39,508 nucleotides of DNA, taken from IMG/VR virus record IMGVR_UViG_3300006805_000062, positions 1-39,508 of that record; one strand, written 5' to 3'. The notes beneath the pieces are model-generated. The model worked only from the letters and a program-made list of their open reading frames with translations. It did not search any database and was not told where the DNA came from. Source of the stretch: a virus. A program made the position numbers and the translations under genes. The stretch's first letter is position 1, and each line of letters starts with the position of its first letter. This document shows, in pieces, positions 1 through 39,508 of this stretch.

Positions 1-948
1 GCCGTGGGGCTCCCGCTCCTGCAGAAGTTCCTCGAGAAGGAAACCAAGGTCGGGAAGGATGAAGTCGTCGTGGACGCGGGCGGCAACGTGGTCGCAGCCG
101 GGCCCAAGAGCACGACCACCTTCAAGCCGGGCGACTGGGTGCAGGGCGAGGACGGAACCCTGACGCAGATCCCGGTGGACGGGAATCTGCTGCCGGAACG
201 GGATCTGGCGACCGCGGCGGAACTTGTAGGCGTAGACCCGAATGACCGCCGAAACTGGACGCCGGAGCAGCGGCAGGCCGTCGCGGAGATGCTCCAGCGG
301 ATCAGCACGGCGAAGCGCCCGGGAGGCACCACGGTCAACCTGCCGAGCCCGGCCCGGGAACTTGAGGCCTCCACGGCCGCGATCCTCACCGAGGAGCGCG
401 GGAAGGTCGCGGGGGCGGCGCAGACGCTGCCGCTGATCGACCGGGGACTCAAGCTCCTGGACGAGGGCATCACGGCGGGAACGGCGGCGAAGGCCCGAGT
501 CTGGATCGGGAATGCTCTCAACACCGTCGGCGCCTCGGACGACGAGACGGTGCGGAATACCCAGGAGTTCCTGGCGAACGCCGCCGAGATCATTCTGCCG
601 ATCACCAAGGCCCTCGGGTCCGGCTCCGGCTTCTCGAACACGGACCGGGAATTCCTCTACCAGGCCAAGGCCGGGAAGATCTCCGACGACCCCAAGGCGC
701 TCCGGAACATCCTGCTGGCGATGCAGCGGGGGGCTCGGGCCTCACTCGATCTCTACCGGAAGCGGGCGGACAAGATCACCGCGGGCCTGAGTCCCGCCAC
801 GGTCGAGGCGTTCAAGATCGAGGTCCCGGAACCGGAGAGCAGCGCGCCGGCCGGAGGCGGGGCGAACGACTGGCTGGACCAGCGCCCCGACGAAACGCTC
901 GAGGCCTGGTCGCAGCGCATCGCGAAGGGCCCGCCGAAGGCGCCGTAA
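1..948 (+). CDS. Internal virion / ejection-type protein, C-terminal part
   Basis: The reading frame is open from the first base, so the start lies outside the window; a GTG at 4 could be read as a start but has no ribosome binding site in view. At least 314 residues are visible. The protein is soluble, with helical and low-complexity stretches and no catalytic motif that I recognise. The segment SGSGFSNTDREFL (about residues 205-217) resembles a motif I know from internal virion proteins of podovirus-like phages. The next gene starts right after its TAA stop. Position beside another virion protein supports a structural role, perhaps delivered into the cell with DNA. The function is inferred from context and a loose motif only. 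Confidence 0.5.
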   Translation, partial: AVGLPLLQKFLEKETKVGKDEVVVDAGGNVVAAGPKSTTTFKPGDWVQGEDGTLTQIPVDGNLLPERDLATAAELVGVDPNDRRNWTPEQRQAVAEMLQRISTAKRPGGTTVNLPSPARELEASTAAILTEERGKVAGAAQTLPLIDRGLKLLDEGITAGTAAKARVWIGNALNTVGASDDETVRNTQEFLANAAEIILPITKALGSGSGFSNTDREFLYQAKAGKISDDPKALRNILLAMQRGARASLDLYRKRADKITAGLSPATVEAFKIEVPEPESSAPAGGGANDWLDQRPDETLEAWSQRIAKGPPKAP

Positions 949-2922
949 ATGGATCCCCAGGAACTCGCCCAGCGGCTCGCCGCGCTCCGCACCGCCGGCG
1001 CGTCGAACGCCACGATCGCGGCCTTCCTCGCCAAGGTGGGCCGCCCGGTGCCTGGCATGGCTCCGGTATCGCCCGGAGCGCGCTTCGCCGATCCCGCGAC
1101 TCCCGCTCTGACAAGCACCGGCGAGCCGGTGCTGCCCGCGCCACCCCGGAAGACGGATGTCGGGGAGCAGTATGCGCGCGGCCTCGCCACAACCCTCCAG
1201 GGGCTCACGGCCGGTTTCTCCGACGAGATGGGCGGGCTGGTTCGCGGCGGACTCAACCTCCTCCGCGGCCGGTCGCCGGTCGCGGGGTACCGGGAGGGGA
1301 AGGCCGCAGCCTCGGGGCCGGTGCGCGCCATGCAGGCAGAAGCGCCCCGCGATGCGGCGGTGGCGGAGACGATCGCAAGCCTGCCGCTGGCGTTGACTGG
1401 GGGTACCGCGGTAGCCAAGGCCGGGGGCGGACTGCTCCGGACTCCAACGATGCTGCAGCGTGCAACGCGGCTCGGAAAGCAGGCATGGGAGGGGGCCAAG
1501 GCCGCGGGCGTTGCGGGGGCTGCTACCAGCCTCGGGCATGCGGAGGGTACGCCGAAGGAACAGGCCACGGAAGTCCTCAAGACGGGTCTCGCGAGTGCCG
1601 CCCTCGGCGGCGTGGTGCCTGTCGCCGCTCCCACGCTCACCTGGCCGGTCAAGAAGCTCGCGGAGGTCACGATGCTCCGTCGGCTTCTGCCCGGGGGCAG
1701 TCTACCGAGTCGCGCCGTCGCCAAGGGCGCAGAGGCCGCGGAGAAGGATCTCACCAACGTCGGAAAAATCCTGCGGACGCGCGCCGGCCAGCAGACGGAA
1801 GACCTGCTCCGGAGCGCGCCCACGCCGAAGCCCAGCGATTTCGCCACAGCCGGCGGGCAGCTTGGGGAGGAGTTCCGGAGGCGCGTGCGGGCCGGGATCC
1901 GGGCCGATGAAGCGACGCGACGGGCGGCACAGCACCAGTTGGACCAGACGCGGCGTGCCGCGCAGCGTGCCGGTAAGGTGCTCGACGACATCATTCTGCC
2001 CGGAGGTCGGAAGTCTCCGACGGTCAAGGATCCGGTCATTCAGGATCTCATCGAGAACGGCCCGCCGATCTTCCAGCAGGCGTTCCAGCAGGTCCGGGCG
2101 GAAGTCAAGTCCCTCGGTCGGCCGATGCCGGCCCGGAAGGTGACCGTGCCGTTCGATGTTTCGTCCGGCCAGGTCACCATCGGGGCCGCTCGCGCCGCAG
2201 GAGTCAAACTTCCGCCGCGACTGGCCCGGCTTCCTGATGCCGCAACGATCAATCCGGCCTTCACGCTCACGCGGACGGTCGAGCAAGTCACGCCGACGCT
2301 CGAGTCGCTGGACCTTCTCAAGGAAGCGCTGGACCAGGAAATCCAAAAGGTATTCAGTCCCGGCGCGGCCACAGCGGCACGCCGGCCGGCGACCGCGACC
2401 CAGGCGCCCGGCGCCAAGGTGCTCCAGGCGCACCTCGATCAACTCTACGACCGGCTCCGGACCATCCTCCCGGAGTATGGAGAAGCGAAGGATGCCTACC
2501 GGGGCCTCAAGATCGAAGGCCGGCGGACGGCACGCCTCACCGGCGCGCGGGCGGAACTCGATCCGACGACCGGCCGCAAGGCGCTCGTGGTGCCGCGCAC
2601 GGCCGAACCGGAGGATGTCGGCTCCCATATCGCCGCCCGGGGCCTTGCCTCCGCGGTCGCGGGAAACCTCAAGATCGGGATGGTCAACACGCTGGCGGAG
2701 ATGATCCGGCGGACTGCGCTCGGCGTCTCGAAGAAGGAAGCCGTCGAGATCGCCCGGCGGGCGCTTGTCACCGGACCCCGGGCCGACGACTTCCTGACGG
2801 CGATGCTCCAGCGGAGCGCCGGTCGGCAGGGCCGGATGGTCAACCGCGCCCGGGCTGCGGGCACGGGACTCGGGCTCACGATGGGTCTGCTGGGCCCCTT
2901 CCGCCAGCCGGAGACGCCATGA
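949..2922 (+). CDS. Large internal virion protein
   Basis: 657 residues. The ATG follows the TAA of the upstream gene with no gap. The N-terminal part contains a GLTAGFSDEMGG segment and an Ala/Gly-rich stretch (about residues 140-240) with hydrophobic runs that could cross a membrane. The remainder is charged and probably helical, ending in a basic Ala/Arg-rich tail. This layout is common in internal virion or DNA-ejection proteins of short-tailed phages, where hydrophobic stretches help form a channel. No lytic transglycosylase or protease motif is seen. It overlaps the next gene by ATGA. Confidence is good for a virion protein and low for an exact role. Confidence 0.55.
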   Translation: MDPQELAQRLAALRTAGASNATIAAFLAKVGRPVPGMAPVSPGARFADPATPALTSTGEPVLPAPPRKTDVGEQYARGLATTLQGLTAGFSDEMGGLVRGGLNLLRGRSPVAGYREGKAAASGPVRAMQAEAPRDAAVAETIASLPLALTGGTAVAKAGGGLLRTPTMLQRATRLGKQAWEGAKAAGVAGAATSLGHAEGTPKEQATEVLKTGLASAALGGVVPVAAPTLTWPVKKLAEVTMLRRLLPGGSLPSRAVAKGAEAAEKDLTNVGKILRTRAGQQTEDLLRSAPTPKPSDFATAGGQLGEEFRRRVRAGIRADEATRRAAQHQLDQTRRAAQRAGKVLDDIILPGGRKSPTVKDPVIQDLIENGPPIFQQAFQQVRAEVKSLGRPMPARKVTVPFDVSSGQVTIGAARAAGVKLPPRLARLPDAATINPAFTLTRTVEQVTPTLESLDLLKEALDQEIQKVFSPGAATAARRPATATQAPGAKVLQAHLDQLYDRLRTILPEYGEAKDAYRGLKIEGRRTARLTGARAELDPTTGRKALVVPRTAEPEDVGSHIAARGLASAVAGNLKIGMVNTLAEMIRRTALGVSKKEAVEIARRALVTGPRADDFLTAMLQRSAGRQGRMVNRARAAGTGLGLTMGLLGPFRQPETP

Positions 2923-3167
2923 GTTACCGGCGCCCCTACCCGGCGCGAACCCGGCTCCGAGCCGTACGGCTGGCGCGGCGGTCGTCGTGCCGCCACGCCG
3001 CCCGGTTGCTTTCCATCCCCTACCAGACAATTCTTCGGTGGGAGCAACGCGCAAGTTTCACAGAGGCACGCTGGCGGTGCGAATGCTCGCCGCTGTCTCT
3101 CCAGATCGGGCCCCGGTGTCAGCGGTGTCACCAGCCCTCCACCCTCCTCCAGGAGACCGCCCCATGA
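2919..3167 (+). CDS. Small HTH plus zinc-ribbon protein
   Basis: 82 residues, bounded on both sides by ATGA overlaps (start 2919, stop 3165-3167), which is strong evidence that the frame is used. Residues 14-44 (AVRLARR...AARLLSIPYQTILRWEQ) look like the homeodomain-like helix-turn-helix at the N-terminus of IS3/IS911-type transposases. Residues 54-70 hold C-x-C-x10-C-x2-C, a possible zinc ribbon. The protein is strongly basic. No transposase catalytic domain or terminal repeat is near, so this is not an insertion sequence. A DNA-binding regulator or DNA-packaging accessory protein is possible; the function is unknown. Confidence 0.6.
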   Translation: MSYRRPYPARTRLRAVRLARRSSCRHAARLLSIPYQTILRWEQRASFTEARWRCECSPLSLQIGPRCQRCHQPSTLLQETAP

Positions 3168-3919
3168 CCACCGCTGCTGAACTCACATTCCTCCCGTACC
3201 TGCTGGCGACGGACAACGCCGTCAACGCGGCGGGGCCCCTCACCGCGCCGGCCAAGATCCGGGACAAGCGCAACAACCTCATCCGGGCCGAAATCGGGGA
3301 GTACGTGATCCAGGATGAGGACGGGAACCTGCGGGTCATGTCCGGTGCCGAATTCGAGGCCGAATACGCGGCCGTCGGCACCATCACGGCCCCCTCGAAC
3401 CTCGCCCGGGCTGGGGGGACGACCACCACGATCGACGTGTCCTGGACGGTCGGGGACGCGGACGCCCACGGCCACATCGAGAAGGCCGGGGTGGAGATCG
3501 CGATCAACGACCCCAACGATGGGACCTACACCGTCACCGGCCTCAGCCCGAACACTGGCTACGCCATCCGGGTCCGGAACAAGAAGAACGAGAAGTTTTC
3601 GGCCTACGTCGGGCCGAGTACGCTCTATACCCTGCCGGCGGACATCACCGCCGCGCCCACCTCGCCGGCCAAGTCTGCCACGACCGTCGACCTGGCCTGG
3701 GACAACACCGATCCGACCTGCAAGACCCAGGTCTGGCAGGATGACGGGGCGGGCGGTGCCTTCACCAAGATCGCCACGGTGGCGGCTGGCACCGAGACGT
3801 ACCAGGCAACCGGTCTGACCACGGCTACGGAATACAAGTTCAAGCTCAAGCAGGAAGGCGCGGCCTCCGCGCTGGCGAGTGCGAACTACTCCGGGGTGCT
3901 GACGATCACGACCGACTGA
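3164..3919 (+). CDS. Virion decoration/tail protein with two fibronectin-III domains
   Basis: 251 residues. The start at 3164 is chosen over an upstream in-frame ATG (2987) because AGGAGA at 3151-3156 is well spaced and the ATGA overlap matches the operon style. Residues 1-70 form a short N-terminal domain. Residues about 75-157 and 161-250 each show the fibronectin type III pattern (for example TYTVTGLSPNTGYAIRVRN and TYQATGLTTATEYKFKLKQ). Such Ig-like modules on phage capsids, tails or fibres help bind the cell surface or polysaccharide. It is the last gene of the operon, followed directly by a terminator. Structural assignment is likely; the exact location on the particle is unknown. Confidence 0.65.
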   Translation: MTTAAELTFLPYLLATDNAVNAAGPLTAPAKIRDKRNNLIRAEIGEYVIQDEDGNLRVMSGAEFEAEYAAVGTITAPSNLARAGGTTTTIDVSWTVGDADAHGHIEKAGVEIAINDPNDGTYTVTGLSPNTGYAIRVRNKKNEKFSAYVGPSTLYTLPADITAAPTSPAKSATTVDLAWDNTDPTCKTQVWQDDGAGGAFTKIATVAAGTETYQATGLTTATEYKFKLKQEGAASALASANYSGVLTITTD

Positions 3920-3936
3920 CCGGACTTCGCCCGCTT

Positions 3937-3971
3937 AGGCCCCCGTTCCGGTTCGCCGGGGCGGGGGTCTT
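3937..3971 (+). terminator. Hairpin terminator ending the structural operon
   Basis: A 12-bp stem (CCCCCGTTCCGG at 3940-3951 with CCGGGGCGGGGG at 3956-3967, two G-T pairs) closes a TTCG loop and can be extended by three more pairs (3937-3939 with 3968-3970). A short T-rich tail (TCTT) follows. It lies 20 bases after the stop of the fibronectin-type gene and before a new promoter, which fits intrinsic termination. Confidence 0.8.
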
Positions 3972-3985
3972 GCGCTACGTGCAAG
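3969..3985. promoter_or_regulatory. Candidate operator palindrome over the -35 box
   Basis: CTTGC (3969-3973) and GCAAG (3981-3985) form an inverted repeat with 7 bases between. It covers the -35 box of the promoter for the HTH gene at 4022. Placement suggests autoregulation by that HTH protein, which is an inference. Confidence 0.4.
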
Positions 3986-3998
3986 GCTGCACTATACT
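3970..3998 (+). promoter_or_regulatory. Sigma70-like promoter of the replication operon
   Basis: TTGCGC (3970-3975) and TATACT (3993-3998) are separated by 17 bp. The -10 box matches five of six consensus bases and the -35 box three of six. It sits between a terminator and the HTH regulator gene, about 24 bases upstream of its ATG, so it probably drives the rightward replication operon. Confidence 0.6.
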
Positions 3999-4021
3999 CA
4001 GGCAACCTCTCGGAGCGTGCT

Positions 4022-4228
4022 ATGCCGAAAAAGCCTTCTTCCCCCGGTGTGCAGTTGGCGGACCGGATCATCGCCTTCTGCAGCCGGCATGAGATCCCCC
4101 TCCAGCGGATCTTCGAGGCCGCGCACATCAACCGTTCGACGTTCTCCCGCTGGCGGGCCGGGCGGGTCAACCCCACGGTCATCACCCAGGAGCGAGTGAA
4201 CCTGGTGCTCACGCACTTCCAGGCATGA
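4022..4228 (+). CDS. HTH transcriptional regulator (Cro/XRE-like)
   Basis: 68 residues. GGAG at 4012-4015 lies 6 bases before the ATG. The body is one helix-turn-helix module: residues 14-52 read LADRIIAFCSRHEIPLQRIF followed by the recognition-helix region INRSTFSRWRAGRVNP, typical of small Cro/XRE-like repressors. It is the first gene after a promoter carrying a palindrome, which fits an autoregulated early regulator. The ATGA overlap with the helicase gene couples their translation. Family assignment is by motif; the operator is inferred. Confidence 0.7.
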   Translation: MPKKPSSPGVQLADRIIAFCSRHEIPLQRIFEAAHINRSTFSRWRAGRVNPTVITQERVNLVLTHFQA

Positions 4229-5544
4229 TCCAGCCCCGGCTCGACTGGTATCCGCAGCAGGATGAGGACGCCACCTGGCTGTCCCAGCAGGGGCCTGCGT
4301 TCCTTCTGCTGGACCCCCGAGTCGGAAAGACCCCGGTGTCCCTCGTCGCCGCCAAGCGCCGGGGCGTGCGCCGCGTCGTGGTCTTGACGAAGGCCGTGGT
4401 GCGAGAACAGTTCCGCCGGGAAGCAGCGAAGTGGGCCCCGGAGTTGGACATCCGAGTCGAGAGCTACGACCGCATCAGCCGAAATCCTGCGGTTTTCCAG
4501 GCCCTCCGGGCCTTCCAGCCAGAAGTGCTCATTCTGGATGAGGGCCAGCGGTGCAAGTCGACCACGGCCCGACGGACCCGATTGGTCTACGGCTCCCGGT
4601 TCGACACGAAAGGCGGGCTCGCGGAGGGCGTGGAGGCGCTCTGGGTGCTGTCCGGCACCCTGACCCCGAACCACCTGGGCGAGACCTGGACCCACCTCCA
4701 TGCGATGGGCCGGACGACCCTCCGGGAGCGGCCATTCTGGGATCGTTATCTCCGGGTCTGGGACAGCCAGTGGGGGCCCGTGGTCAAGGGCATCCGGGAA
4801 GAGCACTTGGAAGAATTCCTGAGCCTGATCCGGCCGATCGCGCGCCGGCGCCGGTTCTGGGAGGTCTTCCCCCGCCACCAGCGGCCACGGTGGACGGTAC
4901 TTCCCCTGGCCCTAGGAAACCGAGAGCAGGCCGCGCTCCGGGTCATGGAGCAGGCCCTCGCCGCAAGAGCGGTGCGCCGAGATCTGCAGCGGGCCAAGAC
5001 GCTCGAGGAGCGGGAGCGCATCTTGGCGCTGGCCCAGCCCCACACCTCGAGCCTCCGGGAGCGCCTGTCCGAAGTCAAGGCCCCCCTTGTCGCCGAGCAG
5101 GCGATCGACCTGCTGGAGGGCGGCGTGCCCAAGCTCGTCATCTTCGCAGTGCATACCGCCATGATCGACGGGATCGCGCGGCACCTGGGGGCGTTCAAGC
5201 CACTGATCCTGGACGGCCGGACCCCGGCCAAGGTCAAGATGCAGCGCGTCGACCGCTTCCAGATCGACCCGACGGCCCGGGTGTTCATCTGCCAGACGGA
5301 AACCGCAGCCGAAGGCATCCCGCTGCATGCGGCACGGGTCATGCTCCTCGCCGAGCTTCCGTGGTCGTTGGGCTCCGTCATCCAGGTGGTCAATCGCCTG
5401 GTCTCCGCGGAACGCCGCGATGCCCCGGAGATCCTGGTCTGTAGCCTCGCGAACACGATCGACGAAGATGTCGCCCGGGTGGTCCGGGAGAAAGCCGAAC
5501 ACGTTCACACCCTCAACAGCCTCACAGAAAGGCCACCGTCATGA
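4225..5544 (+). CDS. SNF2-type (SF2) DNA helicase/translocase
   Basis: 439 residues, a compact SF2 ATPase of the SNF2/SWI2 class. Motif I is DPRVGKT (residues 30-36), motif II is DEGQ (105-108), motif III is LSGTLTPN (142-149), motif V is TETAAEGIPL and motif VI is QVVNRLVSAERR. These mark two RecA-like lobes that use ATP to move along or remodel DNA. Motif I lacks the usual Gly-Leu before GKT and motif VI is degenerate compared with QAxxRxxRxGQ. Phages commonly carry such small helicases in the replication module. It overlaps both neighbours by ATGA. Role in replication or recombination is inferred. Confidence 0.8.
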   Translation: MIQPRLDWYPQQDEDATWLSQQGPAFLLLDPRVGKTPVSLVAAKRRGVRRVVVLTKAVVREQFRREAAKWAPELDIRVESYDRISRNPAVFQALRAFQPEVLILDEGQRCKSTTARRTRLVYGSRFDTKGGLAEGVEALWVLSGTLTPNHLGETWTHLHAMGRTTLRERPFWDRYLRVWDSQWGPVVKGIREEHLEEFLSLIRPIARRRRFWEVFPRHQRPRWTVLPLALGNREQAALRVMEQALAARAVRRDLQRAKTLEERERILALAQPHTSSLRERLSEVKAPLVAEQAIDLLEGGVPKLVIFAVHTAMIDGIARHLGAFKPLILDGRTPAKVKMQRVDRFQIDPTARVFICQTETAAEGIPLHAARVMLLAELPWSLGSVIQVVNRLVSAERRDAPEILVCSLANTIDEDVARVVREKAEHVHTLNSLTERPPS

Positions 5545-6074
5545 GTGTATGTATCGCAGTGGAAGGCCGGGGCGCCTCGATTCAGGAGGCCATGAACGAT
5601 CTTGCGCGCCGGCTCGCCGGGCTGGCCATCATGCCCTCTGCGCCGCCTCGGGAGGCCAAAGCGCCTACCGCTTCGGCGCCCACCGCCCCCGCGGCGGAGT
5701 CGCCCGCGGAGTCACTGGCCGCGGAGCCCGCGAAGCGCCGAGGGCGGCCGCGCAAGAGCGCGACGACTCTCACGCGGAAGCCGGAATCGGAGTCGGAGCC
5801 GGAAGCACCGGAGCCGATCTCGCTGGAGACGGTGCGCGGTGCCGCGCAAGCCTACGGCACGGAGTACGGTGGCATCGCGCTGGTCGAGAAGATTCGGCAG
5901 GCGGGCGTGCCGACGGGGAAGCTCGTCGACATGAAGCCCGCGCAGTATGCGGCCTTCCTCCAGAGCCTGACGCCGGTGACAGCGGAGGCCGGGGATGAGG
6001 ACGAAGACCTGGGGATTCTCCAGGATGATGAGGCCCCAGACAACGCGCAGGACGACGAGGAGGTGGAACTGTAA
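5541..6074 (+). CDS. AT-hook protein with acidic tail
   Basis: 177 residues. A Pro/Ala-rich disordered segment (about 30-65) leads to KRRGRPRKS (about residues 65-73), a classical AT-hook that binds the minor groove of AT-rich DNA. Residues about 92-145 look folded, and the C-terminus is strongly acidic (DEDEDLGILQDDEAPDNAQD), a type of tail seen on proteins that contact ssDNA-binding proteins or compete for DNA sites. It lies between the helicase and a RyR-domain gene, starts in an ATGA overlap and ends in a TAATG overlap. A role at the replication origin is possible but not shown. Confidence 0.6.
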   Translation: MSVCIAVEGRGASIQEAMNDLARRLAGLAIMPSAPPREAKAPTASAPTAPAAESPAESLAAEPAKRRGRPRKSATTLTRKPESESEPEAPEPISLETVRGAAQAYGTEYGGIALVEKIRQAGVPTGKLVDMKPAQYAAFLQSLTPVTAEAGDEDEDLGILQDDEAPDNAQDDEEVEL

Positions 6075-6475
6075 TGGACCAGACGATGATTGACCACGAG
6101 CGAATGATCGACGCGGCGTCGCGGGCCGCGCACGAGGCCAATCGAGCCTACGCGATGTTCCTCGGAGAGGATCACATCTCCGGCCCGTGGGAGACGCTGG
6201 ACGAAGAGATGCGCGCAAGCACGCGCGAAGGCGTGACCCGCGCGATCAACGGGGAGACACCGGAGATGCTGCACCAGTCCTGGCTGCGGACCAAGGCCCA
6301 GGCCGGCTGGCGCTACGGGCCCACCAAGGACCCGGTGGCGAAGACGCACCCGTGCATGGTATCGTACGAGATGCTCCCCAAGGCCCAGCGGCTCAAGGAC
6401 CTGCTCTTCCAGCGGGTAGCGCGGCGCGTTGCTCAGGTCGCCTGGGAGAGTCGCACGCCGGAGATGACGCGATGA
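6074..6475 (+). CDS. RyR-domain protein
   Basis: 133 residues that match the RyR domain along almost the full length: AASRAAHEANRAYAMFLGE, then HQSWLRTKAQAGWRYGP, then KDPVAKTHPCMVSYEMLP. The RyR domain is named for ryanodine receptors, but single-domain versions are common in bacteria and phages and are suspected to bind ligands such as nucleotide derivatives. The start overlaps the TAA of the previous gene (TAATG). Its place among replication genes suggests a sensing or accessory role during infection; no enzymatic motif is present. Confidence 0.8.
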   Translation: MDQTMIDHERMIDAASRAAHEANRAYAMFLGEDHISGPWETLDEEMRASTREGVTRAINGETPEMLHQSWLRTKAQAGWRYGPTKDPVAKTHPCMVSYEMLPKAQRLKDLLFQRVARRVAQVAWESRTPEMTR

Positions 6476-7653
6476 CCGAGCACGCGGCCCTCGGGGCGTC
6501 GAACGCCTCCCGCTGGATGGCCTGCCCGGGATCGGTCGCGCTCGAGGACGGCCTGCCGGAGACCTCGACCGAGTTCAGCCGGGAGGGTACGGCCGCGCAT
6601 GCGCTCGCCAAGCTGGGCTGGGACCTCGCCCGGGATCCCCAGGAATGGCTCGGGGAGGAACTCGAGGGCGTCGTCGTCGATCACGAGATGGTCGAGGGGG
6701 TGCGGTTCTTCCTGACCTACATCCAGGGCCTCGCGCAGGGCGCGGCGGAGATGGTCACGGAGCGGAAGTTCACGCTCGAGCGGCTCCGCCCGCCTCGGCC
6801 GATGTTCGGCACCACGGACTTCGCGGCGGTGCATCTGGAGGCCAAGCGCCTCGAGATCGCGGATCTCAAGTACGGAAAGGGCGTCAAGGTCAGCGCCGTG
6901 GGAAACCCCCAGGGCCGGTACTACGCGCTCGGCTTCTGGCTGGATCTCTTCCGCCGCAACCGACGGATCGCGAACAGCCTTCGGGAGATCCGGATCCACA
7001 TCATCCAGCCCCGCATCCTGGACGAGGAGGGTGAGTCCAGCGTGTCGACCGAGACGCTGACGCTCCAGGAACTCAAGGGCTGGGCGCAGCAGCTTCTGGA
7101 GGCAGCGCGCCGGACCACCATGCAGAATCCCGGGCTGGCGGCTGGCGACCACTGCCGATTCTGCAAGGCGCAAGCGATCTGCCCGGAGTTGCGGCAACGG
7201 TCGCTGGCGCTCGCGCAACTCGAGTTCAGCGACCTCGAGCAGCGGGCGGCCCAGCCCCCGCTCCCGGAGCAGATGACCCCGGCTCAGTTGGCCGCGGTGC
7301 TGGAGCACAAGGATCTCCTGCTGAACTGGCTCAAGGGCTGCGAAGCCTTCGCCCTGGCGGAGATGGAACGCGGGCGCTCCCCGGCGCCCGGATGGGCCCG
7401 CGCCCCCAAGCGCGCGACCCGGAAATGGCGGGACGAAAAGACGGTTGTCACCACGCTCGGCGAGCAGTTCGGCGCCGACGAGGACGACCTCTACGAGCGG
7501 ACGCTCAAGTCCCCCGCCCAGGTCGAGAAGCTCGTGGGCAAGGGCAAGCTCCCGGAAGATCTCGTGGTCGCGGAGTCCTCCGGGTGGAATCTGGTACGCG
7601 ACACCGATAAGCGGGCGGTGCGTCCCGCGGCAAGCGAATTCGACACCCTGTAA
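6472..7653 (+). CDS. DUF2800 Cas4-like Fe-S nuclease
   Basis: 393 residues from the ATGA overlap at 6472; longer in-frame starts would run through the previous gene. The protein fits DUF2800, a phage PD-(D/E)XK nuclease family related to Cas4 and AddB. Visible motifs are GTAAHALAK (about 39-47), TDFAAVH, LEIADLKYGKG and QGRYYALGF. Cysteines 18, 228, 231 and 237 give the C...CxxC-x5-C arrangement that holds a 4Fe-4S cluster in that superfamily. It likely trims DNA ends during recombination and works with the ssDNA-binding protein encoded next. Biochemical direction cannot be told from the sequence. Confidence 0.85.
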   Translation: MTEHAALGASNASRWMACPGSVALEDGLPETSTEFSREGTAAHALAKLGWDLARDPQEWLGEELEGVVVDHEMVEGVRFFLTYIQGLAQGAAEMVTERKFTLERLRPPRPMFGTTDFAAVHLEAKRLEIADLKYGKGVKVSAVGNPQGRYYALGFWLDLFRRNRRIANSLREIRIHIIQPRILDEEGESSVSTETLTLQELKGWAQQLLEAARRTTMQNPGLAAGDHCRFCKAQAICPELRQRSLALAQLEFSDLEQRAAQPPLPEQMTPAQLAAVLEHKDLLLNWLKGCEAFALAEMERGRSPAPGWARAPKRATRKWRDEKTVVTTLGEQFGADEDDLYERTLKSPAQVEKLVGKGKLPEDLVVAESSGWNLVRDTDKRAVRPAASEFDTL

Positions 7654-7667
7654 ACCCGGAGACCCAG

Positions 7668-8363
7668 ATGAACAACACACCCAGTCCCACGCTCATCACC
7701 GGGGAGGCCATCCTGTCCTTCCCGACCTTCCTCAAGCCCCGCAGCATGAAGAATGCGAAGGGCGAGCCCGACGGGAAGGAAAAGTACGGTTGCACCCTGG
7801 TCTTCCCGCTCGGCGAGCCGGGCAAGTACCTCCCGGGTCCGATCAACGTCACGGCGCTCAAGGCCGCGGCGACGGAGTGCGCCAAGAACGCCTTCGGCGC
7901 CAAGCTCGCGACCCTCATCAAGGAAGGGACGTTCCGGTCGCCCTTCCTCAAGAAGGACAGCGAGATCGAGAAGCGGGGGTACCCGGTGGGCCCGGACGGG
8001 ACCGTCTACATCCGGGTGACCAGCATGAAGAAGCCGGGCTGCGCCAGCAACCGGAAGGGCCCCGACAACAAGGTGCTCATGCTCTCAGACCGTGAGGTCG
8101 AGGAGATGCTGTACGCCGGCGCGCGGGTGCGCGCGAGCATTCGGCCCTTCCCCTACGAGTATCTGGGGAACTGCGGGGTAAGCTTCGCCCTCAACAACAT
8201 CCAGTTCCTCGGCGACGGCGAGCGGATGGACGGCCGGCAGAACCCGCAGGACGAGTTCGAGCCAACGGTCGACGAGGCGGATCTGCCGGATCTGCCGGAG
8301 CAGGACGCGCCGAGCAAGACGACGGACAGCGCCAAGAGCGCGAGCCTCGAGGACGTGCTGTAA
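7668..8363 (+). CDS. DUF2815 single-stranded DNA-binding protein
   Basis: 231 residues matching DUF2815, a phage ssDNA-binding family with a T7 gp2.5-like OB fold. The order DUF2800 then DUF2815 is a well-known phage pairing of nuclease and ssDNA-binding protein. Residues 1-190 form the fold. The tail after residue 190 is acidic and ends in SLEDVL, like the flexible C-termini that recruit polymerase and recombination partners. It coats single-stranded DNA made by the helicase and nuclease. The 14-base gap upstream includes a weak GGAG-type site. A tRNA-like element lies immediately after the stop codon. Confidence 0.85.
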   Translation: MNNTPSPTLITGEAILSFPTFLKPRSMKNAKGEPDGKEKYGCTLVFPLGEPGKYLPGPINVTALKAAATECAKNAFGAKLATLIKEGTFRSPFLKKDSEIEKRGYPVGPDGTVYIRVTSMKKPGCASNRKGPDNKVLMLSDREVEEMLYAGARVRASIRPFPYEYLGNCGVSFALNNIQFLGDGERMDGRQNPQDEFEPTVDEADLPDLPEQDAPSKTTDSAKSASLEDVL

Positions 8364-8365
8364 CC

Positions 8366-8411
8366 GCAGGCCGGGTTGGTCTTGGCGGGGGTTCGACTCC
8401 CCCGCCCTGCA
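8366..8411 (+). other. Minimal tRNA-like element (acceptor plus T-arm)
   Basis: Bases 8387-8403 form a perfect T-arm: GGGGG, loop TTCGACT, CCCCC. The next seven bases (GCCCTGC, 8404-8410) pair with 8366-8372 (GCAGGCC) in an acceptor-like stem with one C-C mismatch, followed by a discriminator-like A. Only 14 bases (8373-8386, including GTTGGT as in D-loops) lie between, so there is no anticodon arm. An alternative 8-bp hairpin (GGCGGGGG/CCCCCGCC, 8384-8406) is possible, but it has no T tail. It could be a tRNA remnant, an attachment-site core or a regulatory RNA fold. Confidence 0.45.
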
Positions 8412-8433
8412 TTCACCACCGCTGGAGTAGACA

Positions 8434-8940
8434 ATGCCCAGTTCCCGGACAGGCGCAATCCCGGACTATAAACTGCGCTCCATTTTTGCCATCGACCCGG
8501 GGCCCGAGCAATCCGGGTGGGTTACCTACCGGCCGGATGACCTCGGCGTGCTGGAATCCGGCGTCTGGCCGAATCAACGCCTCCTCGCCGAGCTACCTCG
8601 GGACTCCGTTGGCGCGCGGGTCGCGGTTGAGATGATTGCGAGCTACGGAATGGCTGTCGGCCGAGAGGTCTTCGAGACGTGCGTCTGGATCGGCCGGTTT
8701 CAGCAAGCCGCACATTCTCCGGGTCAAGTGCTCCGGATCGAGCGCCGGCTCATCAAGCTCCATCACTGTGGATCCGCTCGCGCCAAGGACACCAACATCT
8801 GGCAGGCCCTCGTGGACCGCTTCGGCCCGGTGGGGACGAAAGCCGCCCCCGGCCCGCTGTACGGCGTGAAGAGCCATGCCCGCGCCGCGCTCGCTCTCGC
8901 CGTCTATGTCGCCGATAACTGGAAGGAACTGACCCCGTGA
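8434..8940 (+). CDS. RuvC-like Holliday junction resolvase
   Basis: 168 residues with an RNase H-fold nuclease pattern. The first acidic residue is in IFAIDPGPEQSGWV (Asp21), the second in ARVAVEMIASYG (Glu66), and the C-terminal helix KSHARAALALAVYVAD carries the final acidic position. This is the arrangement of phage RuvC-type endonucleases that cut four-way or branched DNA, needed to resolve replication and recombination intermediates before packaging. GGAG at 8424-8427 supports the ATG at 8434. It overlaps the next small gene by GTGA. Confidence 0.75.
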   Translation: MPSSRTGAIPDYKLRSIFAIDPGPEQSGWVTYRPDDLGVLESGVWPNQRLLAELPRDSVGARVAVEMIASYGMAVGREVFETCVWIGRFQQAAHSPGQVLRIERRLIKLHHCGSARAKDTNIWQALVDRFGPVGTKAAPGPLYGVKSHARAALALAVYVADNWKELTP

Positions 8941-9098
8941 AACTCTGTATCGACTGCTTCAACCCCCTCGAGCATGAGGAGGAAGACCAGGATCGCTGCG
9001 ATGCGTGTGAGGAGCAGCGATACTGGGACCTGCTGGACGAGAGTATGGACGGGGAAGGCATCGACCCCTACGACTTCACCGCCGACGCCGACGACTGA
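8937..9098 (+). CDS. Small zinc-ribbon protein
   Basis: A 53-residue gene with a GTG start in a GTGA overlap with the resolvase and a TGATG overlap with the polymerase, which supports translation despite its size. Cysteines 4, 7, 21 and 24 make two CxxC knuckles (CIDC and CDAC), a treble-clef or zinc-ribbon pattern. The rest is acidic (DESMDGEG, DFTADADD). It may bridge DNA-processing proteins or adjust the polymerase; neither is demonstrated. Confidence 0.7.
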   Translation: MKLCIDCFNPLEHEEEDQDRCDACEEQRYWDLLDESMDGEGIDPYDFTADADD

Positions 9099-11098
9099 TG
9101 CCGGCCTGGCTGACCGTTGACTTCGAGACGCGCGGCGTCGTCAACCTGCCCAAGGTGGGCGCGCATCGGTACGCGGAGGACCCCCACACCGGCATCTGGT
9201 GCCTCGCCTACGCCGTCGATGACGGCCCGGTGGATCTCTGGACACCGGACCAGCCGATGCCAGAGATCTTCCGCGATCTGCCCGCGACGACATTCCTCCG
9301 AGCCTGGAATGCACAATTCGAGGCCACGATCTGGCGAGTGCTTCTGACAGAGCGCCTGGGCTGGCCGGCTATTCGACCGGAGCAGTGGGTCTGCGCGGCG
9401 GCCCTGGGCGCCCGGGCCGGACTCCCCCGGAAGCTCGAGGACGCCGCGCGAGTACTCCAGGTGCTGCACCAGAAGGACCTCGAGGGTCATCGGCTCATGC
9501 TTAAGCTCTGCCAGCCGAAAGCCTGGACGCCGGAGGGGGAGCCGCTTTGGCACACCGAGCCCGCCCTCCTGGAGCGGATGTACGCCTACTGCCGCCAGGA
9601 TGTGGAGACGGAACGCGCCGTGTTCCGGGCCCTCCCGGCCGTGGGACACCCCCTCGAGCGCCGGGCCTGGCTGCTGGACCAAGAGATCAACCGGCGGGGC
9701 CTGTGCTTGGACCGGGCGCTTGTCACTGGCGCACTTGCGGTGGCCCGCCCTGCCGTGGCAGCGCTCAACGCCGCGATCAGCGAGGCAACCGAAGGCCGGG
9801 TGACGAAGGTGACCCAGGTACAACGCCTCGTGAAATGGTGTGGCGAGCGAGATTTTCCTGTCACCACGCTGGATAAGGCCGCGCTGCGTGACCATCTCGC
9901 CCCAGACACGATCCTGCCGCCCGAGGTGCGGACGGCCCTCGCTATCCGGAGCCAGGGCGCCAAGAGTTCGATCGCCAAGCTCGAGACGATGGAGCGGGTT
10001 GTCGGCGAGGATGGCCGGGTGCGGGACCTCCTGCTCTACTACGGGGCCGGCACAGGCCGCTGGGCGGGCCGGCTGGTGCAGCCCCAGAACTTCCCGCGGG
10101 GCACAGTTAAGGTCACGGAGGAGGACTACGCGCTGCTGCAGCACGGCGATCTCGCGCTCCTTGAGGCCCTGCTGCCCTCGGACAAGCCCGTGATGGAACT
10201 GCTGGCCTCCATGCTCCGGGGCTGCTTCGTGGCCCAGCCGGGCCATGAGTTCACAACCGCGGATTTCGCGGCCATCGAGGCACGGGTCTTGGCGTGGCTG
10301 GCGGGGGCCAAGCGGCTCCTCGCGCTCTTCCACCAGGGCCTCTCCCCCTACCCGCCGATGGGCGAGCCGATCTTCGGGCATCCGACGCCCAAGGACGGCA
10401 ACCCCTTCGAGTACCAGGTGAGCAAGAATACCGTGCTGGGCTGCGGGTACCAGATGGGGTGGCAACGATTCCAGGAACAGGCCTGGGAACAGACCGGCTT
10501 GCGCCTCGAGGATGATCTCTGCCACCGCGCCGTGGCGGCCTACCGGGAGACCCACTGGCAGATTCCGGATCTCTGGAAGGAACTCAACCGGGTCTGTCAG
10601 GCCGCGGTCTCGTCCGGCTCGACGCACTGGCTGCCTGCAGCGGACGGGAAGCTCGCCTTTGCCTGCGACGGGGCCTGGCTCCGGATGCGGTTGCCCTCCG
10701 GACGGTCGCTGTGGTATCCTTTCCCGAAGATGAGCCAGCGGCGGGCGCCGTGGAAAGACCCCCGGACCGGCCAACTGGCGTTGGTGCCCTGTGTGACGGT
10801 GGCAGGCGTCGATCCCGTCACGAAGCGATGGACCCGTAGTGCCCTCTACGGCGGGCTCCTGACTGAGAATGCGGTGCAGGCCATTGCCCGGGATCTCATG
10901 GTCGAAAGCATGTTCCGAGTCGAAGCTGCGGGGTACCACGTGCTGCTGACGGTGCATGATGAGATCGTCACCGAAGCGCCCGCCGGCCACGGCTCTGTCG
11001 ACGAGTTCTGCCACCTGATGGCAACGCCGCCCACGTGGGCGGCAGACTGCCCGATCGCCGCGGAAGGCTGGCGCGGCCGGAGGTATCGCAAGGGATGA
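9098..11098 (+). CDS. Family A DNA polymerase with 3'-5' exonuclease
   Basis: 666 residues. The N-terminal proofreading exonuclease shows Exo I VDFETRG (Asp8, Glu10), Exo II WNAQFE (Asn71, with Glu75 where Asp is usual) and Exo III YCRQD (Tyr164, Asp168). The polymerase domain shows motif A TADFAAIEAR (Asp389), a motif B-like segment VSKNTVLGCGYQMG and motif C TVHDEI (Asp621), so both catalytic aspartates are present. No 5' nuclease domain is seen, as in most phage polymerases of this family. It replicates the phage genome with the primase-helicase encoded next. Start by TGATG overlap; stop in an ATGA overlap. Confidence 0.93.
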   Translation: MPAWLTVDFETRGVVNLPKVGAHRYAEDPHTGIWCLAYAVDDGPVDLWTPDQPMPEIFRDLPATTFLRAWNAQFEATIWRVLLTERLGWPAIRPEQWVCAAALGARAGLPRKLEDAARVLQVLHQKDLEGHRLMLKLCQPKAWTPEGEPLWHTEPALLERMYAYCRQDVETERAVFRALPAVGHPLERRAWLLDQEINRRGLCLDRALVTGALAVARPAVAALNAAISEATEGRVTKVTQVQRLVKWCGERDFPVTTLDKAALRDHLAPDTILPPEVRTALAIRSQGAKSSIAKLETMERVVGEDGRVRDLLLYYGAGTGRWAGRLVQPQNFPRGTVKVTEEDYALLQHGDLALLEALLPSDKPVMELLASMLRGCFVAQPGHEFTTADFAAIEARVLAWLAGAKRLLALFHQGLSPYPPMGEPIFGHPTPKDGNPFEYQVSKNTVLGCGYQMGWQRFQEQAWEQTGLRLEDDLCHRAVAAYRETHWQIPDLWKELNRVCQAAVSSGSTHWLPAADGKLAFACDGAWLRMRLPSGRSLWYPFPKMSQRRAPWKDPRTGQLALVPCVTVAGVDPVTKRWTRSALYGGLLTENAVQAIARDLMVESMFRVEAAGYHVLLTVHDEIVTEAPAGHGSVDEFCHLMATPPTWAADCPIAAEGWRGRRYRKG

Positions 11099-13578
11099 GC
11101 TTCGCGACGTGGATCCAGGCGGGCTTCCCCACCGTCATCCCCGTGGTGCCGCCCGGGGCGACCTTCTCCGCGTTCTCCAAGATGGAGCCCAGCCAGGCCG
11201 GGAAGAGTCCCGGTCGGCGGAACGCGCAGGGCCTCTGGACTGGGCTCAAGGATTGGACCACGGTCGCCGCTACCCCGAACGCCGTGGCCGAGTGGGAGAC
11301 CTGGGGTGCCAACATCGGACTCCGGACGCGCGATTTTCCGGCCGTGGACATCGACGTGACGGACGCCGCCTTGGCGGAAGAGATCCAATTGCTGGCCGTC
11401 GCCCATCTCGGCGACGCGCCGACCCGGACAGGCCGCGCGCCCAAGCGCACGCTCCTCTACCGCGCTGACACGCCGCTCAAGCGCCAGCGCCTCTGGCTCA
11501 CCCGGGACGGGACGACCCACCTCGTCGAAGTGCTCGGCGACGGCCAGCAGTTTGTGGTCGAGGGCATCCACCCCGGCACCCGGAAGCCATTCACCTGGGA
11601 AAACGGCGGGCTGCCCATCCGGGCGGATGCCCTGTTCTCCCTCACGCCGGAGCGCGTCACCGCCTTCCTCGAGGCCGCGGCGGCCCGCGCGACGGCCCTG
11701 GGGTATCAAGTGCGCCGGGAGGGGGCCAAAGCCGAACGGGCCGTCGTCGCGCAGACCGCCCTCCACGGAACGCGTGAGGCCGTCACCGCAGCCGTGAGCC
11801 GCCTCCCGAATACGTCCGCCCTCTTCCCCACCCGGGAGGACTACCTCAAGGTGGGCTACGCCATCAAGGCGGCCCTTCCTGCCCACCCCGGCGAGGCGTT
11901 CGATCTCTGGTGGGCTTGGTGCCAGCGATGGGAGGGCAATGCGAAGGGCGGCAATGATCTCGAGCGCGCCCAGGCGGACTGGAGCCGGATGGCGCCCCCC
12001 TACGCCATCGGTGCTCCGTGGCTCTACGAACTAGCTCGCGATCACGGCTTCCACGACGCCCAGGAGGAATTCACCGATGACCTTCCATGCGCTGGCCCCG
12101 AATTTCCCGCTGCAGCAGAGCGTGTGGTGGAAGCACCACAGCAGCCACCCACCCGGGCCGAGGAAGTGCAAGCGGATACACACCAGTCCGGGGCCGTGGC
12201 CTTCTCCGATGCCTGGCTCGCCCACCGCTTCCTCGCCCGCCACGGTGCCCGAGTGCGCTACTGCGAACGCCTCGGCGGATGGATGCGCTGGGACGGGCAT
12301 CGCTGGGCCGGCGACGACACCGGCTTGACGACGTACTGGGCTGGCCGCGTGCTCCGCGCAGCCAGCCAGACGGCGGTCATCACCATCGAAGATCCGACGG
12401 AGGCACGCAGCACCGCCAAATTTTGTTGCTCGGAGAAGGCCCGGCGGAACGTCATGCAGTACGCGGCCGTGGACCCCGCGGTTGCGGTGAGCGTCGACGC
12501 CTTCGACACTGATCCCTGGGCTCTCAATACCCCAGCCGGCATCGTGAATCTCCGAACCGGAGCCCTCGAGCCGGCGGATGCCGCCCGGCTCTTCACACGC
12601 TGCACCGCCGTCGCGCCAGCGCCCATCCCGACGCCGCGCTGGACGGCCTTCCTGGCGGAGGCCACACATGGCGACCCCGATCTCGCTCGGTACCTACAAA
12701 GGCTGGCAGGTTACGCTCTTACAGGATCTACTCGCGAACACGTTCTCGCTTTCCTGTGGGGCCCAGGTGGTAACGGTAAGGGTGTATTCCTCAACACGCT
12801 GGTTAGACTCGCGGGAAGCTATGCGAGCGTTGCAGCGATGGACACATTTACCTCGTCTCGCTTCGATCGCCACCCGACTGAGCTTGCCGCGCTCTTTGGT
12901 GCTCGCCTTGTTACTGCCCAGGAGACTCAGGAAGGGCGCTCCTGGGATGAGGCGAAGGTCAAGAGCATAACCGGCGGGGACCCCATCACCGCGCGCTACA
13001 TGCGGCAGGACTTCTTCACGTTCCTTCCGCAGTTCAAGCTCCTCTTCGCCGGCAACCACAAGCCGCACATCGGGAATCTCGACGACGCCATGCGGCGCCG
13101 GTTCCACCTGGTCCCCTTCACCGTCAAGCCCCGGCAAGTCGACCCGGATCTGGCGGAGAAGCTCACCGCCGAATGGCCGGGGATCCTCCAATGGGCCCTC
13201 GAGGGCTGCCTGGCGTGGCAGCGGGACGGCCTCCAGCCCCCGGCTGCGGTGCGGGAGGCGACGGAGGCCTACTTCGCGGATGAAGACCCGCTCGGCCGGT
13301 GGCTCGAGGAGCGCACCGCCCCCGGGCCCGGTACCGAGACGCGGGACCTCTGGGCCGACTGGCAGATCTGGTGCGGGGAGCAGAACGAGCGCCCGGGGAC
13401 CCAGCGGGGATTCATCCAGGCGCTCCTCATCCGTAATTTCCAGAAGTGGCGCCACCCGACCACGCGGCGTCACGGGCTCGCCGGCCTCCGGCTGGCCCCC
13501 GACCACGAATTCAGCGCCCCGGGCGATGCCGCCCTGGTGGAGGCGCTCATGCTCACCCCAACTCCGGAGGTGATATGA
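11095..13578 (+). CDS. Primase-polymerase / SF3 (D5-like) helicase
   Basis: 827 residues from the ATGA overlap at 11095, chosen over an in-frame ATG 60 bases upstream inside the polymerase gene. The N-terminal third resembles bifunctional primase-polymerase domains: AVDIDV (Asp85, Asp87) and VLGDGQQFVVEGIHPGT. A PriCT-like linker follows. The C-terminal half is a D5-type SF3 helicase with Walker A GPGGNGKG (556-563), LVTAQETQ as motif B, LLFAGNHKP as motif C and AMRRRF as the arginine finger. It probably opens the origin and primes synthesis. Codons 534-627 use far more T-ending codons than the rest, which hints at recombination. Confidence 0.9.
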   Translation: MSFATWIQAGFPTVIPVVPPGATFSAFSKMEPSQAGKSPGRRNAQGLWTGLKDWTTVAATPNAVAEWETWGANIGLRTRDFPAVDIDVTDAALAEEIQLLAVAHLGDAPTRTGRAPKRTLLYRADTPLKRQRLWLTRDGTTHLVEVLGDGQQFVVEGIHPGTRKPFTWENGGLPIRADALFSLTPERVTAFLEAAAARATALGYQVRREGAKAERAVVAQTALHGTREAVTAAVSRLPNTSALFPTREDYLKVGYAIKAALPAHPGEAFDLWWAWCQRWEGNAKGGNDLERAQADWSRMAPPYAIGAPWLYELARDHGFHDAQEEFTDDLPCAGPEFPAAAERVVEAPQQPPTRAEEVQADTHQSGAVAFSDAWLAHRFLARHGARVRYCERLGGWMRWDGHRWAGDDTGLTTYWAGRVLRAASQTAVITIEDPTEARSTAKFCCSEKARRNVMQYAAVDPAVAVSVDAFDTDPWALNTPAGIVNLRTGALEPADAARLFTRCTAVAPAPIPTPRWTAFLAEATHGDPDLARYLQRLAGYALTGSTREHVLAFLWGPGGNGKGVFLNTLVRLAGSYASVAAMDTFTSSRFDRHPTELAALFGARLVTAQETQEGRSWDEAKVKSITGGDPITARYMRQDFFTFLPQFKLLFAGNHKPHIGNLDDAMRRRFHLVPFTVKPRQVDPDLAEKLTAEWPGILQWALEGCLAWQRDGLQPPAAVREATEAYFADEDPLGRWLEERTAPGPGTETRDLWADWQIWCGEQNERPGTQRGFIQALLIRNFQKWRHPTTRRHGLAGLRLAPDHEFSAPGDAALVEALMLTPTPEVI

Positions 13579-13601
13579 CCGATTGCCCGCAGTGGTAGGA
13601 C

Positions 13602-13642
13602 GCTCCGCGCCCCGGCGCCCTGCCGGGTCGACGCCACGGAGC
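13602..13642. other. Nested inverted repeat between convergent operons
   Basis: GCTCCG (13602-13607) pairs with CGGAGC (13637-13642), and inside it CCCGGC (13611-13616) pairs with GCCGGG (13622-13627). It lies in the 104-base gap between two operons that face each other and may aid termination or block read-through. Confidence 0.4.
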
Positions 13643-13651
13643 GAGGTCCAG

Positions 13652-13683
13652 CAACGCCAGCCGCCCGGCTGGCGTTGTTGCAT
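13652..13683 (+). terminator. Terminator hairpin between convergent operons
   Basis: A perfect 11-bp stem, CAACGCCAGCC (13652-13662) with GGCTGGCGTTG (13667-13677), and a GCCC loop. On the + strand it is followed by TTGCATT, a weak U-rich tail. It ends the rightward replication operon and may work in both directions. Confidence 0.7.
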
Positions 13684-14090
13684 TAGAGAACGAGGCGGCA
13701 GTCCTGGAAGATCGGCGGATGGGGAACCCGGTGGGAGCCGGGGAGGTGGTAGAACTGGTGCAGGAACTCGTGGGCCCAGACCCGGACCTCCCCCACATAG
13801 CTCTGGCCGACGTAGACAGCCCCCCAGCGGGCCCCCCAGGCCGCGATCGGGCCCTCGGAGGCCGGGAGGGAGCCCTCCGGGGCCTGGAAGAGCCTGAGCG
13901 CCCCGTAGGCGGTCTGTTGGGGGAGGGCAAAACGACCGCCGCAGGCTCGAGCGAGCACCGCGGCGGAATCGGTGACCGGATTTCGGTCCAGGCGCACGGC
14001 GCCGGAGGGCTCGAACGGACTCGAGCACCCCAGTCCCAGGAGCCCTACCAGGTATCCCGCATCTCGAACTGATCGCTGCAGTCGTCGCAT
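13683..14090 (-). CDS. Lipoprotein-like HExxH putative metallopeptidase
   Basis: 135 residues. The start at 14090 follows a GGTGAG-type site and gives a plausible signal peptide: basic n-region (RRLQRSVR), hydrophobic core (YLVGLLGLG), then Cys22 in LGLGC, an imperfect lipobox. Near the C-terminus WAHEFLHQFYHLPGSH has HExxH (His107, Glu108, His111) with further His115 and His120, as in zinc peptidases. Two more Cys (50, 131) could form a disulfide outside the cytoplasm. It would sit at the host envelope. The last gene of the leftward operon; its start overlaps the upstream gene by 46 bases. Family is not identified and activity is unproven. Confidence 0.6.
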   Translation of the reverse strand: MRRLQRSVRDAGYLVGLLGLGCSSPFEPSGAVRLDRNPVTDSAAVLARACGGRFALPQQTAYGALRLFQAPEGSLPASEGPIAAWGARWGAVYVGQSYVGEVRVWAHEFLHQFYHLPGSHRVPHPPIFQDCRLVL

Positions 14091-14242
14091 ACACTCACCC
14101 CGGCGTCCTGCTCCTCCTCGGTGTAGGCCCGGCCGCAGTAGGGGCAGTGGAGAGGGCTCGCGCCCGGGCTTGCTCCCGGAGCTTCCATCGCTGGATCCGC
14201 GCCGCATGGGGCCTGGTGGCCTTCCCGTTCCGTGTCCGGCAT
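14045..14242 (-). CDS. Small zinc-ribbon protein
   Basis: 65 residues from the ATG at 14242, preceded by GGAGGG at 5 bases; an upstream in-frame ATG (14266) overlaps the previous gene and has no clear site. Cys33, Cys36, Cys52 and Cys55 (CPYC and CDDC) form a zinc-ribbon pair. The N-terminal half is flexible (Gly/Pro/Ala-rich). It follows the stop of the upstream gene after one base. Role unknown; a protein- or nucleic acid-binding adaptor is possible. Confidence 0.6.
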   Translation of the reverse strand: MPDTEREGHQAPCGADPAMEAPGASPGASPLHCPYCGRAYTEEEQDAGVSVCDDCSDQFEMRDTW

Positions 14243-14243
14243 G

Positions 14244-14723
14244 TCATCCCTCCGTAGGCGAGGCACCGGGGGCAGAACTCGCCCCGAACGGGGTGGTGGG
14301 CGCCGGCGTAGTCGTGCATGGAATCGGCTCCTCCGCCGACCCCTCCGGCGGAGCGGTCGGCACCTCGGGTGGGGCCGGGGTCTCGTCCCCCGGTTCCTCC
14401 CCGTCTGATCCCGGTAGCGCCAAAATGCTCACCAGAAAGGCCCGGGTCAAGGTGACCTGGAACCGAGCCCAGCCCCGTTCATCCAGGCTCCAGGTGCCCG
14501 GCCGGCAGGCGATCTCGAGGTGCCGTGGTTTCACCTCCGGCCCGGTCAGCATGTTGACCCAGAACTGGACGAGCGCCGGCGTCAGCCGGTCGAGGTCCTC
14601 GAGCAGCGCCGCATCCAGCCCGGAGGGGATGTGGAAGGTCTGGCCCCCCGGACCCCGGCGCGCGGCCTGCACGAAGGCCCGGACGGCCTGCTTACTCCAG
14701 GCCCAGAGTGCCCGCCGGCTCAT
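14244..14723 (-). CDS. Hypothetical protein with Pro-rich tail
   Basis: 159 residues. The N-terminal 110 residues look folded and mostly helical (MSRRALWAWSKQAVRAFVQA, then DLDRLTPALVQFWVNMLTG). The last 50 residues are a Pro/Thr/Glu-rich disordered tail. I do not recognise the family. The ATGA overlap with the DUF6378 gene upstream means the two are probably translated together, and a shared function is plausible. Confidence 0.55.
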   Translation of the reverse strand: MSRRALWAWSKQAVRAFVQAARRGPGGQTFHIPSGLDAALLEDLDRLTPALVQFWVNMLTGPEVKPRHLEIACRPGTWSLDERGWARFQVTLTRAFLVSILALPGSDGEEPGDETPAPPEVPTAPPEGSAEEPIPCTTTPAPTTPFGASSAPGASPTEG

Positions 14724-15178
14724 CGCGCCGTATCCCGGTAGTGCCGCTCGAGAACCTCGAGCAGGCGCGCGTCCCGTTCCTGCCTTGTCAGACTTCCCCC
14801 GTCCCCCGTGTTCGCGATTTCGAGCCCCGGCTCCGGCTGGGGGGAGGGAGCCAAAATCAGATCCGGGTCCAGAACTAGGACAGGGGCCCGGACATTACTC
14901 CCGGCGTCCATCATCTTCTCGATGCAGCGAAGATACCCGCACATGTCGACGAGGTTGTCCCGCTTCGGCTGGTGCAGTTCCCGCGCCAGCTTGAGCGCCA
15001 CCATCATGAGCGCGACCTGTTCGAGCGAGACCGGGGACCCAAGGATCACCCCCCAGAGTCGCGCCGTGGCCTCGAAGTTCTTCGACGGATGGCCGTACGT
15101 CTGCTCCCGGTCCCCGTCGACGATGCGACTGGCTTCGGTCAGGATGGTCTCGATTGCCTTGGTGGGGATGGCGGACAT
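14720..15178 (-). CDS. DUF6378-like phage protein
   Basis: 152 residues. The segment GDREQTYGHPSKNFEATARL, followed by LWGVILG, VALMMVALKLARELH and KRDNLVDMCGYLRC, matches the pattern I know as DUF6378, common in phage genomes. The helical layout with conserved acidic and His positions recalls MazG-like nucleotide pyrophosphohydrolases, but no activity is established for the family. The C-terminal 50 residues are variable. The neighbouring HD nucleotidase suggests a role in the nucleotide pool. The start lies 2 bases after the upstream stop. Confidence 0.7.
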   Translation of the reverse strand: MSAIPTKAIETILTEASRIVDGDREQTYGHPSKNFEATARLWGVILGSPVSLEQVALMMVALKLARELHQPKRDNLVDMCGYLRCIEKMMDAGSNVRAPVLVLDPDLILAPSPQPEPGLEIANTGDGGSLTRQERDARLLEVLERHYRDTAR

Positions 15179-15180
15179 GA

Positions 15181-15786
15181 CTACCTCCGGCTAGAAATGG
15201 GAGCGACCGGCCGAATGCCGAGCCGCGTCGCGACGCTCAGGAACATGGTCTGGGCGAGCAAGGGACCCCACGGCTTCACTGGCTCCTCGTAGGGCTGGAT
15301 GTCCTCCCCGAGGTCCATCCCCCAGCCCTCGTCCGGCTCCTGCATCGGGGCCAGCAGGTCCCGCCGCTCGGTGAAGAGCATGCGCGCATCCGCCAGCCGC
15401 ACCTCAGCCGGGAGTTCGGCCGGGAGCCCGAACCGCTGGGCCACCGCCTCGAGGATCCGGCGCTCGGCCCCTCGGTAGGTCCCGAGCCCGACGGCCTGCT
15501 TGACGGGCCGGGCCAGGTCGTTGAGGTAGGCCTCGGCCGCGTCATGCAGCAGGGCCCACTGCAGGATCGGGAGGGGATGCCCCTCATTCTCGAGCCGGAG
15601 GGCCATCTCAGTCGCATGCTGGGCCACGCTGTAGAAGTGCCGGGTGGCCCCGGTGAACCGACAGAGGTGACCCAGGTGATGCTGCAGGTCCTCGAGGTGG
15701 ATCTCCTCTGGCCGGGGGTCGAAGAGGTAGAACTTGCGCCCGCTCGCGGTCTGCATCCATGCGCCGCGGTCTCGGTGAATCGTCAT
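15181..15786 (-). CDS. YfbR-like HD-domain 5'-deoxynucleotidase
   Basis: 201 residues from the ATG at 15786, which overlaps the stop of the upstream gene (TGATG). The HD signature is clear: RHFYSVAQHATEMALRL (His57) and ALLHDAAEAYLNDLARPVKQ (His81, Asp82), very close to the YfbR layout of SVAEH, LLHDASE and a following DLxxPVK. YfbR-type enzymes remove phosphate from deoxynucleoside monophosphates using a divalent metal. In phages such enzymes adjust the dNTP pool or allow base substitution in phage DNA. No nucleotide synthesis partner is visible besides the DUF6378 gene. Confidence 0.8.
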   Translation of the reverse strand: MTIHRDRGAWMQTASGRKFYLFDPRPEEIHLEDLQHHLGHLCRFTGATRHFYSVAQHATEMALRLENEGHPLPILQWALLHDAAEAYLNDLARPVKQAVGLGTYRGAERRILEAVAQRFGLPAELPAEVRLADARMLFTERRDLLAPMQEPDEGWGMDLGEDIQPYEEPVKPWGPLLAQTMFLSVATRLGIRPVAPISSRR

Positions 15787-16388
15787 CAGTCCCCCTGTGC
15801 GAGAAACGTGAGCCCCAGCGCCATCGCGGCGAGGAGATGCCAGCACGCATGGCCCCAGCGCCAGCGCGTCGGCGTGTGGCGGTCCACCCACCAGCATCCG
15901 TAGGCCAGGAGCATGCTCCCGAACGCCGCGAGGGCGACAAGCGACTGGGGTGTCGCCCGGAGCCAGGCCAGCAGGAAGAGCCCCAGCATGTGCCAGTCAT
16001 AGTGATACCGCTGCATGCCGAAAAGCACCCCGGCCGTCCCGCCAATCGCCACCGCGCCGAGCGCCAGCCCGTCCGCCCGCGGCAGCCAGCCGTGGAGCAC
16101 CAGCACGCTCATTACGGCATACATTCCGAACCAGTCCAGGTCGTTCATCCGCGGCGTCTTCCAGGCATGATAGAGCCCGGAGCCCACGGCCAGGGCGAGC
16201 ATCGCTGCCCCGAAGACCAGCGCAATCCCCGTGCGCGCATGCCAGGCCACCAGCAGTCCCACGGCTGCGTAGCCCAGGTTGCTCCAGGTGTTCCGGGGTC
16301 CGATGGGGATTGCGCACCGCTGGAGCAGTCGATCCTCCGCCCAGCCGCCGCGCGCGATGCGCCGGCGGCATTCTGTGGGGGTCGTCAT
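15786..16388 (-). CDS. CREST-superfamily (alkaline ceramidase-like) membrane hydrolase
   Basis: 200 residues with about six or seven hydrophobic helices. The conserved residues of the CREST group (alkaline ceramidases, PAQR receptors, Per1, SID-1) are visible in order: NTWSN (33-37), GSGLYH (Ser70, His74), DLDWFGMY (Asp83/85) and GHACWH (His180, His184). In this group the Ser, Asp and three His bind zinc and hydrolyse amide or lipid bonds in the membrane. The gene starts in an ATGA overlap with a 29-residue gene and ends in a TGATG overlap with the HD nucleotidase. Substrate in a bacterial host is unknown; membrane lipid modification is the natural guess. Confidence 0.7.
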   Translation of the reverse strand: MTTPTECRRRIARGGWAEDRLLQRCAIPIGPRNTWSNLGYAAVGLLVAWHARTGIALVFGAAMLALAVGSGLYHAWKTPRMNDLDWFGMYAVMSVLVLHGWLPRADGLALGAVAIGGTAGVLFGMQRYHYDWHMLGLFLLAWLRATPQSLVALAAFGSMLLAYGCWWVDRHTPTRWRWGHACWHLLAAMALGLTFLAQGD

Positions 16389-16474
16389 GCGCCCCGCCGT
16401 GGGGGGTCCTGGTCGTCGGCATAGAGCCAACAGGCCAGCGCCACAAGAACGGCAGCGATGAGGATCGGGGTCAC
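16385..16474 (-). CDS. 29-residue single-span membrane peptide
   Basis: A GTG start at 16474 overlaps the upstream stop (GTGA), and the stop at 16387-16385 overlaps the ceramidase-like start (ATGA), so it is tied to both neighbours. The product begins TPILIAAVLVALACWLY, one transmembrane helix, then a polar tail DDQDPPRRGA. It is well below usual gene-calling limits. It might be a subunit or regulator of the membrane hydrolase, or a small membrane-active peptide. Confidence 0.55.
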   Translation of the reverse strand: MTPILIAAVLVALACWLYADDQDPPRRGA

Positions 16475-16869
16475 TTGTCCCCCTCCTCTCCGGCGTCCTC
16501 AACGTCTTCCGTGAGCGGCAGCAGCAGCAGCGCCGCCACGGTGGGCTGATCCTCGGGGGGCCAATCGGCGCGGAGCTTAAACTGTCCTGCCAGCGCGTCG
16601 GCCCGATTCCGATAGCGCCAGACGCAATAGCGACCGAACACGGAGGGGGGCAACGATCCCTCACACTGATACCACCACTTGCCGCCTTCGGCCACTCCCT
16701 GCCGCACCGTGGGCACCGTGCGCCGAGGGAGCGGGAACAGGCGGACTGTTTCGGCTTCGGCTAGTCGGTGTCGCTCGTCGTAGGACTTACCGGGGGCGAA
16801 TCCCCAGAACCACATTAACGCCTCCACCGCCCCTTCCCGCTTCGCCAGGATCGTCGCACGGTCGGTCAT
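16471..16869 (-). CDS. Hypothetical protein
   Basis: 132 residues from the ATG at 16869 in an ATGA overlap with the upstream gene; an earlier in-frame ATG at 16926 lies inside that gene. The protein is soluble, Trp- and Arg-rich in the middle (GGKWWYQCEGSLPP, YCVWRYRNRADALAGQFKL) and acidic at the C-terminus (EDVEDAGEEGD). I do not recognise a family. It is translationally linked to a membrane zinc protein upstream and a small membrane peptide downstream. Confidence 0.55.
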   Translation of the reverse strand: MTDRATILAKREGAVEALMWFWGFAPGKSYDERHRLAEAETVRLFPLPRRTVPTVRQGVAEGGKWWYQCEGSLPPSVFGRYCVWRYRNRADALAGQFKLRADWPPEDQPTVAALLLLPLTEDVEDAGEEGDK

Positions 16870-17246
16870 GCGTCCCCCCACCGCCAGCCGCAGTCCGACA
16901 GATGGGTGCCGTCCGTCTTCCCACATTGACGGCAGACGCTCTGTGAGACGGCGCGCTGGAGCGACTCGAAAGACGCGGCGGGGCGAGCCGGACCAGCCAT
17001 GCTGGCCCGTTCGCTAGGACCCGTTGGTCCGGTTGGTCCGGTTGGTCCGGTTGGGTCGAAGATCCCGTGGCCCCGGGCCTCCGCGGCGTAACGCACGGCG
17101 TAGCCGGCGTCGAAGCCCAGCTTGTAACCGGACAAGAAGACCCCTTCGGCGTCGTCCCTCGGCATGCGCCGCCCGGTCACGAACCCGAGCGCGTAGATCA
17201 CCGAAACTACCACCGAACAGAGGACGACCAGCCAGAATATGGACAT
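16866..17246 (-). CDS. Membrane-anchored zinc-knuckle protein with GPT repeats
   Basis: 126 residues from the ATG at 17246, with GGAGG about 8 bases upstream. Residues 2-24 form one transmembrane helix (FWLVVLCSVVVSVIYALGFV). A short linker includes four Gly-Pro-Thr steps (FDPTGPTGPTGPTGP, 63-77), encoded by 9-bp tandem repeats. The C-terminal region has Cys105, Cys108, His115 and Cys119 (CRQCGKTDGTHLSDC), a likely CCHC zinc knuckle. The combination of membrane anchor, rigid linker and zinc domain suggests that it tethers a nucleic acid or protein partner to the membrane. Family unknown. Confidence 0.6.
   Translation of the reverse strand: MSIFWLVVLCSVVVSVIYALGFVTGRRMPRDDAEGVFLSGYKLGFDAGYAVRYAAEARGHGIFDPTGPTGPTGPTGPSERASMAGPARPAASFESLQRAVSQSVCRQCGKTDGTHLSDCGWRWGDA
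17021..17055. repeat. 9-bp tandem repeat (CCGGTTGGT)
   Basis: About four copies of CCGGTTGGT (first one lacking a base, last ending in GGG) in a row. On the - strand they encode the GPT repeats of the membrane zinc protein. Copy number could change by slippage in steps of one GPT. Confidence 0.7.
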
Positions 17247-17247
17247 A

Positions 17248-17607
17248 TCACCCCTCCAGGAGAACAGCCAGGTCACCCCGCCGTACCCGCTTCCACTGTC
17301 GGCCCGTCAAGCGCCGTCCCTGCCGGGCATATTGTGCCGCCACGATGCGCCGGCGTTCCCGCTCCGGATTCCGCGGGTCCCCACGGCCGTCCCGCGTCCA
17401 GCCGCGGCGCCGCATCTCCGCCCAGTCGATGAGCCGGGCCAGCAGTCCCCGGAGTCGAGCCGGCGGGCGGTGCTTGCGCTTGCCGGGATTCGCTTCCACC
17501 GCTGGTGGGCGCGCCAGGATGCCGTCCTTGCCCGCCGGTGCTGCCGCGGCGAGGGACAACACGGCCATCAACGCGCGGAGCGGGAGTTTCGGGCGGTTAT
17601 GCGCCAC
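17248..17607 (-). CDS. Small basic phage protein
   Basis: 119 residues, strongly basic. Residues about 10-26 are hydrophobic (LRALMAVLSLAAAAPAG) and could be a weak signal or membrane segment. The C-terminal part, RIVAAQYARQGRRLTGRQWK, resembles a short motif I have seen in many small phage basic proteins of unknown role. The start overlaps the upstream gene by 11 bases, and the stop is one base from the next ATG. Nucleic acid binding is possible. Confidence 0.5.
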   Translation of the reverse strand: MAHNRPKLPLRALMAVLSLAAAAPAGKDGILARPPAVEANPGKRKHRPPARLRGLLARLIDWAEMRRRGWTRDGRGDPRNPERERRRIVAAQYARQGRRLTGRQWKRVRRGDLAVLLEG

Positions 17608-17902
17608 GGCAGAGTCTCCGGAAGAGGGTCCAAGCCGTTCCGGTCATAGCGCCGAGGCAGAACGGCAGGAGCATGAGGAGGGAGCTTTCCCACACCAGAA
17701 TGAGCATGCCTAGGAAGAGCACGGCCTCGAATGTGCCGGACCAGGCCACGGCACGCCAGAAGACGCCCGTCCGCAGCAACCGCCGCCACGGCATGGGCGG
17801 GAGCCGGCCGGCGTCCTGCCAGGCGAGCGCCCGGGCGGCGCCGGTGGCCTCCTCGATGAGGGTCACGGCAAACCCGATGAGAGCCAGGAGGGGCCATGGC
17901 AT
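17597..17902 (-). CDS. Small multi-span membrane protein
   Basis: 101 residues from the ATG at 17902. Hydrophobic segments are WPLLALIGFAVTLIEEATGA near the N-terminus, FEAVLFLGMLILVWESSLL and LLMLLPFCLGAMTGTAW near the C-terminus, separated by a basic loop. This predicts two or three membrane spans. I do not recognise a family. It is part of a run of membrane proteins in this operon. A weak promoter may lie immediately upstream, which would give an almost leaderless transcript. Confidence 0.5.
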   Translation of the reverse strand: MPWPLLALIGFAVTLIEEATGAARALAWQDAGRLPPMPWRRLLRTGVFWRAVAWSGTFEAVLFLGMLILVWESSLLMLLPFCLGAMTGTAWTLFRRLCRGA

Positions 17903-17909
17903 GCCATGC

Positions 17910-17937
17910 AAAGTAGCACGATTGGTCCGCCCGTCAA
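17910..17937 (-). promoter_or_regulatory. Possible internal leftward promoter
   Basis: On the - strand TTGACG (17932-17937) and TACTTT (17910-17915) are 16 bp apart. The -35 box is good (five of six) and the -10 box weak (three of six). Transcription would begin almost at the start codon of the membrane protein at 17902. It lies in one of the few gaps of the leftward operon. Confidence 0.25.
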
Positions 17938-17945
17938 GAGGGGTC

Positions 17946-18179
17946 CTAGCCCAGGGGGTCCGGCACGTCCGGTCGCGTCCCGTCCCATCCCCACCAGAGC
18001 GCCACATTCCCGACCCGGACATACGCGCCCCGGCGCGGCATGGGCGGCGCGAGCGCCCCACGCGGCCGAGTGTGTTGCCGTTCCACGATGACGTGATATC
18101 CATTCACCACCAAAGGATGCTCGGCGTCCAGGAGCCGCGTGATTTCCGAGAAGGGACCCCCGGAGAAATGGATCTTCAT
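17946..18179 (-). CDS. Hypothetical protein
   Basis: 77 residues with an ATGA overlap to the DUF7178-like gene upstream. It has a short beta-rich N-terminal half (KIHFSGGPFSEITRLLDAEH, then VVNGYHVIVERQ) and a Pro/Gly/Trp-rich C-terminal half (VRVGNVALWWGWDG). No membrane segment, metal site or known family is visible. Translational linkage supports that it is real. Confidence 0.5.
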   Translation of the reverse strand: MKIHFSGGPFSEITRLLDAEHPLVVNGYHVIVERQHTRPRGALAPPMPRRGAYVRVGNVALWWGWDGTRPDVPDPLG

Positions 18180-18748
18180 GCCCCTTCACTCCCGCGCGTG
18201 GTCCGATTCCGCTGGACAACCCATACCACCGCCTGGAAATCGCGCGGGGAGAGGGAGGTTTCCTCAATCGCCGTCCCGCGGATGATGCCCGCGTAGGCGT
18301 CGTACGCGCCGCGTTTCAACGTTTCCCGCTCTTCCCCGATGGCCCGGAGAATGTGCCGGTCGATGACCACGGCATCTTCATCCCCTAAGATGGCACGCGC
18401 GAATGCTTCGCGCTTGGGGCCACTGCACCGCTCGGTTCGGTCCTGCAAGCAGGCCCACGCGTCGCGGGCAAACTTCTGGAACGTGCCGGGATTGTGGAAG
18501 CGGGTCCGCCGGGCCATCGCTTCCGCCATTCGGCAATTCACTCCCCAAGATTGGCGCGGTGAGAGCGCCGCGACTGCGTGTGCGACGTGGAGCGCCGTCC
18601 GACCGGTCAAGTCGGCGATCCGCTCGCATATCGCAGCCGCTTCGGCGTACCACTCCCGGCCCTCTTCCAATTCAGCCGGCGTCGCCGAGACGTATACCTC
18701 AATCAGACGGCGCTGGACTAGGTGCCGTGCAATCAGGCGGGGAGGCAT
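18176..18748 (-). CDS. DUF7178-like phage protein
   Basis: 190 residues, mainly helical. The signature elements are AVAALSPRQSWGVN, a middle segment SGPKREAFARAILGDEDAVV and IDRHILRAIG, followed by DFQAVVWVVQR. This order matches a phage and actinobacterial family that I associate with DUF7178, whose helical fold recalls helix-hairpin-helix DNA glycosylase domains. No catalytic Lys/Asp pair can be assigned with confidence, so DNA repair is only a possibility. It sits 12 bases downstream of the previous stop. Confidence 0.55.
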   Translation of the reverse strand: MPPRLIARHLVQRRLIEVYVSATPAELEEGREWYAEAAAICERIADLTGRTALHVAHAVAALSPRQSWGVNCRMAEAMARRTRFHNPGTFQKFARDAWACLQDRTERCSGPKREAFARAILGDEDAVVIDRHILRAIGEERETLKRGAYDAYAGIIRGTAIEETSLSPRDFQAVVWVVQRNRTTRGSEGA

Positions 18749-18760
18749 GATTCGCGCTCC

Positions 18761-19201
18761 TCAGCGTGGAATGGTAATGATGAAAAGGCGGAGCGTGTTG
18801 TCCCCGGCCTCATCCTGCACTAGGGCTACGTCTCCGCGCGCCACCGCGTCCCAGTCCTCCACCGGGTCCCCCATGTAGTCCCGGTCCATCGGCCGCCGCT
18901 CACTGGCCCGGGCATACTCCACCATGCGCGCCCCGGCTTCGGCCGCGGTCCGGAAGACCTCCGGTTCCTCCGGGATGCCGCCCTGCTCCCACTGCAGGAG
19001 GTAGAGACGGTCCGGGTCCCGGATGAGACGGTCCAGGTACATGCGGAGATGACGTTCCGCCACGTTGCGCACCCTCAGGGCCGGGCGGCTGTTTGCCGGG
19101 AGGTAGGCAAGTTGGCGGATGGCGTCCGCGACGCGGGCTACCGCGCGTGGCGTGGCCCGGACCGTGTAATACCAATGATACCCTCGCTTGCGTGTGCTCA
19201 T
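18761..19201 (-). CDS. Hypothetical protein
   Basis: 146 residues from the ATG at 19201 in an ATGA overlap; an in-frame ATG upstream at 19264 falls inside the previous gene. The N-terminal half is basic (MSTRKRGYHWYYTVRATPRA, then RHLRMYLDRLIRDPDRLYLL) and the C-terminal half is acidic. It shows alternating helix and strand patterns without a motif that I recognise. Probably a small host-interaction protein. Confidence 0.55.
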   Translation of the reverse strand: MSTRKRGYHWYYTVRATPRAVARVADAIRQLAYLPANSRPALRVRNVAERHLRMYLDRLIRDPDRLYLLQWEQGGIPEEPEVFRTAAEAGARMVEYARASERRPMDRDYMGDPVEDWDAVARGDVALVQDEAGDNTLRLFIITIPR

Positions 19202-19590
19202 GAGGCATGCTCCTCCAATTGCTGGCGCGCCGCTTCTTCCCGCCGCATTTCCTCTGCGCGGCAAGCCGCTTCATACTCCTGCAACTTCGCGGCCGCCAGA
19301 TCGTCGGTAAACTCACTCGCCAGCGCGAAGAACCGGCAGTAGTCGCTCGCTTCCGTCAACAACGCGTGCGCCTCCGCGTACGCGGCGTCCTTGTACTTCC
19401 GGGCGCGTCCGGCCCGCCGTTCCGCCGCAGCTATGGCGTTTTGGTAGTGTGCCAGGTTCAGGGCATGCGTTCGTGCGTCCAGGATGACGGCGTGCCGGCC
19501 GAACCCTCCATCTCCCAAGCGGGGAACATGAAAGCGGGTCAAATGGCGCGCCGCAGCGCGCGCGGCGCTCTGGTGCCGGCTGGTGGTCAT
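19198..19590 (-). CDS. C-terminal half of a split phage protein
   Basis: 130 residues from the ATG at 19590, which overlaps the upstream stop by ATGA. The start region, MTTSRHQSAARAAARHLTRF then HVP, looks like the middle of a phage protein family in which a segment like LFTTxxYSxTTSxHQ precedes it. In this same frame the DNA upstream of the ATG reads AVAALFTTERWS, which continues that pattern, while the upstream gene supplies the N-terminal part in another frame. The rest is a helical coiled region. The gene may be read alone or as the second half of a frameshifted product. Confidence 0.55.
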   Translation of the reverse strand: MTTSRHQSAARAAARHLTRFHVPRLGDGGFGRHAVILDARTHALNLAHYQNAIAAAERRAGRARKYKDAAYAEAHALLTEASDYCRFFALASEFTDDLAAAKLQEYEAACRAEEMRREEAARQQLEEHAS

Positions 19591-19784
19591 GCTCCAGCGT
19601 TCCGTGGTGAAGAGCGCCGCGACCGCCCCGCGTCGTTCTCCACAATCCGGGCAATCGTTGCGTCATAGCTTTTGGCCCGGGACCCGTCGAACGATGCGGA
19701 CCGCCGGGCGTTGTAGGCGCATGGTTGCGCCTGGTTGGCCCACAAATGATAGACTTGCCGGGTTGGCACAACCTTGCGAGACAT
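19587..19784 (-). CDS. N-terminal half of a split phage protein
   Basis: 65 residues. TRQVYHLWANQAQPCAYNAR, then SFDG, YDATIARIVEN, matches the N-terminal pattern of a common phage family (VxHLWAxQxQxxARN...IAR). After residue 50 the frame ends in an unrelated basic stretch, while the -1 frame continues the family pattern into the next gene. An AGAAAGGGG-type ribosome binding site precedes the ATG. It is either a broken gene, a programmed frameshift, or an assembly indel near the GGGG run. Confidence 0.55.
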   Translation of the reverse strand: MSRKVVPTRQVYHLWANQAQPCAYNARRSASFDGSRAKSYDATIARIVENDAGRSRRSSPRNAGA

Positions 19785-19786
19785 GG

Positions 19787-20023
19787 CTACCCCTTTCTCG
19801 ACCGGTAGTCCGTCGTCGCCGTCGCCAAGTAAGCGCGCGCTGCAGGGGTTGTGAAACCGTCCACGTGCCCGAGCAGGAAGCTATGACCCTCCCGCTCCTC
19901 CTCGGGGATTGGGTCCCCGTCAAGGGTTTCCGTCATCGTGCCCCACGCCTCCACGCAGCCGTCACTGGTGATGCAGGGCGCGCCCAAACTCCACCGCGCG
20001 CCCCGGTATTCGACGATCAGCAT
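19787..20023 (-). CDS. Hypothetical protein
   Basis: 78 residues from the ATG at 20023, one base after the TAA of the upstream gene (TAACATG). It has the look of a compact beta-rich domain (MLIVEYRGARWSLGAP, VEAWGTMTE) with an acidic loop and the segment GHVDGFTTPAARAYLATATT. I do not recognise a family. Length and spacing fit a small accessory protein of this operon. Confidence 0.5.
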   Translation of the reverse strand: MLIVEYRGARWSLGAPCITSDGCVEAWGTMTETLDGDPIPEEEREGHSFLLGHVDGFTTPAARAYLATATTDYRSRKG

Positions 20024-20024
20024 G

Positions 20025-20504
20025 TTAGCGGCCCTCCGGCGTGGACAGGGCGCCCGGCATGGTGTAGTAATAGGTTTTGAGGTGCGGCAGGTAGGTCCAT
20101 CCGTCGGCCTCCGCCGGTACGGTCGGGGAGGCATGCAGGCGCCCCAACGCCTGCCCGCCGCGCCCCTCCCCTGTGTTCACAAGGAAGCATCGGCGCTCCC
20201 CGTTGACCATGAAAACGGTCTCTTGCCGGTACTTCCGGGCCAGCATAAGCGCCGTCCCGAGGAGATCGCCGTAACTGCCGGTGCCGGTCGCGCCGTACAG
20301 CACGACGGCGGGCTCCCGCTTGCCCTGATACATCCCTTTCCCGCGCCGCACTTCATACCCGGTACGCCGCGCGTCTTGCTCAAGGTCGCGCGTGACCCGC
20401 TCGGCTTCCGCAGCCGACATGCCGGGACGGGCGGCAGACAAGATGGCAACCGGCGGCACGTCGGCCGGGCGTGTGTTGTGGAAACTGCCGGGATAGACTC
20501 GCAT
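20025..20504 (-). CDS. DUF3293-like accessory protein
   Basis: 159 residues from the ATG at 20504. A much longer in-frame ORF exists, but its N-terminal part is a TSPGP repeat that is only a frame-shifted shadow of the pentapeptide gene. The chosen ATG carries the same 17-base leader as the pentapeptide gene. The pattern VAILSAARPGMSAAEAERVT, then DLEQDARRTGYEVRRGKGMY, then LLGTALMLARKYRQETVFM, is like DUF3293 proteins of phages and bacteria, whose function is unknown. It is likely expressed early with the pentapeptide protein. Confidence 0.5.
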   Translation of the reverse strand: MRVYPGSFHNTRPADVPPVAILSAARPGMSAAEAERVTRDLEQDARRTGYEVRRGKGMYQGKREPAVVLYGATGTGSYGDLLGTALMLARKYRQETVFMVNGERRCFLVNTGEGRGGQALGRLHASPTVPAEADGWTYLPHLKTYYYTMPGALSTPEGR

Positions 20505-20505
20505 A

Positions 20506-20522
20506 GTGTGGCCCTTTCGGCT
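20506..20522 (-). promoter_or_regulatory. Duplicated 17-base translation leader, copy 2
   Basis: On the - strand AGCCGAAAGGGCCACAC lies one base before the ATG at 20504, and its first bases fall in the stop codon of the pentapeptide gene. The AAAGGG core can serve as ribosome binding site. An identical 17-base copy precedes the pentapeptide start (20951-20967). Confidence 0.7.
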
Positions 20523-20949
20523 AGCGGGTGGTGTCGGTGAGGTTGGCCCCGCGAAGGTCGGCCCCGGTGAGGTCGGCCCTGACGAGGTTTGCCCAGGCGA
20601 GGTCGGCCCTGGCGAGGTTTGCCCAGGCGAGGTCGGCCCTGGCGAGGTTGGCCCCGGTGAGGTTGGCCCCGCGAAGGTCGGCCCCGGTGAGGTCGGCCTC
20701 GGTGAGGTTGGCCCCGGCGAGGTCGGCCCTGGCGAGGTTTGCCCAGGCGAGGTCGGCCCTGGCGAGGTCGGCCTTGGCGAGGTCGGCCCCGGTGAGGTCG
20801 GCCCCGGTGAGGTCGGCCCCGGCGAGGTCGGCCCCGGCGAGGTCGGCCCGGGTGAGGTCGGCCCGGGTGAGGTCGGCCCCGGTGAGGTCGGCCGGTCGGC
20901 CTTCTCGACTGGCTGCGGCGATTTCGGCAAGCGCGGCTTCGCGGTTCAT
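20521..20949 (-). CDS. Pentapeptide-repeat protein (24 repeats)
   Basis: 142 residues: a 19-residue helical N-terminus (MNREAALAEIAAASREGRP), then 24 uninterrupted A(D/N)Lxx repeats and a three-residue end. Such repeats fold as a right-handed quadrilateral beta-helix; in MfpA and Qnr proteins this rod imitates DNA and acts on gyrase. A gyrase-modulating or anti-restriction role is therefore possible, though many pentapeptide proteins have no known role. It is the first gene left of the iteron region, so it is probably among the earliest expressed. The repeats are very uniform, which suggests recent expansion. Confidence 0.85.
   Translation of the reverse strand: MNREAALAEIAAASREGRPADLTGADLTRADLTRADLAGADLAGADLTGADLTGADLAKADLARADLAWANLARADLAGANLTEADLTGADLRGANLTGANLARADLAWANLARADLAWANLVRADLTGADLRGANLTDTTR
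20530..20892. repeat. 15-bp tandem repeats encoding pentapeptides
   Basis: About 24 degenerate 15-bp units (for example GAGGTCGGCCCCGGT and close variants) in direct tandem. They code for the pentapeptide array on the - strand and create repeat-like false ORFs in other frames. Confidence 0.85.
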
Positions 20950-20950
20950 G

Positions 20951-20967
20951 GTGTGGCCCTTTCGGCT
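20951..20967 (-). promoter_or_regulatory. Duplicated 17-base translation leader, copy 1
   Basis: Same 17 bases as at 20506-20522, placed one base before the ATG of the pentapeptide gene. Identity well beyond the ribosome binding core suggests a duplication or a shared regulatory site. Confidence 0.7.
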
Positions 20968-21016
20968 TGACGGGGCGGGATTGCCCGACGTCGGTACTAC
21001 GTTGCACGGTTCGTGC

Positions 21017-21057
21017 CGAACCCATCCGGACCCATTGCGAACCCATCGCGAACCCAT
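21017..21057 (+). repeat. Left outer iteron cluster (4 copies)
   Basis: CGAACCCAT at 21017, 21038 and 21049 and the variant CGGACCCAT at 21027. Start-to-start spacing is 10, 11 and 11 bp, one per helical turn, so all sites face the same side of DNA. Confidence 0.85.
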
Positions 21058-21103
21058 TGAATGACGCTGTAAGTTACGGCAGGACGATAGGTTAGACGAT
21101 TCG

Positions 21104-21120
21104 CGAACCCATCGAACCCT
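21104..21120 (+). repeat. Left inner iteron pair
   Basis: CGAACCCAT at 21104-21112 followed directly by CGAACCCT (21113-21120), a copy that diverges at its end. Spacing is 9 bp. Confidence 0.75.
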
Positions 21121-21136
21121 GCGGGGGGTATGATCC

Positions 21137-21177
21137 GCCATAAGGGAATAATATGTGGTAATTATTCTACATATGGC
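21137..21177. other. AT-rich palindrome in the iteron centre
   Basis: GCCATA (21137-21142) pairs with TATGGC (21172-21177) and GAATAAT (21146-21152) with ATTATTC (21161-21167), with an 8-base loop. It is the most AT-rich stretch for kilobases and could be a DNA-unwinding element, a cruciform or an operator. Confidence 0.6.
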
Positions 21178-21190
21178 AGGATTGTTACAA
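21161..21190 (-). promoter_or_regulatory. Possible leftward promoter
   Basis: On the - strand TTGTAA (21185-21190) and AATAAT (21161-21166) are 18 bp apart; the -10 box matches five of six. It would transcribe the leftward operon with a leader of about 200 bases running through the left iteron arm. The -35 box overlaps the palindrome TTGTTACAA (21182-21190). Confidence 0.4.
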
Positions 21191-21231
21191 CACATCCCTA
21201 CGCGTGTGCGCGCTTATGCCGGATAGTAGAG

Positions 21232-21249
21232 ATGGGTTCGATGGGTTCG
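21232..21249 (-). repeat. Right inner iteron pair
   Basis: ATGGGTTCG, the reverse complement of the left iteron, at 21232-21240 and 21241-21249, 9 bp apart. It mirrors the left inner pair about 21176-21177. Confidence 0.8.
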
Positions 21250-21295
21250 GGGCGGGGTTAAGTGATGGCCCGGTGCGGTGTTGCAGCGTTGGGAG

Positions 21296-21337
21296 ATGGG
21301 TTCGCGATGGGTTCGGGATGGTTCCGCAATGGGTTCG
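21296..21337 (-). repeat. Right outer iteron cluster (4 copies)
   Basis: ATGGGTTCG at 21296, 21307 and 21329 and the variant ATGGTTCCG at 21318, each 11 bp apart. It mirrors the left outer cluster. Confidence 0.85.
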
Positions 21338-21415
21338 GAATAGGGGTGGAGGGTATGCGGGGAGGCAGGCCGAGATCGGGCGCAACGGCGCATCGGCGTG
21401 TCACAATTTCACGTG

Positions 21416-21475
21416 TACGCGTAGAAATGAGGTGATATGTGAAGTGATAAGCGTAATGCCGGCAATGAGTTACGC
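21416..21475. other. Cluster of short palindromes
   Basis: TACGCGTA (21416-21423) is self-complementary. GCGTAA (21451-21456) and TTACGC (21470-21475) form an inverted repeat that encloses the palindrome TGCCGGCA (21457-21464). They may be protein-binding sites right of the iterons; no gene is seen here. Confidence 0.35.
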
Positions 21476-21609
21476 GTTTCGCCGGCGCGGCGATACGGCG
21501 AAGCGGCAGGGCGGCGGCGCGGCGCGACCCCCACCTACCCGGTACTGCGAGGCGGGCGGCTGCTGTGGCGGGGGGTGTGGTGTGCCGGAGCCCCGATTTT
21601 TCGGTTCCA

Positions 21610-21643
21610 ATTTTCCTGGCGGCGAAAATCCCTGCCGGAAAAT
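21610..21643 (+). other. Inverted repeat / RNA hairpin upstream of the late promoter
   Basis: ATTTTCC (21610-21616) pairs with GGAAAAT (21637-21643); GGC (21618-21620) and GCC (21634-21636) extend it after a one-base bulge. There is no T tail, so it is not a clear terminator. Confidence 0.35.
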
Positions 21644-21652
21644 CTGGAATGG

Positions 21653-21698
21653 CGTCCATGCATGCGAGGATCTGGAGTCCCGTCCATGCCGTCCATGC
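21653..21698 (+). repeat. Three CGTCCATGC repeats next to the late promoter
   Basis: Identical 9-bp copies at 21653-21661, 21681-21689 and 21690-21698. The last ends two bases before the -35 box at 21701. The position suits an activator or repressor that controls late transcription. Confidence 0.65.
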
Positions 21699-21700
21699 AC

Positions 21701-21729
21701 TTGACAACGCGGCGCCGGTACATTACCCT
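21701..21729 (+). promoter_or_regulatory. Candidate late-operon promoter
   Basis: A consensus TTGACA (21701-21706), a 17-bp spacer and TACCCT (21724-21729) as a weak -10 box (three of six). It lies 20 bases before the first late gene. The weak -10 and adjacent repeats suggest activator dependence. Confidence 0.55.
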
Positions 21730-21749
21730 GGGGCAGCCATGGAGGCTCG

Positions 21750-22034
21750 ATGCCCGACCAGGATCCGATTGACCGCAGCCTGCTCACCACCGACCCGCCG
21801 GCCCGCCGCAAGGCCCCGGCGAAGGAGCCCCCGATGCGGAAGCTCAAGCCGAAGCGCCTTCCCGCCGCCCGGATCGACCGGGAGGACCCGGTGAAGGTGC
21901 CCCGGAAGCGGCTCAAGGGCGCCCCGCGCCCCGGCCGGGGTCTGCGGGAAGCGGTGGGGGAACCGAATCACCCAATGCCCAAGAGCGGATCGCTCCGGCA
22001 GATCGCCCCCTTCTTCGAGAAGTTCTGCCGGTAA
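21750..22034 (+). CDS. Small basic protein preceding the terminase
   Basis: 94 residues, starting at the ATG with GGAGG at 21741-21745. It is rich in Lys, Arg and Pro and probably largely disordered (ARRKAPAKEPPMRKLKPKRL, then RKRLKGAPRPGRGL). It ends in a TAATG overlap with the small terminase gene. Its place at the head of the late operon and its charge suggest DNA or terminase binding during packaging, or simply a translational leader gene. No family recognised. Confidence 0.55.
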   Translation: MPDQDPIDRSLLTTDPPARRKAPAKEPPMRKLKPKRLPAARIDREDPVKVPRKRLKGAPRPGRGLREAVGEPNHPMPKSGSLRQIAPFFEKFCR

Positions 22035-22618
22035 TGCCGAGCGGCATCTACCCCCGCACCGAGAAAGGCAAGGCCTGGGTGGCGTCGATGCCGATCATCC
22101 GCAACCAGATCGACAAGCTGAAAGCCCTCCCGGAGGACGCGCGGGAGGCGATGCTGGAGGCGTTCGCGACGGGGACGCGGGTGAAGAAGATCCTGGCCGC
22201 GCAGGGGGTCGGCTGCCGGGCGTTCTACAAGTGGCTCGAGGAGGATCCGGTCATGCGGGCGGCCTGGGAAGAGATGAAGGCCTACCGGGCCCGTTCCTAC
22301 GCCGACGACGCCCAGGAAGCCGTGGAATCGGTCGAGGGCGTGATCCTGTCGACCGAAGAGATCCAGTTGCGGAAGCTCCGGGCCGACATCAAGCTCCGGC
22401 TGGCCGCGGTGACGAATCCCCGGGAGTTCGGCAAGTCGCCGAAGACGGTGCTCCAGGTCGAGCATCTCCACCTGACGGCCCTCGAGCGGATCAACCAGGA
22501 GGACACGGCCCGGCGGATGCAGGTCCTCGAGGCGACCGGCGCGGCCCACGCGCTGCCGCCGGCGACCCCGGCCGAGGTCGCGGACACGGCCCTGGCCGAC
22601 GCCCTGGCGGGTTGCTAG
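22034..22618 (+). CDS. terS: Terminase small subunit
   Basis: 194 residues. After a basic N-terminus the segment AMLEAFATGTRVKKILAAQG, then VGCRAFYKWLEEDP, is a helix-turn-helix typical of small terminases that recognise the packaging site. A helical middle part (ADIKLRLAAVTNPREFGKSP) could form the oligomer ring, and the C-terminal tail would contact the large subunit. Start by TAATG overlap. It directly precedes the large terminase gene, as is usual. Assignment rests on this context plus the HTH and the typical NPREFG-like segment. Confidence 0.8.
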   Translation: MPSGIYPRTEKGKAWVASMPIIRNQIDKLKALPEDAREAMLEAFATGTRVKKILAAQGVGCRAFYKWLEEDPVMRAAWEEMKAYRARSYADDAQEAVESVEGVILSTEEIQLRKLRADIKLRLAAVTNPREFGKSPKTVLQVEHLHLTALERINQEDTARRMQVLEATGAAHALPPATPAEVADTALADALAGC

Positions 22619-22621
22619 GCG

Positions 22622-24091
22622 ATGGCGGCGCCCGCGCTCGATCTCGTCACCCCGCCGGCGACCGAACGGTTCACGGTCGAGACGTTCCTCGCCTGGCAGC
22701 GGCGCTACCGGAACGACCCGGATCGCTTCATCCGGGAGATGTGGGCCGTCGAGCCCGACACCTGGCAGACGGAAGCCGCGAACAAACTCGGCCGGGACGA
22801 GCAGCGGCGCATCGCCATTCCCTCCGGCCACGGCGTCGGGAAGACGGCGCTGGCGGCCTGGCTGTCCCTCTGGTTCTTCCTCACCCGATTCCCGGTCAAG
22901 GTCATCCTGACCGCCCCGTCCTCGGCGACCCTCGAGGACGGCCTCTTCGCCGAGATCAAGATGTGGGTGTCGCGGCTGCCGGGCGCGGTGCGCTCCCTCG
23001 TCGAGGCGACCTCGGACCGCGTGGTGCTCAAGAGTGCGCCGGACCGGGCCTTCATCTCGGCGCGAACCGCCCGGGCGGAGAAGCCGGACGCGCTCCAGGG
23101 CGTCCACGCCGACTACGTGCTCCTCATCGTCGACGAGGCGAGCGGCGTGCCGGAGGCGGTCTTCGAGGCGAGCCAGGGCTCGATGTCCGGGCCGGCGCGG
23201 TTCATGCTCCTCCTCGGCAATCCGGTGCGGGCGCAAGGGTACTTCTACGAGGCGATCACGAGCGGCAAGACGGCGCTCTGGTGGGTCCGGGAGGTCTCCT
23301 GCTACGAGGCGAAGCGGGCGCCCCAGGAATACATCGACGAGATGGCGGTCCTCTACGGCGAGGAGTCAAACACCTTCCGGGTCCGGGTGCTGGGGAAGCC
23401 GCCGCTCGGCGACGAGGACTCGATCATTCCGCTCGACCTGATTCAGGCGGCCTTCGACCGGGAGGTCACCCTCTCCAGCACCGTGCCGATCGTCTGGGGG
23501 CTCGACGTGGCCCGGCTGGGGAAGAACCAGGCCGCCCTCGCCAAGCGCCAGGGCAACTGGTGCCTCGAGCCGGCGCATCGGTTCAAGAACTGCGACCTCA
23601 TGCAACTCGTCGGGCGGGTCGCGGCGATGCACGACAGCCTGCCCGAGGCCAAGCGGCCGGCGGCGATCTACATCGACGCGATCGGCGAGGGCTCCGGAGT
23701 GGCGGACCGGCTCATTGAACTCGGGCTGCCGGCCGTCCGGATCAACGTCTCCGAGCACAAGGGCCTGACCGACGCCTACTACAACCTCAAGGCGGAACTC
23801 TGGTGGCGGGCGCTGGGCTGGTTCGCGGCGCGCGATTGCCGGTTCCCCCGGGACGACGAACTCGTCAAGGCGCTCTCGTGCGTCAAGATCGACCACCACT
23901 CCTCCGGGAAACTGCTGGTCGAGTCGAAGGACAAGCTCGAGCGGCGCCTGGCGGGCCGGATGCCGCGCATGGACGCCGCGGATGCCTTCGTGCTGACGTT
24001 CGCCGGCGGCGCGGCTGCCGCGCTCTACGGTCGCCGCCAGGCCGGGAAGCGCCGGCCGATCCTCCGCCGCCGGCTGCCGGGGGTTGTGTGA
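22622..24091 (+). CDS. terL: Terminase large subunit
   Basis: 489 residues with all hallmarks of the packaging motor. The ATPase domain has Walker A SGHGVGKT (68-75), Walker B VLLIVDEAS (Asp170, Glu171) and the coupling motif LLLGNP (195-200). The RNase H-like nuclease has its acidic residues in WGLDVAR (Asp294), IYIDAIGEG (Asp351) and RMDAADAF (Asp450, Asp453). It cuts concatemers and pumps DNA into the prohead through the portal. The start lies 3 bases after the TerS stop. Family assignment is secure; packaging type (cos or headful) cannot be told here. Confidence 0.95.
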   Translation: MAAPALDLVTPPATERFTVETFLAWQRRYRNDPDRFIREMWAVEPDTWQTEAANKLGRDEQRRIAIPSGHGVGKTALAAWLSLWFFLTRFPVKVILTAPSSATLEDGLFAEIKMWVSRLPGAVRSLVEATSDRVVLKSAPDRAFISARTARAEKPDALQGVHADYVLLIVDEASGVPEAVFEASQGSMSGPARFMLLLGNPVRAQGYFYEAITSGKTALWWVREVSCYEAKRAPQEYIDEMAVLYGEESNTFRVRVLGKPPLGDEDSIIPLDLIQAAFDREVTLSSTVPIVWGLDVARLGKNQAALAKRQGNWCLEPAHRFKNCDLMQLVGRVAAMHDSLPEAKRPAAIYIDAIGEGSGVADRLIELGLPAVRINVSEHKGLTDAYYNLKAELWWRALGWFAARDCRFPRDDELVKALSCVKIDHHSSGKLLVESKDKLERRLAGRMPRMDAADAFVLTFAGGAAAALYGRRQAGKRRPILRRRLPGVV

Positions 24092-24146
24092 CGAGCCGTA
24101 CTGCGGTTACCGTCTCGCGCAGGTCAGCCCTTGCGTGGAGTGTGCG

Positions 24147-26393
24147 ATGTCGCAACCCCTAGCCCCCCGGCGCCAGCCGCCCAGCGGGCCCATCGAAGAC
24201 GCCGGCGCCTTCGCGTCCGCCGAGGCGACGCCGCAGATCTTCGGCGGCGAGGCTCCCGAGGCCGAGACCGCGCCGGAGGAGGCCTGGACGGACGAGCGGC
24301 TCCAGGCCCTGCTCCAGGCGGAGATGGCGGCGGCGGTCTCGTACTACGACAGCGACGTCGCGCCCAAGCGCACGGAAGGGAGCCAGTATTACGACGGCGA
24401 GCCCTTCGGCGACGAGGAGGAGGGGCGCTCGAGCATCATCTCGCGCGACGTGCGGGACACGGTGCGCTCGATCATGCCGTCGCTCCTGCGGATCTTCCTC
24501 GGGGGTGAGAAGTGGGGCGAATTCGCGCCCGCGGGGCCGGACGACGAGGAGGGCGCCAAGCAGCGGACCGAGTATCTGCAGGTCGTTGCGTTCAAGGACA
24601 ATCCGGGATTCCGGATCTTCCGGGACTGGTTCGAGGACGCCCTCGTGCGGATGTACGGGGTCGTCAAGTGGTGGTGGGAGGAGAAGGAAGAGGTCACCTC
24701 CGAGTCCTATACCGGACTGCTCGAGGAGCAGGTCATGCTCCTCGCCAACGACCCGGAGATCACGATCGACACGCAGGCGGAAGGCGCGCCGGTGACGATG
24801 CCGGACGGGCAGACGGCGCCGACGTACTACGTCACCCTGACCCGGCGTCGGCGGAGCGGCCAGGCCCGCTACGCCGTGATCCCCGGAGAAGAGTTCTACA
24901 TCAACCCGAGCGCCACCTCGCTCGAGACGGCGACCATCGTCTCGCATGTTCGCAAGGTCACGCGCTCCGATCTCGTCGCGATGGGGTACTCGCTGGAGTT
25001 CCTCGAGGAGCACGAGGGGACCGCGTTCGACTTCGCCCTCAAGGAAGAGTACCTGGCCCGTCACCCGGCGGTCGCGGGACTCGAGCAGACGGAAAACCCG
25101 GACCTCCAGGAGACCCTCTACGGCGAACACCTGATCCGGTTCGACCAGGACGGGGACGGGGTGGCGGAGTTGTACCGGATCTGCACGCTGGGGACCGACT
25201 ACTTCGTGGTCGACCGGGAGTCGGTGCCGGAGATTCCGTTCGCGCTGCTCTGCCCGGACCCCACGGCCCACAAGCTCTTCGGCGGGGGCATCCACCAACT
25301 CGTCGGCGATCTGCAGCGCATCAAGTCAGCGATCCTCCGGGCGGTCATGGACTCGCTGCGGGGCTCGATCGACCCGCGCATCGCGGTGAACGAAGACTAC
25401 GTGGACATGAACGACCTCCTGAACAACGAGGTCGGGGGAATCATCCGGACCACGGGCGACCCCAATACCGTGCTCCGCGAGTTCGTCGTGCCGTTCGCCG
25501 GTCAGGCGGGGCTCCAGGTGCTGGAGTACCTCGACACGGTGAAGGAATCGCGGTCCGGTCAGAGCCGTGGCTCGCAGGGCCTGGATGCGGGCGCGATGCA
25601 GTCGACAACGGTCATGGGGATTGCGGCGCAACTGTCCGCGGCCCAGCAGCAGATCGAGATGATCGCGCGGATCTTCGCCGAGACCGGCGTCAAGGACCTC
25701 TTCCTCGGGCTGCAGCGCCTCCTGTCGCGGCACCAGGATGTCGCCCGGATGGTCAAGCTCCGGGGTGGCTGGACCCAGGTCGATCCGCGCACCTGGTCGA
25801 CGCCGCTCGATCTGGACATCAACGTCGGGCTGGGTATGGGCCTGCCGGCGGAGCGGCTGGCGACGCTCGGCAAGATCGCGGAGAAGCAGGAACTCGCCAT
25901 CAGCACGATCGGGCCGTCGCCGCTCGTCGGGTACGAGCACCTGAGCCATACCTACCGCCGAATGGTCGAGACCGCTGGCTACCGGCCCGAGAGCTTCTTC
26001 GGCGTCGTCCCGCCGAACTGGGCGCCGCCGGCGCCCCAGACCCCGGACCCGGCGACGATTCTGGCCCAGGCGCAGGCCCAGGAGATCCAGGCCAAGCTCC
26101 AAATCGAGCAGGCAAAGCTCGAGATGGCGCGCCAGAAGCAGGTCATGGAGATGGAGACCGCCCGAATGAAAATCGAGGCGGAGATCCAACTCGAAGTCCT
26201 CAAGATCGAGGCCCAGCACGGTATCCAGATCGAGGAGAACCGGGTCTCGGCTGCGGTCGAGCAGTCCCGGATCGCCGCGGAGACGGCGGCTCGGCGCTAC
26301 GAAGCCGACCGCGATGTCGAGGCACGACGGCATGAGGCAGAAACCGCCGCGCTGGCCCAGGCGGCTACCCCGAAAGAGAGCACCGGGTCATGA
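24147..26393 (+). CDS. Portal protein (P22-like)
   Basis: 748 residues from the ATG at 24147, with GGAG 6 bases upstream; an in-frame TTG at 24084 overlapping TerL is less likely. Features such as RDVRDTVRSIMPSLLRIFLG near residues 105-125 and a long conserved middle with many Asp/Glu fit portals of the P22-like and podovirus group. The C-terminal region (about 638-745) is a long Gln/Glu/Ala-rich coiled coil, suited to the barrel inside the capsid. The portal forms the dodecameric DNA gate and docks TerL. The stop overlaps the next ATG (ATGA). Confidence 0.88.
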   Translation: MSQPLAPRRQPPSGPIEDAGAFASAEATPQIFGGEAPEAETAPEEAWTDERLQALLQAEMAAAVSYYDSDVAPKRTEGSQYYDGEPFGDEEEGRSSIISRDVRDTVRSIMPSLLRIFLGGEKWGEFAPAGPDDEEGAKQRTEYLQVVAFKDNPGFRIFRDWFEDALVRMYGVVKWWWEEKEEVTSESYTGLLEEQVMLLANDPEITIDTQAEGAPVTMPDGQTAPTYYVTLTRRRRSGQARYAVIPGEEFYINPSATSLETATIVSHVRKVTRSDLVAMGYSLEFLEEHEGTAFDFALKEEYLARHPAVAGLEQTENPDLQETLYGEHLIRFDQDGDGVAELYRICTLGTDYFVVDRESVPEIPFALLCPDPTAHKLFGGGIHQLVGDLQRIKSAILRAVMDSLRGSIDPRIAVNEDYVDMNDLLNNEVGGIIRTTGDPNTVLREFVVPFAGQAGLQVLEYLDTVKESRSGQSRGSQGLDAGAMQSTTVMGIAAQLSAAQQQIEMIARIFAETGVKDLFLGLQRLLSRHQDVARMVKLRGGWTQVDPRTWSTPLDLDINVGLGMGLPAERLATLGKIAEKQELAISTIGPSPLVGYEHLSHTYRRMVETAGYRPESFFGVVPPNWAPPAPQTPDPATILAQAQAQEIQAKLQIEQAKLEMARQKQVMEMETARMKIEAEIQLEVLKIEAQHGIQIEENRVSAAVEQSRIAAETAARRYEADRDVEARRHEAETAALAQAATPKESTGS

Positions 26394-26707
26394 ACCTCTT
26401 CGAGCGCGTACGTGCCCTCCTCGATGGGCCGCGAAGCCGGGCCGAGGTGCGGGCTACGGCCCACCAGGCCGGCCTCTGGCTGGAGGATGAGACCCTCAAC
26501 CGGGCACTCGCCAGCCTGCGGCGCCGGGCCGAGAATACCTGGCTCACCAGCTGGGATACCGCCGTGCGGGAGGAGTGTTGGCGGGAGTTGCACCGGATTG
26601 ATCTCTTCGTGCGGGATCTGCAGCGCCTGCTCGCGGACGAGCAGGTCGCCGCGACCGCGGAGGCCAAGCGGACCCGTCGGCGTGAAGCCGCCGGGACGGG
26701 AACTTGA
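26390..26707 (+). CDS. Small helical protein between portal and scaffold
   Basis: 105 residues, helical and charged, with no cysteine cluster or membrane part. Segments are FERVRALLDGPRSRAEVRAT, then RIDLFVRDLQRLLADEQVAA. An ATGA overlap with the portal gene supports it. Genes at this place in related phages are usually uncharacterised or aid portal and scaffold assembly. I do not recognise the family. Confidence 0.6.
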   Translation: MNLFERVRALLDGPRSRAEVRATAHQAGLWLEDETLNRALASLRRRAENTWLTSWDTAVREECWRELHRIDLFVRDLQRLLADEQVAATAEAKRTRRREAAGTGT

Positions 26708-26733
26708 CACTTCATCACCACAAGGAGTAGGGT

Positions 26734-27786
26734 ATGGCCGATCGGGAGACCGCCGCACCGGAACGTGAGACCGGCGCCCAGGAGGACAACGGACGGGAGG
26801 ACCTCGCGGAACTGTTCGACTCGCTGCTGGAGGAGTCGGAGGACGCGGAGGAGACAAACGACGACCTCGCAGCCGGCGACGAGACCGCGGAGGATGCGGA
26901 AACCGAGGCGCCGGAGGACGAGGAGCCGGACGACGAGGACGAGGAGCCGGAAGCAGACCCGGACGACGAGCCCGTCGCGGAGGATGCGGAGGAGCCCGAG
27001 GCCGCGGAAGAGCCGACGGCGCTCAAGGACACCACACCCGTCTTCACCATCCGGGATCCGGACGGAACGGAGCGGGTCATCACGGTGGCCGAGGCGCGGG
27101 CCGGCTACATGCGGACCAAGGACTACACGCAGAAGCGGATGGCGGAGGCCGCCGTGGCGAAGGACGCGGCGAAGGCCCGCGACGAGTATGTCGCCGTCAT
27201 CCAGGAGTACCGGAAGGTGCTCGACAAGGCGTATCCGCAGGAGCCCGACTGGGAGAAGCTCAAGGCGGAAAACCCCGAGCAGTACGCGATCGCCCGGGTC
27301 GAGTGGCGGGAGTTACAGGACGCCAAGACCGCGGCGGATGCAGAACTCAAGCGGCAAGCGGACCTCCAGGAGGCGGAGCGCGCGAAGAAGCTCGCCACCT
27401 TCCTCGAGGAGGAGCAGGTCAAGTTGCACCAGGCCCTGCCGGCGTGGAAGACCAAGCCGGAGGTCGCGCAGCGGGAAGCGACCGCGATCCAGGGGGACCT
27501 GACGGCCCGCGGCTTCACCCCGCAGGAGATCGCGGAGGGCATGGTGGACCATCGCATGGTCCTCCTGGCCCGCGACGCGATGCGGATGCGGGAGTTGGAG
27601 GCCCGGTACAAGAAGCTGCGCCCCCGGATTGCGAAGCCGGGCAAGGCGCCGCTGACGCCGGGGCGGGCGCAGGACGGCAAGCTCACGAAGCACCGGAAGC
27701 AGCGCGCGGCAGACGACGCGTTGCGCCGGACCGGCAGTGTCCGGGACGCCGCCAAGGCGTTCGAGGACATGCCCGAACTCGACTGA
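26734..27786 (+). CDS. Capsid scaffolding protein
   Basis: 350 residues. The first 95 are an extreme Glu/Asp/Ala/Pro-rich disordered region. The middle (about 120-300) is a long charged helix or coiled coil (for example QDAKTAADAELKRQADLQEA), and the end is basic (PRIAKPGKAPLTPG, then KLTKHRKQRAADDALRR), which in scaffolds contacts the coat protein. AAGGAG at 26722-26727 supports the ATG. The position between portal and major capsid is diagnostic. It would drive prohead assembly and then leave. A residual chance remains that part is a capsid-assembly protease, but no motif supports this. Confidence 0.85.
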   Translation: MADRETAAPERETGAQEDNGREDLAELFDSLLEESEDAEETNDDLAAGDETAEDAETEAPEDEEPDDEDEEPEADPDDEPVAEDAEEPEAAEEPTALKDTTPVFTIRDPDGTERVITVAEARAGYMRTKDYTQKRMAEAAVAKDAAKARDEYVAVIQEYRKVLDKAYPQEPDWEKLKAENPEQYAIARVEWRELQDAKTAADAELKRQADLQEAERAKKLATFLEEEQVKLHQALPAWKTKPEVAQREATAIQGDLTARGFTPQEIAEGMVDHRMVLLARDAMRMRELEARYKKLRPRIAKPGKAPLTPGRAQDGKLTKHRKQRAADDALRRTGSVRDAAKAFEDMPELD

Positions 27787-27819
27787 CCGCCGGCTCCGCC
27801 GGCAGAAGGGTAGCATCAC

Positions 27820-28782
27820 ATGGCAAAGAAGGCCGGTACGTTCCAGACGTACCAGTCCATCGGCAATCGCGAGGACCTCGCGGACCGGATCTACAACATC
27901 AGCCCGGCCGATACCCCGTTCATGTCGAACGGCGGGCGCGGCTCGTGCGATGCGGTCCTGTTCGAGTGGCAGGAGGACTCGCTCGTGGCCGTGGACACCG
28001 GGAACAAGCACATCGAGGGTGACGAGACGGCGTTCGATTCCGTGACCCCGACCGTGCGACGCCAGAACTACGTGCAGATCTCGAAGAAGTCCCTCATCGT
28101 CTCGCGGACCCAGGAGAAGATCCGCAAGGCGGGGCGGAAGTCCGAGGTCGCGTACCAGCTGGCGAAGATCTCGAAGGAACTCAAGCGGGACATGGAGGCA
28201 ATCCTGCTCTCCAACCAGGGCGCGTCCGCCGGCAACGCCACCACGGCGCGCCAGACGGGTTCGCTCCTGGCGTTCCTCAAGACCAACACGGACTTCGCCG
28301 GCGACGGCGCGGATCCGACGTACACCTCGCTCGCGAGCGGCACCCGGACCGACGGGACCCAGCGGGCGTTCACCGAGACCCAGGTCAAGAGCGTGCTGTC
28401 GGCGTGCTGGGCCTCGGGGGCGTCGCCCCGGATCGTGATGGTGGGGGCGTTCAACAAGCAGGCCGCGAGCGCCTTCACCGGCATCGCGCAGATCCGCAAG
28501 GCGGTGGAGGGCGCGAAGGCGGCGACCATCATCGGCGCGGCGGATGTCTACGTCTCGGACTTCGGCAACGTGACGTTCGTGCCGAACCGCTTCATGCGGG
28601 CCCGCGACGCCCTGGTGCTGGACCCGGAGATGTACGAGGTCGCGTACCTCGACAGCTTCGCGGTCACCGACCAGGCGAAGACGGGCGACACCGCGGCGCA
28701 GAAGCTGCTCACCGTGGAGTACGGCCTCAAGGTCGGGGCGGAGGCCGCGCACGGCGGCATCTTCGATCTGACCACCAGCTAA
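27820..28782 (+). CDS. Major capsid protein (DUF5309 / SU10-like)
   Basis: 320 residues in the DUF5309 (SU10 major capsid) family, an HK97-fold coat protein without a long N-terminal delta domain. Supporting stretches are NREDLADRIYNISPADTPFM near the N-terminus, the ELKRDMEAILLSNQGAS helix and VYVSDFGNVTFVPNRFMR, VLVLDPEMYEVAYLD-like strands towards the C-terminus. It follows the scaffold after a 33-base gap with a small hairpin (27789-27803) and a GAAGGG ribosome site. A terminator follows, so its transcript level can be set apart from the downstream genes. Confidence 0.9.
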   Translation: MAKKAGTFQTYQSIGNREDLADRIYNISPADTPFMSNGGRGSCDAVLFEWQEDSLVAVDTGNKHIEGDETAFDSVTPTVRRQNYVQISKKSLIVSRTQEKIRKAGRKSEVAYQLAKISKELKRDMEAILLSNQGASAGNATTARQTGSLLAFLKTNTDFAGDGADPTYTSLASGTRTDGTQRAFTETQVKSVLSACWASGASPRIVMVGAFNKQAASAFTGIAQIRKAVEGAKAATIIGAADVYVSDFGNVTFVPNRFMRARDALVLDPEMYEVAYLDSFAVTDQAKTGDTAAQKLLTVEYGLKVGAEAAHGGIFDLTTS

Positions 28783-28786
28783 GGCT

Positions 28787-28838
28787 GGGTGTAGGACCCG
28801 GGCGGGGTGGGGTCACACCCACCTCGCTCACTTTCTTT
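28787..28838 (+). terminator. Terminator after the capsid gene
   Basis: GGGTGT (28787-28792) pairs with ACACCC (28815-28820) and GACCC (28795-28799) with GGGTC (28810-28814). A T-rich stretch (CTTTCTTT, 28831-28838) follows at about 10 bases. Partial termination would raise capsid relative to downstream transcripts. Confidence 0.55.
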
Positions 28839-28849
28839 CGGAGGGGCGT

Positions 28850-29182
28850 ATGCTCGAGACTGGCATCTTGGGACTGGACACGGAGAAGGGCCTGCTCGAG
28901 ACGTTCCACTTCGACGACACGACCGGCGAGGTCACGATCGCGCGGGAGCAGGTCCTCGACGACATCATCGAGGACGCGAAGGCGCGCTTCAACACCTTCG
29001 ATGAGCGGGCGCCCTGGAAGGGGGACATGCACCACGTCGGCGTCGTCCCGGATGTCATCTGGTACGACCTTCGCCGGCGGTATCCGAACTGGGAGGAGTT
29101 CGAGCAGAAGCTGATCGAGTTCCTCAACGACCCGAACTACAGCATGTTCCGGACCCGCCCGGGACGGATCGGGAAGCGGTGA
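28850..29182 (+). CDS. Virion protein downstream of capsid (head completion candidate)
   Basis: 110 residues, with GGAGGGG just before the ATG. The pattern LLETFHFDDTTGEVTIAREQ, RAPWKGDMHHVGVVPDVIWY and FLNDPNYSMFRTRPGRIG matches a small family that I know directly behind major capsid genes in podovirus-like and SU10-like phages. Its role there is not settled; a head-completion or connector role is likely from position. It overlaps the next gene as TGATG. Confidence 0.65.
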   Translation: MLETGILGLDTEKGLLETFHFDDTTGEVTIAREQVLDDIIEDAKARFNTFDERAPWKGDMHHVGVVPDVIWYDLRRRYPNWEEFEQKLIEFLNDPNYSMFRTRPGRIGKR

Positions 29183-29814
29183 TGACGGATCTCCGCGTGG
29201 TGGACTACGAGACGCTGAAAACGGCGATCGCGAACACTCTCAACCGCGAGGACCTCGAGGACCACATCCCGGTGATGATCCAGGATGCGGAGGCGATGTT
29301 CAACCGGGAGATCGGGTGGCGTCGTCTCGAGGTCACGGACACGGATACCGCGCCCGGTCAGACGGTTGACCTGCCGGTCGACTTCCTCGAGTTGCTGGCG
29401 ATTCAGTTCGATGGGGATACCACGCGAACGCCGGATCCCATGACCTTGCCGGAACTCATCCGGTACCAGGTGGCGCATCCGGGGCTCCAGGGAATCCCCC
29501 AGTATTATGCCATCACGGGCAATCAACTGCGTTTCGATCGCACACCGCCTGCGGGCACGACACTCACGATCACGTCCGCGATCCGGCTGGAGTCGCTGGA
29601 TGCGGTGACGCCAACGAACCGCCTGCTTCTCGAGCACCCCGACATCTACAAGTACGGGGCGCTGATGATGGCGGAAGTCTTCCTCAAGAATGACCCGCGG
29701 CTCGCGACGTGGACCGCGCTGTACCAGAATGCCCGGGACGCGCTGCGCCGGCAGAGCCGGCGCGCCAAGCTCGGGGCGAGTCCGCCCGTCGTGCGGAGCC
29801 GGAGGGTGTTCTGA
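29182..29814 (+). CDS. Head-tail adaptor protein
   Basis: 210 residues from the ATG at 29182 (TGATG); a GTG three bases earlier is possible. [19 protein letters not shown], then [17 protein letters not shown], then [19 protein letters not shown], then [20 protein letters not shown], fits the phage adaptor family (gp4- or gp6-like connectors) that sit under the portal in short-tailed phages. It has a helical ends and beta middle layout. It joins the portal to the tail hub. Ends in a TGATG overlap with a collagen-like gene. Confidence 0.8.
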
Positions 29815-30632
29815 TGTCCTGGGACCGGGAAGATCTCATCGCCAAGGGGGCCACGGGCGCCACCGGCGTCGCCGGGCCCTCGGGTGCGACCGGCGTGCAG
29901 GGGGTGACCGGCGCCACGGGCGTCGGTACCACGGGCGCCACCGGCGTCGGTACCACGGGCGCGACGGGCGTCCAGGGCGCCACCGGGGTTCAGGGGGCCA
30001 CGGGCGTCGGTACCACGGGCGCGACGGGCGTCCAGGGCCCCGCCGGGCCGGGCGGCGGAGATCCGGGCGCAACGGGGGCCACAGGCATCCAGGGGGCCAC
30101 TGGACCGGCTGGGCCCACCGGAGCGGGGGTGACGGGGGCAACGGGGGTGGTGGGCGTCACGGGGGCCACGGGTGCCACGGGCTCGGCGGGGGCCGCGGGG
30201 GCCCAGGGCGTGACCGGCGCGACCGGCGTCGGCACCACCGGGGCGACGGGCGTCGGCACCACCGGCGCTACGGGCGTCCAGGGACCACAGGGAGCCCAGG
30301 GGGCGAACGGCGCCCAGGGGCCGGACGGTGTGACGGGAGCGACGGGGGTTGTCGGGGCCACAGGGGCCACGGGCGTCGTCGGGGTGTCGGGTGCGACCGG
30401 CGTCGTGGGTGTGTCCGGCGCGACGGGCGTCATCGGCGTGTCAGGTGCAACCGGCGCGGCTGGTCGTATCACCTTCTGGATGGGTGCTGGTACGCCAACG
30501 GGCGCGACCGGCGTGCTCGGAGATGGGTACATTGATAACTCGGGGTTCCATCTGTTCGAGCGGACCGAAGGCGGGTGGACGGATCGCGGAAGCATCGTCG
30601 GCGCGACGGGCGCCACGGGACCGGGCGTGTAA
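29814..30632 (+). CDS. Collagen-like fibre protein 1
   Basis: 272 residues from the ATG at 29814 (TGATG); the longer in-frame ORF upstream overlaps the adaptor. After [11 protein letters not shown] come about 205 residues of Gly-X-Y repeats, dominated by GAT, GVT, GVQ and GVGTT steps, then a short non-collagen head ([20 protein letters not shown], then [14 protein letters not shown]) and a last [10 protein letters not shown]. Collagen-like repeats in phage fibres form triple helices that project or connect binding domains. The DNA repeats are shared with the two later fibre genes, which invites recombination. It likely is a tail or head fibre. Confidence 0.75.
29844..30468. repeat. Collagen-coding DNA repeat block, fibre 1
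   Basis: Many units such as GGCGCCACGGGCGTC and GGCACCACGGGCGCG in head-to-tail order. Closely similar units recur at 35735-36060, 36433-36640, 36990-37140, 37290-37560, 38025-38480 and 38735-39065. Confidence 0.8.
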
Positions 30633-30641
30633 GGGGGCCTC

Positions 30642-31163
30642 ATGGCGGACACACAGACACTCAACTACGGGTATGTCAAGCCGGAACCTGGGCAGTCCCG
30701 GAACACTTGGGGCGGAAAGCTCAACGACAACCTGGACGCTCTGGACGCCGATCTCACGGCGATTCAGGCGGCGGTGGACCAGGCGGAGGCCGACATCGCC
30801 GCGGGTGCGGCCCGGCTCGACACGCTGGAGGCGGACGGAGCCGATGGCTTCGGGCTTAAGACGCCCCTCAAGAACCACGGGGGCGTCACCGGAGCGGTGA
30901 CCGTCTCTTTCGCCGACGGCCAGTACCATTACGCTTCCCTCAACGGCGCGGCCACACTCACGATCAGCAATCCCGACAACAAGACGGGCCTGCTGGCGCT
31001 CGAGTTGTACGGGAATCAGGCGGCCATCGTAAATGTCGTCTGGGCCGGCGTGACGCTCGGCACGGCGAATCTCCCGGCCACGATCAACTACACCAAGACG
31101 TATGTCCTCCTGCTGATGGTGCGGGGTTCAACGGTCATCTTCCTCACGGGAGCGGAGCGGTGA
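30642..31163 (+). CDS. Tail fibre / tail spike attachment-type protein
   Basis: 173 residues. The first 40, TQTLNYGYVKPEPGQSRNTW then GGKLNDNLDAL, match an N-terminal module common to many phage tail fibre proteins (LxKPxxGxSxxTWGxKLNxxLD). A helical coiled part (about 40-65) leads to a small beta-rich C-terminal domain. It ends in a GTGA overlap with the next gene. Good match for the N-terminal family; receptor unknown. Confidence 0.7.
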   Translation: MADTQTLNYGYVKPEPGQSRNTWGGKLNDNLDALDADLTAIQAAVDQAEADIAAGAARLDTLEADGADGFGLKTPLKNHGGVTGAVTVSFADGQYHYASLNGAATLTISNPDNKTGLLALELYGNQAAIVNVVWAGVTLGTANLPATINYTKTYVLLLMVRGSTVIFLTGAER

Positions 31164-31435
31164 CCGTGGACGATCTGCTCAAGTTCGCCGCGATGGTCGT
31201 CGCCCCCTCGGGCGCGGCCTGGACGGCGGTCAAAGTGGCGCTCAACGGCACCCGGAAGCGGATCGACGATGCCCGAGCGGAGGCGAAGGAAAACCACACT
31301 GCGCTCGCGCAGAAGGTGGATGGTGTGATCGTCCAAGTGGGCGCGGTCACGTCGGATCTCAGTTACCTCAAGGGGCGGGTCGCGTCGGTGCTCCACGCCA
31401 CGCATTCCCACCCCGGGGAGCACGAGCATACATGA
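31160..31435 (+). CDS. Small coiled-coil membrane-associated protein (lysis cassette)
   Basis: 91 residues with a GTG start in a GTGA overlap. Residues 5-27 are moderately hydrophobic (LLKFAAMVVAPSGAAWTAVK) and the remainder is a heptad-like coiled coil (DDARAEAKENHTALAQKVDG). The layout is like small XhlA-type proteins beside holins, though the order of membrane and coil is reversed. The His-rich end (HATHSHPGEHEHT) is notable. It is followed by the holin candidate and endolysin, so a lysis role is plausible. Confidence 0.5.
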   Translation: MTVDDLLKFAAMVVAPSGAAWTAVKVALNGTRKRIDDARAEAKENHTALAQKVDGVIVQVGAVTSDLSYLKGRVASVLHATHSHPGEHEHT

Positions 31436-31734
31436 AATGGCTCTGGCTGGTCTTCTGGGATCCCATCCTCGCGTTCGACCTCCGGGACGAGCACGGCGAG
31501 CCGGACCACGGCAAGATCACGGGCTTCGTCATGGCCTGGGCGATCCTCATCGCGCTGCTCTGGACGGGGGGACGGATCCCGTCGCTCGGGCACACCATCA
31601 CGTTGCTCGCGGCCGCGATGGGCTCGCGGGTCTTCATCGCGTTCCTCCGGTCGCGGACGGTGACGGTCCAGCAGACCCACCGAGAGTTCGGCGGATCGAC
31701 GGAGGATGTCGATGCCGATGACCTCCTCCGGTAG
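31432..31734 (+). CDS. Holin-like two-span membrane protein
   Basis: 100 residues. Two hydrophobic helices (KITGFVMAWAILIALLWTGG at about 28-47 and HTITLLAAAMGSRVFIAFL at about 54-72) separated by a short turn, with a polar C-terminal tail. It starts in an ATGA overlap and overlaps the endolysin start by 23 bases. Small two-span proteins directly before the endolysin are typical class II holins, which open the inner membrane at lysis time. Sequence alone cannot confirm the timing function. Confidence 0.65.
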   Translation: MKWLWLVFWDPILAFDLRDEHGEPDHGKITGFVMAWAILIALLWTGGRIPSLGHTITLLAAAMGSRVFIAFLRSRTVTVQQTHREFGGSTEDVDADDLLR

Positions 31735-32194
31735 CGCCGCTTTCGAGCGCGCCCTGGCCTTCGTGCTCTCCGTCGAGGGGGGCTGGTGGCCGGGCAAAGC
31801 TGCGAGCGACCCGAACCCCACGATGCGGGGGATCACGCAGAAGACGTATGACCGCTTCCGGGATCTCTGGCGGCGCCCTCGGCAGTCGGTGCGACGGATC
31901 GAGGAAGCAGAACTCCGGACGATCTACCACAGCTACTGGGTCGCGGCGGGGTGTCCGCATCTTGACTGGCCGGTCGCTGTCCTGCATTTTGACACGGCAG
32001 TCAATAGCGGGCCGGGAAATGCGAAGAAGCTCGGTGTCCGTGCGGGGTACCAGGTCGAGGCGTACTTCACGGTGCGTCTCGCGTTCTACGAGGCCATCGC
32101 GGCCGCAGCACCGGAGAAGGCGCCGAATCTTCCTGGGTGGAAGAAGCGGCTGGCGCGGCTCCGGACCTTCATCCGGGAGCACCCCACAGCATGA
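31712..32194 (+). CDS. GH108-like endolysin (N-acetylmuramidase)
   Basis: 160 residues from the ATG at 31712, chosen for GGAGG at 31701-31705; in-frame ATGs at 31706 and 31718 are alternatives. ALAFVLSVEGGW, then DPNPTMRGITQKTYDRFR, fits the GH108 muramidase pattern in which the Glu of EGG (Glu22) is the catalytic acid. It has no signal peptide, so it depends on a holin for release and cleaves glycan strands of peptidoglycan. Neighbours are a holin candidate and a spanin-like protein, which make a lysis cassette. Confidence 0.85.
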   Translation: MPMTSSGSAAFERALAFVLSVEGGWWPGKAASDPNPTMRGITQKTYDRFRDLWRRPRQSVRRIEEAELRTIYHSYWVAAGCPHLDWPVAVLHFDTAVNSGPGNAKKLGVRAGYQVEAYFTVRLAFYEAIAAAAPEKAPNLPGWKKRLARLRTFIREHPTA

Positions 32195-32811
32195 AGGAAT
32201 TCCGTCTTGTTCTCGGAGGCGTCGCCCTCCTGCTGACCGCCGTGCTCGGGACGTGTGCCGGCCAAGCCATCGGTGCGGCGCGCGCCGAGCGTGCAGACTC
32301 GCTCCGCGTACTCGCGGTCACGGAACTCGCTCTGGCCCAGCAGGAAGCCCGCCAAGCCCTCCGGACCGTCGCCGCCTTGACCCAGCGAGTGGATTCCCTG
32401 CGCCTGGCGCGGCATGTGGCCGCCGCGCGGGGCACGGTGGCGCTGGCGACGTTGCCTCCGGTGCCCTCCACGACGCCGGATACCTGTGCGCCGTGGGCGG
32501 CCCGAGCCGTACAGGCTGAGACTGCTGCCCGGGATCTCCGGGAAGCGAACCGGCTGGCGGACAGCACCATCGTCGTACTGCAGCAGGGCCTGGACACGGC
32601 TCGGGCTGCCCTCACGGCGCTCCAGCGAACGACGGCCCAGCAGGTACCCGTGCTGGTGCATCAGTCGGCGCCGCGACGCGGGTTCTCGTGGAACCGCTTG
32701 CTTCCGGAGGTCTCGGTGGGGTACGGCGTGGTGTTCCCGCCCGGGAGCCCCGTCGCGCACGGACCGGCGCTCGTACTCGGGTATCGCATTCCCCTCGGGA
32801 GGATTCTGTGA
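32191..32811 (+). CDS. Spanin-like protein (membrane anchor plus coiled coil)
   Basis: 206 residues from the ATG in the ATGA overlap at 32191. An N-terminal anchor (LVLGGVALLLTAVLGTCAG) is followed by a long Ala/Arg/Gln/Leu-rich coiled coil (about 30-160) that would lie in the periplasm, as in the inner spanin subunit that joins the two membranes at lysis. The end, PEVSVGYGVVFPPGSPVAHG then ALVLGYRIPL, is a beta-type motif that I have seen on similar coil proteins of other phages. No separate outer lipoprotein is found embedded. It may act alone or with an unidentified partner. Confidence 0.55.
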   Translation: MKEFRLVLGGVALLLTAVLGTCAGQAIGAARAERADSLRVLAVTELALAQQEARQALRTVAALTQRVDSLRLARHVAAARGTVALATLPPVPSTTPDTCAPWAARAVQAETAARDLREANRLADSTIVVLQQGLDTARAALTALQRTTAQQVPVLVHQSAPRRGFSWNRLLPEVSVGYGVVFPPGSPVAHGPALVLGYRIPLGRIL

Positions 32812-34241
32812 GCCAGGAGACGGTGGTACTCAACCGGAAGCTCTTCGGCTCCGCCCTGCTGAACACGGCGGAACTGCTGATCGCGACGGAAGGCCCGGGC
32901 GGATACGGCGAGCGGCTCTGGGACATGTTCACCCGGGGCGGGCTCAACCTCGGCAGTGGCGCGGGCGCCCTCCGGGACTGGATTGGGCAGCAGCCGGGCT
33001 GGCGCAAGCGGTATGCCGCCGCAGTCGAGTTGTATGAGAAGCGCCGGGACGGCATGGACCCGAATCATCCGGAACTCCGGAGCCTCGAGCGCCAGTTGAA
33101 GGAGAAGGTGCGGGAGGCGGCCCGGCTGCAGGAGAAGCTGGATGCTGTGGACGCCCAGCAGTCCATCTTCGATCGTCTGGCGGCGACGCTGGAGAGCACG
33201 GTCGAGCCTTTGGCACTCGTGCCCTACCAGAAGACGCCGGCGCCGAAGCAGGCTCATCCGGTGGACATGGTGGCGGCGTTCACGGACCAGCATGCGGACC
33301 AGCGCATTGAGGCCGCGGCAACCTGGGGCCTCGAGCGGTACAACTTCGACATCTTCTGCCTCCGGCTGGAGCGATTCCAGAAGATGCTCATCGAATACGC
33401 GGCCGGGGTCCATCTCCCGCAGCATCGCGTCGAGCGCCTCCACCTCTTCCACATGGGGGACGCGCTCCACGGGGACATTCACGATCACAAGCACCAGAAT
33501 GCTTTCGGGAACACCATGCGGGCCGCGGTGGCCGTGGCGGACGCCCAGGCGGAGATGCTGGCGGGGGTGCTCGAGCGGGTACCCTATGTCAACCTTGTCG
33601 GGGTCTCCGGGAATCATCCCCGGACCACGGTGCGGAAGAACATGGATGACCCGCACGACAACTTCGACTTCATGATCCTCGCGCTCATGCAGGCGCGGCT
33701 CGCGCGGTACATCGACGAGGGCCGGCTGGACATCCACGCGCCGCGTTCCTACTCGGCGTTCGTCGATGTGCGGGGGAAGCTCATGGCGCTCAACCACGGC
33801 GATGACGTGAGGGGCACCTGGGGGATCCCGTGGTACGGTTTCGCGAAGAAGGCGGCGCGGGTGCAGGCGCTGGTCGCACGGAAGGATGCCCGGGTGGACT
33901 TCCTCTGGTACGGGCATTACCACACCGATATGAGCGTCACGGACTCCGGGACGCGCGATGTCCACTCCGGCGCGTTCACGCTGACGGATCCCTTCGCGAT
34001 CAACGCGGTGGGCGGGGGCGGGGAGCCGATGCAGTCGGCGATGATCGTCGACGACCATCCGGGCATGCGCTCCCGGCTCCTGGATCTCCCGATCTGGCTT
34101 CGGCACGAATGGACGGAACGGCAATACTGGCAGGGGAAGCTCCGGCCGCGGCTGGGGCGCACAGGCGCGCTGGCGGCGCTGGGTCAGGTGGACCGGCAGG
34201 CGGAGGAAGGTGAGTTTCCGATGATCCGGGCACGCCGGTAA
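32808..34241 (+). CDS. Metallophosphoesterase (calcineurin-like)
   Basis: 477 residues with a GTG start (GTGA overlap, GGAGG at 32798-32802). The first 75 residues form a small domain and 85-125 a coiled coil. The catalytic domain shows the metal-binding set: FTDQHAD (DxH, Asp160/His162), HMGDALHGD (GD, 217-218), VSGNHPR (GNH, 268-270), LNHGDD and YGHYHTD. Such phosphoesterases cut phosphodiesters, and related ones (Mre11/SbcD-like) act on DNA. Similar genes occur in late regions of other phages with no settled role. It could process DNA ends in or near the virion. Confidence 0.75.
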   Translation: MSQETVVLNRKLFGSALLNTAELLIATEGPGGYGERLWDMFTRGGLNLGSGAGALRDWIGQQPGWRKRYAAAVELYEKRRDGMDPNHPELRSLERQLKEKVREAARLQEKLDAVDAQQSIFDRLAATLESTVEPLALVPYQKTPAPKQAHPVDMVAAFTDQHADQRIEAAATWGLERYNFDIFCLRLERFQKMLIEYAAGVHLPQHRVERLHLFHMGDALHGDIHDHKHQNAFGNTMRAAVAVADAQAEMLAGVLERVPYVNLVGVSGNHPRTTVRKNMDDPHDNFDFMILALMQARLARYIDEGRLDIHAPRSYSAFVDVRGKLMALNHGDDVRGTWGIPWYGFAKKAARVQALVARKDARVDFLWYGHYHTDMSVTDSGTRDVHSGAFTLTDPFAINAVGGGGEPMQSAMIVDDHPGMRSRLLDLPIWLRHEWTERQYWQGKLRPRLGRTGALAALGQVDRQAEEGEFPMIRARR

Positions 34242-35731
34242 TGCTCATTCCGCTGGTGCTTCCGCCGGGAGTCTACCACACGGGGACGGAGTACGCGTCT
34301 GCGGGGCGGTGGAACCTTGCCAAGCTCATGCGGTGGTTCAACAAGGACATCATGCCGTTTGGCGGCTGGGAGCGCGTCGCGGGAGGGACCCTCTCCGGGC
34401 CGGGCCGCGGCATGCTCCCGTGGCGGCCCTCGAGCTTCGCTCGCCAGATGATGGTCGGTACGCCGGATAACCTCTACGTCTGGGACGAGGACTCTTTCAT
34501 CAATGTGACGCCGGCGGGGTACGCGCCGGGCGTTGTCGATGGCTTCGACGGGCCGGGCTACGGTTTCGAAGGGTACGGCGACGGGGATTACGGGGTGGCT
34601 TCCGGGTCGCCGGCGACTCAGCCGACGATCTGGGCCCTGGACACCTGGGGTTCGCATGCCGTGGCACTCGCGACGCACGAGGGCGTGGTCTACGAGTACG
34701 CGAATAACGGCGCGCCGGCCCAGCCGGTCGCGAACGCGCCGACGGGCCGCTGGGCCTTCGTGACGGAAGAGGGCATGCTGGTGGTCCTTGGCGCGAACGG
34801 GGACATGCGGCTGGCGATGTGGAGCGGCCAGCAGAATAACACGGTCTGGACGCCGGACCCAAGCAACGCCGCAGGCGACTACCCATTCCAGACACCAGGA
34901 ACACTGGTGGCGGGACAGCGGATTCGTGGCGGGAGCCTGATCTGGACCACGACAGATCTCTGGCTCATGCGCTTCATCGGCGGCACACTGGTCTACAACT
35001 TCACGCGGGTCGGCCGGGACTGCGGGCTCATCGCACCTCTCGCGGCCCAGGTGCTGCCGAATGGGACGGCGATCTGGATGGGAGCCAGGGGCTTCTATTT
35101 GTGGGACGGGAGCCAGGTGCGTCGACTGGCTTGCGAACTGCAGGACTACATTTTCCAGGACATCAATCTCACCCAGGCGGGGAAGTTTGCCAGCGGGCAG
35201 ATCTCGACGTTCGGGGAGGTGCTCTTCTTCTACGCCTCAGCGGATTCGGAGACGAACAACCGCTGTATCAGCTACAACGTGCTTGAGAACCACTGGAACA
35301 TCGTTGATCCGGATGGCACGATGCCCCGCGGGTGCTGGGCGAACGCGGATGCTTTCCCCCTGCCCTTCGCCGTCGGTGAGAACGGCCTGGTCTACCAGCA
35401 CGAGTCCGGCTGGTCGGCTGACGGGGAACCCCTCATCGAAGCACGCTTCGCCCAGAGTGGCCCCCTGGAACTCGGGAACGGGGACCAGGTGATGGAAGCG
35501 GTCCAGATGATCCCGGATGATCGGACTTTCGGGGCGACGCAGATGCACTTCATTCAGCGGTTCACGCCGCACGGAGCCGTGACCTACCGCGGCCCGTATG
35601 AAGTGACGCGGCCGTACACGGACATCCGGGTCACTGCCCGGCAGGTCGGCATCCGGTTAGAATCCCTGGCGGACGAGGACTTCCGGATCGGCCGATTCCG
35701 GCTCGAGGCGGCGCCAGGAGGGGGGCGGTAG
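34241..35731 (+). CDS. Tail hub / stabilisation protein (P22 gp10-like)
   Basis: 496 residues starting in a TAATG overlap. The sequence is made of repeating beta-strand units with Trp and Gly (TPDNLYVWDEDSFINVTP, IWALDTWGSHAVALATHEG, GWERVAGG), as expected for a beta-propeller. This fits the family of P22 gp10-like proteins that close the portal and connect the tail needle or fibres. No catalytic motif is present. It lies between the phosphoesterase and the large fibres. I rate a tail-hub role as likely, the precise homology as moderate. Confidence 0.6.
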   Translation: MLIPLVLPPGVYHTGTEYASAGRWNLAKLMRWFNKDIMPFGGWERVAGGTLSGPGRGMLPWRPSSFARQMMVGTPDNLYVWDEDSFINVTPAGYAPGVVDGFDGPGYGFEGYGDGDYGVASGSPATQPTIWALDTWGSHAVALATHEGVVYEYANNGAPAQPVANAPTGRWAFVTEEGMLVVLGANGDMRLAMWSGQQNNTVWTPDPSNAAGDYPFQTPGTLVAGQRIRGGSLIWTTTDLWLMRFIGGTLVYNFTRVGRDCGLIAPLAAQVLPNGTAIWMGARGFYLWDGSQVRRLACELQDYIFQDINLTQAGKFASGQISTFGEVLFFYASADSETNNRCISYNVLENHWNIVDPDGTMPRGCWANADAFPLPFAVGENGLVYQHESGWSADGEPLIEARFAQSGPLELGNGDQVMEAVQMIPDDRTFGATQMHFIQRFTPHGAVTYRGPYEVTRPYTDIRVTARQVGIRLESLADEDFRIGRFRLEAAPGGGR

Positions 35732-38011
35732 ATGACGACGGGAGCAACGGGCGCCACGGGCGGCGAGGGGCCGCGGGGACCTCGCGGTGAGATCGGGGCC
35801 ACCGGGGCTCGTGGGCTGACGGGAAACTCGGGCACGGACGGCGCCACGGGCGCAACCGGGGTCGCGGGAATCGGCACCACGGGCGCGACCGGCGCGCAGG
35901 GCGCGACGGGCATCACGGGCGCCACCGGCGTCGGCACCACGGGCGCGACGGGCGTGCAGGGCGCAACGGGCGTCCAGGGGGCCACCGGCGCGACGGGTGT
36001 CGGAGCATCGGGAGCCACGGGTGCCACGGGATCGGTGGGTCCAGTGGGAGCCACGGGGCCGCTCGGTGCGGACAGCTTCCCCTGGCGGTACGCCGGAAAC
36101 GGTGCGTCAGGAGATGCGGACCCCGGGGCCGGCTACTTCCGCGCCAACGGGCTGGGGATCCTCGACAACGGGACTACGCAACTCTTCGTCTCCACGGACG
36201 AACTCGGCGGGAGTCTGGTCTCCGGATGGCTGGATTCGCTCGATGACGCGGCGGGAGCGATCAAGGGACGCCTGCACATCTTCCGCCGGGATAACCCGGC
36301 AAGCTGGGTCGAATACCTCGTTACGGGCGTCACCACGGCGACGGGATACCGGAAGATCGCCGTCACCTTCCTCACGACGAGCGGCGGAGGCTCGCCGACG
36401 GCCACGGACTGGGTGTTCGCCTTCGCCCGGAATGGCGACACGGGCGCCACCGGCGTCGGCACGACAGGCGCTACCGGCGTTCAGGGCGCCACGGGTGTTC
36501 AGGGCGCGACCGGCGCGGGGGTCACGGGTGCAACGGGCGCGGCCGGTTCCGTGGGCGCAACGGGCGCAACGGGCGCGGTCGGCGTTTCTGGGGCGACGGG
36601 TGTCGGTACGACGGGCGCGACCGGACCGACAGGGGCCGTCGCGGGCGGGATGTCCGCGCTATTCAGTGCGTCCACCACGGCGGCGGATCCAGGTTCGGAA
36701 TACTTCCGGACGGACAATGCGACGATCGCGCTGACCACGAAGATCTACATCAACAAGAACATGGAGACCTCAGGTGGGGGCGGGGTACTCGATGCCTCGG
36801 CCTGGTTCGCGCAGATGGCCGCCGGGGATCTGCTCCATGTGGAGGCGGCGCTGGCACCGAGCCGCTTCGGGCTGTTCCGAATCGACGGGATCACGGATAA
36901 CACGGGCTGGTACACGATCGACGTGACGGTACTGGTCTCATGGCTGGACTTCTACCCGACGTATCTGCATGTGTTCCGGCTCTCTCGCCGCGGTGCGGTA
37001 GGTACCACGGGCGCCGTCGGCGTGACCGGCGCCACGGGCGCCGTCGGCGTGACCGGCGCGACGGGCGCCGTCGGCGTGACCGGGGCCACGGGGACGGCGG
37101 GTTCCGCCGGCGGCCAGGGTGCGACCGGCGCGACGGGGGTCGGATTCACCAACCTCGGCGCTTGGAGTGGCGCGACAGCTTACGTGGTGAATGACGTCGT
37201 CACGCTCAACGGATCAAGCTACGCCTGTATCCTCGGGCACACGAATCAGACGCCACCGAATGCGACGTACTGGGTGCTGCTGGCGGAGAAGGGTGCTACC
37301 GGCGCCGTCGGGGTGACCGGCGCCACGGGCGTTGTCGGGGTGACCGGGGCCACGGGCGTTGTCGGGGTGACCGGCGCGACCGGCGTTGGCACCACGGGGG
37401 CCACGGGTGTCAAAGGCGTGCAGGTTGGGGCGACGGCACCACCCAGTCCGGCCACGGATGATCTCTGGGTCGACACCACGACTACGGGCGTCATCGGGGC
37501 GACGGGCGCTACGGGCGTTGTAGGTGTCACGGGCGCGACCGGCGTGCAGGGCGCGACGGGCCCCGGGCCGAACTGGACGATGCTCAGTCAGGCGTCGGAT
37601 CAGAACGTCACGAACAATGCGACGCTCCAGAACTCGAATACGCTGACGTTCTCGATGGCCGCGAACACCAAGTATCGGATCCGGGGGAAGATCTTCCTGG
37701 ACACCACGGCCGCAGGGGACATCAAGTACGGCTTCGCCCAACCCGCGTCACCGACGTTGGTGCGGGCGTATGTGGAGACCTGGATCGCGGGCGGCAATCA
37801 ATCGGCGAACGCCGCGATCGCCACGTCAGTCACGACCTCGGCTTCGCTGACCGGAACTGGGACGACGGGTGCCGCCATCTGGTTCGATATCCTCTTCCAG
37901 AATGGCGCCAACGCCGCGAGCTTCACGTTCCAGTTCGCGCAGAACACTCAGACCAACGATGCGGGGGTGACGGTGCTCGCCGGGTCGTACATGGAGTACG
38001 CGGTCGCATGA
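35732..38011 (+). CDS. Modular collagen-like tail fibre 2 with CBM-like domain
   Basis: 759 residues, starting directly after the previous stop. Collagen-like Gly-X-Y blocks alternate with globular modules. About 1-110 are collagen-like. Module A (112-234) includes [18 protein letters not shown] and [14 protein letters not shown]. Collagen block follows, then module B (306-418), similar in layout to A. Module C (470-519), [18 protein letters not shown] then YACILGHTN and TYWVLL, matches the chitin-binding CBM5/12 fold. After more collagen a C-terminal beta-rich head (612-759) probably binds the receptor. Modular build and repeats suggest domain swapping. Confidence 0.8.
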
Positions 38012-38021
38012 GGAGGCAGCC

Positions 38022-39508
38022 ATGACCACTGGAGCCACGGGGGCCACTGGGCCCGTCGGACCGCGGGGACCCCGCGGATTGCAGGGAGCCACGGGCGCCC
38101 GGGGGCTGACCGGGCATACCGGCTCTCCGGGGGCCACGGGCGCACACTACACCGGCGCCACAGGCGTCCAGGGCCCCACCGGAGCCGCAGGCGCCACCGG
38201 GCCGGCAGGACCCACCGGGGCCGGGGTCACGGGCGCCACGGGGGTCCAGGGCGCCACGGGCGTCGCTGGGCCGGCGGGTGCGACCGGAGCCGGGGTGACG
38301 GGTGCGACGGGGGCCACGGGCGTTCAGGGCGCCACCGGCGTCCAGGGCGCGATCGGCACGCCGGGCGCCACCGGAGCCGGGGAGACGGGCGCTACGGGCG
38401 TTCAGGGGGCTACGGGTGCTCAGGGTGCCACCGGGGCCACCGGGGTCGGTGTGACGGGTGCCACGGGGGCCCAGGGCGCCGCTGGGGCCAGCTACAGCGC
38501 GACCTCTTCCTCGAGCATTGCGGTGGGCACGGGGTCGAAGACGTTCAGCGTGGAAACGGGGCGTGCCTACCTGGCGGGGGTCCATCGGGTGCGCGCAGTC
38601 GATGCGGGCGATGCCACCATTTTCCTCGAAGGCTGGGTCACAGCGTACAGCGGTTCGGCGCTGACCATCCTTGTCGATGCGACGGGCGGGGCAGGAACGC
38701 ATGCCTCCTGGGTGCTGGGCCTGGTAGGCGATCTGGGGGCCACGGGGGCGACCGGAGCCGGGGTGACGGGTGCCACAGGCACGCAGGGGCCGACGGGCCC
38801 CGCGGGAGCGACGGGGGCGGGCGTGACGGGGGCGACCGGCGTCGCGGGTCCAGCCGGTGTGACCGGCGCGACGGGTGTGGCGGGGCCTGCAGGAGCCACC
38901 GGAGCCGGAGTGACGGGGGCGACCGGCGTCGCGGGTCCAGCCGGTGTGACCGGCGCGACGGGTGTGGCGGGGCCTGCGGGAGCCACCGGAGCCGGAGTGA
39001 CGGGGGCGACCGGCGTTGCCGGGGCCGCGGGTGCCACGGGCATCCAGGGCGCCACCGGACCCACGGGGGTTTACGGGGGCGCGATCACCATCCCATATAC
39101 CTTCTCCACGACGACGGCGGACGCTGATCCGGGGAGCGGGAATCTGCGCCTCAACAACGCCACCCAGAGCAGCGCCACGGTCATTCGAGCGGACCTGCTG
39201 GCGAGCGATGGCGTGGATTGGTCTTCGGTGCTGGGAACGCTGGCGGGCTCGACCAACACGGTCAAGGGCCATCTCCGGCTCTCGAAGCGAACAGACCCGA
39301 CGGCGTGGTTGCTCTTCACCGTCTCGGCGCTGGCCTCGCCTACCGGGTACAAGAACATCACCGTGACCTGCATCGGGTCGAGCGCAGCGAACCCGTTCGC
39401 GAACGCGGATGCGCTGCTGTTCACCTTCGAGCGCGCGGGCGATGTCGGGTCCGCCGGCGCGGCAGGCGTGACGGGTGCGACCGGCGTCGCGGGCGTGACG
39501 GGTGCGAC
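38022..39508 (+). CDS. Modular collagen-like tail fibre 3 (incomplete at window end)
   Basis: The ATG at 38022 follows GAGGAGG at 38010-38016 and the frame stays open to the window end, giving at least 495 residues. Order: collagen-like block (1-155); a beta-rich module (about 157-238, [20 protein letters not shown], then [16 protein letters not shown]); a second collagen block with repeats of [15 protein letters not shown] (about 239-345); then module (about 347-475), [20 protein letters not shown], then [19 protein letters not shown], a type known from other phage fibres; then collagen again. Likely the receptor-binding fibre. The C-terminal head lies outside the window. Confidence 0.78.

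What the first reader, a model, noticed from the sequence alone, without database searches (positions are those of the whole stretch)
21017..21337. Mirror-symmetric array of twelve phased 9-bp iterons
CGAACCCAT-type sites occur at 21017, 21027, 21038, 21049, 21104 and 21113 on one strand and as reverse complements at 21232, 21241, 21296, 21307, 21318 and 21329. The two arms have the same internal plan (four copies at 10-11 bp spacing, then a pair at 9 bp), and both the outer and inner clusters are centred on 21176-21177. Helical phasing means that a protein could coat one face of each arm. The array sits in the only large non-coding region, between divergent operons. Replication initiator, partition (centromere-like) and master repressor sites all use phased repeats, but a twofold mirror with this plan is not one I know from phages. 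No ParA- or ParM-type gene is in the window, so an origin or switch is favoured.
Basis: partly seen in the sequence, partly recalled or inferred. Interest (0 to 1): 0.82.

Follow-up and report, generated by a model that had tools for sequence, protein, structure and literature searches.

The report
Mirrored iteron origin for phage primase-helicase
The twelve mirrored short repeats are almost certainly the place where this phage starts copying its DNA, read by the tip of its own primase-helicase; the same plan with other letters recurs in related phages, and letters and protein change together.

Summary
The array is real. Nine sites match exactly and three are degenerate (1-2 mismatches); five of six mirror pairs share the axis 21176.5 exactly. 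A second contig carries it.

It is best explained as the replication origin of a phage whose initiator is its own D5/SF3 primase-helicase (11092-13578). Three lines support this. (1) Related primases have mirrored iteron pairs just past their gene: 26 of 74 non-redundant loci within 1 kb, against 2 elsewhere in 734 kb. (2) The window's 6|6 layout recurs in relatives with different iterons: L114 21,11,11,32,9; L034 20,10,12,32,9; window 10,11,11,55,9. (3) Iteron sequence changes together with the recognition helix of the primase's C-terminal winged helix: L135/L141 differ at 6 of 20 helix residues but 9 of 835 elsewhere, and have different iterons.

The kind is known from SaPI/PICI satellites (PMC7581432, PMC6092414). 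New here: its spread in phages, the phased 12-site plan, the helix/iteron covariation, and an alternating purine-pyrimidine tract in the centre of all 29 compact versions. In this window the array lies 7.4 kb from the primase gene. No binding or replication was tested.

The parts
21017..21057 (+). left outer iteron cluster, four sites (21017, 21027, 21038, 21049), spacings 10,11,11; second site degenerate (CGGACCCAT)
21104..21121 (+). left inner iteron pair (21104 exact; 21113 CGAACCCTG, 2 mismatches), spacing 9 bp
   Evidence: 9-bp pairs recur in relatives
21151..21174 (.). AT-rich imperfect palindrome ATATGTGGTAATTATTCTACATAT in the centre; the centre 21122-21231 is 53% AT against 32% for the window; proposed melting region
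   Evidence: sequence; AT; other wide arrays carry AAGTAACAGTGT..ACACTGTTACTT here
21199..21213 (.). alternating purine-pyrimidine tract TACGCGTGTGCGCGC; the second contig L004 is 2 bp longer exactly here
   Evidence: equivalent tract in all 29 compact origins
21232..21249 (-). right inner iteron pair (21232, 21241), spacing 9 bp
21296..21337 (-). right outer iteron cluster, four sites (21296, 21307, 21318 with 2 mismatches, 21329), spacings 11,11,11
11092..13578 (+). D5-type (SF3) primase-helicase, proposed origin-binding initiator; PriCT_2, D5_N and DUF5906 domains
   Evidence: AlphaFold model of residues coded by 12199-13575 matches AsfvPrimPol and SaPI5 primase-helicase
13288..13488 (+). 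C-terminal winged-helix domain of the primase-helicase (model residues 364-430); recognition helix at 13402-13431
   Evidence: the equivalent residues co-vary with iteron sequence in relatives
22034..24091 (+). terminase small and large subunit genes next to the origin; the order primase - origin - terminase is kept in G005 and G007

Best explanation
The array is the phage's replication origin. The C-terminal winged helix of its own D5/SF3 primase-helicase binds the 9-bp iterons. Because the two arms point at each other, two assemblies (probably two hexamers) form facing the AT-rich centre. They melt it and start two opposite forks, and the fused primase domain lays the first primers. Shown by sequence: the array, its conserved plan, its association with this primase type, and the recognition-helix/iteron covariation in relatives. 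Inferred: binding in this phage, two hexamers, melting in the centre, bidirectional start.
For: (1) Mirrored iteron pairs lie 28-500 bp past the related primase gene in phi105, BPP-1, Acinetobacter 4316, AcaML1, Pan4, GMA4 and environmental contigs; 26 of 74 non-redundant loci near the primase, 2 clusters elsewhere in 734 kb; about 0.9 expected from shuffles of the first set. (2) The 6|6 phased plan recurs with other iterons: L114, L126, L129, L135, L141, L034; outer-to-inner distance 32, 43/44 or 54/55, i.e. whole helical turns. (3) Residue K at the start of the recognition helix goes with CTGACGG and R with CTGACGC: 80 of 84 rows agree, at least 4 independent switches, none opposed. Near-identical primases with different iterons differ mainly in the recognition helix: L135/L141 6/20 vs 9/835, p 3e-7; L128/L129 7/20 vs 24/811, p 3e-6; L126/L123 5/20 vs 25/810, p 5e-4. 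(4) The AlphaFold model (pLDDT 91.6) has a C-terminal winged helix and matches the SaPI5 primase-helicase 7ola/7om0. (5) SaPI Rep and the homologue Cch2 bind iterons with the C-terminal domain (PMC7581432); a cloned PICI pri-rep-ori was tested for plasmid maintenance in E. coli (PMC6092414). (6) The centre is 53% AT against 32%.
Against: The array is 7.4 kb from the primase gene, not directly behind it. 48 of 74 non-redundant loci show no strict array within 1 kb, including the window's closest primase relatives L107-L112, though whole contigs G002 and G005 have arrays farther away. GC-skew support is weak. The covariation was seen in relatives, not in the window's own lineage; 4 independent switches give sign-test p = 0.125. 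L122 has nine left-arm sites rather than six. No binding data.
Confidence: 0.86

Rival explanations
1. It is an origin, but what is recognised is a DNA stem-loop formed by the inverted arms, as proposed for plasmid pRN1 and for Bordetella phage BIP-1.
For: PMC4234260 shows that a ~100-nt stem-loop 3' of the pRN1 rep gene is needed and proposes the same for BIP-1. The window's outer-inner spacers show some complementarity: score 20 of 46 against 14.4 in shuffles.
Against: The sites within each arm are direct repeats of one another, which a stem does not require. Most spacer bases are not complementary. Iteron letters follow recognition-helix residues. In BPP-1, described as nearly identical to BIP-1, the arms consist of TTGCCTCG iterons.
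Confidence: 0.05
2. It is an operator region: a repressor or activator coats the two arms and controls the divergent promoters.
For: It lies between divergent genes; weak sigma-70-like matches in the centre; HTH proteins are encoded.
Against: In relatives the array is not tied to divergent promoters but to the primase 3' end and the primase recognition helix.
Confidence: 0.05
3. It is the packaging (pac/cos) site recognised by the small terminase subunit encoded just downstream.
For: The terminase small subunit gene starts 0.7 kb downstream.
Against: phi105 has its cos ends 5.4 kb from its array; AcaML1's array is 8 kb from its small terminase gene; a mirror-symmetric signal gives packaging no direction.
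Confidence: 0.02
4. It is an attachment site, telomere-resolution site or partition centromere.
For: Arm-type repeats around a dyad occur in all of these (general knowledge).
Against: No integrase, protelomerase or ParA-like gene was found among the ORFs searched. Annotated attP sites of phi105 and BPP-1 lie far from their arrays.
Confidence: 0.02

Closest known systems
PICI/SaPI replication origins with Pri-Rep initiators (SaPI5, EcCICFT073)
   Same: Self-loading primase-helicase of the same fold (7ola/7om0); [quoted passage not shown] C-terminal domain of the initiator reads the iterons (PMC7581432).
   Different: Here in a tailed-phage genome with its own polymerase and structural genes; 12 phased sites in a 6|6 mirror; the origin is 7.4 kb from the gene.
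Bordetella phage BPP-1/BIP-1 and Bacillus phage phi105 primase loci
   Same: Homologous primase; mirrored iteron doublets with 9-bp spacing around an AT-rich, alternating centre beyond the primase gene.
   Different: Compact 2|2 arrays close to the primase. For BIP-1 the published reading is a stem-loop without iterons (PMC4234260).
Crenarchaeal plasmid pRN1 origin
   Same: AEP primase, SF3 helicase and winged helix in one protein; origin 3' of its gene (PMC4234260).
   Different: Reported as a stem-loop without iterons.
Phage P4 ori and alpha protein
   Same: Primase-helicase whose winged helix binds repeats at the origin (stated in PMC4234260).
   Different: The alpha primase domain is of the bacterial Toprim type. 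Details of P4 ori were not compared here.

Membership tests
PICI/SaPI-type Pri-Rep origin | initiator is a fused primase-SF3 helicase related to SaPI5 Pri-Rep | tested here: met
   D5_N, PriCT_2; phmmer 7ola E 7.7e-7; Foldseek 7ola E 9e-16
[quoted passage not shown]
   6|6 sites; centre 53% AT vs 32%
PICI/SaPI-type Pri-Rep origin | origin immediately 3' of the initiator gene | tested here: not met
   7.4 kb away in the window; 28-500 bp in most relatives with an array, 0.7-4.4 kb in G007, G005, G002
PICI/SaPI-type Pri-Rep origin | initiator C-terminal domain binds the iterons | tested here: inconclusive
   winged helix in the model; covariation in relatives; no binding assay
PICI/SaPI-type Pri-Rep origin | initiator plus origin replicate a plasmid | not testable with these tools
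   needs cloning
PICI (satellite element) | small element without its own virion genes | tested here: not met
   portal, major head protein and terminase are present: a phage, not a satellite
pRN1/BIP-1 stem-loop origin | long stem-loop instead of iterons | tested here: not met
   direct repeats in each arm; spacers mostly not complementary
Phage packaging site (cos/pac) | virion DNA ends at the site | not testable with these tools
   no read data; in phi105 the array is not at cos

The most novel reading that the evidence does not exclude
The six sites in each arm are a counted docking template: one iteron per subunit of one primase-helicase hexamer, so the mirrored 12-site array seats a head-to-head double hexamer whose geometry (whole-turn spacing, 9-bp inner pair) is under selection while the letters are free to switch. 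Layouts differ (4+2 in L034, L114, L135; 3+3 in G005) but six per arm recurs.
Probability: 0.18. Interest if true: 0.8.

Novelty: new variant of a known kind. Interest (0 to 1): 0.64.

Why it matters
[quoted passage not shown] These data indicate instead a broad class of phage origins read through a recognition helix, with natural specificity switches that suggest a protein-DNA code to test. How SF3 primase-helicases are seated in opposite directions at an origin becomes testable on a 320-bp DNA with counted sites.

Tried and rejected
DNA search of the array against annotated phages: no match. Pattern search of viral contigs for CGAACCCAT pairs returned the second contig of this phage; the other hits showed no such mirror array of this iteron. 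L005 (TerL 60%) has no such array in its fragment. Strict arrays were not found near the primase of Streptomyces, Arthrobacter, Microbacterium, Lactobacillus or Streptococcus phages tried; a looser setting suggested one in mycobacteriophage Belladonna and satellite Javan612, not pursued. A wider search for the VapE-type primase of L034 found only its own contig. GC skew per gene: not significant. Telomere and tyrosine-recombinase attP readings, suggested by the mirrored arms and central dyad, were dropped for lack of such genes and because the dyad centre (21162.5) is 14 bp off the array axis.

Full report
The observation. The window is an IMG/VR virus record of 39,508 bases. Mirror pairs share the axis 21176.5 except the outermost (21177.0). 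Shuffled sequence never gives anything like it. A second, near-identical contig (L004/L079) keeps the whole array; its centre is 2 bp longer, within the alternating tract.

The genome. It is a tailed phage with terminase, portal, scaffold, major head protein and tail genes to the right, and helicase, exonuclease, Gp2.5-like protein, resolvase, DNA polymerase and a D5-type primase-helicase on the left. The array lies between a minus-strand module that starts with a pentapeptide-repeat gene (20524-20949) and the ORF/terminase operon at 21750. Closest named primases include Acidithiobacillus phage AcaML1, Acinetobacter phage 4316, Bordetella phage BPP-1 and Bacillus phage phi105.

First clue. Among loci fetched with the terminase, L034 showed the same layout with a quite different iteron, CCCCAACCT: spacings 20,10,12,32,9 | 9,32,11,11,20. 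The gene directly before it is a primase-helicase, there of the VapE type.

Association with the primase. The DNA behind the primase gene of phi105, BPP-1, Acinetobacter 4316 and AcaML1 holds pairs of direct repeats facing their mirror image across a short centre. A fixed detector (two copies 8-13 bp apart facing two inverted copies, at most two mismatches in all) found such arrays in window, L034, L083-L085, L088, L089-L092, L099 and L103. In each there was one place only, 28-500 bp past the primase except in the window; about 0.9 false hits were expected over the set. In a larger survey, 82 of 250 loci with enough downstream sequence had one, with 33 different 8-mers. After removing near-duplicates, 26 of 74 loci had one within 1 kb of the primase end and only 2 clusters lay elsewhere in 734 kb, a more than 100-fold enrichment.

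Two layouts. Compact arrays have two or three sites per arm at 9-bp spacing and a centre of 51-82 bp. All 29 non-redundant compact arrays have an alternating purine-pyrimidine tract of at least 10 nt (up to 28) near the midpoint (mean position 0.46, sd 0.09); windows of equal size elsewhere in the same DNA rarely have one as long. In AT-rich phages it reads TATATATATA, in GC-rich ones CGCGCGCG, so alternation rather than AT content is the constant. Wide arrays, the window's kind, have an outer cluster at 20-21,11,11 or 10,11,11 and an inner pair at 9 bp. Outer-to-inner distances are 32, 43/44 or 54/55 bp, steps of one helical turn. Examples are L114, L126, L129, L135, L141, G005 and L034. The window combines the wide plan with a 15-nt alternating tract, placed off-centre (0.77 of the gap). 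L122 has nine left-arm sites, so six per arm is common but not universal.

Who reads the iterons. The AlphaFold model of the window primase's C-terminal half (mean pLDDT 91.6) ends in a winged helix: helices 364-372, 381-394 and 402-411, then two strands. Aligned over 121 loci, the first residues of the third helix follow the iteron: Q-K-RF goes with CTGACGG, Q-R-RF with CTGACGC. On a tree built without that domain, 63 R/C and 17 K/G rows agree and 4 rows from distant groups do not; at least four independent switches are supported and none goes the other way, though four pairs give p = 0.125. In the wide class, KFN..R goes with GTGCACGG/GCCGGGTT and KFT/KFS..K with GGGAC-type iterons. Pairs of near-identical primases with different iterons concentrate their differences in the 20-residue segment: L135/L141 6/20 vs 9/835 (p 3e-7), L128/L129 7/20 vs 24/811 (p 3e-6), L126/L123 5/20 vs 25/810 (p 5e-4). 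Pairs with the same or similar iterons show no excess. L126 and L123 keep nearly the same central DNA although most of their iterons changed. This comparative evidence points to the primase-helicase rather than a repressor or the terminase.

Position. In G007 the order is primase, array 0.7 kb on, terminase 4.4 kb further. In G005 the array is 1.5 kb behind the primase and before the terminase. In G002 a more complex array of CTGAAGCA-type sites lies between them. The window keeps the order primase - array - terminase with a longer insert. phi105's cos and attP and BPP-1's attP lie elsewhere, which speaks against packaging or attachment.

Mechanism (inferred). Each arm collects primase-helicase subunits on the duplex; opposite orientation sets two rings facing each other; the AT-rich centre opens and the fused primase starts both strands. 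SaPI Rep is described as apparently binding its iterons as two hexamers (PMC7581432). Whether the alternating tract serves as a melting, Z-forming or priming element is open. GC skew changes sign here (cumulative minimum near 20 kb), but gene direction changes too; at fourfold sites of plus-strand genes it is -0.054 left and +0.105 right, not significant gene by gene.

What is known. PICIs of Gram-positive and Gram-negative bacteria have two iteron sets around an AT-rich region, called unique to them (PMC6092414). SCCmec Cch2 and SaPI Rep bind iterons through the C-terminal domain (PMC7581432). For pRN1 and phage BIP-1 a stem-loop was proposed and no iterons were found at the origin (PMC4234260); the BPP-1 sequence, described there as nearly identical to BIP-1, shows that the stem arms are mirrored iteron doublets. 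Paper searches for alternating purine-pyrimidine or Z-DNA tracts at such origins returned nothing relevant in the library held, which covers only part of the literature. Hence: new variant of a known kind.

Noticed in passing
window 20524-20949 (-): Pentapeptide-repeat protein (A-D-L-x-x, Pfam E 7e-42) coded by 15-bp tandem repeats; the repeat number differs in the second contig L004. Such proteins can mimic DNA.
   Followed up: partly
window 20025-20522 (-): S-adenosylmethionine lyase family protein, a known type of phage anti-restriction enzyme.
   Followed up: partly
window 38020-39508 and start: The contig ends inside a collagen-like G-x-x repeat tail gene, so the record is probably broken there by assembly and the genome is incomplete.
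   Followed up: no
L113, L084, L087, L138, L198, L249 and other compact origins: Long alternating purine-pyrimidine tracts (20-28 nt) at the midpoint between iteron pairs, CG- or TA-based according to genome composition.
   Followed up: yes
L347 19000-19480 (contig of L108): Complex array of CTGAAGCA-type sites with two nested mirrors between primase and terminase in the window's near relative.
   Followed up: partly
window 13579-15180: About 1.6 kb between the primase and the minus-strand module without a convincing gene.
   Followed up: no
L034 795-2861: A VapE-type primase-helicase precedes the same 6|6 layout, so the plan is not confined to D5-type initiators.
   Followed up: partly
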